NCBI GenBank assembly: GCA_938036435.1
Contig: CALHPU010000007.1
Location: 1 to 64,000, forward strand
DNA length: 64,000 nucleotides
DNA from: an uncultured Pirellulaceae bacterium
GTDB taxonomy: Bacteria > Planctomycetota > Planctomycetia > Pirellulales > Pirellulaceae
Reading direction: 5' to 3'
Shown: one piece after another, positions 1 to 64,000 of the stretch
Layout of the letters: each line of letters starts with the position of its first letter
Numbering within the stretch: the first letter of the stretch is position 1
Program-made: the position numbers and the translations under genes
Notes under the pieces: generated by a model
Seen by the model: the letters and a program-made list of their open reading frames with translations, nothing else
What the model was told of the DNA's origin: nothing
Database searches by the model: none

Positions 1-1115
1 ACGCCGACAGTGGTCCCTGACGCAATCTCATGAAAGGGTCGCACTCCGCTGACGCCGTCCCAAGGGTAAGTTTCAAACGGCATCTCGCGTTCGCCTTCGT
101 CGCGTTCCATAAAACCGGGAACGAAAAACTCGGGGGTCAACGTTGTCAGTTTAACGCGTCCCGTTTCGCCGTAGCCGACTGTCGTGTTGTAGTCATCAAA
201 ACTGACCACCTCGGTCACCGCGCGTGGTTGCGGTGCGTAATAGCTGATCTTGTATTTGTCGGCGGCAGTGACGGGTTTGCTGCACGCCAATCCCATCAGA
301 GTATTCCCGTAAGTCGGTGTCATGAAAATTCCGCTCTCTTGAGCCGGTCCGCCAAAAAGTTCCTCAACGCAGAACCGCGTCCACTGCGGAGTGAACTCGG
401 TACCGCCAGAAAAGATTCCCGTGATGCCAGTGTCGGCCATCGTCATATCACGCTCCTCCAATCCTTCGCATAAGGATTCGATCAACTTTGGCGTTGCGAA
501 CATGCATTTGATGTTGTGGTTGGCCGTCAGGATGGTGATGGCTTGATCGATACAGTGTTTTTTGTATGCCTTGACTTGATCCATCTGGCCTTTCTTTAAA
601 AGCTTCACCACCCAGCGCGGATCAAGATCGATACAGAAGCTGATGCCGCCGCGATACTGTGCGAGATGTTCAACGGCCAAACGCAAACGCCGCGGACCCG
701 ATGGCCCAAGCATCAGCCAATTACCACCCTTGGGAAAATACTCATCCGGCAAGGTGTCCGAAAAAATTTCGTAGTCATCGCGGAAATCGTTGACCACCAC
801 GCGGCTTTTGGGAACTCCCGTAGTACCACCAGTTTCGAAGACATAGGTGGGTTGGTCCTTCATGTCGTTCATTTTCCAACGCTCGACCGGGCCGCCTCTG
901 AGCCAATCATCTTCAAACGGCGGGAATTTTTTCATGTCATCGTAAGTTTTCACTTCGGTCAGCGGATCGAAGTTAAAACTGGCTTTCTTTTCCAGCCAGA
1001 ACGGGCATCCGGTCGATTCGTGGAAATGACGCTGAACCATTTCGTAGGTGTGCTGGTCCAAGCGTTCACGAGCAGTTGCGATAGCGGACTGAAGATCGGA
1101 TTGGGTCGTCGACAT
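1..1115 (-). CDS. AMP-forming acyl/aryl-CoA ligase-like protein (3' end off window)
   Basis: The reading frame opens at an ATG at 1115 and is still open at the window edge, giving 371 visible residues. It has the phosphate-binding motif of adenylate-forming enzymes (TGGTTGVPK, residues 95-103) and a GETGR motif at 316-320, as in the phenylacetate-CoA ligase/PaaK-like branch. Such enzymes activate a carboxylic acid as its acyl-adenylate and usually pass it to CoA or a carrier thiol. The substrate cannot be read from the sequence. The visible length and the late GETGR motif suggest that only the C-terminal lid domain is missing. It is transcribed away from thrS and separated from it by about 350 bases. 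The family is well supported; the specificity is unknown. Confidence 0.8.
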   Translation of the reverse strand, partial: MSTTQSDLQSAIATARERLDQHTYEMVQRHFHESTGCPFWLEKKASFNFDPLTEVKTYDDMKKFPPFEDDWLRGGPVERWKMNDMKDQPTYVFETGGTTGVPKSRVVVNDFRDDYEIFSDTLPDEYFPKGGNWLMLGPSGPRRLRLAVEHLAQYRGGISFCIDLDPRWVVKLLKKGQMDQVKAYKKHCIDQAITILTANHNIKCMFATPKLIESLCEGLEERDMTMADTGITGIFSGGTEFTPQWTRFCVEELFGGPAQESGIFMTPTYGNTLMGLACSKPVTAADKYKISYYAPQPRAVTEVVSFDDYNTTVGYGETGRVKLTTLTPEFFVPGFMERDEGEREMPFETYPWDGVSGVRPFHEIASGTTVG

Positions 1116-1461
1116 ATTCGGCTTAAAGAGTGATGGGTGATCGGGATTTTCGATGGGTTGTAAAGAGATTCTAATTTATCAGAAATCCAACGGTAACGGG
1201 CGTTGAATACCCAGAGCTGAAGTACCGTTATTTACAACGCTTATGTAACCTCTCCGATCGCCAAATGCATCGCATTAGATCGCCAAATGCGGCTGTTTTC
1301 TCAAAAGAGCCGGTGGAACGACTCCTCTCAGACACGAAGGTTCTTGCATTAAGCGGCAATCGGCGTTTCAGGGAATCTCGAGAGACTCTATACTCTCCGG
1401 CTCACTAGACCGCGATTTGTAGACGCGGATAAAAATTGTTTTAACAAGAACTTGATTCAAC
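1116..1461. other. Intergenic region between divergent ligase and thrS
   Basis: No gene is visible here. A TATACT hexamer at 1389-1394 could be a -10 element for thrS, but no convincing -35 hexamer lies at the right distance. No T-box-like or other leader structure was recognised. Confidence 0.4.
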
Positions 1462-3501
1462 ATGACCAGCGTTCAGCTCCCCGACGGAAGTATCAAAGAA
1501 TTCGAATCCAGCGTGACTGTCAAAGAAGTCGCCAAAAGTATCGGACGAGGGCTGGCCAAAGCAGCTCTTTGGGGGGAAATCGACCTCCAGCCCGTTCCGC
1601 TGGACCATAAGATCGAAGGCACCAAGGTCCCGCTGAAGATCATCACCAACAACAAGAACGCTGCTTTGGAAACCATGCGCCACAGCTGCGCTCACGTGAT
1701 GGCGCGGGCCGTGATGCGAATCAAGAAGGGTAGCATCCAGTTGGCCTTTGGGCCCACCACCGACAACGGGTTCTACTACGACTTTATGTTGGAGGATCCG
1801 CTGACCGAAAGCGATTTTCCAAAAATCGAAGCCGAGATGGCGAAGATCATCGCGCTCGACGAGCCGTTTGAGCGTCTGGTGGAACCACGCGAGAAAGCGG
1901 TGCAAATCTGTGCTGATCTGAAACAGGAATTCAAAGTTGAACACATCAACGAAGGTTTGGCCGATGACGAGACATTGTCCTTCTATCAGCAGGGCGAGTT
2001 CATTGACCTCTGTCGCGGCCCACACATTCCCAGCCCCAAACAAATCGGTGCCTTCAAGCTGATGAGCATCGCTGGTGCATATTGGAAGGGTGATCAGAGC
2101 CGACAGCAGCTTCAGCGACTTTACGCGACCGCGTTTTTCACTCAAGAAGAACTCGACAAACATCTCGAAAACCAAGAAGAAGCCAAGAAGCGCGACCATC
2201 GTGTGCTGGGCAAGAAACTGGGCCTGTTCCACATCGACGAAATGGTCGGCCAGGGACTGGTGCTGTGGACGCCCAAGGGCGCTTTCATTCGTCAGCAGTT
2301 GCAGGACTTTATTCTGTTTCACTTGCGAAAACAGGGTTACGATCAAGTCTTCACACCCCACATTGGGAAACTGGACCTCTATAAAACCAGCGGGCACTTT
2401 CCCTACTACGAGGACAGCCAGTACCCCGCGATCGTTGATCGTGACACCATGTCGAAACTGGCAGAAGAGGGTTGTACTTGCGGCGAGCTATCCAATCAGA
2501 TGAGCGCTGGCGAGATCGATGGCTATTTGCTTAAGCCGATGAACTGCCCCCATCACATCAAAATCTATGACTCGCAACAGCGCAGCTATCGTGACCTGCC
2601 GTTGAGGCTGGCAGAATTTGGTACCGTGTATCGTTGGGAGCAATCTGGCGAGATCGGTGGCCTAACGCGCGTGCGCGGATTCACTCAAGACGACGCTCAC
2701 CTGTTTGTGACTCAAGAACAACTTGCCGATGAACTGATTGGTTGCATCAAACTGGTCAAAATCGTTTTCGGTGCGATGGGCATGGAGGATTATTCCGTGC
2801 GCGTTGGCAAGCGTGATCCCGATGGCGACAAGTATGTTGGCGATCCCAAGAACTGGGACTTGGCCGAACAGGCTTGCCGTGAAGCGGCCGAGACACTGGG
2901 CAAACCGTTCACCGAAGAAGAAGGCGAAGCCGCATTTTACGGCCCAAAGATCGATTTCGTGGTCAACGATTGTCTGGGGCGGAAGTGGCAGTTGGGAACC
3001 GTCCAGGTCGACTATAACTTGCCCGAGCGTTTTGGCCTCACTTACATCGGTGCCGACAACGCCCCGCATCGGCCAATCATGATCCATCGTGCTCCCTTTG
3101 GCAGCATGGAGCGGTTTATTGGCGTGATGATTGAACATTTTGCAGGTTCGTTCCCACTGTGGCTGGCTCCAGAGCAAGCACGCGTGCTGACGGTCAGCGA
3201 AAAATCGGAGGATTACGGACGCAAGGTTGAGCAACAGTTGATTTCAGCAGGTCTGCGAGTCACAGGTGACTATCGAAGCGAGAAATTGGGTGCGAAAATC
3301 CGCGATGGGCGTTTGGATCTTTTGCCCTATATGCTCATTGTGGGACCTCGAGATGCCGAAAATGGGACCGTTTCGGTACGTGATCGCGTCGAGGGGGATC
3401 TTGGCGCGATGCCGCTGGCACAGGCAATTGCTCGTTTTCAGCAAGAGGTAGAGCAGAAAACTGTCAGGCGAACTCACGACGACGGTGGTGGTGCCTCCTG
3501 A
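1462..3501 (+). CDS. thrS: Threonyl-tRNA synthetase
   Basis: Cytoplasmic class II synthetase that charges tRNA(Thr) with threonine. The 679 residues show the full usual architecture. An N-terminal TGS domain covers about residues 1-65. The editing domain has the HSCAH signature near residue 73. The catalytic core has a zinc-site Cys in MNCPHH, a motif-2 region with YRWEQSGE followed by [12 protein letters not shown], and a motif-3 region with [10 protein letters not shown]. An HGTP anticodon-binding domain closes the protein. The ATG at 1462 places the TGS domain at the very N-terminus, as expected. infC follows about 210 bases downstream, the common thrS-infC order. A long antisense frame over the 5' half is a shadow. 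Confidence 0.98.
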
Positions 3502-3577
3502 TCCCAGTGTAGGGAGACCCGTTTGGCTCCAAAGAAAGTTTCAACAATAAAAATACGGGCAATAGGCAGGGTTTCTG

Positions 3578-3607
3578 TTGACGTAGTTTACCTGAATGAC
3601 CAATAAT
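3578..3607 (+). promoter_or_regulatory. Candidate sigma-70-type promoter for infC
   Basis: TTGACG at 3578-3583 and AATAAT at 3602-3607 each match five of six consensus positions and are 18 bases apart. A start near 3614 would give infC a leader of about 100 bases. That leader contains an imperfect hairpin at 3623-3645 with no T-run. This is inferred from sequence only. Confidence 0.45.
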
Positions 3608-3715
3608 CTAATGATGGATCAGGAAGCCAACCCGAGGGTTGCTTCGAACATTCGATTACAATTATCGATTCAGCCATTAACGGCCAATTTTTTCTAATCC
3701 GAAGAGGTACAACCG

Positions 3716-4234
3716 ATTCCACCAAGTTCACCACAAAATCGAGTCAACGAAAGTATTCGCGTCACTCCCATTCGTGTCATTGACCACGAAGGCACTCAAT
3801 TGGGTGTTATTGCCACCGCAGATGCACTGGCCAAGGCGAAGGACTTAGGGCTCGACCTCGTCGAAGTGGCTCCCGAGGCCAAACCGCCTGTTTGTCGCAT
3901 CATGGATTACGGCAAATTCAAATATGACAAGAGCAAGCGTACCTCCAAGAGTAAGCAGCATCAAACAAAATTAAAGGAGATTCGTGTTCGTCCTAAAACG
4001 GGGCAGCACGATATCGATTTTAAGGTCAAGCAAGCGATTGGATTTCTTAAGCACAATGACAAGGTGCAGGTTACCATTCAGTTTCGCGGTCGCGAGATGG
4101 CTCATATCGAAGAGGGCCGCAAGGTGATGGAGAACATCATCGCGCAATTGGAAGAGTACGGCAAAGTTGAGAGTCGACCCTCTCAACAGGCGCGACGTAT
4201 GTTGTGCACGATCGCTCCGTTAGGTACCAAGTAA
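3716..4234 (+). CDS. infC: Translation initiation factor IF-3 (AUU start)
   Basis: IF-3 binds the 30S subunit, prevents premature 50S joining and discriminates against wrong start codons. The protein has the N-domain (R-V-x-P-I-R-V-I through [20 protein letters not shown]) and the C-domain (KEIRVRP through the Arg-rich end and IAPLGTK). No ATG or GTG gives a full-length N-domain. The frame is open from 3698, and an ATT at 3716 lies 8 bases after a GAGG ribosome site at 3704-3707. From it the protein is 172 residues, a normal IF-3 length. A rare AUU start is the known basis of IF-3 self-control in enterobacteria. Starting at the internal TTG at 3800 would remove conserved N-domain residues. 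rpmI and rplT, the usual neighbours, do not follow. Confidence 0.95.
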
Positions 4235-4313
4235 CCCGCAGGCGTACATCGGCGTTGGATTGACCGTGAACGATCATCTCGCTGGATCAGCCAACGAAAA
4301 ACAGCCAACGAAA

Positions 4314-4347
4314 AAAAACGCCGCATCAGAATTGATGCGGCGTTTTT
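4314..4347. terminator. Bidirectional intrinsic terminator after infC
   Basis: A perfect 10-bp GC-rich stem (4319-4328 with 4333-4342) and a 4-base loop is preceded by a run of A and followed by TTTTT. It lies between infC and the converging barrel-protein gene, so it can serve both strands. It also shows that the infC transcript does not continue into rpmI-rplT. Confidence 0.9.
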
Positions 4348-4454
4348 AATCTTAGGCGATGTTTAATCGCAATCGAAAGCTAATTCATGTCGCGTTGAGA
4401 TTAACTGTTCAACAGCGATTAACGTCGGAATCCGTAATACTCGGAAGCGTTGCC

Positions 4455-6083
4455 CTAGAAGCAGGCTTCCAAACCAAGGTATCCACCATGCAACAGTAGG
4501 CTTCCGTTGGTGTTAGCCGTCTGAATACGATTCGTATTGGTGAAGTTATAAGGGATTTGATCAGCAGCAAGAGCGATGCCTGCCACACCAAAGGTGCGGT
4601 AGCCAAATCGAGCCCGCAGGCGTTGGCTGACGTTGTATGTCAGGCCAAGATCCAATTCACCCAGCAGTGCCACTTGGTCTTGCTGGTCAGAGTAATCAAA
4701 TTCGCGACCTGCCGAAACTCCCGAAGTCAGCACTGGAACCGATCCGCTTTGATCGAAGAAACGCTGCCGTGAGTTGACCCGGTTGTTGAAAATACCGGTA
4801 GAGATACCACCGAAGGCTCGCCAACGTCCGCTCAAGCAGATTTCGTTTCGGCAACCAAGCTGAAAACCGAGCAGATCGTTTGACACAAACGACTGATAGG
4901 TCGTCTGAGTCGGTGATACCGCAGTGAGGGCCGGGTTGTTGCTGATGTATGACAATGTTTCATCAAACTGGAACCAGCGGAAACCGCCCAAGAGTTCGAA
5001 GTTTGCGGCACGACCACGACGAGTCGTGTAGCTTCCGCCGTTATTGAGCAAATTGACTTCAAAGTTATTGATGTCGGTGTTGCGAACCAGCACGTGGTTG
5101 GTTGCAGCGTTATAAATTTCTTCCAAATCACGACCGCTTGGTACGTGCTGAAGTTGGTCCAGCGTCGGCAAGGCAGTTGCCACTGCCATTCCGTCTAACT
5201 GCGCGGTCGCATCTGGGTTGAATGCCCAATATCGGAATTCGATGCCTCTGCCAGAGCAGGTGCGACGAGCCAATGAAACTCCGTATCCACCGAAGTCACC
5301 CTCATCAGCGTCATTGGTCGAAAGCGTTTGACCACTTGGGTTGAAGCTTAGCGATCGGTTGTCTTCGTAGTCACGAGCGAACGACATCGCGTAAAGACCC
5401 GCCACCCAGTTTGCGTTTGCTCCACGACGACCACCGTTGAAGATTTGTCCAACTGCAGGTGATGCTTGGAAGGGAGCGCTGTAGATCGGTGGGTGGTAAC
5501 CCGGATCTGGTCCGGGAGCGCTACCGCAGGCGATGGTGCCGCCGACAACTCCGTTGTAGGCATTGCCCATGCTGTAACCTGAATCGACGTAGCCGCCACC
5601 AATCATCGGAGCGCTGGATACTTGACCACCAACGGCTGACCCGCTGCAGCTCGTGCACCCGCCTACCATGCGGGGCTGACTCATACGTGGTTGTGTCATC
5701 ACTGGGCCAGCATCAAAGGACTGTCCCATCATTGGAGCGCCCACAGAACCGTTCATTCCGTTCATCGGGACGCTACGGGGAGATCCGTCAAACGGCATAC
5801 CACCGTTGACAATCTCGCCGCCGTTGAATCCGCCTGTTACCATACCCTGATTAAGGATACCACTGTTGGGTAAGTTGATACTTCCACTGCCGGCAACATT
5901 GCCAATTGCTTGACGGGCTGCGGTCGCGACATTTGTCTCCTGACCGTAACCTGCTCGTGAAAGAATCGACTGATACGAACCAATTTCACTTGGTGCGTTC
6001 CAGTTGTTTTGAGCATTCGCGACACCGGCAGTCATGGTTGCCGAAGCAATCATCGCCAGACATGTATGCCAAAAACGTTTCAT
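4455..6083 (-). CDS. Secreted outer-membrane beta-barrel-like protein
   Basis: The ATG at 6083 has AAGGGAG upstream and begins a clear signal peptide of about 24 residues ending ANAQ; a longer frame to 6131 lacks this logic. The 542-residue protein has a Gly/Met/Ser-rich low-complexity section (about residues 60-190). Alternating hydrophobic strands follow and the last residue is Phe, as in many outer-membrane barrels. Segments such as the DYEDNRSLSFN region and the Cys-containing strand near LGCRNEICLSG resemble the planctomycete BBP7-type barrel family. That resemblance is from memory and not from a search. The role is unknown. It is followed by a terminator shared with infC. Confidence 0.75.
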   Translation of the reverse strand: MKRFWHTCLAMIASATMTAGVANAQNNWNAPSEIGSYQSILSRAGYGQETNVATAARQAIGNVAGSGSINLPNSGILNQGMVTGGFNGGEIVNGGMPFDGSPRSVPMNGMNGSVGAPMMGQSFDAGPVMTQPRMSQPRMVGGCTSCSGSAVGGQVSSAPMIGGGYVDSGYSMGNAYNGVVGGTIACGSAPGPDPGYHPPIYSAPFQASPAVGQIFNGGRRGANANWVAGLYAMSFARDYEDNRSLSFNPSGQTLSTNDADEGDFGGYGVSLARRTCSGRGIEFRYWAFNPDATAQLDGMAVATALPTLDQLQHVPSGRDLEEIYNAATNHVLVRNTDINNFEVNLLNNGGSYTTRRGRAANFELLGGFRWFQFDETLSYISNNPALTAVSPTQTTYQSFVSNDLLGFQLGCRNEICLSGRWRAFGGISTGIFNNRVNSRQRFFDQSGSVPVLTSGVSAGREFDYSDQQDQVALLGELDLGLTYNVSQRLRARFGYRTFGVAGIALAADQIPYNFTNTNRIQTANTNGSLLLHGGYLGLEACF

Positions 6084-6679
6084 TACAAACTCCCTTTTTA
6101 TTTGTTTTCTGAGCCACCCCTTGGCCACCAACGCATCATCGCGCCGGTGAAGGGCAAGCCGTTATTTCCCCCCGAGGGTGGGCTGCAAACATACGCAACC
6201 GAACCAACAGACGGATTCCTTACAAAGCCTATTTCTGTCATCGTCCGCTGAACCGGAATAATCCGAACCAAGTTGGGCATAACAGAAGGAATAACCGGAA
6301 CAATCCCAACGCACGACATTACAGGCTCTCTACGTTGCCCATTTTCTAAGTGCTGCTAGCAGAATTTGTTCTGAGACTAGGGAACTGGCCGATTTGGGGC
6401 GATGTGAAGGCCGATCGATATGAAGGCCGATCGATATGAAAGCCAATTCCAGACCGAAAGACCAAGAAATTGAGCGTTATTGGACTTGCCGAGGTAGAAG
6501 ATTTTCCGAAGTAGAAGAAGTGCTCAGCGCTGAACTGGCGTACTGCAAACCACTGTTACGCAAGCGGCTGTAACGCGATCAGTGTCGCCAGCAGTTGGCG
6601 GGAAATGGACGGTCGGACCTGCCGAATCGATGTCCTGTAACATTAACGTGCAGTAGAAGCAGATGCCCTTCGAAAGCGT
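6084..6679. other. Intergenic region, about 600 bases
   Basis: No convincing gene. A 73-codon minus frame at 6098-6319 has no recognisable features. The only structure noted is a short tandem duplication at 6405-6444. The barrel-gene promoter probably lies near 6100-6200, but no clear hexamers were identified. Confidence 0.4.
6405..6444. repeat. 16-bp tandem duplication, 2.5 copies
   Basis: The unit TGAAGGCCGATCGATA occurs perfectly at 6405-6420 and 6421-6436, followed by a partial third copy starting TGAAAGCC. It contains the palindrome GATCGATC-like core CGATCG. Confidence 0.85.
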
Positions 6680-7531
6680 TTAGTCTTCAGTAGTTTTTTC
6701 TGCGTTTTCATCAGCGGCATCCCAAGGGTTCTCCCATGAACCGCATTGCTCAAGATACTCTTGGTAGACTGGAAATTCCTCGACGCGATCGGCAAGCCAA
6801 GTTTTGGTTTGCTCCACGAGTTCTCGTTCTCGGTCGAGCGTAATTTCGCCCATGAGAACGGCCATGCGCAAGAACACAAAATAGGTATCGAGCACATCGC
6901 AGCGGCAGTAGTCGTTGATCTCCTGAAGCTTTCCCTCGCGAAATAGGCTCTGCACCATGTGGCCAGCCACACCCATTTTTCCCGGACTGCCAACAATATT
7001 AGCACATAAGTTCAAACCACCGTTGAGTCGCGTGGCGCCAAAATTGGTGATGACCTCTTGAAGATCTAGATGCGATGTTTGGTTATACCTGCCGCGTTTT
7101 TGCTCCCAGCTCTTGCCATAGATATTGAACCACTCGGGAATCGCCACTCCATAGCGATACGCAGAAAGCTCCATCAGCGGAATATCGAATGAGCGACCGT
7201 TGAAGCTTACAAGCGTCGGCATCTGGTAGGCTTTCCAGCCTTCCCAAAAATGTTTGGTCAAAATGTGTGACCGATATTTCGGGGCGTCCAGTGTGACGAT
7301 GTCGATGATCTGAAACTGAGCGTCGATCTTAATGATGGCGATCGAGACGGGGAGGTGATAGGTATAGGGAATGAACTCCGAACCAAATTTATCCACCAGT
7401 TCGGCCGTGTACTTTTCGATCGCTTCCTCGGACTTGAGGCCTTCGCCCGGGTAGCGCACCTTGGCGATCAGATCTCCATCGGCAACGCTTTCGATATCGA
7501 AAATCAGATAGCGTGCGGAGGGAGTGGCCAT
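6680..7531 (-). CDS. Predicted 3'-5' exonuclease (PolB-like DnaQ fold)
   Basis: This 283-residue protein has the DEDD exonuclease signature. Exo I is FDIES (Asp12, Glu14). Exo II lies in SFNGRSFDIPLME. Exo III lies in NDYCRCDVLDTYFVF. The order and spacing match the family called 'predicted 3'-5' exonuclease related to the exonuclease domain of PolB', which stands alone without a polymerase. The ATG at 7531 places the Exo I motif ten residues in; a frame extension to 7603 has no conserved sequence. The C-terminus is acidic. It is divergent from pyrE. A role in DNA or RNA end processing is expected, but the substrate is unknown. Confidence 0.85.
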   Translation of the reverse strand: MATPSARYLIFDIESVADGDLIAKVRYPGEGLKSEEAIEKYTAELVDKFGSEFIPYTYHLPVSIAIIKIDAQFQIIDIVTLDAPKYRSHILTKHFWEGWKAYQMPTLVSFNGRSFDIPLMELSAYRYGVAIPEWFNIYGKSWEQKRGRYNQTSHLDLQEVITNFGATRLNGGLNLCANIVGSPGKMGVAGHMVQSLFREGKLQEINDYCRCDVLDTYFVFLRMAVLMGEITLDRERELVEQTKTWLADRVEEFPVYQEYLEQCGSWENPWDAADENAEKTTED

Positions 7532-7721
7532 GGAAAGTCCAGAGGTCAGGAGCGACGAGTTTTCGACTGACTTTAGGCGAAAACAAAATGCTAATGTAAC
7601 CAATCCGCTGAAGCATGAACACGGCCTAATTTAGCCAGCGATTGAGTGGGTTGACCAAATTGCCACCCAACGACAAACTGACCTCTCTGACGCACTTTAT
7701 CGAAACCGGAAAATTCACACG

Positions 7722-8264
7722 ATGTACGATTCCAGCCGCCTGATCGAATTGGTCAAACAGCATGCCCTCCAGTTTGGCGATTTCACACTGGCTTCGGGAA
7801 AGAAAGCGTCCTACTACTTGGATTGCCGAAAACTGACCCTCGACGGCGAATCGGCCAACGTCATCGCCGAAGGCATGCTGAGTCTAATGCAGGACAATTT
7901 ACCCGAGGCAGTTGGCGGGATGGCGATCGGGGCCGATCCGATCACCGCGTCTGTAATCACGTTGGCTTGGCAGAAGAAAACGCCGGTCAAGGGTTTTATC
8001 GTTCGCAAGGAGCCAAAAGGGCACGGCACGGGAAAAGTCGTCGAGGGGCCAGTCGAACCGGGGCAGTCGGTCGTGATGCTGGAGGACGTGGTGACCACAG
8101 GTGGTAGTTCTCTACTGGCAATCAAGCATGCAAGGGCCTTTGGCCTCAAAGTGGATCGGATTTTTGCCATTGTCGACCGCGGACAGCGATCCAAGGAAAT
8201 TTTTGCCGAGGTTGATGTGGAATTTCAAGCGTTGCTAACAACCGGGGATTTGGGGATTTCCTAG
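7722..8264 (+). CDS. pyrE: Orotate phosphoribosyltransferase
   Basis: Converts orotate and PRPP to orotidine 5'-phosphate in pyrimidine synthesis. The 180 residues carry the PRPP-binding motif VVMLEDVVTTGGSS (117-130), the flexible loop with RKEPKGHG (95-102) and the N-terminal region with FTLASGKKASYY typical of PyrE. Length fits the short bacterial form. The gene stands alone: no pyrF is adjacent. Confidence 0.96.
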   Translation: MYDSSRLIELVKQHALQFGDFTLASGKKASYYLDCRKLTLDGESANVIAEGMLSLMQDNLPEAVGGMAIGADPITASVITLAWQKKTPVKGFIVRKEPKGHGTGKVVEGPVEPGQSVVMLEDVVTTGGSSLLAIKHARAFGLKVDRIFAIVDRGQRSKEIFAEVDVEFQALLTTGDLGIS

Positions 8265-8451
8265 GTACAAAATCCCGCGTTACCAGCAGAATCTGCGGAA
8301 AATCTCCAATTTTCAACTATAAATATCTTGGGCCTCAGTTCAGAATGCTTCCTGAATTATTGAGCGATTAAACCTCTGCAAGCCTTGTCTTTTAAACGTC
8401 ACCCAGTCCAGTGACAAGCCTTCCCAAATTATCTACTTCAAGGAACCTATT

Positions 8452-9345
8452 ATGAAATGCCCAAAGCCCCTTTTTGCGTTCATGTTCATTTTAATGCTGA
8501 CCTGCAACCTGAGCGCGCAGGAAGCATCTCCTGAGAAAACTGACGAGTCAAAATCTGCAATCGCAGATTTGTTGTCTGATGAGAACCAAGAGCAGGAATC
8601 GTCGCCGGAGGCCGAAGAATCTGCGACCGAAGAATTAGCGACCGAAGAATTAGCCGAAGATGATGCGGCTGATGAGGATGAAGGGTCTGATGAGGATGAA
8701 GGGTCTGATGAGGATGAAGGGTCTGATGAGGAAGTCGCTGTTGACGATGAAGGAGAAGCTGTACAGAACGAGGACCCAACGGACCAGTACAACAATTCTC
8801 CAATTGTAATTAGAGTGAACGAAGCTGGCGAAATGGTTGGTCAGGCTCGAGCGTCTGTCAGCGGAAACTGGATGCCAGTGGAAGCGAACATTGCTCTGGT
8901 CAGCAATGGTGTTCTACTGAACAAAATTGTTGCTGACGAAGACGGTTCGTTTGCATTCCCTAACATTTCTCCGGGCAGCTACAACGTTTACGGGACAGCT
9001 TCTAGTTACTGCGGACAGCGAAGCGTCACAGTAATTTCCGACAACGGTTGCTGTGATAGTTGTAGTCTGGGTTTGACTCAGGATTCTAATAACGCATGTT
9101 ACTCGGCTCTAACTTCGGCTCCCGCTGCGACCTTCTCTGAGGGGATTGGTTTCGGCGGAGGGTTCTCCGCAGGTGCACCAATCTATTCCGGAGGATTTGC
9201 CGGCGGTGGAGGATTTGCTGGTGCTGGTGCCGGAGGAGCGGCCGGCGGATTGTCTGGATTGCGGCTTTTGGCGGTCGGTGGAATTGTTACCGCGATTGCC
9301 GTCGGTGATGGTGATGAGGATGACGAGGTCAGCCCAAGCAACTAG
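8452..9345 (+). CDS. Secreted acidic-repeat protein with carboxypeptidase-regulatory-like domain
   Basis: The N-terminus is a signal peptide of about 23 residues ending LSAQ. A very acidic region rich in Glu and Asp (about residues 25-115) follows, with three exact DEDEGS units. After it comes a domain of about 70 residues with the pattern expected of a carboxypeptidase-regulatory-like beta sandwich (DEDGSFAFPNISPGSYNVYG). A Cys-rich patch (CGQR, CCDSC) and a Gly/Ala-rich C-terminal section with a hydrophobic stretch near LRLLAVGGIVTAIAV complete it. The final stretch may anchor the protein in a membrane. An exported structural or surface role is inferred; no enzyme signature is seen. A second protein at 47785-49494 has a similar secreted beta-sandwich layout. 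Confidence 0.75.
   Translation: MKCPKPLFAFMFILMLTCNLSAQEASPEKTDESKSAIADLLSDENQEQESSPEAEESATEELATEELAEDDAADEDEGSDEDEGSDEDEGSDEEVAVDDEGEAVQNEDPTDQYNNSPIVIRVNEAGEMVGQARASVSGNWMPVEANIALVSNGVLLNKIVADEDGSFAFPNISPGSYNVYGTASSYCGQRSVTVISDNGCCDSCSLGLTQDSNNACYSALTSAPAATFSEGIGFGGGFSAGAPIYSGGFAGGGGFAGAGAGGAAGGLSGLRLLAVGGIVTAIAVGDGDEDDEVSPSN
8671..8730 (+). repeat. 18-bp coding tandem repeat (three copies)
   Basis: GATGAGGATGAAGGGTCT is repeated perfectly at 8671-8688, 8689-8706 and 8707-8724 and continues into GATGAG. It encodes Asp-Glu-Asp-Glu-Gly-Ser. Such exact coding repeats are prone to copy-number change. Confidence 0.95.
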
Positions 9346-9445
9346 GGCAGCCTGTTTACAGAGCGCGATATGTGCACTTCAGCATCAAGTGCGCAAGGAT
9401 ACAGTTTGAAAAACTGATGTTCCCGCCAACGCACACTTCAGCCTC

Positions 9446-10588
9446 CTAAAAGCTGTTTTTTAGTTCTTCGATGATCTGCGGACAGCGCGAACTGACGTCG
9501 TTCGCATCCCAACGATCATCGGGTTTAACATGTAAGCGCCACGTTTCATCGCCATTTTCCTTTCGGCGATGAATTAGCTTCCAAGCACGGTTCTGCAAGG
9601 CGCGTTCGTTATTACCTTCAAGGAAAACCGGCTCTGTCTGCTCGTCCATAAACACGCCGCAGTGTTTATTTAAAAAGGACTCATTCGATTCGGGGTTGCC
9701 ACCTGTGAGTTGCTTGATCAGTTTCCCAACCAGAGTATTTTGAATCAAACTATGGCTGCGGACATTTGAAAACGCCTCATTGACGCCCTCCGGGTTGTCA
9801 CTGGCGAGCGTAAACAACAGTGGCACGTGCACCGATTCACTGGTCAGCGACGTGCCGATCCCGATCTGGCCGTCACCGCCGAGTGAGTATCCGCGCGGCG
9901 AGGTGATTGCCAGATATGCTTTTGATGCCACCGGATGTTCAGCGACAAACTTCAGAAGAACCTCGATCAGCTGATCGATGACGGCCACTTGCGCGGTCAA
10001 CGCAGCCTGAATGGAAACCACAAGATCCGGGTCGTCGATTTCGGGATCAAAGGCTTGACTTGGGGGTTCATAGGAATCGTACACGGCGGGATCATCAGGT
10101 CCCACAAACTGTTTTCTCAACTCTAAAGGTGCATCCCAAGATTGACTAAGTCCGCTGAAATGTAGCCACAGCAGATCGCCTGGCCGGACTTGTTCCACCG
10201 CCTCGACGGCGTTTGAGAAAAAAGTGGCCGCTCGGGTTTGACCAATTTCTTCAGCGACATGGTAGGTTGCTTCAGGGGCGATATCGACGATCGATTCGAA
10301 CTGCGCCTCCTTGGCGCACTGGGCGGCCGTAACGCAGTCGGAGACAAAGACAGATCGGCCGGCAACGCACTGAGAAACCTTGGCATCATTACCGGCCGCC
10401 AATAGGTGTCGCATCGAATCGGTCAGTTCGCACGAGTGGGACATCGCGAAATCGAAAGTAATTCCAGCTGAAGCAATGCTGTCAAACGCGGGCGTCTCAA
10501 GCATCGTATTGCCGTACAGGCCCAACATAAATGAGTTAAGCCCGTCGATGGTAAGAACGATGAAGGTGGGTGGGTTTTCCTCAGACAT
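9446..10588 (-). CDS. Sulfatase-superfamily protein lacking the formylglycine motif
   Basis: The 380-residue protein has the alkaline-phosphatase/sulfatase layout. It starts with a VLTIDGL strand, then a PAFDSIASAGITFDFA segment in the position that precedes the active-site helix, and ends with the characteristic C-terminal region (ALQNRAWKLIHR, then KPDDRWDANDVSSR). Where active type I sulfatases have C-x-P-S-R, this one reads SCELTDSMRHLLAAG (Cys53, no Pro, Arg shifted to 60). The paired metal-ligand aspartates of the first strand are reduced to a single Asp15. There is no signal peptide. It is probably not a formylglycine sulfatase; another phosphatase-like or a non-catalytic role is possible. 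Confidence 0.75.
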   Translation of the reverse strand: MSEENPPTFIVLTIDGLNSFMLGLYGNTMLETPAFDSIASAGITFDFAMSHSCELTDSMRHLLAAGNDAKVSQCVAGRSVFVSDCVTAAQCAKEAQFESIVDIAPEATYHVAEEIGQTRAATFFSNAVEAVEQVRPGDLLWLHFSGLSQSWDAPLELRKQFVGPDDPAVYDSYEPPSQAFDPEIDDPDLVVSIQAALTAQVAVIDQLIEVLLKFVAEHPVASKAYLAITSPRGYSLGGDGQIGIGTSLTSESVHVPLLFTLASDNPEGVNEAFSNVRSHSLIQNTLVGKLIKQLTGGNPESNESFLNKHCGVFMDEQTEPVFLEGNNERALQNRAWKLIHRRKENGDETWRLHVKPDDRWDANDVSSRCPQIIEELKNSF

Positions 10589-10824
10589 GAATGGTAAGGT
10601 TTCGCTTTTGGGGTCCCTTAGATCGATTGTAATTTGGTGTTATTTTCCAACGCTTGATCCCGTGTTGGCCCGCGAAATTCAAAGGAAACCGGTAGTTTTA
10701 GAGTTTTCGTAGCTCTTTAAAAGGATTTTTGGGTTGGTAAGGCAAAACTATTTCGTTTAAACTTTGGGGCTCAAAAGCACGATTTTAGCAAAAATTGAGA
10801 ATTCAAATACAGGAGAGTGAACAA

Positions 10825-10914
10825 GTGGGAACGAAACGGACCGGTAAAGGTCGTCGTAAAGTTGGTCGAAAAAAGCGTCGTATGCGAGCCAAGATTCGGC
10901 ACCGTAAGAAATAG
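10825..10914 (+). CDS. 29-residue highly basic protein, probable small ribosomal protein
   Basis: A GTG at 10825 follows an AGGAG ribosome site (10811-10815) at 9-bp spacing and opens a 29-codon frame ending at TAG 10912-10914. A strong intrinsic terminator lies about 100 bases downstream. About two thirds of the residues are Lys, Arg or His. The pattern (GRKKRRMRAKIRHRKK at the end) resembles the tiny AURKAIP1/COX24-type (bS22-like) ribosomal proteins known from other phyla. The frame is too short for usual gene finders. The independent ribosome site, stop and terminator support a real gene. The ribosomal identity is inference. Confidence 0.75.
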   Translation: MGTKRTGKGRRKVGRKKRRMRAKIRHRKK

Positions 10915-11010
10915 GTTGTTTTTCTTACCATCGTGAGGATGGCTTTCAGGACCGATGTTCCCCGAGTGTGGATTTCTTCGGACTCTCGGATAGAAATAGA
11001 ACTACACAAC

Positions 11011-11048
11011 AAAAGCGTGGCGTTGATATCAGCGCCATGCTTTTTTTT
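11011..11048 (+). terminator. Intrinsic terminator after the 29-residue basic gene
   Basis: A 10-bp stem (11015-11024 with 11031-11040, including G-U pairs) and a 6-base loop is followed by eight T at 11041-11048. The preceding AAAA allows some function for the converging gene as well. Confidence 0.85.
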
Positions 11049-11178
11049 GTCTGACTGTCACATTTGCTATAGGCAATTAGTATTTCGGCACAACTCGATT
11101 TTCGGGGTAGGTTATTTGCTAGAGGAAAACCTGCCCCACGAGAGCACGTCTATTCGAAGAATAAATTGTGACGAGAGA

Positions 11179-12645
11179 CTAGAGAGTCGCCTTTGCCGCC
11201 AGTTCTGGAACTTCGAATCCTTTGCGGTATTCGCGCTTCAATAACGAATTGGCTTTTTCGGAGAGCTCACCTACGAATTGGCCTTCCTCATTGAGCGACA
11301 ACATGGGGCTCATTTGAATCGCTTTGTCGTTCAATTTCAGATTGTAAACGCTTAAGTGCTGCTCCATCTGATCGATCAGTTGTTGCCACTGCGGATGCTC
11401 GAGGCTACGAATCTCCTCGATGGGCATCGACGAACCAGCACGGTAAGAAATATTGGCCAAGTTACACCAACCGGTGCTGTGGTGGCCAACTTCGATTTCA
11501 GCATTGAGCATCGAAGGATCGTTAGCAACAACGGCCTCGAGGAAATTCTTCATGTGGACAACGTTGCCACTATTGCCTTTGAACTTGCGGATAACGTTTC
11601 CATCGTTGTCAAACGCGACAGCTTTACCTCGTTCCCCGTGAAATTCTCCGCCTTCGCAGAAAGCGACGTAGCCGCTGTTTGGGCCATGTGGCTTCGGCGT
11701 TCTTTTACCTCCCGGCTCCGCGGGAATGTTCGTCAGGCCAATCAATACCGGAATCGATCCCGTATCGAAATAGGTAAAGTTGATGTTGGGCGTGTTACCC
11801 GCGTCGTTCCAGACAACGCGTCCACCACCACCAAAAATTCTTTTGGGCAGTTTTACGCTGTCTTGGAAAATGTTGTTGCGAACGTCATCTAGAACATGAA
11901 CGCCCCAGTTACCCATTTCTCCGGAGCCCGTGTTCCAATCCCAGTGCCAGTCGTATTGCAGTTTATTTCGCAAAATCGGCTGGTCTTGAGCAGGCCCCAG
12001 CCACATGTCGTAGTCAACTGATTTGGGGAGGGCTAACGGTTTATCGCGTTTGCCAATTGGTCCGCGCGTACCATAACGATTGACTTTGGCTGCCTTGATT
12101 TCTCCCAGAGCCTTTTCCTCGTGCAAGAATTTTTTGATTTCAGCTTGCATGGGATCCGAACGCTGTTGTGTCCCGATCTGGCAGACTTTGCCGTATCGTC
12201 GAGCAGCTGCAACCGTCTGGTCGCCTTCCCACTGGGTATGAGAAAGAGGTTTTTCAATATAGGCGTGTTTGCCAGCTTCCATCGCCCAGATCGCGGCCAA
12301 GCAATGCCAATGGTTGCAAGTCGCAATAACCACCGCATCGATCGAAGGATCCTCTAACAGCTTCCTCATGTCGGTGTAGGTCTTCGCTTTGGGAGCGAGT
12401 GTTTCGGTGACCAAATCCAAACGCTTTTGGTCCGGATCACAGATGGCGACGATGTCTGCCATTTCCGTTTGCTGAAACTGCAACATCAGCGACTGTGCGC
12501 GACCACCGCAACTGATAAATCCAAGTGAAACTTTTTGGTTGGCATTGCGAGCAAACAATCTGGCTGGCTGGCTGGCTAACGTTCCAGCTGCAACTGTCGT
12601 TGCCAGCGAAGTTGCGATAAATTTACGGCGAGAAACAGGTGACAT
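11179..12645 (-). CDS. Tat-exported Gfo/Idh/MocA-family oxidoreductase
   Basis: The 488-residue protein starts with a twin-arginine signal (SRRKFIATSLATT, then an Ala-rich stretch). A Rossmann fold follows (VSLGFISCGGRA, then AICDPD), with the EKPLSHT segment typical of the family near the substrate pocket. These enzymes use NAD(P) to oxidise or reduce sugars and related alcohols. Planctomycetes carry many Tat-exported members whose substrates are mostly unknown. The Gly motif is CGGRA rather than the common G-x-G-x-x-G, which is usual for this exported subgroup. Transcribed alone. Confidence 0.9.
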   Translation of the reverse strand: MSPVSRRKFIATSLATTVAAGTLASQPARLFARNANQKVSLGFISCGGRAQSLMLQFQQTEMADIVAICDPDQKRLDLVTETLAPKAKTYTDMRKLLEDPSIDAVVIATCNHWHCLAAIWAMEAGKHAYIEKPLSHTQWEGDQTVAAARRYGKVCQIGTQQRSDPMQAEIKKFLHEEKALGEIKAAKVNRYGTRGPIGKRDKPLALPKSVDYDMWLGPAQDQPILRNKLQYDWHWDWNTGSGEMGNWGVHVLDDVRNNIFQDSVKLPKRIFGGGGRVVWNDAGNTPNINFTYFDTGSIPVLIGLTNIPAEPGGKRTPKPHGPNSGYVAFCEGGEFHGERGKAVAFDNDGNVIRKFKGNSGNVVHMKNFLEAVVANDPSMLNAEIEVGHHSTGWCNLANISYRAGSSMPIEEIRSLEHPQWQQLIDQMEQHLSVYNLKLNDKAIQMSPMLSLNEEGQFVGELSEKANSLLKREYRKGFEVPELAAKATL

Positions 12646-13026
12646 GAAATACTCTCAAGGTTAATGAAACGTCTCTTGGTGATCTTGTTTATAACAATTC
12701 CCCGTCCCATTTAAACTTGTGTTTAGCCCGTTTGTTCTGCAAATTCAAAAGTGAGTGCGTAGAGTTTGTCGTGAACCAGCAACCATAGTGGTTGTCTGGA
12801 CTCCCAACGGTCCTGTTGTGAAAAGGCGTAGAGCCCCATTTTTGCAACAATTTATGACTGGGCCATTCAACAAGGGGCGATTCGACCCCAGAAACAGGTT
12901 GATTTACTGCAAACCCGCATTTCTTGGCCAGCATCTCCCTGTTGCATTGGCGATGCGAACTGGGCTTTTGCCTCATTTCGTGCATAATGGTTACAGACAC
13001 GTTCTCAAAACTTTACGGAGCTATTG
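12646..13026. other. Intergenic region between divergent genes
   Basis: About 380 bases between the Gfo/Idh/MocA gene and the HNH gene. No gene, repeat or clear promoter was recognised. Promoters for both neighbours are expected here. Confidence 0.4.
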
Positions 13027-13623
13027 ATGATGTCGCAAGTGTTACGCCGACCAGCGTTGGTTCTAAACCGCAACTGGCAACCTGTGAATGTTGCCACCGT
13101 CGGGCGAGCACTTTCGTTAGTTTTCAGCGAGCGTGCAAGAATCGTTGATCCCAGCGATTATCAGCTGTATGACTGGAGCGACTGGCTGGCGTTGGAGCCG
13201 GACGACGATCAACCGTTCATCCAAGCCGTGTCGCAGAAAGTTTGCGTTCCAGAGGTCATCACGCTGACGCGTTATAACCGACTGCCAGATACGAGCGTCG
13301 CATTCAGCCGCCGCAATCTGTTTAAGCGTGACCAGTTCATGTGTCAGTATTGCGGTTGTAAGCCAAAGTATGACGCGCTTACGATCGACCATATTGTGCC
13401 GCGTTCTCACGGAGGTGGTTCAACTTGGGAGAACTGCGTGTTGGCGTGTATTGACTGTAATCATACCAAAGCCGATCGGACTCCCGAAGGCGCACGGATG
13501 AAATTGAAGAAGACCCCAGTTCGACCGCATTGGTCACCGATGTATTCGCGCTACGATACTCAATATCGAAGCTGGGCGAAATTCATTAGCGACGCGTACT
13601 GGAACGCTGAGCTTGAAAAATAG
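13027..13623 (+). CDS. HNH endonuclease domain protein
   Basis: The 198-residue protein has an HNH nuclease module: a first zinc pair in CQYCGCKPKY, the catalytic strand ALTIDHIVPRSHGG, and CIDCNHTKAD carrying the second zinc pair and the final His/Asn. The N-terminal part (VLNRNWQPVNVATVGRALSLV) matches the common stand-alone HNH family in which a short SPASM-free domain precedes the nuclease. The start at 13027 has ACGGAG 6 bases upstream; a neighbouring ATG at 13030 is possible. The family is widespread and chromosomal. Its function is unclear, and no restriction or intron context is seen. Confidence 0.9.
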   Translation: MMSQVLRRPALVLNRNWQPVNVATVGRALSLVFSERARIVDPSDYQLYDWSDWLALEPDDDQPFIQAVSQKVCVPEVITLTRYNRLPDTSVAFSRRNLFKRDQFMCQYCGCKPKYDALTIDHIVPRSHGGGSTWENCVLACIDCNHTKADRTPEGARMKLKKTPVRPHWSPMYSRYDTQYRSWAKFISDAYWNAELEK

Positions 13624-13735
13624 TTCAGCCGATTGACAACCTCGTTGTCGGTACTGAAAGATCTAAGCCGCCGTTTTTGGAGACGATCCAAAGACGAGTG
13701 GCTTTTTTTAACTTCCCCTCAAGGAGATTTCGTTC

Positions 13736-14533
13736 TTGCCGGTAAGAAAAACAACTGATTTTTGTCTGAGGCTACTGGCCTCTCTGATTAAGGCAGTCAG
13801 CATCAATCGCGTTTGGATCGAAGAAAACAAGGTCTGCAAATGCCGGCGTTGGTGGGCCCGGCCACTGATCTTGGTCGGCAATCCCGTGCTGGCATGCCGT
13901 CAAGTTCCCGTGCGCGTGTTGTTTACAAAACAATGGATCCGTTGGGAGCGCAAGATCAAACGCGCACTAGACGGACAGAACGTTCCTGCCGGAAGCGTGC
14001 TGGTTTGCAATCAGGTTCCGGGAGTTCCTTTGGCCGATTGGTTGCGCGAGTCAGACGAATCGAAAAAAGGTCGAATCGAGGTGCTGAAGGTTGCAGTGGA
14101 TGCACTTAAAGTTTTTCATCGTGTGGAGATCGACCATGATGACGGTGACAAAATCTTGTTGAGTCACGGCGACGCGACGCTAAATAACATTCTTTACGAT
14201 TCGCACAGCGGTTCGATGCAGTGGATCGATTTTGATCTGCGGCACTGGCTGAACGTTCCCGCGGCCCAAAGGCACGCGGACGATTTAAGGGCATTTCTTT
14301 TTTCGACCGCGCGGCATTTGTCGGAGCCCGAAATTCCTGATTTTCTAGCGTTCATGCAGCAGCAATATGATGATCCAAAGGTATGGTCATGTTTGCAATC
14401 ACAGCTTTCGAGTTACTGGTTCCGCTGGGATGTTTTTCATCAGGCTCAGATCCAACGCGGGCGCAGTTCGAACGATTCTAAGCAGGTTGATAAGCAAAAA
14501 CTTACGCTGCTGGAGAGCTTAATCTGCGCGTAA
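13736..14533 (+). CDS. Lipopolysaccharide/aminoglycoside-kinase-like protein
   Basis: The start is a TTG at 13736 with AAGGAG at 13721-13726, 9 bases away; no ATG fits. The 265-residue protein has the short eukaryotic-like kinase core: a catalytic loop LSHGDATLNNILYD (His144, Asp146, Asn150/151) and a metal site WIDFDLRH (Asp165, Asp167). The glycine-rich loop is poorly conserved. This pattern fits LPS core heptose/Kdo kinases (WaaP/InaA type) or small APH-like kinases. Given LpxK in the window, phosphorylation of an envelope sugar is plausible, but that is inference. The N-terminus is Cys/Trp-rich. Confidence 0.75.
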   Translation: MPVRKTTDFCLRLLASLIKAVSINRVWIEENKVCKCRRWWARPLILVGNPVLACRQVPVRVLFTKQWIRWERKIKRALDGQNVPAGSVLVCNQVPGVPLADWLRESDESKKGRIEVLKVAVDALKVFHRVEIDHDDGDKILLSHGDATLNNILYDSHSGSMQWIDFDLRHWLNVPAAQRHADDLRAFLFSTARHLSEPEIPDFLAFMQQQYDDPKVWSCLQSQLSSYWFRWDVFHQAQIQRGRSSNDSKQVDKQKLTLLESLICA

Positions 14534-14681
14534 TAGAGGCTTTTGCCCGATGCGCCGCGCAATGGGTGTAAAACGAGTCAGTTTTGTTGGGTGGTGTGCG
14601 GTGGTTAACTTGTCACCAATGCCGTTGTTGTTAAAACCTTGTGTTAAAAGTACTTCGGTTAAATTCAAGGGCACGGTAATA

Positions 14682-15968
14682 ATGAACGGTCGATCCTCAA
14701 TCATATTTTTCAAGAGCGCGTTATTGGTTGCTTCGTTGATGATGTTACTGCAAGTTAGCACGACGCACGCGCAGCAGAACGACGCTCAATCTGCACCTAC
14801 TGATTGGGCGCGTTGGCGTGGGCCTTACGGAAATGGGATTTCCTCCAATCAACAACCGGTGACGTCTTGGAGCGACACCGAGAACGTAATCTGGCGGACC
14901 AAAGTTCCCGGTAAGGGACATGCCTCGCCGATTATTGCCGGTTCAAAAATCTTCTTGGCCACCGCCGACGAGCAAGCACAGACTCAGTCGGTGATTGCCT
15001 ATGATCGTGGGACAGGCAAACAAGTTTGGAATACGGTGGTCAACACCGGAGATTTTCCGAAAAAGATTCACGTGAAGAACACGCACGCTTCGTCGACAAT
15101 CGCATTGGGAGACGGATTGATCTATTCTGTTTTCTTTAACAATGGCCGAAAGCACCTTGTCGCTCTTAGCCTTGAAGGTGAAATCGTCTGGCGACAATCC
15201 CTCGGAGAGTACAAGAGTCCTTATGAATTCGGAATTGGTGCCTCGCCGATTGTGTTTGAAACGCTCGTTATTGTGTCCAATGAAAACATGAATCAAGGAA
15301 CAATGAAGGCGTTCGATAGCAAGACGGGAGACCTTAAGTGGTCGGCGGATCGGTCATCGGTCAATTTTTCTACACCCGTGGTCGCCAACGTGGCAGGAAA
15401 AGATCAGTTGTTGATTAGCGGCCTGAAAAAAGTCGCCTCCTACGACCCTCTAACGGGCCAAGAGAACTGGAGTGCGGCGGCGAAATGGGACGCCACCTGC
15501 GGCACGATGGTCTGGAACGATTCAACCGTGTTCGCCAGCGGCGGCTACCCGGCAGTGCAGACACTTGCCGTCGCAGCCGATGGATCCGGCCAGATGTTGT
15601 GGGAGAAACCCATCAAAAGTTACGAACAATCGATGATTGTGGTTGGAGATTTTCTTTACGGGATAAGTGACAAGGGAGTGATCTTTTGTTTTGATGCCGT
15701 CCAAGGAACGCAGAAGTGGAAGAGTCGGTTCACGGGCCCGGTTAGTGCATCGCCAGTTTTTGCTAACGGCCTGATTTACTTCACCGCTGAAAATGGGCAG
15801 ACAAAAGTCATTAAAGCCAATCCTGATCGGTTTGAGGAAGTGGCCACAAATCAATTGGGCACCAGTGCGTTTGCCTCGTTTGCACTGGCGGATAACAAAA
15901 TCTATACGCGCGTGGGCGAAAAGTCGGGTGCCTACCAAGAGTGGTTGTATTGCATTGGCAAACGCTAA
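14682..15968 (+). CDS. Secreted PQQ-like beta-propeller protein
   Basis: The ATG at 14682 begins a signal peptide (SSIIFFKSALLVASLMMLLQV, cut near THAQ). The mature part opens with WARWRGPYGNGIS, the standard opening of planctomycete PQQ-binding-like repeat proteins. Repeats with W-(R/K)-x-x-x-P/G, A-Y-D-x-x-T/S-G-x-x-x-W and G-x-L/I-Y patterns continue to the C-terminus, enough for a propeller. These proteins are periplasmic or surface scaffolds. Few have proven quinone cofactor use. No membrane anchor is seen. Confidence 0.88.
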   Translation: MNGRSSIIFFKSALLVASLMMLLQVSTTHAQQNDAQSAPTDWARWRGPYGNGISSNQQPVTSWSDTENVIWRTKVPGKGHASPIIAGSKIFLATADEQAQTQSVIAYDRGTGKQVWNTVVNTGDFPKKIHVKNTHASSTIALGDGLIYSVFFNNGRKHLVALSLEGEIVWRQSLGEYKSPYEFGIGASPIVFETLVIVSNENMNQGTMKAFDSKTGDLKWSADRSSVNFSTPVVANVAGKDQLLISGLKKVASYDPLTGQENWSAAAKWDATCGTMVWNDSTVFASGGYPAVQTLAVAADGSGQMLWEKPIKSYEQSMIVVGDFLYGISDKGVIFCFDAVQGTQKWKSRFTGPVSASPVFANGLIYFTAENGQTKVIKANPDRFEEVATNQLGTSAFASFALADNKIYTRVGEKSGAYQEWLYCIGKR

Positions 15969-16129
15969 TCCGGTAAACAATGCGATTTGTTTGCAGTCTG
16001 TTTTTCTGACTTTGACGAAACCCCACGTATGTCAGGCCAAAAAAATCTCCTACGCTTGCTGTTTCCCGTCTCGCAATCGGCTATTATGAGTGATCGAAAC
16101 GAAAGCGCTCCAACTCACGAGGAAACATT

Positions 16130-17116
16130 GTGTTAGCTAGTTTTGGTCAATCGGTGGTTCTGGCTCAAACCAATCCCGTTACCGTTGCGATCTGGTGCGG
16201 CATCGCATTCATCGGGATGCTGGTTCTGTTTCTGTTGGTCGCGATTCTCAAATATGGAAACCTCTGGTTCCAGGGGTTCATGTCTCAGGCTGACATTGGC
16301 CTGCTGGATTTGGTTGGGATGGGGCTGCGAAACGTGCGTCCTGAAGTCATCGTCAAAGCCAAAGTCATGGCCAAGCAGGCCGGTGTGGACATCAATCGTA
16401 AGACTGGCCTGCGGACAACCGATTTGGAAGCGCACTACTTGGCCGGTGGTGATGTGATGCGTGTGATCAACGCCATCATCGCGGCTCAACGTGCCAATAT
16501 CGATTTGGACTTCGACCGCGCTGCGGCGATCGATCTCGCCGGCCGCGATGTGATGGACGCGGTCAAGACGTCTGTCTATCCCAAGGTCATCGACTGCCCC
16601 GATCCGCAGCGTAGCGGAAAGAATTTCCTCAGCGCGATTTCCAAAGAAGGCGTTGAATTGAAAATTCGCGCTCGAGTTACCGTACGCACCAATCTTGAGC
16701 AATTGATTGGCGGAGCAACCGAAGAAACAATCATCGCCCGAGTTGGTGAAAGCATTATTTCTTCGATTGGATCTTCGGAGAATCATCAAAACGTATTGGA
16801 AAACCCGGATCGGATTTCGCGCGCCGTGCTCGAACGCGGATTGGATGCTCATACTGCATTTGAAATCGTCTCGATTGATATCGCTGACATCGACGTTGGC
16901 GAAAACATTGGTGCTCGTTTGCAAGCCGATCAAGCCGAGGCCGACACCCGTGTTGCCCGCGCTAGTGCTGAAAAACGCCGCGCTGACGCGATTGCCCACG
17001 AACAGGAAATGAAGGCTGGTGTGGCCAAGCAGCGCGCCGGTTTGATTTTGGCCGAATCTCAAGTGCCACAAGCGATGGCCGAGGCTTTTCGCGCTGGCAA
17101 TATGAAAGCGCAGTAG
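16130..17116 (+). CDS. floA: Flotillin-like protein FloA
   Basis: Bacterial flotillin that organises membrane microdomains. The 328-residue protein has one N-terminal membrane segment (about residues 18-42), followed by the [13 protein letters not shown] region and the SPFH-type domain. The C-terminal helical region ([24 protein letters not shown], split here only as description) ends with [11 protein letters not shown]. This is the full UPF0365 layout. The GTG at 16130 has GAGGA 6 bases upstream. The next gene starts 4 bases after its stop, so the two are co-transcribed. An antisense frame covering nearly the whole gene is a shadow. Confidence 0.95.
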
Positions 17117-17120
17117 GGCG

Positions 17121-17546
17121 ATGGCTTTAGAGAAATTCCCCGCGGTCGCCGCGATTCCAGTACAGTGGGGCGATCAAGATGTGTTCCAACACGTCAACAA
17201 CGCGCACTACTTCCGGTGGTTTGAGTCCTCGCGTGTCGAATACTGGCACAAGTCGGGTCTGTTCGACGCCCTCAAAGGTCCAGGCTACGGACCCATACTT
17301 GCGTCAGTGACTTGCAACTACAAACGGCAGATCAGGTTTCCCGATACCGTGCTGGTCGGTACGAAGGTCGAAAAAATGGGCGTTTCCAGCGTCACCTTAG
17401 CCCACGACGTCTTCAGCGAAACTAACAACGCTCTCTCGGCGACTGGCACGTCCGTGATCGTCATGTTCGATTACCAGAAACAGCATCCGGTACCCATCAG
17501 CGAAGAATTCAAAGCGATCTTTGACGCGTTTGAAGCAAGCGTGTAA
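17121..17546 (+). CDS. Acyl-CoA thioesterase (4HBT/YbgC type)
   Basis: A 141-residue hot-dog-fold protein with the active-site stretch WGDQDVFQHVNNAHYFRW (Asp20 is the likely catalytic residue). Family members hydrolyse acyl-CoA thioesters; a YbgC-type role links lipid metabolism to the envelope. It follows floA by 4 bases. The pairing suggests co-expression with membrane-domain organisation, which is inference. Confidence 0.9.
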   Translation: MALEKFPAVAAIPVQWGDQDVFQHVNNAHYFRWFESSRVEYWHKSGLFDALKGPGYGPILASVTCNYKRQIRFPDTVLVGTKVEKMGVSSVTLAHDVFSETNNALSATGTSVIVMFDYQKQHPVPISEEFKAIFDAFEASV

Positions 17547-17606
17547 TTACCATGCTGAGTCACTCGACTTAAAGTGAGTGTTGATGGGTGGAAGTCCCGA
17601 GATCGT

Positions 17607-18752
17607 TTAAACCATTGGCTCTGGCGCAGATTGAGCCCCGCGTTTGGTACCGGGACGAAGCAGTCGAAAACCCACATCAGAGCGAATGAATAAGTACAGC
17701 AACGCCATCTCGATAAGCAGGATTGCTAGCGCCAGCCAACGGTTGTAGTCGGGTTTTTTAAACACCCCTCCCTCACCGACCTGCGGCATCGTTTGCGGCG
17801 ATTCAGGTAGTCCAAATTCCTTGGCGAGACTTCGGATTTTGACCAAGTGGATCACCGGCACGCCCGCTTTACCGAAACGCTCCATGATGCCGTCGAGCTG
17901 TTCCGCTTCGTCGGGAACTTCTTCGTTCAATCCAGATTTGAAAGCTTCCTTACCCGCAGTTCGGCCAGTCGATGCCATGCCGCCGCCGACGTTGATGTAA
18001 GCCGCGATGGGTTTGCCGCCGGAACGTTGGCGGTAAATTTCCATGCGTTGCTCAAGGATATTTTCAAACTTCTTTTCGTTAAGTAACTGGATACCGTTCT
18101 CCTCGATCACTCCCCGAATTGCTTCGACGCCTTCTCTGGGAAAGGACAGCCCTCGGTCCGCTTCGCCGCCGACCGATGCGGCGATTGCGCGGGTTGCAAA
18201 CACATCGTCGTCGGCGAGAATTTTTTCCATATCCAACCACAATAGATTCGGCAGGTTGGCCCCCCATGAGCTAGACGCTCCACTGCCGATGACGATCGGT
18301 TGAGTTTCCAGTGTCTCCAATGCAGCGTAGGTACAGATGTTCATCGCTGGGAACGATCCGCTGACGCCGACAGCAACCACGTCGCCTTTTTTGACGCCAG
18401 CGTCCTTGAGGATTTGCACAACGGCGGCGGCGAAATTTGGATTGATGGTGGTCTGTTTGGCGGGCAGCGATCCAGTCAAACTGGTGACGCTGGAGGTTGA
18501 GATTCCCAGCAATCCGCTCTCGGTTGGGTCGACTTTGGAATCAATCGGTTCGCCCGATTGCTCACGGGCGACGGCAATGACATCAAACGCACTCTTGGCC
18601 AGTTGAGCCGCCTCCATTTTCTCGGCTTCCCATGGCATTTGACGCACGGTCGGAAATTGCTCAACCAAGACCATACCTAAAATTGCGAAGGCAGAAATCA
18701 GCAATAGCGCCGTGCGCGAAACACTCTTGGGCCGCCAGTATACTCGTTTCAT
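17607..18752 (-). CDS. pgsW: Poly-gamma-glutamate system protein PgsW
   Basis: The 381-residue protein has an N-terminal membrane helix (about residues 14-32), an external domain with SGSFPAMNICTYAALE and NVGGGMASTGRTAGKEAF, and a C-terminal helix (about 346-364). This matches the 'poly-gamma-glutamate system protein' family found beside pgsB and pgsC. The start has AGAGGA upstream. It is the last gene of a three-gene minus-strand operon after pgsB and pgsC. The biochemical role of this family is not established; its position suggests polymer export or processing. Confidence 0.85.
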   Translation of the reverse strand: MKRVYWRPKSVSRTALLLISAFAILGMVLVEQFPTVRQMPWEAEKMEAAQLAKSAFDVIAVAREQSGEPIDSKVDPTESGLLGISTSSVTSLTGSLPAKQTTINPNFAAAVVQILKDAGVKKGDVVAVGVSGSFPAMNICTYAALETLETQPIVIGSGASSSWGANLPNLLWLDMEKILADDDVFATRAIAASVGGEADRGLSFPREGVEAIRGVIEENGIQLLNEKKFENILEQRMEIYRQRSGGKPIAAYINVGGGMASTGRTAGKEAFKSGLNEEVPDEAEQLDGIMERFGKAGVPVIHLVKIRSLAKEFGLPESPQTMPQVGEGGVFKKPDYNRWLALAILLIEMALLYLFIRSDVGFRLLRPGTKRGAQSAPEPMV

Positions 18753-18805
18753 AACTTATCCTCTTTGCTTGATCTTCAGCGATCAGCGATGCGAAAACCA
18801 AGTGT

Positions 18806-19291
18806 TCAACTAATGATCTGTTGAATTTCCATGCCGTAAATCAGTATCAACACCAGACGAATCGCCACCGACGCCGCGATCAGAGCCGCCAGTGTCTCAA
18901 TCAGTCCCTGCCGGTCGATCCAGATGGCGATCAATCCCGGAATGATAAATCCAATCACCGAAAACGTAGGTTCTCCCTCGGTCAATAACCCCATCGTTCC
19001 TAAAGAGGCGAAGGGGATAAGGTCCATCAGCATTCGAACAATGTATCCGACGAGAATCATTAGCACCGTTCGCCTTCGTCCGTAAACGATGACGAACGTC
19101 GACAGCAAGTGCACGATGAAATAAGTCGTGACGGCGGCGACAATTGTCAGCAGCACATCGACAGGTCGGTCCAGAAAAACGGCAACATAGCCGGGCACGA
19201 CCATGCCGCCTGCCGCTAAACCGAACAGTTCGGAAAACAGCAGGCTGACGCAAAGGCCAATCCCGATCGCAACGGTAAGTAGTTCTTCCAT
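18806..19291 (-). CDS. pgsC: Poly-gamma-glutamate biosynthesis protein PgsC/CapC
   Basis: A 161-residue integral membrane protein with four to five hydrophobic segments. It opens with the typical family start (EELLTVAIGIGLCVSLLFSE) and the GGMVVPGYVA motif. PgsC/CapC works with the ligase PgsB/CapB in making poly-gamma-glutamate at the membrane. It lies 64 bases after pgsB and 53 bases before pgsW. Confidence 0.92.
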   Translation of the reverse strand: MEELLTVAIGIGLCVSLLFSELFGLAAGGMVVPGYVAVFLDRPVDVLLTIVAAVTTYFIVHLLSTFVIVYGRRRTVLMILVGYIVRMLMDLIPFASLGTMGLLTEGEPTFSVIGFIIPGLIAIWIDRQGLIETLAALIAASVAIRLVLILIYGMEIQQIIS

Positions 19292-19355
19292 CAGTCTTTG
19301 GTTTTCGGTGTGAGGTTTTCGGTAGAAGTAGCAGACAAATTTACTGCTAGGGACA

Positions 19356-20552
19356 TTACTCGAATTTCTTTAACTTGCTGCGGTTGGCAAAGTAGCGGAC
19401 CAGTTCGAGACCGACGCCGCCAATATTGGCCATGCCCATGACGAGCGCTGAATCACCGGCCAGTTCGACGACGGTTTCAAAGATTTCGTCCACCCGTCGG
19501 TCTTCGGCAAACGAGATCTTCATGGGATCGATGCCGGCGCGCGTGGCGGCTTTGGCGAAAATGTAGGTCCCGCTTCCGATCAGCAAGTAGTGATCAGGTT
19601 GAGGCCAATTGGCGACGACGTTACCCAGTTGATACGAGCGGTCTGGGCGATCCGCGCGGCAATTGAACACTGCAATTCGGCGTTTGACGTTCGGGTAGCG
19701 GTCCAACGCCATTTGCCAAATGCGCTCGGTCGATTCAGGATCGTTGGCGGCGAATCCGTTGACAAAAGTAATGTCCCGCATGAAGAACGCCATCTCGTAA
19801 GCCGTCATGGCACCGGAGTCAGGTTTGGCCGCCCACATCCCATCGAGTGCGACCTGACGATCAACACCCAGATCCTGACAGATCCGCAGCGCTAGCGCCA
19901 CGTTTTCGGCATGCTCGACATACGCGAACCCGTTCAGGTCCTCGTCAGAGATTGCTTCAACATCTTCGTCGGTGATGCCGATCAGTTCGGTGTTGCGATC
20001 CTTCGTCGACATCTCAAAAATATCGATGTGGTCTCGTTCGGCGGTGTACAGTTTTCCGTTAACAGGCGTCATTCCTGCAAGGGCCAGCCCGACATCTCTT
20101 TCGCCGGGCCCCATCACGTCTAAATGATCCTCCCGCGCGTTGGTGATTACACCATGAGTCGCGTTAACGAATTTGTTTTCGCTTAACCACTGCAAGTGGG
20201 GGATCAGCGCCATGCACTCAATCACTAGTGCCTCGGCTTTCAAATCAACGGCCGCCGCAACGATGCGAATTTGTTCAATCACGTTGGCTCGCGCCGGACG
20301 GAAGACAGGAAACTCTGCGCCGTCTGGCAAGATCATACGTGGCAAAGTTCCGGTCGTTTTGCAGCACGTTCGAATCCCCCCGGATCGCAAGCCGGCAGCA
20401 ATCAATCGCGCAACGCTGGACTTACCACGTGTTCCATTGACGTGGATCCGGATTGGAATCTGTTTTAGCCGCCGGCGGTGCGCGGCCGCTTCGGCGATGC
20501 CTGCAGCGGTTAACAGGCCGGTGGCTGCCGTCAAAATCGCTATGGAACTCAT
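19356..20552 (-). CDS. pgsB: Poly-gamma-glutamate synthase PgsB/CapB
   Basis: ATP-dependent amide ligase of the Mur-ligase superfamily that polymerises glutamate through the gamma-carboxyl. The 398 residues have an N-terminal hydrophobic segment (about residues 4-23), the P-loop NGTRGKSS (39-46), and the ITNAREDHLDVMGP segment characteristic of CapB. The ATG at 20552 is chosen because it places the membrane segment at the N-terminus; a TTG at 20618 would add 22 residues of no recognisable type. It heads the pgsB-pgsC-pgsW operon. No capA/pgsA and no PGA hydrolase gene is in the window. Confidence 0.93.
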   Translation of the reverse strand: MSSIAILTAATGLLTAAGIAEAAAHRRRLKQIPIRIHVNGTRGKSSVARLIAAGLRSGGIRTCCKTTGTLPRMILPDGAEFPVFRPARANVIEQIRIVAAAVDLKAEALVIECMALIPHLQWLSENKFVNATHGVITNAREDHLDVMGPGERDVGLALAGMTPVNGKLYTAERDHIDIFEMSTKDRNTELIGITDEDVEAISDEDLNGFAYVEHAENVALALRICQDLGVDRQVALDGMWAAKPDSGAMTAYEMAFFMRDITFVNGFAANDPESTERIWQMALDRYPNVKRRIAVFNCRADRPDRSYQLGNVVANWPQPDHYLLIGSGTYIFAKAATRAGIDPMKISFAEDRRVDEIFETVVELAGDSALVMGMANIGGVGLELVRYFANRSKLKKFE

Positions 20553-21013
20553 CGGATTTTTTCGTTTTCTCGGGAGCGGACTAAGTGACTGATGTGAAAA
20601 ACAGGTGAAGGTCGCCAATAAGTCGATTTCAGGAGTGGGAAGTGTAACTAAAAATGCAAAACAAAGGGCAATTCAAACGCCATTAATTCTGATCAATCAA
20701 ACTTTTCCTTGACGCGTTATACGTACAAAGCGGCGTTCGGTTTGGTCTGTTTCGAGCTGATTGTTTGAAGAGTTGTTTCTTCGTTGGTCGACTTGATAAA
20801 GTAATGATGGAAAACACGCCAATCTAATTAGATTAGAGGAAACTTGGCGACGCTCGCCCGGTTTCAACTGAACGCGGCATATTCTATGTAACACGACTCT
20901 CCGAGTCGTCATTCGCGTACCGTTATGACTCGGAGAGTCGTGCCACACTATGGGTTCGGTCGTCGAAAACGAACAGATTCTTAGTTCACCAACCAAAGAG
21001 CAATTATTGTTTC
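20553..21013. other. Intergenic region with nested inverted repeat
   Basis: About 460 bases between divergent pgsB and the DUF1592 gene. It holds the inverted repeat at 20892-20942 (listed separately). No gene was found, and no promoter could be assigned with confidence. Confidence 0.5.
20892..20942. repeat. Nested inverted repeat (REP-like)
   Basis: Two perfect 16-base arms, CACGACTCTCCGAGTC at 20892-20907 and its complement at 20927-20942, are separated by 19 bases. Each arm is itself a small hairpin (GACTC-TCC-GAGTC). It looks like an interspersed palindromic element, not a terminator, because there is no T-run. Confidence 0.85.
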
Positions 21014-23761
21014 ATGACTTTTAGAGTTAACAATTCGATCTGCTTGCTCACAATCGCGTCGTTAGTGCATTGGTGGTTGGCCCTGATAATCTCGGGCTGG
21101 TTTGCTGGAAGTGTTATTGGACAAGAGAATGAAACTCAAGCGTTGTCCAATAATCAAGTCGACGCGCTCGACAGCCGTGTCGTCGGTGTCCTAGAAAGTT
21201 ATTGTGCAGACTGTCATCTGGACGGGGCGGACGAAGGTGGCGTCACCTTAGATGCTTTGCTAGATCCCAACACGGCAGCGAACGAAAAAAAATTATGGGA
21301 TCGGGCACTCAAGCAACTGCGTCACGACTTGATGCCCCCGCGCGATATGGATCAGCCAAGTGCTGAGGAACAGCTGGCCGTTGAGCAATGGATCAAGCAA
21401 GCCGTGTTCGCCATCGATCCTGAAGATCCTGATCCCGGTCACGTCATCGTTCGCAGGCTTAATCGAATCGAGTATCGCAACACGATCAAAGATTTGCTTG
21501 GCTATGAAATCAATACAGATGTTTTGTTCCCCCCAGACGACACGGGGCATGGGTTTGACAACATGGCTGATGTATTGACGTTGTCTCCGATGCTGATGGA
21601 AAAGTATATCGATGCGGCCACTGAAGCTGTGATGGCGAGAGTCCCTTTAGTCTCGGGAGTTCCCAAGCAACAATGGTTTGTTGGGGAAGACTACGAAATT
21701 CTTCAACGAAGCAAACCTAGAGCGAAAGACACGCCCGAGGCATCAAATGAACAATCCAATGACGAGGCCGACGATGGCGGTCACTCAAGTAAGCCAGAGA
21801 GCGAAGATTCAACTGACGTTTCGGCTGACGAAGATAATCCGTTGGAGGCGATCGACATCAAAGATACGATGTTGCGATTTTTCTACAGTGGTGGTGGGAA
21901 AGCCAAATTGAATTTCAAGATCGATCAAGCGGGGAAATACGACTTCCTCGTGATGATCAGAGCGGGCGATGATTATGTCGAGGGTAAGGTTGATTCCAAT
22001 CGATGCCAAGTGAAGATCGTTGTTGACGACGAAACCATTGCCGATGAAGAATTCGCGCGAGAAGGTTGGGATAAGCACGAGTATCTCCTGAGCAAGAATT
22101 GGCAAAAGGGTGATCACTGGATGACGATAGACGTTACGCCGCTGACAAACGAGAAACAGACGCGTCGCCTGAGGTTGGAAGTAGGCGAAACGCGATTGAC
22201 GGGGCCGCTGGACGATCCGGATAGTCTTGTTTATCCCGAACGACATGGGGAGTTCTTTCCTGATGCCATCCCAGAGGGCAACGACGCGCGGAAGCAATAC
22301 GCGGGCAAGCTCCTGTTCAAAGCGGCCAAAAAAGCGTTCCGTCGTCCGCCGGAACCAGAGACCGTCGAGCGTTTGGTGGAGCTGGCGGAGTCGGTTTGGT
22401 CCGTCGAAGGTAGCGACGAAGCCACCTTCGAAAGAGGTATCGCTCAATCCTTCATCGCAATCCTGTCCTCACCCAATTTTATTTTTCGCGAGACGTTTCC
22501 CGTCAGCCAATCCGATTCGGTCGAGGGAGACCCGTCGGCCCGCAAGTCAATCGACAAGGCGCTGATCGACGAGTACTCGCTGGCGACACGGTTGTCCTAT
22601 TTCTTATGGTCGACCATGCCAGATGAACGCATGATCAAATTGGCCGATGAAGGCAAGCTAAGAAGTGATTTTGATGAAGTGGTAAACAGGATGGTGGAGG
22701 ATGATCGGTTTGCCTCTTTCTATAAAAACTTTTTGGGTCAGTGGTTACGTACCCGTGATATCGATTCGGTCACGATTGATGCGTTCGCCGTCTTGCGAAG
22801 CGGAGAAGAGGCGGAGCTCGCACGAGAACTTCATACCAAGATCGATCGTTTGAAGGAGATCAGGGATCAACTGACCGAGGATCAACGCGTGGAACTTAAA
22901 TCTTGCTACCGACAGTTGAGAAAGATGTACGAGAAAGCAAAAAAGTTTGCGCTCAAAACAGAGCTTCGGCGCAGCATGCGGCAAGAAACCGAAATGTTGT
23001 TTGAACACATCGTGAAAACCGATTCTGATTTAGTCCAATTGATCGACTGCGATTTTACTTTCCTCGATGAACGTTTGGCTTACCATTACGGTATCGAAGG
23101 CGTTGAGGGAGAGCAAATGCGTCTGGTGAAGTTAGATCCCAAGGATCATCGTGGCGGTGTTCTTACGCACGGGTCGTTTTTGGCCGTGACTTCCAACCCC
23201 GACCGCACCTCGCCCGTAAAACGAGGAGTGTTTGTGTTGGATAACTTACTTGGTATGCCGCCGGGGTCTCCGCCGCCAAACATCCCGGCACTGGAATTAA
23301 GTTCGGACGAGGATCTGACGAAGTTCACGCTGCGGAAGTCGCTGGCCATGCACCGAGAGGATCCGCTCTGTAGTTCCTGTCACAATCGGATGGATCCATT
23401 GGGATTGGCGTTGGAGAATTATGACGCCTTAGGCCGATATCGAACTCAGGAGTCTGAAATAGAAATCGACGCCAGCGGCGAACTGATTTCGGGGGAATCG
23501 TTCAAAAACATTGACGATTTGAAGAAAATACTGGCCACAAAACATAAAGAAGAGTTTTATCGCTGCGTGACAGAAAAATTGATGACCTATGCTTTAGGAA
23601 GACCGGTTGAGTATTATGACCTACAGACGATCGATGACATCGTCGCATCATTGCTCACAGAGGGCGGCAAGCCATCAGTGCTTCTTAAGGGAATCGTAGA
23701 ATCGCCTGCGTTCCAGATGACGCGGCTTGAACCATCGTCCAGTGCCAGTCGGATTGAGTAA
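21014..23761 (+). CDS. DUF1592-type planctomycete cytochrome c-like protein
   Basis: A 915-residue exported protein: hydrophobic N-terminus (about residues 9-36), a cytochrome-like haem site CADCH (64-68), then a DUF1587 region (RRLNRIEYRNTIKDLLG). A low-complexity acidic linker (about 235-275) and a beta-sandwich-like ligand domain follow. Next come a DUF1592 region (TRLSYFLWSTMPDE), a short charged coiled-coil-like insert (near KEIRDQLTEDQRVELKSC) and DUF1588 with a second Cys pair (CSSCHNRMDPLG). DUF1585 ends the protein (YALGRPVEYYD). These giant proteins are paired with DUF1552 proteins throughout planctomycetes. Their chemistry is unknown. The DUF1552 gene begins 28 bases after the stop. 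Confidence 0.92.
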   Translation: MTFRVNNSICLLTIASLVHWWLALIISGWFAGSVIGQENETQALSNNQVDALDSRVVGVLESYCADCHLDGADEGGVTLDALLDPNTAANEKKLWDRALKQLRHDLMPPRDMDQPSAEEQLAVEQWIKQAVFAIDPEDPDPGHVIVRRLNRIEYRNTIKDLLGYEINTDVLFPPDDTGHGFDNMADVLTLSPMLMEKYIDAATEAVMARVPLVSGVPKQQWFVGEDYEILQRSKPRAKDTPEASNEQSNDEADDGGHSSKPESEDSTDVSADEDNPLEAIDIKDTMLRFFYSGGGKAKLNFKIDQAGKYDFLVMIRAGDDYVEGKVDSNRCQVKIVVDDETIADEEFAREGWDKHEYLLSKNWQKGDHWMTIDVTPLTNEKQTRRLRLEVGETRLTGPLDDPDSLVYPERHGEFFPDAIPEGNDARKQYAGKLLFKAAKKAFRRPPEPETVERLVELAESVWSVEGSDEATFERGIAQSFIAILSSPNFIFRETFPVSQSDSVEGDPSARKSIDKALIDEYSLATRLSYFLWSTMPDERMIKLADEGKLRSDFDEVVNRMVEDDRFASFYKNFLGQWLRTRDIDSVTIDAFAVLRSGEEAELARELHTKIDRLKEIRDQLTEDQRVELKSCYRQLRKMYEKAKKFALKTELRRSMRQETEMLFEHIVKTDSDLVQLIDCDFTFLDERLAYHYGIEGVEGEQMRLVKLDPKDHRGGVLTHGSFLAVTSNPDRTSPVKRGVFVLDNLLGMPPGSPPPNIPALELSSDEDLTKFTLRKSLAMHREDPLCSSCHNRMDPLGLALENYDALGRYRTQESEIEIDASGELISGESFKNIDDLKKILATKHKEEFYRCVTEKLMTYALGRPVEYYDLQTIDDIVASLLTEGGKPSVLLKGIVESPAFQMTRLEPSSSASRIE

Positions 23762-23789
23762 TCAAACGAACTACGGATCGAGTAGACAC

Positions 23790-25154
23790 ATGAATAATCT
23801 TAACCGACGAAATTTTCTACGAGGAATCTCTGCAGCGATTGCGGTTCCCGCGATGACGTCGCTGGCCCCCGCGCGGGCGTTGGCCGCAGCGCGTAGCGCT
23901 AGTGCCGCCACGACCTCAAGTGGAGCTCCGCTGCGGACGGCGTTCATTCATTTCCCCAATGGTGCGATTCCTAAAGCATGGTGGCCTGAGGCTGGCAAGG
24001 ATGGCGACAAAGAACTCAAGCTAAGTCGGACACTTGCACCGCTAGAGTCCGTCAAGGATTCATTGCAAGTGTTGGAAGGGCTGGATATGGAACCCGCCCA
24101 ACCGGGTGCCGACGGTGCAGGTGATCACGCGCGCGGCAATGGAACTTTTTTGACTGGGGTCAGACTCAAAAAGAGTGCCACCGATATCCGCGCTGGCGTC
24201 TCGATCGATCAGATAATGGCGGCGAAAGTCGGTGACCAGACCCGATTCCGATCGCTGGAGTTAACGTGTGACGGAATTCGGACTTCTGGCGAATGCGATT
24301 CAGGATATAGCTGTGCCTATCAGTACAATCTGTCGTGGGCATCGCCCACGACACCTATGATGCCTGAAGCTAATCCGCGTTTGGTTTTTGAGAGGCTTTT
24401 TGGTTCGGGTTTGCCAGATCAACGTGCATCTAATTTTCAGCAAAGGCTGAAGCAACAAAAGTCTGTACTCGATTTCGTGATGGCCGATGCGCGAGCAATG
24501 CACAATCGTCTCCAACATTCGGATCGACACAAACTGGATGAGTATTTGACTTCGGTGCGATCGATTGAAGCGCGGATTCAGAAGGCTGAGAAGTTCAACA
24601 TGCCTGACGTGGCCAAGGTCGCGACGCCCAACGGGATCCCTGATGAGTACTCACGTCACATTGAGCTAATGTTCGATCTGATGCGGTTGGCTTTTCAAAC
24701 CGATTCGACGCGCGTTGCTACCTTTAGCCTTGCTCACGATGGCAGCAACCGTGCTTTCTCCGAAATTGGAATCGCCGAGGGACATCATGAGTTGAGCCAT
24801 CATCAGCACAACGAAGAGCGGATCGAAAAAGTCAGTAAGATCGACTTGTTTTACACTCAGCAGCTCGCCAAATTTCTCTCCGGTCTCGATTCGGTCAAAG
24901 ACACCGATGGAAATTCTATCCTGCATAACTCAATGATCGTTTATGGCAGTGGCAATGCTGACGGAAACCGTCATACGCATACCAACCTGCCGATTCTGTT
25001 GGCCGGAAAAGGCGGCGGTTCGGTTGCCTCGGGGCGCAGGGTTGACCATCAAGGCAAACCACTGACCAACCTCTTTTTATCGATGGCCGATCGGATGGGA
25101 GTGGAAGAACTGAACAGCTTTGGAGATTCGACAGGTCGCTTGAAAGATGTCTGA
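23790..25154 (+). CDS. Tat-exported DUF1552 protein
   Basis: The 454-residue protein starts with a twin-arginine signal (LNRRNFLRGISAA). The mature part has the family pattern FIHFPNGAIPKAWWPEAG, then LEGLDMEPA and later IVYGSGNADGNRHTHTNLP. DUF1552 belongs to the alkaline-phosphatase-like/DUF1501 neighbourhood of exported planctomycete proteins. It is always found next to a DUF1592 protein, as here, and the two probably act together in the periplasm. The ATG at 23790 is chosen because it puts the RR motif six residues from the start; a frame reaching back to 23727 overlaps the upstream gene. Confidence 0.92.
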   Translation: MNNLNRRNFLRGISAAIAVPAMTSLAPARALAAARSASAATTSSGAPLRTAFIHFPNGAIPKAWWPEAGKDGDKELKLSRTLAPLESVKDSLQVLEGLDMEPAQPGADGAGDHARGNGTFLTGVRLKKSATDIRAGVSIDQIMAAKVGDQTRFRSLELTCDGIRTSGECDSGYSCAYQYNLSWASPTTPMMPEANPRLVFERLFGSGLPDQRASNFQQRLKQQKSVLDFVMADARAMHNRLQHSDRHKLDEYLTSVRSIEARIQKAEKFNMPDVAKVATPNGIPDEYSRHIELMFDLMRLAFQTDSTRVATFSLAHDGSNRAFSEIGIAEGHHELSHHQHNEERIEKVSKIDLFYTQQLAKFLSGLDSVKDTDGNSILHNSMIVYGSGNADGNRHTHTNLPILLAGKGGGSVASGRRVDHQGKPLTNLFLSMADRMGVEELNSFGDSTGRLKDV

Positions 25155-25185
25155 TTGAGGGTAGCATCTTTGCCCCATTCAGTTC

Positions 25186-26514
25186 ATGCTTGAATTAATG
25201 AATCACTCAACCTCCAAATCGCCCCTTCGTTTGCCGACTTCTTCAAATTCTGCCAACACGTCTTCGCTGGCCGGTTCCTGTATCGATAAATCGTTTTCGG
25301 TTCCCTTTCGCCATCGGGTTTGGTTTTGTGACGACGTCTTCGAAGGATCTGAAACGGGTTGCGTTTCCTCCATTTTGAAAGAATGCTTCGCTGATTTCGA
25401 TAGTGACGCAACTCCTGACACCGACCCTGCCAAGGTCCAGATCTGGATTGACGATCAGATTGCCGATGCAAATCCACAGTGGGTTGATTCACTCCAGCAA
25501 GCGATTGGGGCGATGGGCCATTTGCGTTTGGTGGGGCCTGCTGAGCGAATTGTTGGTGGCGAGGAGTGTAAGATAGATGAGGCCATATCGGAACGGATTT
25601 TGGAGCGCATCAACGACGACGGGCTTGATCGGCGCAGTTACATCGTCGCCGTCGGCGGTGGTGCGGTACTGGACGCCGTTGGGTTCGCCGCAGCGATTGC
25701 TCATCGGGGAATCCGCCTGGTGAGATTTCCCTCGACCACACTCTCACAGGGTGATAGTGGTGTGGGCGTCAAAAACGCCGTCAACAGCTTTGGGAAAAAG
25801 AATTGGAAGGGAACTTTTTCGGTTCCTTGGGGTGTGGTCAACGATTACGCATTGCTCAGATCGTTGCCCGACGGTGATTTCGTAAGCGGTTTTTCCGAGG
25901 CGGTGAAAGTTTCGTTGCTGAAATCGACTGAGGGCTTTGTTTCGATTTCTGAATCGGCCGCTGCGATTGCTGCTAGAGAGGAAGCTGTCTGCCGCGCGGT
26001 GATTGAGCAATCGGCTGAACTCCATTTGCTGCACATTACCGAGGGCGGCGACCCGTTCGAGTTACTCGAAGCGCGACCGCTCGATTTTGGGCATTGGTCG
26101 GCTCATAAACTGGAGGCGGTCAGTGGATATTCAGTTTGTCATGGACGCGCGGTATCGATCGGGTTAGCGATTGACGTACTTTATTCAGTTCGTAGAACGG
26201 GCTTTCAGTTAACCGATGCGGCTCGAGTGATCGAGTGTTTGCTGCAGCTTGGGTTGCCCGTTTGGAATGAATTGTTGGACTCGAATCAATCAGAAATACT
26301 CGGTGGACTGGAAGAGTTTCGACAGCATTTGGGTGGGCGATTGACGGTGACGATGTTGGCCGATGTTGGGCATCCAGTGAACGTTCACCAAATCGATCAC
26401 GAAATCGTTAGTGAAGCCATCGAAGTGCTTGGCAACTTACATCGCGCCGCGACGGCGGCAAAGGAAGCTGAAGGAGTTTTTTGCGTGGCTGATTTTCTCG
26501 AAGATGTTTTCTAG
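25186..26514 (+). CDS. EboD-like sugar-phosphate cyclase (3-dehydroquinate-synthase family)
   Basis: The 442-residue protein has the NAD-binding VAVGGGAVLDAVGFAAAIAHRG segment and the metal-binding region PLDFGHWSAHKLEA with a second His in CHGRAVSIG. These are features of the dehydroquinate-synthase superfamily. The FGHWSAHKLE wording, rather than FGHTxGHAxE of AroB, points to the EboD branch. EboD belongs to the ebo clusters that move small metabolites to the periplasm. The N-terminal 35 residues are Ser-rich and unalignable; an ATG at 25198 is also possible. No other ebo gene is adjacent. Superfamily membership is clear; the branch is likely; the product is unknown. Confidence 0.8.
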   Translation: MLELMNHSTSKSPLRLPTSSNSANTSSLAGSCIDKSFSVPFRHRVWFCDDVFEGSETGCVSSILKECFADFDSDATPDTDPAKVQIWIDDQIADANPQWVDSLQQAIGAMGHLRLVGPAERIVGGEECKIDEAISERILERINDDGLDRRSYIVAVGGGAVLDAVGFAAAIAHRGIRLVRFPSTTLSQGDSGVGVKNAVNSFGKKNWKGTFSVPWGVVNDYALLRSLPDGDFVSGFSEAVKVSLLKSTEGFVSISESAAAIAAREEAVCRAVIEQSAELHLLHITEGGDPFELLEARPLDFGHWSAHKLEAVSGYSVCHGRAVSIGLAIDVLYSVRRTGFQLTDAARVIECLLQLGLPVWNELLDSNQSEILGGLEEFRQHLGGRLTVTMLADVGHPVNVHQIDHEIVSEAIEVLGNLHRAATAAKEAEGVFCVADFLEDVF

Positions 26515-26959
26515 CCCGGCGTGTGCGTTTTGAAGTTGCACATTTGAAAGCGAATTTCACATTCTGTTCGATAAAACGCACGTTAATTGAAAAGAGCGAA
26601 GCGTTTCAATACAAGCCCGACGCGCTAGCGAGGAATCCGAAAATCCTCGGAAATATCCGCTCGCTCGCGCTTCGGGCTTGTATTTGTGCAACTTCAAAAC
26701 GTGTGAGCGAGGAGCGCGGATACTTCAGTGCGTCTGGTTCACGCGTTGGATCAGTGTGAGTTCTTGCAAGATGGGCTCTTCTCTGTCAAGTAGGGTTATT
26801 GTGCCCAATGACACCATCCTACCTGCAGTAGATATTCGATAATACGTTTCTTCGGTACATAGCGTTTCTGTTTCATCTTCTCAGGCGGGCGGCGTTTGAC
26901 TACGATTGGCGGCTTCGTCCAACTCTATTTGTACCGCTCGATCTGACCCTCACTACTTT
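26515..26959. other. Intergenic region with long inverted-repeat element
   Basis: About 445 bases, largely taken up by the inverted-repeat element at 26527-26700. Frames inside the element are repeat-derived and not counted as genes. The remaining stretch before the transporter gene has no recognisable feature. Confidence 0.6.
26527..26700. repeat. Interspersed inverted-repeat element (full copy)
   Basis: Outer arms of 15 perfect bases, GTTTTGAAGTTGCAC at 26527-26541 and its complement at 26686-26700, enclose an inner imperfect palindrome at 26609-26632/26660-26683. The inner arms read ATACAAGCCCGA...CGCGCTAGCGAG against CTCGCTCGCGC...TCGGGCTTGTAT. A 34-base stretch of the right end (26667-26700) recurs at 62527-62560 with one mismatch. 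There is no transposase, so it is a REP- or MITE-like element. Confidence 0.88.
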
Positions 26960-29203
26960 ATGAGCGCCAATTCACAAGGCGACATTTCGACATCCTCCAT
27001 CACCAAAGCAACGCTGACCAATGATGGTTCTGCCAAGTTCGGTACCTTTGGTGGAGTGTTCACGCCATGCACGCTAACGATCCTTGGCGTGATCATGTTT
27101 TTGCGATACGGGAATGTTGTCGGTAACGCAGGGCTGGTTTGGGCAATCGTCATCCTTGCAGTGTCGAAAGTAATTACTGTCCTGACGACGCTGTCGCTTT
27201 CAGCAGCCGCGACCAATACACGCGTCGAAGGAGGAGGAGCCTACTTCCTGATTAGCCGATCTTTAGGAGTGGAATTCGGCGGTGCGATCGGGATCGTTTT
27301 CTTCCTGGCACAAGCGATTTCAGTTTCGATGTACGTGATCGGTTTCACCGAAGCGTTTACTGCATCACTTCCTGAGGGAATCAGTGTCAACTTCAAGGTG
27401 ATTGCCGTCATCGTTAATGCAATAGTGTTTACCTGCGTCTATATCGGCGCTGGTTGGACGATTCGGCTTCAGTATTTTATTCTGGCGATTCTGGTCGCTT
27501 CGCTTGTTTCGTTTTTCATGGGTGCCAGTGAGACATTTTCTGTCGAGGCGATGCAAACGAATCTGTGGAGTTCCTACAGTCCAGACCAGAATCTGTTCAC
27601 GATGTTCGCCCTGTTCTTCCCTGCGGTTACCGGCATCATGGCGGGTGCTAACATGTCGGGCGATCTAAAGAAGCCCAGTAAATCGATTCCGTCGGGGACG
27701 CTTTGGTCCATCATTGCAACGGCGGTGGTCTATCTGGCGATGGCCGTTTTTCTGGCCGGATCTGCGACACGGGCCCAATTGCAAGATGATCAAATGATCG
27801 TGCGTGGGTTGGCCAAATTCGGATGGTTGATTACCGCCGGCGTGTTTGCCGCTACACTTTCTAGTGCATTGGGTAGCATGATGGGGGCACCACGGATTCT
27901 CCAAGCGCTGGCCAAAGATACGATTTTCCCCAAACTGCGTTTGTTTGCGGCCGGAAGCGGCACCAATAGCGAGCCTCGACGCGCGATTATTTTGACGTTT
28001 GCGATTTCTACGGTTTGCATTCTGGCGGCCGACCTGAACTCGATCGCGCCGTTGATCACGATGGCGTTTATGATCACTTACGGGACGATCAATCTCGCGA
28101 CGTTCTACGAAACGATCACAAAAAACCCAAGCTACCGCCCAACATTTAGATACAGCTATTGGGCGACGTCATTGGCCGGGGCGCTCGGTTGCGGCATTGT
28201 CATGATTCTGATTGATTGGAGATGGGCGATCTGGTCTATGTTGATCATGGCTGGGATCTACTATTTCATCTATCGCAAGCAGGTCGTTTCGCGCTGGGGT
28301 GATTTGAACAGCGGATTGATGTTCGAACGAACTCGTAAGAACTTGCTCAAGCTTGAGCAGTCTCTCTATCATCCCAAAAACTGGCGTCCGATTATTTTGG
28401 CGATGAGTGGCGGAACGATGAATCGTCGTTACTTGGCGGTGATGGGACATTGGTTGACCAGCGGTCAGGGGATTTTGAATATTGGGCAGGTTATTATTGG
28501 CAGCGCCGAAGACCAGTTGGACCGCATCGAGAACCAAGAAGAATTGCTCAGCAAGTTCATTCTCAAGGAAGATCTCGAAGCGTTTCCCAACGTGGTTGCG
28601 GCACCGACGCTGACCGAGGGGATTGAGTATTTGATTCAGTGCAGCGGCCTTGGGGCGCTAAGGCCAAATTCGCTTTTGATTGGTTGGCCCGGCGAAGAAA
28701 ATAAGGCCGAGCCTTTGGTTGCGTCTTTGAGGGTGATCGAGGGATTGAAACGGAACGTGATCATTGCCAAATTTAATGGCGTCGACGAGGATCCATGGCT
28801 GGCACCCAGTGGCACGATTGATGTCTGGTGGCGTGGTCGACAGAACGGCGAGCTGATGTTGCTGCTGGCCCATTTGCTGAAGCAAAATCGCAAATGGCAG
28901 AGCCGAACGCTTCGTCTAATGCGGATTGTCGGCGACGAGGCGGCGCGGGAAGAAGTCATTAAACATCTGGAAGAACTGGCAATTTCCTCTCGAATTGTGG
29001 TCCAGACCGAGGTCTTTGTTTCCGATCGGCCAACGGAGATCATTCAGCAGCAATCGAGGGATTCGGCGATTACGTTTTTGGGATTTGCCCTTCCCGAAGA
29101 AGGTGGGGAAGCCAGATTCTTTCAAGCGATGGAAGACCTCTCGAGAGAGATTCCCCGAACGCTGCTTATTAGCAGCATCGGGAATATGAAATTGGAATCT
29201 TAG
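26960..29203 (+). CDS. SLC12/APC-superfamily cation-chloride cotransporter-like permease
   Basis: The 747-residue protein has about 12 membrane helices (to about residue 440), with the first-helix motif FGTFGGVFTPCTLTILGVIMFLRYG and the TGIMAGANMSGDLKKP loop typical of the Na-K-Cl cotransporter branch. A cytoplasmic C-terminal domain of about 300 residues follows. Bacterial members move cations, chloride or amino acids; substrates are not predictable from sequence alone. The ATG at 26960 is chosen because the preceding 18 residues of the longer frame look non-coding. Confidence 0.9.
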   Translation: MSANSQGDISTSSITKATLTNDGSAKFGTFGGVFTPCTLTILGVIMFLRYGNVVGNAGLVWAIVILAVSKVITVLTTLSLSAAATNTRVEGGGAYFLISRSLGVEFGGAIGIVFFLAQAISVSMYVIGFTEAFTASLPEGISVNFKVIAVIVNAIVFTCVYIGAGWTIRLQYFILAILVASLVSFFMGASETFSVEAMQTNLWSSYSPDQNLFTMFALFFPAVTGIMAGANMSGDLKKPSKSIPSGTLWSIIATAVVYLAMAVFLAGSATRAQLQDDQMIVRGLAKFGWLITAGVFAATLSSALGSMMGAPRILQALAKDTIFPKLRLFAAGSGTNSEPRRAIILTFAISTVCILAADLNSIAPLITMAFMITYGTINLATFYETITKNPSYRPTFRYSYWATSLAGALGCGIVMILIDWRWAIWSMLIMAGIYYFIYRKQVVSRWGDLNSGLMFERTRKNLLKLEQSLYHPKNWRPIILAMSGGTMNRRYLAVMGHWLTSGQGILNIGQVIIGSAEDQLDRIENQEELLSKFILKEDLEAFPNVVAAPTLTEGIEYLIQCSGLGALRPNSLLIGWPGEENKAEPLVASLRVIEGLKRNVIIAKFNGVDEDPWLAPSGTIDVWWRGRQNGELMLLLAHLLKQNRKWQSRTLRLMRIVGDEAAREEVIKHLEELAISSRIVVQTEVFVSDRPTEIIQQQSRDSAITFLGFALPEEGGEARFFQAMEDLSREIPRTLLISSIGNMKLES

Positions 29204-29501
29204 GAGAACAGCTGGAGGCTTGATTTGAGCGGCAATCCCAGCTTAGGCCAGATCATCGGGGCCACGGGCTGTCATAATTGGTGTTTTCCGACCCACCCTA
29301 GATTTGTTCGGGCTCGGCCGGGGCCTATCTGGAAAGTCTTGAGGGATTTTTCAATTGCGTTTGCCGCTTTTGGGCAGTTGTTATTTAATATATGGTGCTT
29401 CTCCGGAGTCGATTTGACGATAGTTGAACGAAGGCCAACCGGGGAACCAGAAGAGCCCGCTCAGCCTTTGTGGAGCGGCCCGAATCACTACTGAGGAAAT
29501 C
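29204..29501. other. Intergenic region before thrC
   Basis: About 300 bases. An 89-codon frame at 29225-29494 has no family features and no good ribosome site, and is not considered real. A promoter for thrC is expected here; an AT-rich stretch lies near 29385-29400. Confidence 0.4.
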
Positions 29502-30869
29502 ATGTCAACCGAAACTCTACCTGCCAATGACGCTTCAAAAACAACCAACGACGTCTACTTCCGCTGCTTTGCAGGCTGCGAGGGACGTCACTCCGTTTTT
29601 GATGTGATCTATACGTGCCCATCATGCGGCAGCTTGTTGGAGGTTTATCACGAGCGCAAGCCGCTTCAAGAGAAAACGGCCAAACAGTGGAAGGACATCC
29701 TCGACTCGCGTGCTAGTACCACCGAGTGGCCTTACGGCAGCGGTGTCTGGGGGATGAAAGAGTGGGTCATTCCGACGATGGAAAATAAAAACGTCGTCAG
29801 CATGAATGAGGGCAATACCAATCTGTTTTGGGCAGACCGCTTGGGCAAGCAGTTGGGAGTTCCTGATCTATGGATCAAGTTGTGCGGCAACAGCCATACT
29901 GGCAGTTTCAAAGACCTCGGCATGACGGTCTTGGTCAGCGTGGTCAAGCAAATGATGCAGATGGAAAATAACCCCGTCAAAGCAGTTGCTTGTGCGTCGA
30001 CCGGTGATACTAGCGCCGCTCTGGCAGCTTACGCAGCGTACGCTGGAATTCCGGCAGTCATTTTTCTGCCGGCCGGAAAAGTAAGTACGGCTCAGCTAAT
30101 CCAACCGGTTTCTAATGGCGCCCACGTGTTAGCACTGGACACGGACTTCGATGGCTGCATGAACATCGTCAAAGAAGTTACGCAGGACAGCAGTATCTAT
30201 TTGGCCAACTCAATGAACAGCCTTCGTATCGAAGGACAGAAGACCGTCGGGATTGAGATTGTCCGGCAGTTTAACTGGAGCGTTCCCGACTGGATCATTA
30301 TCCCGGTCGGAAACCTCGGCAATATCAGCGCCTTGCATAAGGGTTTCCAGTTGCTGATGGATCTTGGTGTGATCGACAAGATGCCGCGGCTGGTTGCCGC
30401 GCAAGCCGAGAAAGCCGATCCCTTTTACCAATCCTACAAGAACGGATTCAAGGAAAAGGTTTCCGTTACTGCAGGCGAGACACTGGCCAATGCGATTCGT
30501 ATCGGTGATCCGGTCAGCTACCACAAAGCTGTCAAAGCGGTTCAGGAAACAGACGGCATCGTCGAACAGGCGAGTGAAGCCGAACTTGCCGAGGCGTCTG
30601 CGGAGGCGGACCTGACGGGGATGTACTGCTGCCCGCATACGGGCGTCGCGATGGCGGTGTTGAAGAAGCTGATCAACAATGGCACAATCAAAAAGTCAGA
30701 CCGCACCGTGGTGATCAGTACGGCTCACGGGCTGAAGTTTACTGATTTTAAAGTGAACTATCACGAGTCAAAACTGGACATGGATTGCAAACTGGCAAAC
30801 CCACCGGCGTATCTTCCGGCCGATGCGAATGCCGTGAAGGACGAGATTGCTCGCCGTTTGCAGGGGTAA
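29502..30869 (+). CDS. thrC: Threonine synthase
   Basis: PLP enzyme that converts O-phosphohomoserine to threonine. The 455 residues include an N-terminal zinc-like four-Cys module (Cys22, 26, 39, 42), the PLP lysine in [11 protein letters not shown] (Lys137), the phosphate-binding VGNLGN segment and a C-terminal [11 protein letters not shown] segment characteristic of the short, archaeal/plant-like ThrC type. The ATG at 29502 has GAGG upstream. A frame extending back to 29424 is not supported. Confidence 0.95.
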
Positions 30870-30910
30870 ACTCCCGGTGAAGTGCACTTGAGATCTTTGC
30901 CTCCAACAAT

Positions 30911-30924
30911 TTAGGCTAGCCTAA
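30911..30924. repeat. 14-bp perfect palindrome after thrC
   Basis: TTAGGCTAGCCTAA is self-complementary and lies 42 bases after the thrC stop, between converging genes. There is no T-run, so it is not an intrinsic terminator. It could be a protein-binding palindrome; nothing else supports that. Confidence 0.6.
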
Positions 30925-31024
30925 GTCGCAAGACTTTCGATCGCCAGAAAGCAAACTGTCCAATCTCTTGCGAGATCGGCTACATTGTGCCGATCCAAGT
31001 GAGTTCCATTAGGCATAGGCTACG

Positions 31025-31702
31025 TCATGCAGCTTTTTGGGTAGAGGCCGCACTTGAATCGGCGTCGTCGAACTCGTATTCAAATGTCTCAATGTCGTCC
31101 CGGTAACAATCGGTGACTCGCGCAATAAGGCGGCGATTGTAGTACTCACGATAGTCAGGTCGCACGACACGGTTGAGATGCGGAAGCGTCGCTTCAATCT
31201 GAATTCTGGCGACGATCGACTGAAAATCTTCTTCCAAGCTTTCAAATTTTCCAACTTGATTGACCAATAGGTCGCCATTTTGGTTGGAGACGACCGGTTT
31301 CTGGAATCCGATTTCTTTGACAATTGCGAATTCGATGAACTCCTCGAAATTCATTTTGGATGTGCGGCGATAACGCTTGTGTTTCTTTTTGGATTTGACA
31401 AAGCAGTAATTTGAGACCAGAAGGTCCCAAGGGTTGCGAACGAAGCAGAACTTAAACAGTGATTCGAATGTAGCCGTTGGTAGAAGACGTGCAGCCGTTT
31501 TGATTCGTTCATGTTTTCGAAATTGAATGCTGCGGTATCCTCCCAGATAGTGATTGACGTTGATTCCCATCCATCGCAGCAAAGGATTGGGAAACGCTGA
31601 TGCTGCATTGGTCTGGTGAGGTTCCAGCGCACTTCTGATGCTGGTGCCTCCCGTTTTCGGAATGTGAACGAACAAGAATTTGTGCTCGAAAGAAATTTGC
31701 AT
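31025..31702 (-). CDS. Sulfotransferase-family protein
   Basis: The protein has the 5'-phosphosulfate loop HIPKTGGTS (residues 13-21) and the 3'-phosphate motif FCFVRNPWDLLVSNY, the two PAPS-binding signatures of the sulfotransferase 2-like family (chondroitin/heparan type). It transfers sulfate from PAPS to a carbohydrate or other acceptor; the acceptor is unknown. From the ATG at 31702 it has 225 residues and the PAPS loop lies 13 residues in. A GTG at 31756 would add 18 residues; neither start has a strong ribosome site. Confidence 0.88.
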   Translation of the reverse strand: MQISFEHKFLFVHIPKTGGTSIRSALEPHQTNAASAFPNPLLRWMGINVNHYLGGYRSIQFRKHERIKTAARLLPTATFESLFKFCFVRNPWDLLVSNYCFVKSKKKHKRYRRTSKMNFEEFIEFAIVKEIGFQKPVVSNQNGDLLVNQVGKFESLEEDFQSIVARIQIEATLPHLNRVVRPDYREYYNRRLIARVTDCYRDDIETFEYEFDDADSSAASTQKAA

Positions 31703-31842
31703 TGCGTTATCAAATGGCGATGATGCAAAACTGGAAATCAAACGGCTGACTATCACACAGATCGCGAGGCTATCAAAACTTTAGCAACTGTGTCTAGAGT
31801 GACCGTCAGCTAACTTCCGAAACAATGCTCCCTAAATCAAAA

Positions 31843-31879
31843 AAACAGTCCACCCAGCAAATACTTGGGTGGACTGTTT
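31843..31879 (-). terminator. Intrinsic terminator on minus strand after small lipoprotein gene
   Basis: A perfect 14-bp stem (31843-31856 with 31866-31879) and a 9-base loop is followed on the minus strand by a run of T (A at 31839-31845 on the plus strand). It lies 128 bases after the lipoprotein stop. Confidence 0.85.
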
Positions 31880-32007
31880 GTGTTTTCTATTGGGAGGAGA
31901 TCGGCGTTTGCGATCCGGCGGTCGTCAGCCTTGGTGGTAGATAGACCCAATCACGACGCAGGCCCAATCTCGCAAGAGAGCGTTCGGCAACGCGCTATGA
32001 AGTTCAT

Positions 32008-32238
32008 CTAACGTTTGGCTGAAGCTTCTGCTCTGGCTTCTTTGAGAGCTGCTGCTTCACGGGCCAGTTTGAATTCTGGACCTTTGGCAAAATACTGCAG
32101 ATCATCTTCAAAGAAGTACGCGCTAGGCAGGTTTTGACCCGCAACGCTGACTTGGCAGCCGGTAAACGCGGTTGCGGACAAACAGGCACCGGCCAACATG
32201 ACGAGGTGGATGTAATTTGTTTTCATTGGACGATACAT
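32008..32238 (-). CDS. Small lipoprotein
   Basis: A short exported protein with a lipobox (AFTGC) after a hydrophobic signal. The mature part has ASLPSAYFFEDDLQYFAKGPEFKL-type sequence, here split: LPSAYFFEDD and YFAKGPEFKL. That pattern resembles a small lipoprotein family seen in planctomycetes (from memory). The ATG at 32238 has GGAG 11 bases upstream; an ATG at 32226 gives a shorter, equally possible signal. A strong terminator follows. Function unknown. Confidence 0.75.
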   Translation of the reverse strand: MYRPMKTNYIHLVMLAGACLSATAFTGCQVSVAGQNLPSAYFFEDDLQYFAKGPEFKLAREAAALKEARAEASAKR

Positions 32239-32632
32239 GGCTTGGAAGGCTCCGTTAGGTGACCTACAAGAACGGGGGATACATTCAGCTTCCACCACTG
32301 CGGATAACCGATAACTCCACTATCGTCGGCCCAGCCGTTGAACTTTGACACTTTCGCGAAAAAATCGATACAGTTTATCTGCTTTAACACATGGCTTGCC
32401 TAACCAAGCTTTGCTAGCGTAAAAACGGTACTTCAACCAGCGGAAACGGTGCTGGAGATCAGCCCAAAGTTCACACGCTGACGGCTTGGTCAGAGTTTGT
32501 ATGCACGCCTACAAAGATGCTGACCTGTACTCAATGTACCGTCGATTGAAAATGAAAAGTCGATGATTCCATTGTTTCCAACTGCTATCATAAGGAAGCC
32601 GACTATTCCCTCTGCATTTATGGGCATTACCG
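32239..32632. other. Intergenic region between divergent genes
   Basis: About 390 bases between the small lipoprotein and the TPR/CHAT-like gene. No gene or repeat was recognised. Divergent promoters are expected, but none is clear. Confidence 0.4.
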
Positions 32633-35600
32633 ATGAAACGCCAACCTAGCTTGCCGCTATTGATGCTGGTTGCCTTGGCAATGATTTCCTTGGCCTTGGC
32701 AGCGCCGATCTCGGTCGCGACGGCTCAATTACGCTCTAGTCGCCTGCCCAAGCAAGACTATTTCTTTGCCTTCGGCGAATATTATCGAGGAGATTTAAAA
32801 GGCGCTCTGCGCCAATTTCGATCGGCCCACAATACCGCGTTCAAAGTCGGCAACAATCGTTTTCTCGATTCAGTATGCACGTTGACGATGTTGGGAGAGT
32901 GTCACTATCAGGTTGGTGACTATGCGACGGCGATGAATTTTTATAATCAGTCCGCCGAGCTGTACCTGAAGTGGGCTGATCGGCGATGGCAGCGCGACAT
33001 TCAGCTGCCAAGCACCATTGCTGTCAGCACCACCGCAGTGCAGAAAGCCAGAGTCACTTGGGGAACGCCCAAGCGACAGGGGAGAATCGCAAATATTCCC
33101 GGTACATTATCGGTACTGCGCGGGCAGAACGACGCGCCACGGATTTTGATTGGCGATTCGGTTCTAGATACTTCTGAGTTTCGACCCGTCGATGTCACCG
33201 AAGTGATGCGATGCGTTGCGCTGACGATTCATCGACGCGGTTCCGTTTTGGGGCCTAGCACCAAATTCGATCCGCTTTCGATTCGGATTGCTGCCAAGCT
33301 AAAACGCTCTGGGATGGGCAACGGAAGCTACCTTGGATCACTCAATGGCATCGTTTACGGCTGCGTCCTCTCGTCATTTGGCCAGAAAGACAAAGCCGTT
33401 GACTTGCTGACCCGTTCACTGCAATTGACTGGCAAGTTGGATCATCCTCTGACTTCATTGGGGTTGATCGAGCTGGCGAAGATCGAGCTGTTAAAGGAAA
33501 ATTCGACTAAGGCGACCGCGCTGGCAGTCGAGGCTAGTTTTACGGCGGCCTATTTCAACCAGTACGACCGGATCGAGGAGGCACTTTCGATCGGGACGCA
33601 GGGTCATTTACTGACGCAGCGCAATCTCTTTCCGCCGCTACGCAATGCGGTTACTTGGGCGGGTCGTGAAAATGCACACAAGATGCAAGCAGCGCTTTCG
33701 GTTCGCATGGCCGAATGTTTCTCAGAAAGTGGAGACGCAAACGCCTCTGGAAACGTGCTCAAAGAGGTCAACCGTATGTTGTCTCGCCGCAACTCGCTTG
33801 GCAACACGATTATCGCCTCGCGTGCAAAGTATCTGACCGCACTCAATTTGTTCTTGTTGGGTAATAACCAACCAGGGCTCAAACAGCTACAGGACGCAAT
33901 TGGTCACTTGGGTACGCGTTCGAAATTACAGTATCGCCTACGCACCGCCGACGCGCTCAACAGCCAAGGCGGTTTGACCGAAAAACAGGCCGACGCTCTG
34001 TATACTGAAACGTTACAGGATCCTACGGACCTTCAATGGAAGCTGGACCCGATGGATGCGATCGCGTTTTTGTTGACGCCGCACGTGGATGCCATGCAGC
34101 GCTGGTTTACCGTGGTGGTCAATCGGAAACGCAACGGCCAAGCGTTAGAGATTGCCGACGCCATCCGACGCCACCGCTTTTATTCGACCTTGCCGATGGG
34201 CGGACGGCTGATGTCACTGCGATGGGTAATGCACGGTGACGTAACGCTATTAAGTCAAAACGCGCTTCAGCAGCGGCGGGATTTTCTCAATCGTTATGCG
34301 GACTATCGCAAGCTGCTCAACGATGCGGTTACCGTGCGAGCAAAGCTGGATGATTTAGAGGTGTTTCCCGACAAGGATTCTCCAGATTTTGGACAGCGAA
34401 AGAAACATGTGTCTGAATTGGTAAAGATATCCAACGCCCAAGAATCGATGCTGGCAAGTTTCGCGCTCCGTCGAGAGCCAGCGGATCTCGCGTTCCCTCC
34501 ACGCGTCAATCCTGAACGCATTGAAGCGTCGATGGAGCCGGGACAGCTCGCACTGATCACGCTAGAGACAGGCGACGGTTACTACATTTTCATGATTGAT
34601 TCTCAACGCACGCGCTACTTCGGATTGGTCAGTGCCAACGCGGTGAAGCGCGGGTTGGGTGCGATTATGAAATCGATTGGTGCGTCAGGTAATTTTGCTT
34701 CCACCGATGTGCTGGCAAGTGATCAATGGAAAGAGAAGGTCGCTGATTTTCAAACCAACTTGCTGGAGGACATTGACGCCCAGCAACTGGCCCAAACGAA
34801 AGAACTGATTGTCGTCCCAGACGGATTGTTTTGGTATCTGCCGTGGGAATCGTTCTTTGTGGATCTCGACGCGCAAGAAGCAACTTTCGGCGATACGATG
34901 ACCGTCCGTTATTGCCCGACGCTATCTCTGGCGTTCGCCAAACCGCGCGCTGTTGGGCGGTCCGAGCAAACCGGTTTGGTTGCAGGTTCGATGTATGCCA
35001 AAACCGACAGCGCACTGACGAAGGTTTTTGTAGACCAATTTGTCAAGGACGTACCGAATTCGATTGCTGTGCCAGAGAAAGTGATTTTTCCCTCCAATCA
35101 TTCAGCATTTCAACTGGATCAGTTAGTGACGTTGCAGGCGGAGAAGGTGCGTAGCAAGCCATATGATATTAAGCCGTTGATGGTGGACACGGCCCGTTTT
35201 GGTACGACGTTGTTTGACTGGATGGGATTGCCGCAATGGGCGCCCCAGACGATGGTGCTGCCTGGTCTTAATTCGATCGGGGGCGGATCTTCAAAAGCTG
35301 ACGGCAGTGATATGTTTTTAACAACGACGGCTTTGATGGCCTCAGGAAGCCGAGCGGTGTTGGTGCCTCGTTGGAATTCGGGCGGACAAATGCAGGTAGA
35401 GTTGGCTGGTCGATTTGCCAAGCACTCTCGCACTATGCCGCTTAAAGATGCGCTGAAAATTTCGATCGGGGAGCTGAAACAGTTGGACGTTGACTATAGC
35501 AAGGAGCCGCGGATCGACGTCCAGAAAGACGCTGCACCAATCAAAGGTAGTGCGACATTCTTTTGGGCCAGCCAGATTTTGGTGGCGTTACCTGAACCGC

Positions 35601-35851
35601 CGATTGCGGCACGCGTTGCCAACAATGACTCGCCTGATAATGTAGTAGTAGGATCGTCAACCAGAGAGGACGGTCAAAGTAAGCAGGGAGGTTCCGTTTC
35701 GGAGAAGACGCCAGAGAAAAATGAAATGGCTAGCGTTGACGATGAAGGAGACGTCGACGACGAAGATGTCGACGAAGATGTCGACGAAGACGACGACGAA
35801 GATGTCGACGAAGAGGGCGCCGTGTGGGCCATTGGTGGCAAGAAGAAATAG
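32633..35851 (+). CDS. Secreted TPR protein with degenerate CHAT-like domain and acidic tail
   Basis: The 1072-residue protein starts with a signal peptide (LPLLMLVALAMISLALA) and has helical TPR-like repeats in about the first 480 residues (FAFGEYYRGDLKGALRQFRSA; LGECHYQVGDYATAMNFYNQS). A CHAT-like region follows, with the hallmark ELIVVPDGLFWYLPWESF strand (about 724-741). The catalytic His and Cys of CHAT proteases are not visible: the expected His strand (about 850) reads VDTARFG and the Cys strand (about 876) reads LPGLNSIGGG. The final 40 residues are an Asp/Glu repeat (DEDVDEDVDEDDDEDVDEE). The module order is common in exported planctomycete proteins. It is probably a binding scaffold rather than a protease. 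Confidence 0.75.
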   Translation: MKRQPSLPLLMLVALAMISLALAAPISVATAQLRSSRLPKQDYFFAFGEYYRGDLKGALRQFRSAHNTAFKVGNNRFLDSVCTLTMLGECHYQVGDYATAMNFYNQSAELYLKWADRRWQRDIQLPSTIAVSTTAVQKARVTWGTPKRQGRIANIPGTLSVLRGQNDAPRILIGDSVLDTSEFRPVDVTEVMRCVALTIHRRGSVLGPSTKFDPLSIRIAAKLKRSGMGNGSYLGSLNGIVYGCVLSSFGQKDKAVDLLTRSLQLTGKLDHPLTSLGLIELAKIELLKENSTKATALAVEASFTAAYFNQYDRIEEALSIGTQGHLLTQRNLFPPLRNAVTWAGRENAHKMQAALSVRMAECFSESGDANASGNVLKEVNRMLSRRNSLGNTIIASRAKYLTALNLFLLGNNQPGLKQLQDAIGHLGTRSKLQYRLRTADALNSQGGLTEKQADALYTETLQDPTDLQWKLDPMDAIAFLLTPHVDAMQRWFTVVVNRKRNGQALEIADAIRRHRFYSTLPMGGRLMSLRWVMHGDVTLLSQNALQQRRDFLNRYADYRKLLNDAVTVRAKLDDLEVFPDKDSPDFGQRKKHVSELVKISNAQESMLASFALRREPADLAFPPRVNPERIEASMEPGQLALITLETGDGYYIFMIDSQRTRYFGLVSANAVKRGLGAIMKSIGASGNFASTDVLASDQWKEKVADFQTNLLEDIDAQQLAQTKELIVVPDGLFWYLPWESFFVDLDAQEATFGDTMTVRYCPTLSLAFAKPRAVGRSEQTGLVAGSMYAKTDSALTKVFVDQFVKDVPNSIAVPEKVIFPSNHSAFQLDQLVTLQAEKVRSKPYDIKPLMVDTARFGTTLFDWMGLPQWAPQTMVLPGLNSIGGGSSKADGSDMFLTTTALMASGSRAVLVPRWNSGGQMQVELAGRFAKHSRTMPLKDALKISIGELKQLDVDYSKEPRIDVQKDAAPIKGSATFFWASQILVALPEPPIAARVANNDSPDNVVVGSSTREDGQSKQGGSVSEKTPEKNEMASVDDEGDVDDEDVDEDVDEDDDEDVDEEGAVWAIGGKKK

Positions 35852-36107
35852 CGAGCAGACTAGGCCAAAGCACATTGTAATTTCGCCAATGTTTCCAATG
35901 GTCTATCCATTAAAGTCCCATACCATGCTGTCATAGTCAGCGTGATTGCCAATCCAGAACTGCATAGAACGTTCGTCTATTTCGACAGCCAATGTCCGGT
36001 AATCTCGTCCGACTTGCGCTCAGCAGTTACCAATTAGATGTAAGGCGGTGCGTTTCTTCCGAAAGCTGACCTCAAAAATACCTGAGAGCGCTCATCGCGA
36101 AGCGCGT

Positions 36108-37634
36108 CTATCGCTTTGCCCTCTCTTTCTCCAACCACAATTGCAACAACTGTTTGCCGCCAGTTTTCAATTGGCCCAGCAGTTTTGAAGCCCATTGGTC
36201 ATCGATAGCGTTTTCGAAAGCCTGCAGCAGTGCAACTGACTGTCCTGATTCAAGGTGCCGCATGATCGCGGGAAGGACGTTCTCTTGCAAACCCCAACGA
36301 CGAGTCGACTCGGGTCCGCTGCAAACAGCCACCACATCGACGACGAAGTTGGAAAACTGCCCCAGCTCTTCTTTGGTCCATGCGATCGCGTCGGCAATGT
36401 TTTTTCCTTTTGGACTCTCAGGGCGATCCAACTGATAGGGCGGTGACCATTGCATTGCCGGAGGAATCAAATCAATGTGAGACAACACAACGATTATCGG
36501 GGGCCGAAGGAGGTTTGGGTGATTGGCGTACCACGTTTCGATTTGCTTAAGCGTGGCCACATCAGCTGCTTTGGAGGGACTGTGGCCATCGACAACCAAC
36601 AGAATGATGTCAGAACTTTGTAGCGCCGTTTGAATTTCAGTTTGTTGATTGGCGTTAGCACCATCAACGCCGTAGCCGGGACTGTCCAATAGATCAACCG
36701 AAACCGTCTCCTGTGAATGCTCTGTTGCCGAAACCTGAAGGGAGTAACGCTCAACGTGACGCGTCTTCGGCAGGACATCGACGACCGCCTGTTGGTCTCC
36801 GGTCAGGTAATTGATCAAGCTAGATTTCCCTGCGCTTGCTTGCCCGACCAATCCAATGGTTACCGGACGTTCACGGATCTGATTTGGCTCTTCTCTGGCC
36901 GCCTGTTGGTCAAACGTGTTTCTGTACGCGTCCGCGCCGCCTCGCAAACGACCGCTGTTCATTTCAATCAGATAGAAACCGACTTGGCGAATGAACCGCA
37001 AATAGATTCTGGCCAAAACTTCGGATTGCAAGTTGTTACCAACCTTGTCTACGGTGACGCGTGAGAATCCGTACCGTGCAATATTCAGCGGGTTCAGCAA
37101 AAATGATCCGGCCCACACGCTGTTGCGAATTCGGTTTACCCATTTGGGTGTGTCCCCGAAGGAACGCCACTGCTTGACCGTCAGCAACCGACTGCCGGGA
37201 ATCGACTGAAGTACCAGTTGTTCAAGATCGTCGGCCACCAATCTGATGGCTGCCGCGATCTCGGGAATCGTCAATGATGAAAACGGATCGACCGCGCCCG
37301 GATGGTAGTACTCGGCTAGCTCTTTGGACAGCGACTCAAACTGTCGGAGATAGAAATGTATCTCCGTCAGATCTTTGGGGGTGATTTCATCAACCTGCTC
37401 TTGGTACTTTCGTACTAGTTCCGCCGCCCCAGCATCGCGGTTGGTAAAATGACCGGCCGCTGGTGGTGGCGTTTCGGTGCTGCGATTCTCCGGCCACAGT
37501 TTGGCAAGCAAAAACGTTAGACCCCAACACACTGGTAGGATCCACCACAGCCAAATCAGCAGCCCGGTCTTCCAAAGTGCGAAGGCTCCGAAAACGATAT
37601 ACAGCAACACCGGCACTGAAAACAGTACAGCCAT
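36108..37634 (-). CDS. Membrane-anchored GTPase
   Basis: From the ATG at 37634 the protein has 508 residues: two N-terminal membrane helices (about 2-20 and 25-45), a helical middle domain, and a C-terminal GTPase with G1 GQASAGKSS (264-272), G3 DSPG (317-320) and a G4 that reads SHID (385-388) instead of NKxD. Such G4 variants occur in dynamin-like and YcjX/Era-related GTPases. The start follows the stop of the upstream GTPase gene by 26 bases; an upstream extension lies inside that gene and is not used. No strong ribosome site is seen, so translational coupling is likely. The substrate or partner is unknown. Confidence 0.8.
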   Translation of the reverse strand: MAVLFSVPVLLYIVFGAFALWKTGLLIWLWWILPVCWGLTFLLAKLWPENRSTETPPPAAGHFTNRDAGAAELVRKYQEQVDEITPKDLTEIHFYLRQFESLSKELAEYYHPGAVDPFSSLTIPEIAAAIRLVADDLEQLVLQSIPGSRLLTVKQWRSFGDTPKWVNRIRNSVWAGSFLLNPLNIARYGFSRVTVDKVGNNLQSEVLARIYLRFIRQVGFYLIEMNSGRLRGGADAYRNTFDQQAAREEPNQIRERPVTIGLVGQASAGKSSLINYLTGDQQAVVDVLPKTRHVERYSLQVSATEHSQETVSVDLLDSPGYGVDGANANQQTEIQTALQSSDIILLVVDGHSPSKAADVATLKQIETWYANHPNLLRPPIIVVLSHIDLIPPAMQWSPPYQLDRPESPKGKNIADAIAWTKEELGQFSNFVVDVVAVCSGPESTRRWGLQENVLPAIMRHLESGQSVALLQAFENAIDDQWASKLLGQLKTGGKQLLQLWLEKERAKR

Positions 37635-37660
37635 CACAATCAATCGTGCGTCGACGATGC

Positions 37661-38863
37661 TTAACTTTTTTCTTTGGAGCGTTTCCAGAACGACTCTCCC
37701 TGTTTCAATTGTTCCGCATAGACGTTGCGGAGTTCTTCGTCCGACGGCAAGTGACCTTGGCTGATTTTCGTGAAATACCAGTTCCAAGCCCAACCCATTG
37801 CGTAAGTGTACGCGAATGTGGCGGCTGAATTGACGGCCATTCCCACCCACGGGATCATTTTCAGAGCTCCCCTCAAGCCCAATTGAACGGCAACCTGACC
37901 ACCGATCGTTGCCGAGACGCGCGCTAGGGTGGGGGCGTCCAATGGTTGTCGGTTAAGCCCTGCCAGTTTGTACGCCAGCCGACTTTGAATCGCCAGAACG
38001 ACTGGAATATCAACCCATGGTAAGGGAATCGCCGCTGCGGAAGCCGCAAGGAAGCTGTGTCCCAAAATTACCGGCGCACAAACGCGCTGATGCGCGTCCA
38101 GTAGAGATTGGTGTAGATCATCGATTTGCCGCAGCGAATGACGATAGGCCGATGGCAGCAGATTTAGAATTTGCTTCTTTAGACGATCGGCTCCAAAGTT
38201 CTCTTCTGAAAACCCGCTTTGCTCGCCTGTCAAATCGATTGGGACCCAAGCATCAACTAGGCCGTTGAAACGTTTCAATTTGCTTTCAAGCAACGTTAAC
38301 ACTTCGTCGGGAAAACCGGAGAGGATACTTTCTCTGGCGGATGCGGAAATTTTCGAATCTGAAAAACCACCGGCGCTCATTAGATCAAACGGATCGGGCG
38401 TCGGGTGTTGTTCACCAGGATATGCATCGTGCAAACACGAAATCGCCAACAACACTTTGCGGTGCGGGTTGGCTTGGCGGAACTGACGCAGGGGCTCAAC
38501 CAAACAGTCGGTCGCCTGATCGGTCAAGCGTACCGTGACAATCATCAGATGAGCCAAGGGATCGATCTGCTTAAGATCGGCCGTCGCATCGTAGCCGGCT
38601 TCTCCGATACCACGTGTATCCAAGAAACGAGCGATTGGGGTTTGGTCATCCGGAAAATCGAACTGCATTGAGGTTTTCGTCTGCGGACGAAAGCCGTTTC
38701 CCACTTCTGCCTCACTGGCACCGGTCAACAAGCGGATAATCGAAGATTTTCCACTGCCCGTTTTTCCGAACAACCAAAGCAGCGGAATGGGGGCTGCTTC
38801 AAGAGCGTCACGACGCTGCTGATCAAATTCGTCAGTGCTAGAGTGATCGTCGTAGGCGGACAT
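37661..38863 (-). CDS. GTPase with DUF697-like C-terminal domain
   Basis: The 400-residue protein has a soluble N-terminal GTPase with G1 FGKTGSGKSS (32-41) and G3 DTRG (82-85). G4 is degenerate (CLHD, 143-146). The C-terminal half has a hydrophobic region (FLAASAAAIPLPWVDIPVVLAIQ) and another near ATFAYTYAMGWAW, as in DUF697 proteins. It is first of a two-gene minus-strand unit with the membrane GTPase downstream. In other bacteria DUF697 GTPases are linked to membranes or stress, but no specific function is assigned. Two different G-domain proteins in one operon suggest they work together. Confidence 0.85.
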   Translation of the reverse strand: MSAYDDHSSTDEFDQQRRDALEAAPIPLLWLFGKTGSGKSSIIRLLTGASEAEVGNGFRPQTKTSMQFDFPDDQTPIARFLDTRGIGEAGYDATADLKQIDPLAHLMIVTVRLTDQATDCLVEPLRQFRQANPHRKVLLAISCLHDAYPGEQHPTPDPFDLMSAGGFSDSKISASARESILSGFPDEVLTLLESKLKRFNGLVDAWVPIDLTGEQSGFSEENFGADRLKKQILNLLPSAYRHSLRQIDDLHQSLLDAHQRVCAPVILGHSFLAASAAAIPLPWVDIPVVLAIQSRLAYKLAGLNRQPLDAPTLARVSATIGGQVAVQLGLRGALKMIPWVGMAVNSAATFAYTYAMGWAWNWYFTKISQGHLPSDEELRNVYAEQLKQGESFWKRSKEKS

Positions 38864-38961
38864 AGCGCAAGCGGATAGAGAAATGCAGAAACAACTCGTT
38901 CAGGCGTGAGTCGGTGCTATTGTACCTGCCAAACGCGGCTCGGATAACCGGCACCAATCAG

Positions 38962-39885
38962 CTACCCCCGTCGCATCGTCAGCAGGCCGGAGACGATCAT
39001 GCCACCGCCGATCCACTGGAATGTTGTTGGGGTCTCCGAGAGCATCAGCCAGCCAAAGAACATTGCGACCAATGGGATAAGGTTGCTGTAGATCGATGCG
39101 TGTGAGGCGCCGAGAATTTTCACACCGTAGCTCCACATCGCCAGCGCGATCCCCGTCGAAAAAATCCCACAGTAGCAGATGGCGGACACTACCTTTGGCT
39201 GCCAAAGGATTGATACATCGACTTCTGACTGAAAGAACGCGATCAGGATGTGAAACGGCAACGCCAGCCCCATGCCCCAGAACGTAAGTTCGACTGGTGA
39301 AATGTACTTTAGGACAGGGCGTGAGATTACCGTTGACGCTGACCACGACAATGCGCAAAAAAGCATGATGACATTGCCCAGCAACGTTGCAGACGCTGCC
39401 CCATCGATCTCTGGTTTGTCCAGCGCCACGATCATGGTGCCGGCAAAAGTGATCGCGAGACCGAGCCACGAAACGCCAGACAAGTGTTCCTTGAGAAAGA
39501 TAATGGCGATAAAGGCTGTCCACATCGGCGTCGACGCCATGATCAAGGCCGTGTTACTGGCTGAAGTGTTAAAGATCCCAATTAAAAATGCAACTTGATA
39601 GATCAGTCCAAATAAGACCGCGTACACAATGATCGTCCCGAAGTAGCGTTTCCGGGAAATGGGTGAAACGGGCGTAACGTGCTTGATCCGAGCGCTTCGG
39701 CGTCGTTGGAGGACGATCCAGATGGCCAAGGTAAGCACCGACAAGACAAAACGCAGCGCGTTGAACCAGAACGGGTTGAGCAAAGAAATGGCGAATTTCA
39801 TCGCAACCACGTTCAGCCCCCAGATTAAAGCAGCGGCCAGCAGATTAAGATCCGCGGTTATGTTCGGTTGCTGTTTTTCTGTCAT
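38962..39885 (-). CDS. EamA/DMT-family permease
   Basis: A 307-residue membrane protein with about ten helices in two EamA repeats; the second repeat starts near LLGNVIMLFCALSWSASTVISRPVLK. Such permeases export metabolites or amino acids. The ATG at 39885 is preferred over a TTG 9 bases upstream. It is divergent from thyA. The substrate is unknown. Confidence 0.9.
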   Translation of the reverse strand: MTEKQQPNITADLNLLAAALIWGLNVVAMKFAISLLNPFWFNALRFVLSVLTLAIWIVLQRRRSARIKHVTPVSPISRKRYFGTIIVYAVLFGLIYQVAFLIGIFNTSASNTALIMASTPMWTAFIAIIFLKEHLSGVSWLGLAITFAGTMIVALDKPEIDGAASATLLGNVIMLFCALSWSASTVISRPVLKYISPVELTFWGMGLALPFHILIAFFQSEVDVSILWQPKVVSAICYCGIFSTGIALAMWSYGVKILGASHASIYSNLIPLVAMFFGWLMLSETPTTFQWIGGGMIVSGLLTMRRG

Positions 39886-39930
39886 CGGTAACAATGTTGG
39901 TTGCCAACCAACTTCGCAAGAAACCTTTCA

Positions 39931-40725
39931 ATGAAACAGTATTTAGACCTTCTCCAGCACGTCCTGAACACAGGGGTAGAAAAAGGCGATCGTACCGGCA
40001 CCGGCACGCGCAGTGTGTTCGGTTACCAGATGCGGTTTGATCTGAGCGACGGCTTTCCGTTGATGACCACCAAAAAGCTGCACCTGAAAAGCATCATTCA
40101 CGAACTGCTTTGGTTTTTGAAGGGTGATACCAACATCGGTTATCTAAAGGAGAATAAGGTTCGTATTTGGGATCAGTGGGCCGACGAAAACGGAGACCTT
40201 GGACCCGTCTACGGTTCGCAATGGCGGTCTTGGGCGTGTGCCGACGGTACGACGATTGATCAAATCAGCCAGCTGGTTGATCAAATCAAAACGAACCCCG
40301 ATTCTCGCCGGTTGATTGTTAGTGCTTGGAACGTCGCAGAAATTCCGGTGATGAAACTTCCGCCCTGTCACTGCTTCTTTCAGTTCTATGTTGCCGATGG
40401 AAGATTGTCCTGCCAGTTGTATCAGCGCAGCGCGGATATTTTTCTGGGCGTCCCGTTCAATATTGCCTCCTATGCGTTTCTACTAACGATGGTGGCTCAG
40501 GTAACGGGCCTAGAGCCGGGTGAGTTTGTTCACACGCTTGGCGATGCTCACTTGTACAACAACCATCTCGATCAAGCCCGTGAGCAACTGACGCGCACTC
40601 CCGGTGCGTTGCCTACGTTGAAGTTAAATCCGGAAATCAAGAGCATTTTCGATTTTAAGTTCGAGGATTTTGAGATCGAAAATTACCAAGCGGCACCGAA
40701 CATCAAAGCGCCGATCGCGGTTTAG
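39931..40725 (+). CDS. thyA: Thymidylate synthase
   Basis: Makes dTMP from dUMP with methylenetetrahydrofolate. From the ATG at 39931 the length is 264, the same as E. coli ThyA, and the catalytic Cys falls at position 146 in [10 protein letters not shown]. Other hallmarks are [11 protein letters not shown], the QRSAD phosphate-binding motif and GDAHLYNNH. folA follows 30 bases later, and the DHF produced is recycled by it. Confidence 0.98.
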
Positions 40726-40755
40726 CCAACTAGTCGACAGAACAACGAGTACTTT

Positions 40756-41238
40756 ATGCAACACTTGGCCATGATCGTCGCGGCATCCGAGAACAACGTG
40801 ATCGGCGTCGATGGAGATTTGCCGTGGCACCTATCGGAAGATTTGAAACGCTTTAAAAAGCTGACGATGGGACATCACATCATCATGGGGCGCAAAACAT
40901 TTGACTCGATCGGGCGACTGTTGCCGGGGCGTACGACCGTGATCGTAACTCGACAAAAAGACTACACCTTCGACGGAGCCAAGATTGCTCATTCGGTCGA
41001 ACAAGCTGTTGATTTCGCGGCTGAAGACCCTTGCCCTTTTATTGTTGGAGGAGCCCAGATCTATTTGGCCGCGATGTCGCTGGTGAATCGTCTATTCTTA
41101 ACGCGCGTGCACACTGAAATCGACGGTGATACGTTTTTGCCTAAGATTGACTGGTCGGATTGGGAACTGAAATCTAGCGTGAGCGGCTCCGCCGAAGTTG
41201 AGTTCACCTTTGAGGATTACGTACGCCAAAACGGGTAG
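40756..41238 (+). CDS. folA: Dihydrofolate reductase
   Basis: Reduces dihydrofolate to tetrahydrofolate with NADPH. The 160 residues have the core signatures: VIGVDGDLPWHLSEDLKRFK, the MGRKTFDSIGRLLPGRTTVIVTR stretch (spoken of in two parts), and VGGAQIYLAA. It follows thyA by 30 bases, the classical thyA-folA pair. Confidence 0.97.
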   Translation: MQHLAMIVAASENNVIGVDGDLPWHLSEDLKRFKKLTMGHHIIMGRKTFDSIGRLLPGRTTVIVTRQKDYTFDGAKIAHSVEQAVDFAAEDPCPFIVGGAQIYLAAMSLVNRLFLTRVHTEIDGDTFLPKIDWSDWELKSSVSGSAEVEFTFEDYVRQNG

Positions 41239-41563
41239 GACAGGTGCAGCCCGGAGTCGTCATCACTCGGTCAGTTGGTTCAAAGACTGGCCTTGGCTGC
41301 TTCTAAAGGGGTGGTTTTCAGTCCAAACCACGCAAAAAGAGAGTTCTCCAAGCGGTGAATCCCGTGTCGGCAACTCCCGTATTGGCGGTCGTAGTTGGCT
41401 GTTTTTTCCCCAGAGTCCGCTGTTTGGATTTGTTCCGTGAAAACGAAAGCACTACAATGGCAACATGATCACGCACGACTGATGGGATTTCTAAATCAAC
41501 ATTGGTGTGCCGAAACAGAATTTAGATCAGGCCAAAACCTGATTGCATAATATGGGGGGACGC
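41239..41563. other. Intergenic region folA to hpf
   Basis: About 325 bases with no gene, repeat or clear signal recognised. A promoter for the hpf-ptsN-npr group is expected here. Confidence 0.4.
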
Positions 41564-41884
41564 GTGGAAGTCAAAATCAATCCCAAGCATGGTGAACTAT
41601 CAGAGCCAATCCAAGAATCAATGCGGGAGAAACTTGGCAAGTTGCCGCGGTTCTTCGAGCGGATTACTGGCATTCAAGTTGTTGCCGATATGAGCCACGC
41701 GGAGCCGGAGCTAGAGATCATCGTTTCGGCCGAAGGTACGAAGGACTTTTTTGCGTCCGACAGCGGAACCAATGTGGTTGTCGCGTTTGACAAAACCATC
41801 GCGAAAGTCGAACAGCAGTTAAGAAAACATAACGATAAACAAACACAGCACCGAAAGAATTCGCCAACACCACCTGATGCTTAA
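41564..41884 (+). CDS. hpf: Ribosome hibernation-promoting factor family protein
   Basis: A 106-residue protein with the HPF/YfiA beta-alpha fold pattern (VEVKINPKHGELSEPIQESMREKLGKL, described in parts; then HAEPELEIIVSAEGTKDFFA). It binds 30S subunits when growth slows and stabilises inactive ribosomes. The GTG at 41564 follows GGGGGA and matches the usual family start; an ATG at 41552 and a TTG at 41543 are alternatives. It is a short form without the long HPF C-terminal domain. ptsN and an HPr-like gene follow. Confidence 0.88.
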   Translation: MEVKINPKHGELSEPIQESMREKLGKLPRFFERITGIQVVADMSHAEPELEIIVSAEGTKDFFASDSGTNVVVAFDKTIAKVEQQLRKHNDKQTQHRKNSPTPPDA

Positions 41885-42066
41885 CCGTCCACTAGCGCGT
41901 GGCAATTTGCTACGTTCGGACGGTGAGAGAACCGCTGACCTAGTGCAAAAACGCTTAAGTCCAACAGGACTGCGTGTCGGCATTAGGGTCAGAAAGGGTA
42001 TGGAAACGGTCGTTTCCGTTGCGCGATGGCTTTCGGCCAAATACACACTTACAGGAAAACACAAAC

Positions 42067-42540
42067 ATGAAATTTTCGGATTTTGTCGCCAGCGACGCTA
42101 TTAGATCAGAGCTGGCATCAACAGACAAAGAAGGCGTCATTCGCGAATTGATCGGCAGCCTCGTTGAAGCCGGCAAGCTGCCAAAAGATGAACAAGAAAA
42201 CATCGTTCAGGCCGTTCTCAAGCGCGAGGAACTGGGAAGTACCGGCATTGGACGGGGCATTGCGGTGCCACACACCAAGCACCCGTCGGTTGAGTCTCCG
42301 GTAGGCACCGTCGGTGTGAGCCACACTGGCGTTGACTTCGCCAGCCTAGACACCGAACCAGTACAGCTGTTCTTCATGCTGATTTCGCCCCCGGATAAAT
42401 TGAACGAGCACCTTCAGGCGTTGGAAAACATTTCCAAGCAGCTCCAAGATGAAACGTTCTGTCGATTTTTGAAACAGGCCAAAACTTCGGCCGACGTTAA
42501 ACAGGTTCTCGAAGAAGCTGACAACAATCAGTTCGCCTAA
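42067..42540 (+). CDS. ptsN: PTS IIA-type protein (nitrogen PTS)
   Basis: A 157-residue EIIA protein of the fructose/mannitol-nitrogen type. The phosphorylated His is in GRGIAVPHTKHP (His69). The protein contains no IIB or IIC domain, so it is a regulatory EIIA(Ntr). The ATG at 42067 matches the usual MKFSDF-type start; the frame's upstream part is non-conserved. It lies between hpf and an HPr gene, as in the rpoN operon of proteobacteria. No sugar permease of the PTS is in the window. Confidence 0.9.
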   Translation: MKFSDFVASDAIRSELASTDKEGVIRELIGSLVEAGKLPKDEQENIVQAVLKREELGSTGIGRGIAVPHTKHPSVESPVGTVGVSHTGVDFASLDTEPVQLFFMLISPPDKLNEHLQALENISKQLQDETFCRFLKQAKTSADVKQVLEEADNNQFA

Positions 42541-42564
42541 TCCCGCTTGTTTCAAATCTGATCA

Positions 42565-42870
42565 ATGTCAAACGATATGTTTTCAACCAAAGTCACCATC
42601 ACCAATCCGCAGGGACTGCACATGAGACCTGCGTATTTGTTGGCTGAGACTGCCTCCAAATTCGATTCCAATATCGAATTGGTGAAGGACGATATACGTG
42701 TTGACGGAAAAAGTGTTTTGGGAATCTTGACGCTCGGAGCCGCGCAGGGCACCGACGTTATTGTGGAAGCGACCGGGGGTGACGCGGCGGATGCCGTTGC
42801 TAAACTCGAAGCGCTACTGCAATCAGGGTTTCCTTCGGCCCAAGAAACCTCCGAATCCGAAAAAGGCTAG
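42565..42870 (+). CDS. npr: HPr/NPr phosphocarrier protein
   Basis: A 101-residue HPr-fold protein with the active His in PQGLHMRPAYLL (His19) and the second-site Ser in VDGKSVLGILTLGA (Ser50). It passes phosphate from enzyme I to EIIA. It starts 24 bases after ptsN, so the two are co-transcribed. An ATG at 42577 would give a slightly shorter form. Enzyme I is not in the window. Because its partner gene is ptsN and not a sugar IIA, NPr is the best name; ptsH is an alternative. Confidence 0.9.
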   Translation: MSNDMFSTKVTITNPQGLHMRPAYLLAETASKFDSNIELVKDDIRVDGKSVLGILTLGAAQGTDVIVEATGGDAADAVAKLEALLQSGFPSAQETSESEKG

Positions 42871-43328
42871 ACCCGTTTGCCGGCGCACTGAAGTAAATCC
42901 AGTTGGCTCTGCAATCGATGCTAACTTGGTTCGAAGGCGTCGAACAACGTTTGACTCAATCAATCAGATCTGAATCGAGCTTACAGTTTTTAAGACAACT
43001 GGAAGATTCGATGACCGTGTTTCACCACCAATTACTCAACCGCACTCGCGCCATTTTATCGTGGTTTGACGAGTCTTCGACGATTGAGTTGGCGTGTGTG
43101 TCCGAGAGCGGCCGGATCTTTCTAACGCCCCATCGCGGCTTCTTCAATTTCTGCACCCATTACGCTAACGCGTATGCCCGCGGACTTGTTTCTCAGTGTG
43201 GTCGCATACGATTCGAACAAACATTAGCGTCGCGCCCTTTTTTTGGTGCGGCGATTTCAACTCAATCAAGGCGCGCTGCCGTCGGTCGAAGTCGATCGGG
43301 CATGTGCCGCTAAAAGAAAACAATTAAT
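42871..43328. other. Intergenic region with unassigned frame
   Basis: A 136-codon plus-strand frame runs from a TTG at 42903 to 43313 and ends 15 bases before the RNase gene. It has no recognised domain, a Ser/Arg-rich composition and no clear ribosome site. It may be a small unknown gene, a gene remnant or chance. No other feature was recognised. Confidence 0.35.
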
Positions 43329-44984
43329 ATGAAAAAAGAAATGCTCATCAACGCGTCTCAAGCCGAGGAATGTCGGATTGCGATCGTTGAAGATGGCCGA
43401 CTGGAAGAACTGTATGTGGAACGCCACAGCCAAGACAACTATGTCGGTAACGTTTATAAAGGCAAAGTCGTCAATCTGGAGCCGAGTATCCAAGCGGTAT
43501 TCGTCGATTTCGGCGTAGGTCGCAACGGTTTTTTGCACATCAGCGATGTCGAGCCGCACTATTTCAAGCAAGGTGGTTACGATCCTGATGAAATCATGCG
43601 CAAAGAACGCGCCGAAGCGGCAAGTCGAGGTGGCGATCCGCGCAATCGACCACCGGCCAAAGGTGGCTTTCGCCCACGCAACAAGCCGCCGATTCAAGAA
43701 CTCTTCCAACGCGGCGACGAAGTTTTGGTTCAAGTCATTAAGGAAGGAATTGGCAACAAAGGGCCAACCCTATCGACTTACATCAGCATCCCGGGCCGTT
43801 TCCTAGTCCTGATGCCAGCTTTAGGGCGCGTCGGTGTCTCAAGAAAAATTGAAGATGAAGATGAACGTCGTCGCTTGAAAGATATTCTTTACGATCTTGA
43901 TCCACCCAAGGGGCTGGGGTTCATCGTCCGAACCGCTGGTGCAGGCAAATCGCGCGACGAACTCGCACGGGATCTCGAATATTTGCTTCGCCTTTGGAAA
44001 GCGATCGTTAAACGGGTTCAAACCATTCCGGCTCCGATCGATATCTACGAAGAAAGCGACATCGTGATCCGCACGATTCGCGATGTACTCTCAAGCGACA
44101 TTGATAACATTTGGATCGACAATCAGGCCGCGTTCGAACGCGCAAGAGAATTTTTGAAAATGGTCATGCCGAAATCCGCAGACCGACTGAAATTCTATGA
44201 GGGCAAGGATCCGATGTTCCACGTTTACAAAGTGGAAGACGAGATTGCCAAAATCAACGCACGCGAGGTCGACCTGCCTGATGGTGGTTCGATCGTGATT
44301 GATCAAACCGAAGCGCTCGTGGCGATCGACGTCAACAGTGGGAACTTCCGCACATCCGATTCTGCCGAGGATTCAGCCTATCGTCTTAATCTGTCGGCCG
44401 CGCGAGAGATCTCGCGGCAACTGCGGTTGCGAGATTTGGGCGGCGTGATCGTCAACGACTTTATTGATATGCGTCGTGACAAGCATCGTAGAGGTGTCGA
44501 AAGGGCGTTGCGCGATGCGATGAAGCGGGACCGTGCCCGAACCAAAATTCTTCGCATCAGTCCGTTCGGGCTCGTGGAGATGACTCGACAGCGGATTAAG
44601 CCGGGACTCAAACGCAGTCTGTACCAAGAGTGTCCATGTTGCACAGGACGCGGTAATGTGAAAACTGCCGAGAGCATGGCGTTAGATGTCATTCGAATGC
44701 TATTGCTGGCCCGTCAGCAGAAAAATGTTGCCTCCGTGAAGGTAAAAGTAAACGATGAAGTGGCCTCTTTTCTGAACAATCAAAAACGAAAAGACCTTGC
44801 GAAATTGGAAGACGAATCTGATTTCGACATCCAGATTCTCGGAAGTGAGTTTGTGTTCCCCGAACACCTAGAGCTGGAATGCAAAGATGGAACCGGTCAT
44901 ACCGTCCAATTGATCGCCCAAAAGAATGCCAGCCGCGCATCAGCAGGCCGTGCAACGGGTGCTCGGCCAGCCGGCAGCCGGTAG
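43329..44984 (+). CDS. rng: Ribonuclease E/G family endoribonuclease
   Basis: A 551-residue single-strand-specific endoribonuclease for rRNA maturation and mRNA decay. It has an S1 domain (about residues 35-150), the catalytic DNase-I-like region with the metal aspartates in VAIDVNSG (Asp334) and VIVNDFIDM (Asp377), and the Zn-link ECPCCTGRG (Cys435, Cys438). A region of about 45 charged and Pro/Arg-rich residues (75-123) is inserted inside the S1 domain. There is no RNase E-type scaffold tail; the Ser/Arg/Ala end is short. The ATG at 43329 has no strong ribosome site. The Rng or short-Rne type is clear; the exact name is not. Confidence 0.95.
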   Translation: MKKEMLINASQAEECRIAIVEDGRLEELYVERHSQDNYVGNVYKGKVVNLEPSIQAVFVDFGVGRNGFLHISDVEPHYFKQGGYDPDEIMRKERAEAASRGGDPRNRPPAKGGFRPRNKPPIQELFQRGDEVLVQVIKEGIGNKGPTLSTYISIPGRFLVLMPALGRVGVSRKIEDEDERRRLKDILYDLDPPKGLGFIVRTAGAGKSRDELARDLEYLLRLWKAIVKRVQTIPAPIDIYEESDIVIRTIRDVLSSDIDNIWIDNQAAFERAREFLKMVMPKSADRLKFYEGKDPMFHVYKVEDEIAKINAREVDLPDGGSIVIDQTEALVAIDVNSGNFRTSDSAEDSAYRLNLSAAREISRQLRLRDLGGVIVNDFIDMRRDKHRRGVERALRDAMKRDRARTKILRISPFGLVEMTRQRIKPGLKRSLYQECPCCTGRGNVKTAESMALDVIRMLLLARQQKNVASVKVKVNDEVASFLNNQKRKDLAKLEDESDFDIQILGSEFVFPEHLELECKDGTGHTVQLIAQKNASRASAGRATGARPAGSR

Positions 44985-45337
44985 TTTGCGTTGCGGCTTG
45001 GCCAATAACATAGATGGCGATCGATCTGGAATTAGGATTGGCACCGGACGGATTGCGCCGTTCCGCCACAAATGTTCAGCGACGGGGCGCGAGCTCTCCG
45101 TCTTGTCGATCCCTAATATTCTTTGGGACAAAGCTCTGGATTCGTTCGCGCCTTTTGTAAGTATCTAGAGTAAGTATCTAGAACTCCTAAAGCGGCCTAA
45201 ATGTCGCGTTTTAACGCCAGCGGTAATGAAAACTGGATTTTGAAGGCACTTTGGGCCCTTTCGGTGGGTTGCTCTGGACTTTTCCGCGTTTGGACCTATA
45301 AGATAGGTCAACTTTCACACCACCAAAAAGGGGCTCC
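44985..45337. other. Intergenic region before infA
   Basis: About 350 bases. It has the 13-bp tandem duplication at 45157-45182 and a TATAAG hexamer at 45297-45302 that could be the infA -10 element, without a good -35. Nothing else was recognised. Confidence 0.4.
45157..45182. repeat. 13-bp tandem duplication
   Basis: GTAAGTATCTAGA occurs twice in a row at 45157-45169 and 45170-45182 without mismatch, in non-coding DNA. Confidence 0.9.
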
Positions 45338-45556
45338 ATGCCAAAAGAAGAATCATTTGAACTCGACGGAACCGTAACACAGGCTTTGGCCAACACACGT
45401 TTTCGCGTCGAATTGGAAACAGGAAACGAAGTCTTGGCCCACGTTTCCGGTCGTATGCGTCGGCACTTTATCCGGATCGTTCCCGGTGACAAAGTTCGTG
45501 TCGAGCTATCTCCTTATGACCTGACAAAAGGTCGTATTGTGTTCCGAGAACGTTAA
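45338..45556 (+). CDS. infA: Translation initiation factor IF-1
   Basis: The 72 residues are a complete S1/OB-fold IF-1: [20 protein letters not shown]-type [13 protein letters not shown], and a C-terminal [13 protein letters not shown]. It assists IF-2 and IF-3 at the 30S A site. AAGGGG lies upstream of the ATG. It stands alone and not in a ribosomal-protein operon. Confidence 0.97.
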
Positions 45557-45960
45557 GTTTCTATGTCTGCCCCTAGACTGGGCGCGGTCGGCTCTTGGAC
45601 TACTGGCACGCTCGCCACCGGAGCTGAGCTTTTCTAGCCATGGCGAATTAGCGCCTCAATCTAGCTCCACCTTTGTGGGACCAGTCACCTTCACTCATCG
45701 CCGAAGTCGTTTGCCTTGTGGCACCTTCGTGATCCGGCTCCTGTTGCGTGTTCTTGAATTGCTGTCTCACGGCGGATTTGAGCAAGATTTTTCGGTCATT
45801 CTTCTCGGCTGGGAAACTTTATGACCGGGCCTCGGGTAATGCTTTGGCATACCCCTTATGCCAAATAGTGGCCATTGTGCTATTCTTGAAGACTCAAACC
45901 GGCTGCTTAAAAGACGGCGAAGACGTGTTTGAATCATCGATCATTTACTGGAGAACCAAA
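45557..45960. other. Intergenic region with a 9-bp hairpin
   Basis: About 400 bases, with a perfect hairpin at 45843-45865 (listed separately). A longer frame back to 45748 exists ahead of the next gene but has no conserved sequence. No other feature recognised. Confidence 0.4.
45843..45865. promoter_or_regulatory. Perfect 9-bp inverted repeat upstream of a secreted-protein gene
   Basis: TTTGGCATA at 45843-45851 and its complement at 45857-45865 are separated by 5 bases. There is no T-run, and it lies about 95 bases before the next start. It may be a binding site for a dimeric regulator or an RNA hairpin. No function is proven. Confidence 0.45.
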
Positions 45961-47610
45961 GTGAGAAACGTTTGCCTGTCCCTAATGATACCTGTGGCTA
46001 TCTGTGTGGCGTCGCTGTTTCCGGCCGAAAAGACTTACGCTCAATCAGCCCCCAAACCGGCTGTCGTTGTTTCGCTCGCCCCGTTGGGCGAACAGATGAA
46101 TGACCTCAAGTATTTGGTCAATGCATCAGGTTTTGGAAAGTGGAACTTCCTCATCCAATCGCAGATCAAGCATTTCACAGCTGGCATCGATCGTGACCGT
46201 CCTTCGGGCATAATGATGTTTTTTCAGGGCGACGATCCTGAACCAAAGTGGCTGGGATTTGTGGCGGTGGAAAACGTAGACGAGATGTTGGATCGCATCG
46301 CTGATCTTGCGGATGTCGATGAAGATGACGATCTAATTATGATCTCGCCAGAAAATGGAGATGAGATCGTAGCCAAGGAAGTCAACGGCTACTTATTGAT
46401 CGCAGATGACAAAGAGATGTTCGCATTGGCGCCTGCTGCACCGGCGGAAGAACTGGGCGACTTGCCGAACAACTATAACATTGCGGCTCGCGTTTTTGGA
46501 CAACGCATTCCACAAGAGCTTCGCCAGAAAGGGATCGACTTGATCAGCGAAGGTTATGCTCGCCAGATGGAAGAACTTGGCAAAGATAGCGATGAATTTT
46601 TTGATACTCAGATGGAGCAGATCAAAAGTTTCGTTAACGATACTGACGAGATCATGATCGGTTTTCAGGCGGATAAGGAATCGGGGAAACTATCGGCCAA
46701 GATGGTTTTTCGAGGCACACCGGGATCGGAGTTGGCCAAACGCTGCAACGTCATGAAGGATCTTTCGGCGGGAAGGTTCACTGGTTTTCTCAACTCCGAG
46801 GCAGCGTTCAACTCAAACGTTCAGGCCAAGATTATCAAAGAGGATATTGAAAGCTATAACGGATTACTGGATCAGCTTCGAGAACAAGTTCTTGAGGAAA
46901 TTGATGCCGATGGAGAATTGGACGACGACGAATTTGCAGAACTGGAGACACTGGCTGACGACATGATTTCTGTCCTTAAGGAAACGATTGCCGAAGGTGA
47001 GTTTGACGGCGGGGCAGTCGTCATGATGGAGAAGGGCAGCATGAACTTCGCCAGCGGAGCTAAAATTGCCAGCCCTCAGAAATTGGAAAAATCTATCAAG
47101 TCGTTCGCAGAGATGGCCCAAGAGAAGTCAGGCGACGTCGTTGACGTCAAATTTAATTCCGAATCCTACGATGGAATTACCTTTCACACGATCAACGTGG
47201 CAGTTCCAAGTGATGAAGAAGAAGTTCGGAAGGTGATTGGCGATAAAATGACTATCATGGTGGGGATCGGCGCCGATTCAGTCTACTTGTGTGGAGGCAA
47301 CAATCCACTTCCACTTTTAAAGGCCAGCATTGAAAAATCCAAGGCCGCGACAGAGTCCCAAGCACTCAACGAGTACAACGTTTTCCTCGTGCCCATTTTG
47401 CAGTTTGCCTCTGGAGTAACGCCTGAACCGGTGCTTGAACAGATGGCCGATATGCTTGCTGAGAGCGGCAAGGATCGAATCAGCATTTTCTCCGATGTAA
47501 TCGAAAACGGAATTGAATCGCGACTTGAAATGGAGGATGGTATTCTTGCCCTAATCCAAGTTGGATTCGAGGCAGCTCAGGCTGGAGCGTTTCAAGGTGA
47601 CGAATTTTAG
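45961..47610 (+). CDS. Secreted protein of unknown function
   Basis: The GTG at 45961 has GGAGA 6 bases upstream and begins a signal peptide (VCLSLMIPVAICVASLF, cut near TYAQ). The mature 520 or so residues form a soluble, acidic protein with alternating strand and helix patterns and a short EEIDADGELDDDEFAEL stretch that resembles an EF-hand-like Ca site. No known domain is recognised with confidence; similar long secreted proteins of this style occur in planctomycetes. A terminator follows 49 bases after the stop. Confidence 0.75.
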   Translation: MRNVCLSLMIPVAICVASLFPAEKTYAQSAPKPAVVVSLAPLGEQMNDLKYLVNASGFGKWNFLIQSQIKHFTAGIDRDRPSGIMMFFQGDDPEPKWLGFVAVENVDEMLDRIADLADVDEDDDLIMISPENGDEIVAKEVNGYLLIADDKEMFALAPAAPAEELGDLPNNYNIAARVFGQRIPQELRQKGIDLISEGYARQMEELGKDSDEFFDTQMEQIKSFVNDTDEIMIGFQADKESGKLSAKMVFRGTPGSELAKRCNVMKDLSAGRFTGFLNSEAAFNSNVQAKIIKEDIESYNGLLDQLREQVLEEIDADGELDDDEFAELETLADDMISVLKETIAEGEFDGGAVVMMEKGSMNFASGAKIASPQKLEKSIKSFAEMAQEKSGDVVDVKFNSESYDGITFHTINVAVPSDEEEVRKVIGDKMTIMVGIGADSVYLCGGNNPLPLLKASIEKSKAATESQALNEYNVFLVPILQFASGVTPEPVLEQMADMLAESGKDRISIFSDVIENGIESRLEMEDGILALIQVGFEAAQAGAFQGDEF

Positions 47611-47658
47611 AAATGTGGATCTGGCGCTAGTCACCGCGCTGTCGAAATGGAAAAGAAT

Positions 47659-47698
47659 ACAGCCGCCAAGTCCACGACTTGTCGGCTGTTTCTTTTTT
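47659..47698 (+). terminator. Intrinsic terminator after the secreted-protein gene
   Basis: A 13-bp stem with one mismatch (47659-47671 with 47677-47689), a 5-base loop, then TTCTTTTTT. It lies between two converging genes. Confidence 0.82.
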
Positions 47699-47784
47699 CA
47701 ATGATGTTGGGCTCGATGATGTGACGCTTTGGGCCCTCACAAGTCAGCCCCGCAAATTATGCCATTTGCAGGGCACCGGTTTGA

Positions 47785-49494
47785 CTAACGGCTACCTGAG
47801 CCACCTGCTCCGAATGCAGGAGTATCCGAAAACGATGCGCTCACCGGTTGGCGAGGGCTAGTTGCGGGAGCGTTAAATCCCCCGTTTGAAAATTGACCAT
47901 TGAAGCCGCCCTGCTGTCCAAAGCCACCAGATTGAGGCCCGACGCCGCCGGTGATTCCGGTTCCGCTATTGTTAGCGTAAAACGTGTTCTCGAACGCTTG
48001 ATCAATGCGATCAGTGATGCGGCGTACTCCGCTTCCCAATTGCACTCTTCGGGAACCACCGTAACAGGCACAGCCTAGCTGCTGCCATTCGGCGAACGAC
48101 AGGTCACGACAGTGACATCGGGCCGGAGCTTGTCGGTTGGTGGTGCCGCTAGGAATGTCACCGGTCCCCCAAGCTCGCTTTTTCGCTTCTGGAGGACGAG
48201 GGGCAAGAATCGAACGCTGATAGGCAACTTCAATCGCGTAATGATTCAACCAGCCAGCCATCTCTGCTGAGGTTAGACAAAAGTCAAACGGCTCGCCTCC
48301 CTCACCAGCATCAGCCAATTCGCCTTCGTCGTTGATTTCCATGGTATCGCCACCGACAACTTGAAGTCCCGTCAGCCCAACACCATCTACGCCAGCGGCC
48401 AACAACCCGTATCCGCCCGGCGGTACCTGTTCGAACTCAAAGACTCCGTAATTATCTGTCGTTGTCGATGCGACGACGCTATCGCGTTTAAGTAACATCA
48501 CCTTGGTGCTGCGAACATCAATGGGGCGACCATCGGAGGATCGCATTTGGTGGACGCGTCCAATCAGGCGACCGTCTGGCGTCAGAGAAACTGGTGTACC
48601 CCCGACTGAAGTGGAAGGGATTGCTTCGGGTTGATACTCGGACAGACCTTCGACGCCGAAAAGTTGCTCTGGGCCATCAGGGCCTTCGCCTTCCAAATGC
48701 CGACCATAAATTCGGTATCCAACATTTGGTGTAAAGTAACGGATCCAATCTGTATTGATTGTCGTTGCGTTCTGGAAGGCGTAGGTGGTGATGAATGTTG
48801 GAGTGGATTCATCGGCGTCCTCGGTGTACCCGATAATGTTGGCACCAAAGGCAAAGAACGCTTTGTCACCCCATCCGACCAGCGAATAGGCGCCTCTTCG
48901 GACATTGTTGAATGAGAAACTTCCGTCCTCTTGAACAGCGGATGTTTTAACCAACCTTCCTTTATTCATCAGATAGATTGTCATCCCAGCGACTTCCGCA
49001 CCATCGATAGGGCGTACTGTTCCCTCCAAAACGCCTGTCGGACTGACCATTACCCAATTGGAACGCAGTCCTTCTCCGATCCTTCTTTCGCGCAGACCAT
49101 CGCTGGCCTCCTGCCATCCGGCAAACCGATCGTTGAGAATCGTTTTTTGGCTGGACGTGTCTTCATCTAGATCCTCTATAGGGCGGCGAAACGGGCTGTC
49201 GTCGTCGCGCCGTTCGGAACGTGGACGGATTGTTCGCCGTTCCCGAGACTCGTCACGTCCCTCAGAACTGCCTTCCATTCGACGGCGAGCCCGGGCTCTT
49301 GCTCGTGCTCGTGCACTGCCAAGATCCTCGTCAGCACCGCTGTCTTCTAATTCAGAAAACGCACCCGCCTCTTCTTTAAACGGCGAATCGTCTGAATCAG
49401 GGAATTGGCCCATGACAACTGTGGAACTTAAAACCGCCAGCAGCAACAGACAAGGCAGCATCAAGAAACATTTAATTAGTGGCGTAGTATTCAT
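47785..49494 (-). CDS. Secreted protein with carboxypeptidase-regulatory-like domains
   Basis: A 569-residue protein with a signal peptide (LIKCFLMLPCLLLLAVL, cut near VMGQ), then a charged region with an (Arg-Ala)n run at about residues 61-71 and several Arg/Glu-rich stretches. Two beta-sandwich domains of the carboxypeptidase-regulatory-like type follow (SPTGVLEGTVRPIDG...EDGSFSFNNVRRGAYSLVGWG and a second with NYGVFEFEQVPPGGYGLLAAG, written here in parts). The end is Gly/Gln/Asn-rich with a Cys patch (CHCRDLSF, CACYGG). No catalytic site is seen. A surface or periplasmic structural role is inferred. It shares its layout with the protein at 8452-9345. Confidence 0.78.
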   Translation of the reverse strand: MNTTPLIKCFLMLPCLLLLAVLSSTVVMGQFPDSDDSPFKEEAGAFSELEDSGADEDLGSARARARARARRRMEGSSEGRDESRERRTIRPRSERRDDDSPFRRPIEDLDEDTSSQKTILNDRFAGWQEASDGLRERRIGEGLRSNWVMVSPTGVLEGTVRPIDGAEVAGMTIYLMNKGRLVKTSAVQEDGSFSFNNVRRGAYSLVGWGDKAFFAFGANIIGYTEDADESTPTFITTYAFQNATTINTDWIRYFTPNVGYRIYGRHLEGEGPDGPEQLFGVEGLSEYQPEAIPSTSVGGTPVSLTPDGRLIGRVHQMRSSDGRPIDVRSTKVMLLKRDSVVASTTTDNYGVFEFEQVPPGGYGLLAAGVDGVGLTGLQVVGGDTMEINDEGELADAGEGGEPFDFCLTSAEMAGWLNHYAIEVAYQRSILAPRPPEAKKRAWGTGDIPSGTTNRQAPARCHCRDLSFAEWQQLGCACYGGSRRVQLGSGVRRITDRIDQAFENTFYANNSGTGITGGVGPQSGGFGQQGGFNGQFSNGGFNAPATSPRQPVSASFSDTPAFGAGGSGSR

Positions 49495-49798
49495 GAGTCA
49501 CTTCTCAACGACGATGGAACACAAATGTGATGAGCCAGAATCCTTAACAGGACATTGGCTAGGTCTGTATCGGTCAATCGGCGTACCGGCAAATCCTAAA
49601 GAGCCGGAAGTGCTCATTTTACCGAAACAGAGGGCGTTGCGTGCCGGATGGTCGGATCTGGTCGGCTCTGCTAGTTGACCACGTCGCCTTAATTGGGCAA
49701 ACTTTGCGGGCCGCATATTTTACCGCCTGCCACGTTTCAGTCAAAAATCGTCGACAGTTGGGTAGTTCGAATCGCCAGCACCCTACAGATTTCCTCGG
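49495..49798. other. Intergenic region between divergent genes
   Basis: About 300 bases. No gene, repeat or clear promoter was recognised between the secreted-protein gene and lpxK. Confidence 0.4.
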
Positions 49799-50884
49799 AT
49801 GATCTCAAAAACCAATCTACTTGATATCATCAGCGGTAAGAAGACCGGGCCGGTGGCAGCGGTGACACGGATAGTGTTGTGGGCTTTTACTCCAGCCTAC
49901 CGCTTGGCAGTTGCAATCAGAAATCGCAAGCTTACGCGCGACACAACTTCGGTCACCCGAGTGGGTGTTCCTGTGATCTCCATTGGCAACCTGACAACCG
50001 GAGGAACGGGTAAGTCTCCAATGGTGATTTGGGTCAGCCAAAGGTTGCGTGAATTGGGGCTGCGTGTCGCTATCGTCAGTCGTGGATATGGAGGCCAGCG
50101 CACTGGCACCGCGACACGGCCAAACGATGAAGCGCTCGAGATGCAGCAACGCTTGCCTGACGTTCCACAGCTGCAAGATCCCGACCGCATTAAGTCAGCC
50201 AACATCGCCATCGGAGAACTTGAGACGCAGTGCCTAATCATGGATGATGGATTCCAGCATCGCCGTCTTCATAGAGATTTGGATGTGGTATTGATTGATG
50301 CGACCAATCCGTTTGGTTATGGATACCTGTTGCCGCGCGGGTTATTGCGTGAGCCGATTGGCAATTTGGCCCGCGCGGACGTGGTCGTGATTACTCGTTG
50401 CCAGCAAGTAGATCAAGCGTCGATTGATTCCATTATGAAAGTGATTGCCCAAGCGACGGCCGACAATCACACACCATCGGTGGTCTGCCAGACACAGACG
50501 GTCGCCAAACGCTGGCTTCAGTTCGACGGGCAGTCGATGGAAGTGGTTGATTTTGGCACAGATCCAGTCGTCGCCTGTTGTGCAATTGGAAACCCGGAAA
50601 GTTTTATCAGTATGGCGACGATGATCGGCGCGCATGTCGTGGGACAAAAATTCTTTCCCGACCACCATACGTTTTCGCGCGGCGACATAGAAAGCGTTGT
50701 TCGGTTGGCTCAGGAAAAAGGGGCGAGCCGGATCATCTGCACTCACAAGGATCTGGTGAAGATCGCAATCAACCAGTTCGATGGTGTTCCCTTTTTCGCA
50801 TTGCAGATCGAATTAGAATTTATACTCGGTGAGGAAGCCTTCAAGGAGCGGTTGAGCCTCGTGACGGCGGATGTCGAAAACTGA
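49799..50884 (+). CDS. lpxK: Tetraacyldisaccharide 4'-kinase
   Basis: Phosphorylates the lipid A precursor disaccharide at the 4' position, on the inner membrane. The 361 residues have a hydrophobic N-terminal helix (IVLWAFTPAYRLAVAI), the P-loop GGTGKSP (68-74) and the YGG/RG-containing VSRGYGG segment, then IMDDGFQHRRLHRDLDVVLID (written in parts), the LpxK hallmark. It shows that this organism makes lipid A. Confidence 0.96.
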   Translation: MISKTNLLDIISGKKTGPVAAVTRIVLWAFTPAYRLAVAIRNRKLTRDTTSVTRVGVPVISIGNLTTGGTGKSPMVIWVSQRLRELGLRVAIVSRGYGGQRTGTATRPNDEALEMQQRLPDVPQLQDPDRIKSANIAIGELETQCLIMDDGFQHRRLHRDLDVVLIDATNPFGYGYLLPRGLLREPIGNLARADVVVITRCQQVDQASIDSIMKVIAQATADNHTPSVVCQTQTVAKRWLQFDGQSMEVVDFGTDPVVACCAIGNPESFISMATMIGAHVVGQKFFPDHHTFSRGDIESVVRLAQEKGASRIICTHKDLVKIAINQFDGVPFFALQIELEFILGEEAFKERLSLVTADVEN

Positions 50885-50924
50885 TGCCGGCTAGGCAACC
50901 TTTCGTCGGCCACTTCTTTTCGGA

Positions 50925-53900
50925 CTACTTACGCGGCTTCAGGCTGTTTCGCCATCGTCGCAGTAGAGAAGTTCCCTGCTCACGTTTGTCTCTTTTCCAT
51001 CGGGAGCTAGAAGAAGGTTGTTCATCTAGCATGCCAGAATCAGGATGCGGCACGGAATCCTGATACACTTCATCGATGAGTCCTTGTTCGTCGGCGCGTT
51101 GGTTGAGAGTGGATTCATCTTCGAGGTTGTCTGTTCCCGGAAGCGGTTGAGTATATTCATCCAGAAACCGAGCCCAATGACCTTCCACGATGCGTCGACA
51201 ACTTTCAAATCCATCGGGGCGTGAGAGGAGTTCGACGGCACTGGCCAGCAACTGCGTCATTGCGGTGGTGTCCTTGTCATCCAGCCAGCGATCGTACAGG
51301 CGCACGTTATCGATTAACACTTCGCCAGTGCCCATCAAGTCAAATCCCATTCGTAGATCGATCAGTTCCTCGGCGGGCAGATCGTCGAAGTGCACAGCGA
51401 AACGTCGCCATTGATTATCAATTTGATTCACGCCCGAATCAGGGGCCAGTGCCCCAATCGCGCCAAATCGGTAATAGGTCGACGAGGGAGTCTGTCCTTC
51501 AATCGCCAATCGCAATGGAGGTTGCTCTGTACCGATTGACTTAATCCAGACCGTAATGGACAGCCGCCCTGTCTCCGGCGGTGCAAAGCGGTTGCTGCGC
51601 ATCCAGACGCTTGGGCCGTCAGTTTTCATTCGCAACGACGCCGTGCTCTCGTAGCCTTCCTGCTGCCCCAAACTGATGTGTTCGTTTGATTGGTCGTCCC
51701 ACTGCCAACCATCGAGAGATCCCTGTCCGCCCAATTCGAAATTCTGATTGGCCAAAACGTTGATCGAATCGGCAGCGGTAGCAAGGTTCAGCTTCGCTTG
51801 CAGCTGGTAGATCTTTTTCCTCAATGCACCGTGGATTGTTTCTTCGGAATCCGGCAGTTTGATATCGAAGTGAGAAACCTCGACGGCGTCGCTTGTAAAC
51901 GTTCCTCCCCAGACCTGATAGGCAGGTAGCTCAATGGAGATTCCACGATCACCGCCGCGTTGGGATAACGGGCTCCAAGGCACGTCCGCTGTGAACGGTA
52001 GAAATGTCTGCTCAAGACTCGGGTCTAATTGAGGCTTGCCGTCCGCATTTGCGCTGCTCGCCAGAAGCATCTTTGGTTCTTGAGGCACGGCGCCCAAATG
52101 AATGTTGACTACCGTAGGCCATGGCGAGTCATTGACACAATACAGAAACGTGCCGCGTTGCGTTGTTAAAGTTCGGACAGCAATAGGACAGCTAGCGCGC
52201 TGCCTCGAACCGTCGATGATGGCTGAGTCTGTCGCATCATCGACCCGCAGCGGAACGTCGGAGAATTTCTTTCTTGGCAGCATCGAGAAAACGCGTGTGA
52301 AGCTCTCAGTGGTAGCGTTGGGCAACCTCGTTAGCGAGTCACTTGCATCGATTAACAACGCGTTATCCAATCGATGCAGGGCGCGAGCCATTGGTTGGCG
52401 AGAGAATATTCCTGCCGGCGTCAAATGTTGTCGTCGGATCAATCGACCGACTTGATTGTCAAATGGAGGCAGCATTTGCAATTGAGCGAAATGAGCCCAT
52501 GTTCCGTCTTGATAAAACAGGGTGCCTGTTTCCAGTTTCTCCGATTTGAAAAACGAGTGAAAGCTTGCCAGTTCGTTCGTCTGCCGGCCAATACGCCCCC
52601 GCGGCAGAGAGGTCGTCGAAGGTAAAGATTGCGGATTGAGTAGAACAATCGAATCAGATTCCTCAAGGCGTCCGGGGTCCAGTCCTAGACGCTGAAGCAG
52701 CGGCGCGACATCGACCGACGAATGCAAGTTCGGACTTAACTGTGATGCCACCTCGGCATTTTTGTGAAGGTTGATCGGGGCGATCAACAGCCTGCCGCCA
52801 GGTAATGAATCTGTGACGACGTTTGAGAGAGTCAAGTAAAAGTCGGACATCTGGTCGCTACGCCACTTGACCCACTGGTCACGAAGGTCGCCGGTCACAT
52901 ATTGGATGAGGTTTTGATCGTTCTCCAATGACTGCGGTGGCTGCGGCAACGAAGCGAGGAATCGACCAATCGTCTTCCGGTCGTAACCGTATCGCCGGCC
53001 TGCCAACATCGTCCAAGAGTTTGGACGGCACATCAGAGAAACACCGCCCAGCGATCGGTAGCCTGAGTATCGCTGAACTGCTTCGGAAATGACATCGACA
53101 GCGTGTTGTTGCACGGCGGGAGACAGCGGGTTGTAGCAAGGGAAATCCTCGCGGCCATCGGTGGCTAGTTCGGCAGATAGATCGAGGATATCGATGTCGT
53201 TGTCCGAAACATGGCGCTGCATCTCGATTCGTGCAGCTGGCCCCGAAAATTCGAAAGCGGGTATCAGTGTCAGGTCCTCGCGCTCAAAAATCGTCAACAG
53301 CATACGCAAGACGTCTTTGCGAAACGGGTCCTGTCCCAGACTTTGAAAAGTACCGGAGTCTGATTTGGGTGAGCCGCGAAACAGTTGGCTGGGATAGAGA
53401 GTTCCCCCGTCGATGACGACGGGAATGATCGCACCTTGATAGTTGGATTCTTTTAAATAGTCCACCAAGCGTAACGCACCTTGATAGAACACATTCCAGT
53501 CATCCAATGGTTGGTTAACGCGCGCGTCGAAGAACTTTTCAACGTTCAAGCCTTCGGCAAAATTGGACGACGTATAAAAGGCAAGTCGCTGCCGTGTTTT
53601 TGCTAACCGGGTTTCAGAGTTTTGATCTTGGATTTTCGGTTCTCGTTCAACTTGACCGGTCTCTGCCATGACGCGCATCGTCGACAAGTGTGCCACATGC
53701 TTTTTTGATTGGTTGGCAACTAACAGGTAACAGGTGCTGGAGCGCGGCCAGAATTTCAGGCTGTGTTTGCCAACGGTCGATTGTGGGGAACTCGAGTGGG
53801 CGGGCTCATTGCCGGCAGCTTCGGCTTGGTCTTCCAACCGGTGAACGAACGATTCGGGAATAAAAATTCCGGAGTCCGCGCCGTTGATGGGAACTTGTCC

Positions 53901-55160
53901 GTTGCCATCGAAGTCGAGAATGCTCAGCCCCGCGGCGATAGGACTGCTGCTGTCGTAGTCGATCTCTATCGTGTATCCCTTCCCCGGATCAGCGATCTCT
54001 AACGCGATGGCATGCCATTGCCCCGGTTGAAGCTCGAGCCAAGATTGACCGCTTTTGCGAACAAGCGCCGGAGGATTGGCAGAAAGCAATCGTGGCTCTG
54101 TCTTTCCAATGGCCCATCGATTCGGTTCGGCAAGCAATTGTTCGGGTGTCAGTGTTTGGATCAATCGACTGGCCGCTGACGGAGCGGTTGAATTGTTAGT
54201 TCGAGTGTCGGGTTTTTTTGAATTCAGCACAACGAATTGCACTCGCCGGACGACCAGCGATTTTTTTCCCGCCAGCGGACGGACCGCTTTGCTGTTTGCC
54301 GTAATCGAGCCCGATAGCCAGTTCTTTTCCATCTGAATGACAAGGTCGTAGACGCCTTCGGAAGCTGGAGCATTAAACTGAAACACCGATGACGCTGAAT
54401 TGCCTTGAGCATCGATCTCCAGTGTTTGATCGGAGGTCCATAAGGGAGGACCCGACTGGCGCGCCTTGACCACTGTCAGTCGGCACGACGATTGCGACGA
54501 ACGTAACGACATTCGTTTTCCCGCAACGGCGACTGATATTGGTTCACCCGGTGAGAACACGACGTGATCACGTTTGAAGTCGACTTGAATCGAATCACCG
54601 GGAACGCGCGCGATGGAGATACCATGTCCTAATTCATCTAATGCCTCGTTTAGGTCAGAATCCAGCAGTTCTGCCATCGAGATTGACTTTTTCCATTGAA
54701 TCTCGGAGCCATCCGTTGCGCTTAGTTGGATGTCAATGGATGTTTGGTCCGATCCAGAAATAGAGAAATCGAAACCGTCGTATGACGTAGGCGAGCGTTG
54801 TTCAACAGCAATGCTGTTTTCATTTGTCAGTAACGCAGTGATGGACGAACCACGGCTCAATCCAAGCGGCGCGACATTCGAAATCGTTCCGGTTTTCGTT
54901 GATAGGCTGCCTCGCCACGCTTGGTTTTGACCGCCGCCCCAAGAGATTCGAAACCGGTTGGGCGCTGAAGGGAGTGCCTGCTGTGCGGCGATCAAGTTGC
55001 CGTCTTGGTTGAATTGTGATTGTGCGGAAACGGTTGACGCGATCGAGCAAACAAACACATTCACGGCAGCAAAGAGTATCGCGCGCAAAATCGCAACAAC
55101 ACACCGACGGTGCGTTTGCGTTTTTCTGTATCGGTTATTTGGACGTCCGTGTCCGTTCAT
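50925..55160 (-). CDS. Very large secreted protein with glycosidase-like TIM-barrel region
   Basis: The 1411-residue protein has a signal peptide (VVAILRAILFAAVNVFVCSIA, cut near VSAQ), then a long beta-rich N-terminal section. A central region of about 450 residues reads like an (alpha/beta)8 barrel of a sugar-active enzyme: GAIIPVVIDGGTLYPSQ, DLTLIPAFEFSG, SLGGVSLMCRPNSW. A late section (NVLANQNFELGGQGSLDGWQW...RRFAVHFDDLP...VLIDNVRLYDRWL) is typical of carbohydrate-binding beta sandwiches. No specific glycoside-hydrolase family can be assigned. The C-terminus is charged. Likely acts on envelope or external polysaccharide; that is inference. Confidence 0.7.
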   Translation of the reverse strand: MNGHGRPNNRYRKTQTHRRCVVAILRAILFAAVNVFVCSIASTVSAQSQFNQDGNLIAAQQALPSAPNRFRISWGGGQNQAWRGSLSTKTGTISNVAPLGLSRGSSITALLTNENSIAVEQRSPTSYDGFDFSISGSDQTSIDIQLSATDGSEIQWKKSISMAELLDSDLNEALDELGHGISIARVPGDSIQVDFKRDHVVFSPGEPISVAVAGKRMSLRSSQSSCRLTVVKARQSGPPLWTSDQTLEIDAQGNSASSVFQFNAPASEGVYDLVIQMEKNWLSGSITANSKAVRPLAGKKSLVVRRVQFVVLNSKKPDTRTNNSTAPSAASRLIQTLTPEQLLAEPNRWAIGKTEPRLLSANPPALVRKSGQSWLELQPGQWHAIALEIADPGKGYTIEIDYDSSSPIAAGLSILDFDGNGQVPINGADSGIFIPESFVHRLEDQAEAAGNEPAHSSSPQSTVGKHSLKFWPRSSTCYLLVANQSKKHVAHLSTMRVMAETGQVEREPKIQDQNSETRLAKTRQRLAFYTSSNFAEGLNVEKFFDARVNQPLDDWNVFYQGALRLVDYLKESNYQGAIIPVVIDGGTLYPSQLFRGSPKSDSGTFQSLGQDPFRKDVLRMLLTIFEREDLTLIPAFEFSGPAARIEMQRHVSDNDIDILDLSAELATDGREDFPCYNPLSPAVQQHAVDVISEAVQRYSGYRSLGGVSLMCRPNSWTMLAGRRYGYDRKTIGRFLASLPQPPQSLENDQNLIQYVTGDLRDQWVKWRSDQMSDFYLTLSNVVTDSLPGGRLLIAPINLHKNAEVASQLSPNLHSSVDVAPLLQRLGLDPGRLEESDSIVLLNPQSLPSTTSLPRGRIGRQTNELASFHSFFKSEKLETGTLFYQDGTWAHFAQLQMLPPFDNQVGRLIRRQHLTPAGIFSRQPMARALHRLDNALLIDASDSLTRLPNATTESFTRVFSMLPRKKFSDVPLRVDDATDSAIIDGSRQRASCPIAVRTLTTQRGTFLYCVNDSPWPTVVNIHLGAVPQEPKMLLASSANADGKPQLDPSLEQTFLPFTADVPWSPLSQRGGDRGISIELPAYQVWGGTFTSDAVEVSHFDIKLPDSEETIHGALRKKIYQLQAKLNLATAADSINVLANQNFELGGQGSLDGWQWDDQSNEHISLGQQEGYESTASLRMKTDGPSVWMRSNRFAPPETGRLSITVWIKSIGTEQPPLRLAIEGQTPSSTYYRFGAIGALAPDSGVNQIDNQWRRFAVHFDDLPAEELIDLRMGFDLMGTGEVLIDNVRLYDRWLDDKDTTAMTQLLASAVELLSRPDGFESCRRIVEGHWARFLDEYTQPLPGTDNLEDESTLNQRADEQGLIDEVYQDSVPHPDSGMLDEQPSSSSRWKRDKREQGTSLLRRWRNSLKPRK

Positions 55161-55652
55161 AGCGCGTCGAGAGATCCTGATAACACAGGATTCTATTCAG
55201 ACTAAATTTTGTCAGAATGTGACTACGTTTTTCGACGATCCTTGTCGAAGCACAGTCGTCCCAAGATTACCAAAATCACCGATTTTACCACCAGCCCAAG
55301 ATAACTGTTTACGCCGAAACGCTGGCTAACAAACGCGTAGAATTGCTCGCCGAGGCGCTATGCAAGCTGCCCAGTCCCCGCATTTTGTGCCTTGGTAGCG
55401 CGTGAGCACAATTTCTCTTTCGCGAATTTTCCACCACGATGGGTGGCAGATTTTCTCAATCGCAAGCGACATACCAGTCAAAGACCGTGAATACTTGAGA
55501 GCTGCCAGATGGCGTTGGTTGATCGTAGGATGGGCGCTCCTGCCCGTCGTCACTGTCTTTCTTCATACTCGGCCAAGAGTGGCCAAGCTGCTGTATTGTA
55601 GCCGATCAGTTTAATCTTTTGGAAGCAGCAATGGCTTATCTCTGAAGCTCGA
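55161..55652. other. Intergenic region, about 490 bases
   Basis: No convincing gene. A 70-codon plus frame at 55402-55614 has no family features. A GGGCGCTCCTGCCC stretch near 55528-55541 is a small imperfect palindrome. Nothing else was recognised. Confidence 0.4.
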
Positions 55653-57476
55653 CTACGTTGTTGCTTTGGCGGCGCGGGCCTGTTTCTTGCGATCGCTCTC
55701 TTTTAGCAAGATCTTTCGCATGCGGATCTTTGTTGGTGTCACTTCGACTAGCTCATCGGCCTCAATGTACTCCAGCGCCGCCTCTAGCGAGAACTCACGC
55801 GCTGGTTTGAGGATCAAAGCGTCGTCGCTTCCCGAAGCTCGCATGTTAGTCAGTTGTTTAGCCTTGGTCGTATTAACTGGCAGGTCATTGTCACGCGCAT
55901 TCTCTCCAACGATCATGCCCTCATAGACTTCATCGCTGGGCCCGACAAACATTTCAGCGCGTTGTTGCAAGGTAAACAATGCAAATGCATTTGACTTGCC
56001 GTGGACCATCGAGACCATCATTCCGTTAGGACGGCTGGGAATGGATCCGCCCGAAGGGCGAAACTCAAGAAATCGATGGTTGATAATCGCAGTGCCGGCC
56101 GTTGCATTGAGCAAACGTGTCCGCAGCCCAATCAAACCCCGAGAGGGAACGATGAACCGCGCCAGCGTAAAATCGCCACGCACATTCATTTCTTGCATCT
56201 CGCCACGCCGATTTTGCACCAGCTCCATGACGCTGCCGAATTTCTCAGTTGGCACTTCGATGGCCAACGTCTCAAATGGCTCACTCATCACGCCATCGAT
56301 CTCTTGCATCACAACGCGCGGTTTACCAATGGACAGTTCGAACCCTTCACGACGCATCGTTTCGATCAAAACAGCCAAGTGTAAGATTCCTCGACCGGCA
56401 ACAGCAAACGAGTCGCCGCTTTCCATCGGTGTAACTCGCAAGGCGACGTTGCGGTCAAGTTCTTTGGTCAATCGCTCCCGCAATTGACGGCTGGTAACGT
56501 ATTTACCTTCCCTGCCCGCAAGTGGAGAACTGTTGATAGTGAAAACCATCTCCAACGTTGGTTCATCGACCGAAATCCTTGGCAGGGGTTCGGTGACGTC
56601 AGGATGACAAATCGTATCGCCAATTTCGATTCCTTCGATACCCATCAAAGCCACAACCTCACCGGCTTCAGCGCGTTCAACCTCGATACGGCCAAGTTTA
56701 TCGAAGACGTTCACTGAGGCAATTTTTGCTTTTTCAACGACGCCATCGGCTTTCAGCACGTTGACCGATTGGCCTTTTTTCACCACGCCGCTGTGGACGC
56801 GCCCAACCGCGATGCGTCCGACGAATTCAGACCAGTCCATCGTTGTCGTCACCATGCGGAAGTCGCCGGGTTCAACTTCCGGTGGTGGAACGTGTTCAAG
56901 AACTAGATCCAGTAAAGGCTCCATGTTGCCTTCAAACGTCTCGATGTCGTCGGTCGCAAAACCTTCTTTGGCCGAAGCATAGATAAAGTGGAAATTGTCC
57001 AAGAAGTGCTCACCGCCCATCTCGCAGATCAACTCCATCGCTTCATCGACGACTTCAGCGGTCCGGGCGTCGGGGCGATCAACCTTGTTGACAACGACGA
57101 TCGGTTGCAGGCCCGCTTCGAGGGCTTTGCCCAGAACAAACCGCGTTTGCGGCATGGGGCCTTCGGCGGCATCAACCAACAGCAGTGCTCCGTCAGCCAT
57201 CTGAAGTACACGCTCGACTTCGCCGCCGAAATCCGCGTGGCCCGGTGTATCAATGATGTTGATCTTCACACCGCGATAAGGCAGCGCGATGTTTTTGGCC
57301 AGAATCGTGATGCCGCGCTCTTTCTCTAGATCGCCCGAATCGAGAATACGTTCGCCTTGAAGCTGTGCCTCGCGAAATTGGTTGCTCTGCCGCAGCAAAC
57401 AGTCGACGAGCGTCGTTTTACCGTGGTCGACGTGGGCAATAATGACAATGTTTCGGATGTCTTTTCGTTGGGTCAT
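55653..57476 (-). CDS. typA: GTP-binding translation factor TypA/BipA
   Basis: Ribosome-binding GTPase of the EF-G family that helps 50S assembly and stress adaptation. The 607 residues show G1 [10 protein letters not shown]3 [10 protein letters not shown]4 NKVDRPDA, then domains II, III and V, with the TypA-specific C-terminal domain ([17 protein letters not shown]). Length and order are standard. Confidence 0.97.
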
Positions 57477-57739
57477 GACAGGCCAAGAGAGGGATCAGAG
57501 CAGAATTCTATGTCATTTTTGACAAAGAGTTGCTTCTTTCGGGTTTTGTTGGATTCGGTGGCAGATGATAATCCGTTGCAGCGGTTTTCGGAAGGTTGTT
57601 TGCATGAAACGGCTTGCTTCGGACCACTGCCAATTATCACTTAATGATCAACGCTGCTTCCCTACGCTAGCCTAAGCCCCCGTGCGGGCACGCTGCGGTT
57701 ATTCACAGGAACAGTCACCAAGATTTTGACATCATCGTT

Positions 57740-58432
57740 ATGACACCAAAGCCCTCAACAAAAACAATTTGGCTGCCGGCACTGTTGCTGGTTTCGATGC
57801 CGCTGCTTTCAGGCTGCTGGCTTGGCGATGAGAGCTCTTCGAGAGACACCCAACCAAATGGCGACACTTCGCGCGGCGTTTTAGGGACGAGTATGTCCGG
57901 CTCTGGTCCGGCTGGTGCGAGCAATCCGGCGAACTCAACGAACAAGATTCAGATTATTGATGTCGCCGGTCAGCCTCCGGGGCTTCGGTTTGGTGAAATG
58001 AAGTTCAAATTGGTGACTCAGAATGATATGGTCAATCAGTACATTCCCGTTACCCAAACGCTTGACAATTGGGAGGCAATGTTCGTCGTCCGTCGTTTCC
58101 CAGAACTGTCCAGTCCGCAGGAAGCGATTGACAACGTTGTCGAGAATTTGATGCAAGAGGGCGCGGACCAAAATCTGATCAGCGTTAAAAAAGGTGGTCA
58201 GCCTGAAAACGAGCTGGCGATTGATTTTATCATTTGGACCGAGGACAAATCGTTGACGGAATTCAATATTCACGTGTATCGCCGGACCGCAGGTGGGATG
58301 ATTGCCAACATGTATCTGATGCGAGGATATGGTCTTCAAGGACACAATGCTCTCAGTGCTACCATCGCTACCAACCGTAATGTGTTTCTGCAAAGCGTGC
58401 TTGATTCACAGTTTCCACTGTTTGTCCGATAA
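57740..58432 (+). CDS. Lipoprotein of unknown function
   Basis: The 230-residue protein has a lipobox (LLSGC, Cys about 26) after a hydrophobic signal, then a Ser/Asn/Gly-rich linker, then a compact domain of about 170 residues (from GQPPGLRFGEMKFKL to the end) without a recognised family. It lies 32 bases before mnmA on the same strand and may be co-transcribed. Confidence 0.78.
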   Translation: MTPKPSTKTIWLPALLLVSMPLLSGCWLGDESSSRDTQPNGDTSRGVLGTSMSGSGPAGASNPANSTNKIQIIDVAGQPPGLRFGEMKFKLVTQNDMVNQYIPVTQTLDNWEAMFVVRRFPELSSPQEAIDNVVENLMQEGADQNLISVKKGGQPENELAIDFIIWTEDKSLTEFNIHVYRRTAGGMIANMYLMRGYGLQGHNALSATIATNRNVFLQSVLDSQFPLFVR

Positions 58433-58464
58433 GAAAATTCAACCAATAGAAAAAGGTTCAGCCC

Positions 58465-59598
58465 GTGGCGCGAGTTGTATTGGCGATGTCCGGAGGAGTA
58501 GATTCGAGTGTGGCCGCTCACCTGTTGATCGAACAGGGCCATGAGGTCATCGGCGTCTTTATGCGCCATGGAGAAAAAGCGGTCAGCGCCTGCGCGATTG
58601 ACGGCAAAACAGAATCGTCGCCGCTGTTGCCGGTGTTGAACAATCGGGCGGACCACAAACAGGGCTGCTGCAGCGCGTCCGACGCCGAGGACGGTCGGCG
58701 GGTGGCCGAGCGATTGGGGATTCCGTTTTACGCGCTGAATTTGGAAGAAGAATTTCGCGGCATCATCGACTACTTTGTGGAAGAGTATTCCGTCGGCCGG
58801 ACGCCAAATCCTTGCGTAATGTGCAACAACAAGATCAAGTTCGGTAAACTGTTTGATTATGCCAATAGCGTCGGCGCTGAATTTTTGGCCACCGGCCATT
58901 ACGCTCAGCTGCATCGAAACGATGGTAGCGATGACTTACAGTTGGTTCGTGGCGTGGACGCTGGTAAGGACCAGTCCTACGTGCTATTTGGAATCAAAAA
59001 GAAGTATCTCAGCCGGATGCTGTTGCCGGTGGGCGGATATGAGAAACCGGTCATTCGCGCGATTGCCGGCACGTTGGGTTTGAACGTCGCCGAGAAAAAA
59101 GACTCTCAAGAGATTTGCTTCGTTACCTCGGGCAAGCACGACCAGTTCGTTCGTCAGAGGCAAGGTGACAAGATCGAAACGGCGGGAGACATCGTTACTT
59201 CTGACGGAACGGTTGTTGGTCAGCATCCGGGCATTGAAGGATTCACCATCGGTCAACGGCGCGGCATCGGTGTTGCCATGGGCGAACCCTATTTCGTGAC
59301 GAAGATCGACTCGAAAGAGCGCCGGGTCGTCATTGGTCCCGAGGCCGAATTAGGTCGCAGCAGTCTAACGGCGGACGCCACTAACTGGTTGGTCGATATG
59401 CCGACCGAACCATTTCGTTGTCAGGCTCAGATCCGCTACAACAGTACCGCTAAACCTGCGACGGCGACATTACTTGACGGTAGCCGTCTGTCTGTTGAGT
59501 TTGACGCACCTCAAAAAGGCGTTGCCCCTGGCCAAGCAGTGGTGTGCTACGGCGGTGAAAATCAAGATCAAGTACTCGGCGGTGGCTGGATTGAGTAG
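58465..59598 (+). CDS. mnmA: tRNA-specific 2-thiouridylase MnmA
   Basis: Adds sulfur to U34 of tRNA(Lys, Glu, Gln). The 377 residues have the PP-loop SGGVDSS (9-15), the catalytic Cys in NPCVMCNNKIKF (Cys117) and the second Cys in SQEICFV (Cys218). The substrate-binding insert contains CCSASDAEDGRRVAERLGIP (described as the CCSASD motif), as in long-form MnmA. A GTG at 58465 with AAGG upstream is the start. Confidence 0.96.
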   Translation: MARVVLAMSGGVDSSVAAHLLIEQGHEVIGVFMRHGEKAVSACAIDGKTESSPLLPVLNNRADHKQGCCSASDAEDGRRVAERLGIPFYALNLEEEFRGIIDYFVEEYSVGRTPNPCVMCNNKIKFGKLFDYANSVGAEFLATGHYAQLHRNDGSDDLQLVRGVDAGKDQSYVLFGIKKKYLSRMLLPVGGYEKPVIRAIAGTLGLNVAEKKDSQEICFVTSGKHDQFVRQRQGDKIETAGDIVTSDGTVVGQHPGIEGFTIGQRRGIGVAMGEPYFVTKIDSKERRVVIGPEAELGRSSLTADATNWLVDMPTEPFRCQAQIRYNSTAKPATATLLDGSRLSVEFDAPQKGVAPGQAVVCYGGENQDQVLGGGWIE

Positions 59599-59709
59599 AA
59601 AGGGTAAAGGGATAAAAGTGTGGAAGACCCACTGATCAGAACCATCGACGCTAACCGCGTCGGCGCGAGCCTGCGGGCACAAGATGTGATGAGCTCGGCA
59701 CCAATGCGA

Positions 59710-59739
59710 CTATCTGAATCTACCCTATCTGAATCTACC
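59710..59739. repeat. 15-bp tandem duplication at the 3' end of the di-haem gene
   Basis: CTATCTGAATCTACC occurs twice in a row at 59710-59724 and 59725-59739. It ends at the stop codon of the converging gene (59739-59741). Confidence 0.92.
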
Positions 59740-62321
59740 TAGAGCGACTTCAGGAATGCGACCAGCGCTGCTCGGTCGGCGGCCGACATGTCACAAAAAG
59801 CGTTTCGCGCAGCTTCTGCTTCACCACCATGCCAGAGGATTGCTTCTTCCAATGTTTCAGCACGGCCATCATGCATGTAGGCCTCGCCTGTTCCATTGAC
59901 GCCAGCAGTGTGACCAATATTCCACAGCGGCGAGGTACGCCATTCGGAACCGGCGGCGATGCCTTCACCCATGTTGTCCGCCAATCCGGGCCCCATGTCG
60001 TGCAGCAGCATATCGCTGTAGGGGTGGATCGTCTGGCTACGCACTTCGGCCATTGGGTGATTAGAACTGGTGGTGAACTGAGCCGTGTGACACTTGGCGC
60101 AACCAGCGCTGGCAAAAAGTGTTTCGCCTTGTAACGCTTGGGCGTCGTCTAAATCGCGCCGGGCTTGGACTCCCAACAGCGCTGTGTAACGCGTCATTTG
60201 ATCGAGTTCGATGTCCGAGATTCCTGATCCGTTACCATTGGTTCCGTCATCAAGCACGGGAAACACAGAAGTGGTGATTCCAATATCGCCGTTCAACGCA
60301 TCAGCTACTTGGTGTTTCACTAGAGCATGTGAACTCTTGTAGCCGAATCGGCCCAATCGCGACTGGCCTGTTTCCGGATCAACAATGATTGGAGCGCGAC
60401 CCGAGATCCCATCATTGTCCGAATCATCTGGATCTGCCAGCGCCATGATGCTGCTTTCGCTGATCGCTTCAAGCAGCCCCATTCCAATGATCGGCGGTGC
60501 CAGTCGGACCGAGAAGTGCGAGGGCGGCGTTCCTTCAAAAGAGTAGTTTGGCTTTCGCAACGTGAAAGGTGTTCCGTCGCCGTACTGACCGGTGGTCGTA
60601 TTGTAGCTGCTGATCGAGGCGCTGCCGTCACTGGCCGCGCTACCGATGCTCTTGGGTTGGAAGATCGATCCGAACAACGGGTGCGGTGTTCCACTGGAAT
60701 CGATTCCCACTTTCAGAGCCGAGCTGGTCATTAATTGTCCGATTGCTGGCGGGAGAGCGCGGCCATTGTTGACGTGACAGTTAACGCAACTGCGGGCAAC
60801 GTATTTTGAACCCAGTTTCCCAACCTGAGCGGCGAAAACGGGGTTTCCTGGTTCGGAATGAGTTCCGTTACCGAAGTCCGTGTGATGTAGACGACGGCCC
60901 TGCATGAAATCGACTCCATTGGTCGGAGACATATTGCCTGCCATCTGTTTAAACGCATTATCGGGTTCGTTGGAATACGGATAGTGCACAGTCGTCTTTC
61001 CACCCGACCAACCCTTGGTTGGAATCGGATAAGAATCAAGGCTTTGGTTGACGTTACCTACAATGCCCCCGTCGAAGCCAACGTCTTTTCCTTGAGCCCA
61101 AGGAACCAAGCCTTCACCGACGATGTATAACAGCGTCGTGCCGTAGTAATTGCTGCGTCCATTGCGAGGAGCCCGCAAAAACTGGCTGATTTCAATCTCC
61201 ACGCGATCACCTACCTGTATTGGTCGGGAGAACTGCGTGTTAAAAGAGATCGAAGCCGAATAGTTGTAGTCGGTCTCGCCCGGCGTTGCCGAGGGATTGG
61301 TCGAAACTAACGTCGCCAACTGGTTGTGCGAATACTCGGCCAAGGTGTTGAAACCTCGGAAGAAAGTGCGAAATTCTGGCGGGTTAAGCCGATCATGAGT
61401 TGTGTAGTTAAACGTGATATCCGTGCCACCATTTTTGCCGACACGATCAATGATCTCGACATCCATCGTGCGCTGCTCCCAGTACCAGCTCAGATAGTGA
61501 TCGTAGGCTTGGAACATGAATTCACGCGCATGTCGGTCTCGTGCTCGATCTGAGAAGTAGGTGGTCAGAGCGTCGGGTGTTTCAACAATGACAGAGGGTT
61601 CCAGTTGCGTAGCGGAATCGAACAACGGAACAATGCTCCTCCCAGCATCAGGTTGAGCCGTGATGGTAGCGGCCGCAGGAGCACTCTCGCGACCCGAAGC
61701 AACGGCCACCAGCGCTATGTGCCAAGTTTGTCCCGGCGTCAGCCCGGAAAGTGTCGCACTATTTACGTTCCCAACTTCTTTTACGTTGGCCAAACTTCCA
61801 GCGGTCAAACCGTACTGCAGCTCGTATCCGGTGATCCCTGCCGAGTTACTGCCGGACCAAGTTAAACTAATAGAGTCGGCGGTCCCCGACGGGGAGATTG
61901 CCAGATTCGAAGGCGGTTGTACGATCATCAGCAGCGCGTCGATCATCCCGGGGATGTCGGCGAAGTCCATCGTTCCATCGTTGTTCATATCCAGAACAAC
62001 GTTAGGATCTAGGTGTGGAAACTGAGTCCGGTAGATGAACTGCGAGCTGAGCGCCGTGATAAACGGCGGGATGTCCGCGAAGTCGATCATCCCATCGCCA
62101 TTGGCATCGCCACGGGACGTCGCACTGGAGTTTGAATTCGACGCAGCGGCGTGGAGCTGTTTGTCAACCGGCAGTAGCAGTAACAACATCAAAGCAAAGG
62201 TGCGCACTGTCAAACTTACACGTCGTCTTTTGTCAGAAAATTGCAACTTAAGACCTAGTGATAAAAGGATGGGGCCGCGATGGGGCCGGGAAAGGAGGGC
62301 GTCAGCTGAAAGCGATTTCAT
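59739..62321 (-). CDS. Dockerin-like/Fn3/di-haem (DUF1111) secreted protein
   Basis: The 860-residue exported protein starts with a long n-region and a hydrophobic signal (about residues 41-51). Two EF-hand-like calcium loops follow, DANGDGMIDFADI (72-84) and DMNNDGTMDFADI (111-123), a dockerin-type pair. A fibronectin-III-like domain (about 135-225) precedes a large di-haem oxidoreductase region with haem sites CVNCH (from Cys512) and CAKCH (from Cys741) and the family motifs PPIIGMGLLEAI and TSPLWNIG. DUF1111 proteins are di-haem peroxidase relatives. The dockerin-like front suggests attachment to a scaffold at the cell surface; no cohesin was identified in the window. The start at 62321 has no clear ribosome site. 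Confidence 0.85.
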   Translation of the reverse strand: MKSLSADALLSRPHRGPILLSLGLKLQFSDKRRRVSLTVRTFALMLLLLLPVDKQLHAAASNSNSSATSRGDANGDGMIDFADIPPFITALSSQFIYRTQFPHLDPNVVLDMNNDGTMDFADIPGMIDALLMIVQPPSNLAISPSGTADSISLTWSGSNSAGITGYELQYGLTAGSLANVKEVGNVNSATLSGLTPGQTWHIALVAVASGRESAPAAATITAQPDAGRSIVPLFDSATQLEPSVIVETPDALTTYFSDRARDRHAREFMFQAYDHYLSWYWEQRTMDVEIIDRVGKNGGTDITFNYTTHDRLNPPEFRTFFRGFNTLAEYSHNQLATLVSTNPSATPGETDYNYSASISFNTQFSRPIQVGDRVEIEISQFLRAPRNGRSNYYGTTLLYIVGEGLVPWAQGKDVGFDGGIVGNVNQSLDSYPIPTKGWSGGKTTVHYPYSNEPDNAFKQMAGNMSPTNGVDFMQGRRLHHTDFGNGTHSEPGNPVFAAQVGKLGSKYVARSCVNCHVNNGRALPPAIGQLMTSSALKVGIDSSGTPHPLFGSIFQPKSIGSAASDGSASISSYNTTTGQYGDGTPFTLRKPNYSFEGTPPSHFSVRLAPPIIGMGLLEAISESSIMALADPDDSDNDGISGRAPIIVDPETGQSRLGRFGYKSSHALVKHQVADALNGDIGITTSVFPVLDDGTNGNGSGISDIELDQMTRYTALLGVQARRDLDDAQALQGETLFASAGCAKCHTAQFTTSSNHPMAEVRSQTIHPYSDMLLHDMGPGLADNMGEGIAAGSEWRTSPLWNIGHTAGVNGTGEAYMHDGRAETLEEAILWHGGEAEAARNAFCDMSAADRAALVAFLKSL

Positions 62322-62614
62322 AAAGAAGTATTATTGCTCGGTTCTGATCGAAGTCAACTTGGAATAAGAGGCCCAGTGACTGTTGATACCGTGGATTTGG
62401 AGCATATTGGACTTTGATCGCCTCTTATTGTTACATCGGACAGGTGAAATGAATTTTGTAACTTTTGTAACGATAATTACCGATGCACGCTCAGCAACTA
62501 CCTCGGGAGCCGCAAGTTTTCAGGTTGCGCTTCGGGCTTGTATTTGAGCAACTTCAAAACTTGCCCGTCGGTCTTGTCTCAGCGCTTCGCGATTTCAAAT
62601 TGGCGAGCAAAATT
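62322..62614. other. Intergenic region with repeat fragment
   Basis: About 290 bases. The stretch 62527-62560 is a fragment of the element at 26527-26700 (listed separately). No gene was recognised. Confidence 0.5.
62527..62560. repeat. Second copy (fragment) of the interspersed inverted repeat
   Basis: The 34 bases match 26667-26700 with a single mismatch (A for T at 62547), ending in GCAACTTCAAAAC. The left half of the element is missing here. Confidence 0.88.
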
Positions 62615-63484
62615 CTATTTGATCAGCGCCGCCGCAATACGCAGCAAATCATCATCGGCCTCACGCGAGTAATTGATGATCTGTTGGCCAACGATTGACA
62701 ATCGCTGTTTGACCGACAGTGGTTTCGAAAGATCCATCGGTGGGTCATCCTCTACCAGTTCAGCGCCAGCGCGCTGTACAAAATATCCGACGCTCATGCG
62801 CGGTGGCCCGTGAGGTGACTGCTTTGTCCCCCAATGGGCAAGTTGAGTCGTCCAGCAAAACACCGATCCGCGTTTGCCTTGCAGCGATCGTATGTCCTGC
62901 ATGTTCTCGATTCGAATGTCAGGCGTAGCGTCTTCGTAGTCCGGGTCCAATGACGCAGGAAACACGCCAATCGAAGAGCTCAAGTGATCCAAATCGGTCA
63001 GCGGAATCCAAATCGTCAAATAGTCCAAGTGATCTTCGTCTTCAATCAACACATCGCGCACTTGATCGCGATGCGGCGAAAACGCGGTCTGGTTGGTTGC
63101 ACGAACCAGCCAGCTCCAAACCGCCGGAAGGATGTCGTAGTCGCCGATCAAATCTTTCAACAACGGATCGAGTTGAAGCACCAAATCCCAGAACTCGTCA
63201 TAGACGAACGCGAAAACACAAGGAATTTTTTTGGAATCTAGCCTTTCAAAACAGTCTGATAGGCGGTCGATCAGTTGGGCGTCGAACCAACCATCATAAG
63301 CAAAATAGCCATCCTCGCTGATCACCGTTTTGCAGACTGACCAATCACTGGAACGTAACTCGAGATCTTTTCCGAGGGTTGAAATTATTTGCAGCGACTC
63401 GGACTCTGTGATCGACATGTCCGGACAGAGTAATCGCCAGAACTCAATGTTCTTTAGTTCGTGTTCATCCACAGCAGCGCTCAA
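62615..63484 (-). CDS. Phytanoyl-CoA dioxygenase-like (PhyH) protein
   Basis: A 289-residue Fe(II)/2-oxoglutarate oxygenase-like protein. It has the facial triad pattern SPHRD (His138, Asp140) and a distal His in TQLAHWGT (His217), with the 2-oxoglutarate Arg in PPRMSVGY (Arg229). PhyH proteins hydroxylate lipids, antibiotics or small molecules; the substrate is unknown. The sequence fits the compact bacterial form. Confidence 0.8.
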   Translation of the reverse strand: MSAAVDEHELKNIEFWRLLCPDMSITESESLQIISTLGKDLELRSSDWSVCKTVISEDGYFAYDGWFDAQLIDRLSDCFERLDSKKIPCVFAFVYDEFWDLVLQLDPLLKDLIGDYDILPAVWSWLVRATNQTAFSPHRDQVRDVLIEDEDHLDYLTIWIPLTDLDHLSSSIGVFPASLDPDYEDATPDIRIENMQDIRSLQGKRGSVFCWTTQLAHWGTKQSPHGPPRMSVGYFVQRAGAELVEDDPPMDLSKPLSVKQRLSIVGQQIINYSREADDDLLRIAAALIK

Positions 63485-63907
63485 GCTTCAAATCCAAAGG
63501 GTGCCAGCGAGTACTTTGACCCGAATTAATTTTGGGGAGGCGACGAACCAGACGGCTCGCAACCTGCGGCTAAAAAATGAGTGGCGGAACAGCGCGAGCC
63601 GTCCGGCGCTAGTAACAGCCTCATTCTAACGTGATATTCCAGCACGGTGTTAGGGTATGGGCGACGGTGACCGGCGTCGCTACGCTGCGATACAAAATCA
63701 GGCGTGGAGGCCAGATTAATCCATTTTATCGGATTGATCGTTGGCGGCAGATGCGGCTATTAGAAAAGAGCCCGTTTGTTTGCAAACTCACCCTCGCGAA
63801 AGCGTCTTTGCTTGATTTTACAAATGGGCTTACTATGCTGAATTACTGAAAAATTTAGCGCATGCACCGATTGCCTGCGACACCCCTGAGACTGTTGGAG
63901 ACACTAG
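63485..63907. other. Intergenic region, about 420 bases
   Basis: It has an inverted repeat at 63551-63603 and, near the end, a ribosome site for the partial gene at 63908. A frame at 63631-63849 has no recognised family and no good start signal. Confidence 0.45.
63551..63603. repeat. Intergenic inverted repeat
   Basis: GACGGCTCGC at 63551-63560 is complementary to 63594-63603, with 33 bases between. There is no T-run. It may be another interspersed palindrome, but one copy only was seen. Confidence 0.6.
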
Positions 63908-64000
63908 ATGCGATCGTCCTTTAACTACTTGATGCGAGTCTTTGGAAGAATTGACCGCAATCATACTGGTAACAGCCTGATGGATATCAGCCAACGGCGA
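63908..64000 (+). CDS. Partial open reading frame at window end, unidentified
   Basis: An ATG at 63908 has GGAG at 63897-63900, 7 bases upstream, and the frame is open for 31 codons to the window edge. The visible residues (RSSFNYLMRVFGRID and on) are not recognised. The good ribosome site is the only support. Confidence 0.5.
   Translation, partial: MRSSFNYLMRVFGRIDRNHTGNSLMDISQRR

Follow-up and report, generated by a model that had tools for sequence, protein, structure and literature searches.

A conserved gene for a 29-residue basic protein in Planctomycetota, a candidate ribosomal mini-protein

The locus raises two questions: whether an open frame of 29 codons is a real gene, and whether its very basic product belongs to the bS22 (AURKAIP1/COX24) proteins of the small ribosomal subunit, which an earlier note on this DNA had found it to resemble. 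The window below is the whole stretch of 64,000 nucleotides that was analysed. The features are the following.

10756-10772, plus strand: TTTAAACTTTGGGGCTC block, possibly the -10 and discriminator region of a promoter, for the most part retained in the closest six loci (L001-L006)
10811-10815, plus strand: AGGAG ribosome-binding site, with 9 nt between AGGAG and GTG
10825-10914, plus strand: gene of the 29-residue basic protein, GTG start and TAG stop, with conservation and protein-level selection
11011-11048, plus strand: intrinsic terminator with a 15-pair stem, a 4-nt loop and T8

The frame and its flanks

The frame translates as MGTKRTGKGRRKVGRKKRRMRAKIRHRKK, where 17 lysines and arginines and one histidine make up 62% of the 29 residues, and acidic residues are absent. 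The protein is hence very basic, as had been claimed, the share of Lys/Arg/His being slightly lower than the "about two thirds" given earlier. The window has 1256 start-to-stop frames that are 24-45 residues long (each nested start counted separately), and this is the sole one with at least 60% K/R/H; a chance origin is excluded mainly because the frame is conserved. The GTG start, the AGGAG at nine-base spacing and the clean stop reported earlier all agree with the coordinates. There is a longer in-frame alternative start, TTG at 10795; the similarity of the relatives begins at the GTG and not at this upstream codon. The long frames on either side, of 380 and 488 residues, are both on the minus strand, so the gene is probably transcribed alone. 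Elsewhere in the window (8452-9345), a frame of 297 residues has tandem acidic repeats (GSDEDE), a signal-like N-terminal stretch and a glycine-rich C-terminal part.

The terminator described in the earlier note is real and ends in T8, its stem being longer than the 10 bp first given: the hairpin (11011-11044) has 15 pairs and a 4-nt loop, the eight-T run occupies 11041-11048, and the fold of 11005-11052 has an energy of -24.9 kcal/mol, with a z of -6.6 relative to 200 shuffled sequences. It lies about 96-97 nt past the stop codon, with no same-direction gene in between. Most of the six closest loci keep the terminator, the stem sequence changing on both sides; in L003 its position has no T5 run. 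In the 96-nt stretch between gene and hairpin (10915-11010), the block GACCGATGTTCCCCGAGT is partly kept in L002, L003 and L006, and is not kept in L001, L004 and L005.

On the upstream side, the TTTAAACTTTGGGGCTC block is not kept in loci more distant than the closest six, and a scan with the sigma-70 consensus gave no promoter match near the gene. As a promoter motif shared across the genome the block was rejected, since it occurs free of mismatches only here, with 9 sites in all versus 26 for the reversed control; sites with three mismatches are no commoner in the genome than in the control.

Conservation within the class and beyond

The earlier note had taken the frame for a real short gene and named its conservation in related genomes as the check. 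The protein is found in 38 of the 40 nearest genomes (E<1e-6, 75-97% identical, the window's own genome included), the two misses being G023, which is 71% complete, and G031. In the phylum samples, same-class carriers number 39 of 40 (392 genomes) and 37 of 38 (384 genomes) among the matches listed, on the assumption that no same-class miss lies beyond them; the same genome, G404, is the miss in both, and G299 was dropped from the matches of the larger sample as it was read as chance. A looser repeat search of G023, G031 and G404 returned no copy of the 29-residue protein, and no bS22 was found in these three. Thus, 10825-10914 is a real gene. The opposite outcome, a terminator kept without the coding sequence, was absent: in loci more distant than the closest relatives, the coding sequence can still be recognised and the terminator cannot. 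The gene is likely essential.

For the analysis of codons, 112 class-type loci, some of them repeating a genome, yielded 92 distinct sequences. Over codons 2-28 the mean pairwise differences at codon positions 1, 2 and 3 were 3.34, 1.97 and 16.14, respectively, and in 300 sampled pairs the residue-altering share of changed codons was 0.188 versus 0.816 for random changes; the loci were picked by protein similarity and protein pattern, which biases the set to few residue changes but has no bearing on the near-saturated third positions. The excess of differences at third codon positions shows that the protein is under selection.

A Shine-Dalgarno-like 4-mer precedes 111 of the 112 class-type loci. 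Their starts are 61 GTG, 45 ATG and 6 TTG, and the 30 nearest loci have 28 GTG and 2 TTG. In family f18 all 19 loci begin with ATG and the protein is the same; G029, a genome of the window's order, also has ATG. The use of GTG or TTG versus ATG in front of the same protein possibly reflects tuned translation.

Conserved neighbours were not found beyond small groups of loci: the commonest sense-strand neighbour occurs in 13 of 97 loci, and a neighbour cluster of 23 loci consists mostly of frames antisense to the gene itself. Since the neighbourhood is not conserved, the function of the gene is its own. The gene is under selection at the protein level and retained across the class and beyond, with no tie to a neighbour gene.

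Close copies (27 loci) lie on contigs named Rhodopirellula, Aporhodopirellula, Neorhodopirellula, Rubripirellula (class Planctomycetia, order Pirellulales) and Planctomicrobium, and on those of unclassified Pirellulales and Planctomycetaceae. One class-type copy (L119) is on a contig labelled Candidatus Kuenenia stuttgartiensis, which may be mis-binned.

Other classes were reached with a profile holding one divergent row, and MAKPRRRRKVGSKKRKARWKVRHKIG is an example of the first relatives from these classes. In a second class, that of G166, which we would guess to be Phycisphaerae, 55 of 198 genomes match at E<=1.5e-5. Eleven weaker matches from families f119 and f122 all carry PRRRRK[VI]GSKKR, and a wider profile adds families f64, f84, f30 and f90; one of the relatives found with it, MASGKKTGRGRRKIGSKKRRARRRRRKKRGK, has an N-terminus like that of the window's class and a core like that of the second class. 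The relatives are 24-31 residues long and share the core RRK[VIL]G[SRQ]KKR, from which a few sequences depart, for instance with Q as the third variable residue; not every family has the C-terminal RH.

In a sample of 294 genomes of the phylum we observed 41 matches at E<=0.05, from which G263 (chance), G150 and G257 were removed to leave 38 accepted carriers. As 253 of the 294 genomes have no match at this threshold, we do not claim presence throughout the phylum. Candidates L130-L141 and L229-L232 were dismissed as chance, and L142, L143 and L226-L228 also stand outside the accepted set. On viral contigs, none of 490 pattern matches was confirmed as a relative.

Family models and known ribosomal proteins

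Neither Pfam nor NCBIfam gave a meaningful match for the window protein or four relatives. The sole Pfam match, Apelin, has E 0.58 and 0.14, falls well short of the cut-off and was discarded. A comparison with the sequences of PDB chains gave one irrelevant match (E 1.3) and otherwise none; the best Rfam match had E 0.46 and 18.9 bits versus a gathering score of 58.7; and six core strings of the protein gave no hit in 5.39 million open papers searched in full text. The protein is best described as belonging to a new planctomycete family of mini-proteins that are ribosomal-protein-like and may work like bS22 or eL41.

In size and charge the protein is bS22-like (29 residues and 62% K/R/H, versus about 30 residues and about 55-65% basic residues given for bS22 in PMC10085706). 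Taken as membership, the likeness to AURKAIP1/COX24 was not supported: PF08213 and NF047430 do not match the window protein, the K-H-K motif is missing, and the COX24-type profile scores at chance (p 0.80). Failure with the two models is not decisive in itself, because they also miss the bS22 of Flavobacterium and Borrelia, proven by cryo-EM. The K-H-K motif is absent from 30 of 30 rows of the family alignment (A10) and is present in rows of the bS22 alignments (A5 and A9). The hhalign probabilities of the family versus bS22 are 5.6, 2.9 and 4.9% (2.9-4.9% for the Flavobacterium/Borrelia type), and that between the two accepted bS22 types is 81%.

With sequence shuffles, four of five Flavobacterium-type bS22 gave p 0.008-0.024, Borrelia 0.38 and three COX24-type bS22 0.14-0.70; this test is weak, as the accepted COX24-type profile itself has p 0.10 versus Flavobacterium bS22, and the Flavobacterium-type profile only p 0.34 versus that of M. 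smegmatis. An earlier version of the shuffling gave 0.008 for Flavobacterium bS22, the range for ten further bS22 sequences being 0.12-0.80. With shuffled columns, p was 0.03 for the Flavobacterium type, 0.80 for the COX24 type and 0.20 for both together, versus 0.003 when the two bS22 types were compared with each other as a control; the broader profile gave 0.13 and 0.79 for the Flavobacterium and COX24 types, respectively. These values are suggestive of a weak similarity to Flavobacterium-type bS22. The AURKAIP1/COX24 (bS22) label is thus not established, and filing the protein as a bS22 member would be unwarranted on present evidence.

Other small ribosomal proteins gave the following shuffle values with the window family: eL41, 0.15 (0.19 with the broader profile); aL41, 0.24; bL34, 0.51; bL36, 0.95; and bTHX, 0.95. 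In the window's own genome there is no COX24_C, and no bTHX above the cut-off (best E 0.21). Of ten genomes searched for bTHX (PF17070), one, G248, has it (E 4.8e-10) beside a member of the mini-protein family, the other nine showing none over the cut-off. This true bTHX (L242:1501-1650) has a long C-terminal tail.

Genuine bS22 does occur in the phylum: two types, COX24-like and Flavobacterium-like (L078-L087, L144-L149), are found in different families of it. The COX24 type exceeds the cut-off in 10 of 294 genomes and the Flavobacterium type occurs in 6 of 376, where six of the 12 matches at E<=0.1 have E<=1.2e-6 and were read as real. Most of the genomes compared show neither bS22 nor the planctomycete mini-protein. 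Between the 38 carriers of the family and the 16 bS22 genomes no overlap was observed among 294 genomes, with 2.1 expected (P 0.10), assuming that both counts over 294 genomes come from one draw and that it contains the six Flavobacterium-type genomes. The non-overlap is not significant; it fits a replacement of one protein by the other and does not prove it.

Proposed role and comparison with known systems

The size, charge and near-invariance of the protein are those of a core ribosomal mini-protein. In the preferred reading, the gene would be transcribed alone, ending at its own terminator, and would encode a 29-residue structural ribosomal protein that binds rRNA. Binding to the ribosome we consider probable, and we infer an association with the small subunit. 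A basic peptide without acidic residues could run between helices of the rRNA, most likely in the pocket between h27, h44 and h45, which bS22, mS38 and eL41 fill in other lineages; there it would brace the neck and the decoding region and make contact with the large subunit. For this particular site the chances seem about even. We also propose, tentatively and at slightly less than even chances, that Planctomycetota have a ribosomal protein of their own, hitherto undescribed, 24-31 residues long with the core RRKxGxKKR and ancestral to several of the classes, which either is a third independent filler of the bS22/mS38/eL41 pocket or occupies a new site, and which has been overlooked for its length and composition.

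Several other explanations may be considered. The protein could be a new type of ribosomal protein that has no relationship to bS22 or eL41 and is bound elsewhere on either subunit; conservation, size and charge would suit this, and the links of the broadest profile to bS22 and eL41 are all non-significant, but some specific similarity to Flavobacterium-type bS22 and the lack of co-occurrence with bS22 in the phylum genomes compared make it rather unlikely. Less probable again is an RNA- or DNA-binding protein acting outside the ribosome, such as an RNA chaperone, an assembly factor or a nucleoid peptide. Basic composition alone would fit such a protein, and the C-terminus varies between families around a constant core, as might be the case if a free tail followed a core that binds RNA; near-invariance across the class at a length of 29 residues would, however, be typical of a buried rRNA-binding peptide.

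A diverged bTHX (bS31), likewise a short basic protein of the small subunit, is highly improbable: the length, the charge, an MG start with basic residues after it and the lack of bTHX above the cut-off in the window's own genome would agree with it, whereas the sequences show no similarity, the Pfam scan has no Thx (PF17070) match for the protein, and G248 holds a true bTHX together with a member of the mini-protein family. Equally improbable is a leader peptide or an sRNA transcript open by chance, which the stretch of about 97 nt and the strong terminator after the frame might suggest, but which is at odds with the concentration of differences at third codon positions, the conservation of nucleotides outside the frame in the closest relatives only, the lack of an Rfam match near the gathering score, and the lack of a same-direction gene before the terminator to lead.

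If the protein is ribosomal, as we prefer to think, it would be an extra component of the planctomycete ribosome, for which no structure appeared among the papers listed. In 2020 the h27/h44/h45 pocket was said to be empty in bacteria except for actinobacterial bS22, and eL41, bS22 and mS38 were placed at the same site (PMC7005279); a further text puts bS22 and eL41 there and proposes the name uS22 (PMC10085706). A ribosomal role would then suggest that the tiny protein filling this pocket differs between phyla. Whatever its role, this is a class-wide gene unrecognised by the family models used for naming proteins.

One close counterpart is the Flavobacterium/Borrelia type of bS22 (PDB 7jil, 9i5v, 8fmw), which is likewise of 28-30 residues, very basic and stand-alone, has RH-K-K near the C-terminus, and is missed by Pfam and NCBIfam. 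The Borrelia protein, too, was unannotated and has a GUG start; it contains 61% Lys/Arg, lies in a pocket formed by h2, h27, h44 and h45 and touches H68, and similar proteins were expected in other bacteria (PMC10618245). With the bS22/mS38/AURKAIP1-COX24 type (PF08213, NF047430) the planctomycete protein shares length, charge and possibly the site, but it is recognised by neither model and all profile tests are at chance. The central motif is KHK or HK in the two bS22 types compared and KKK in M. smegmatis, whereas the planctomycete protein has RRKxGxKKR instead. The bacterial ribosomal protein bTHX (bS31) is similarly basic, with about 27 residues, but differs in having no sequence similarity. 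Finally, eL41/aL41 (also eS32) is again a short basic peptide of the small-subunit pocket, and KKRRMRAKIR of the planctomycete protein resembles both KKGRMRWKWI of aL41 and the human start MRAKWR; however, the planctomycete protein ends ten residues past the M of this motif, whereas eL41 continues as a helix.
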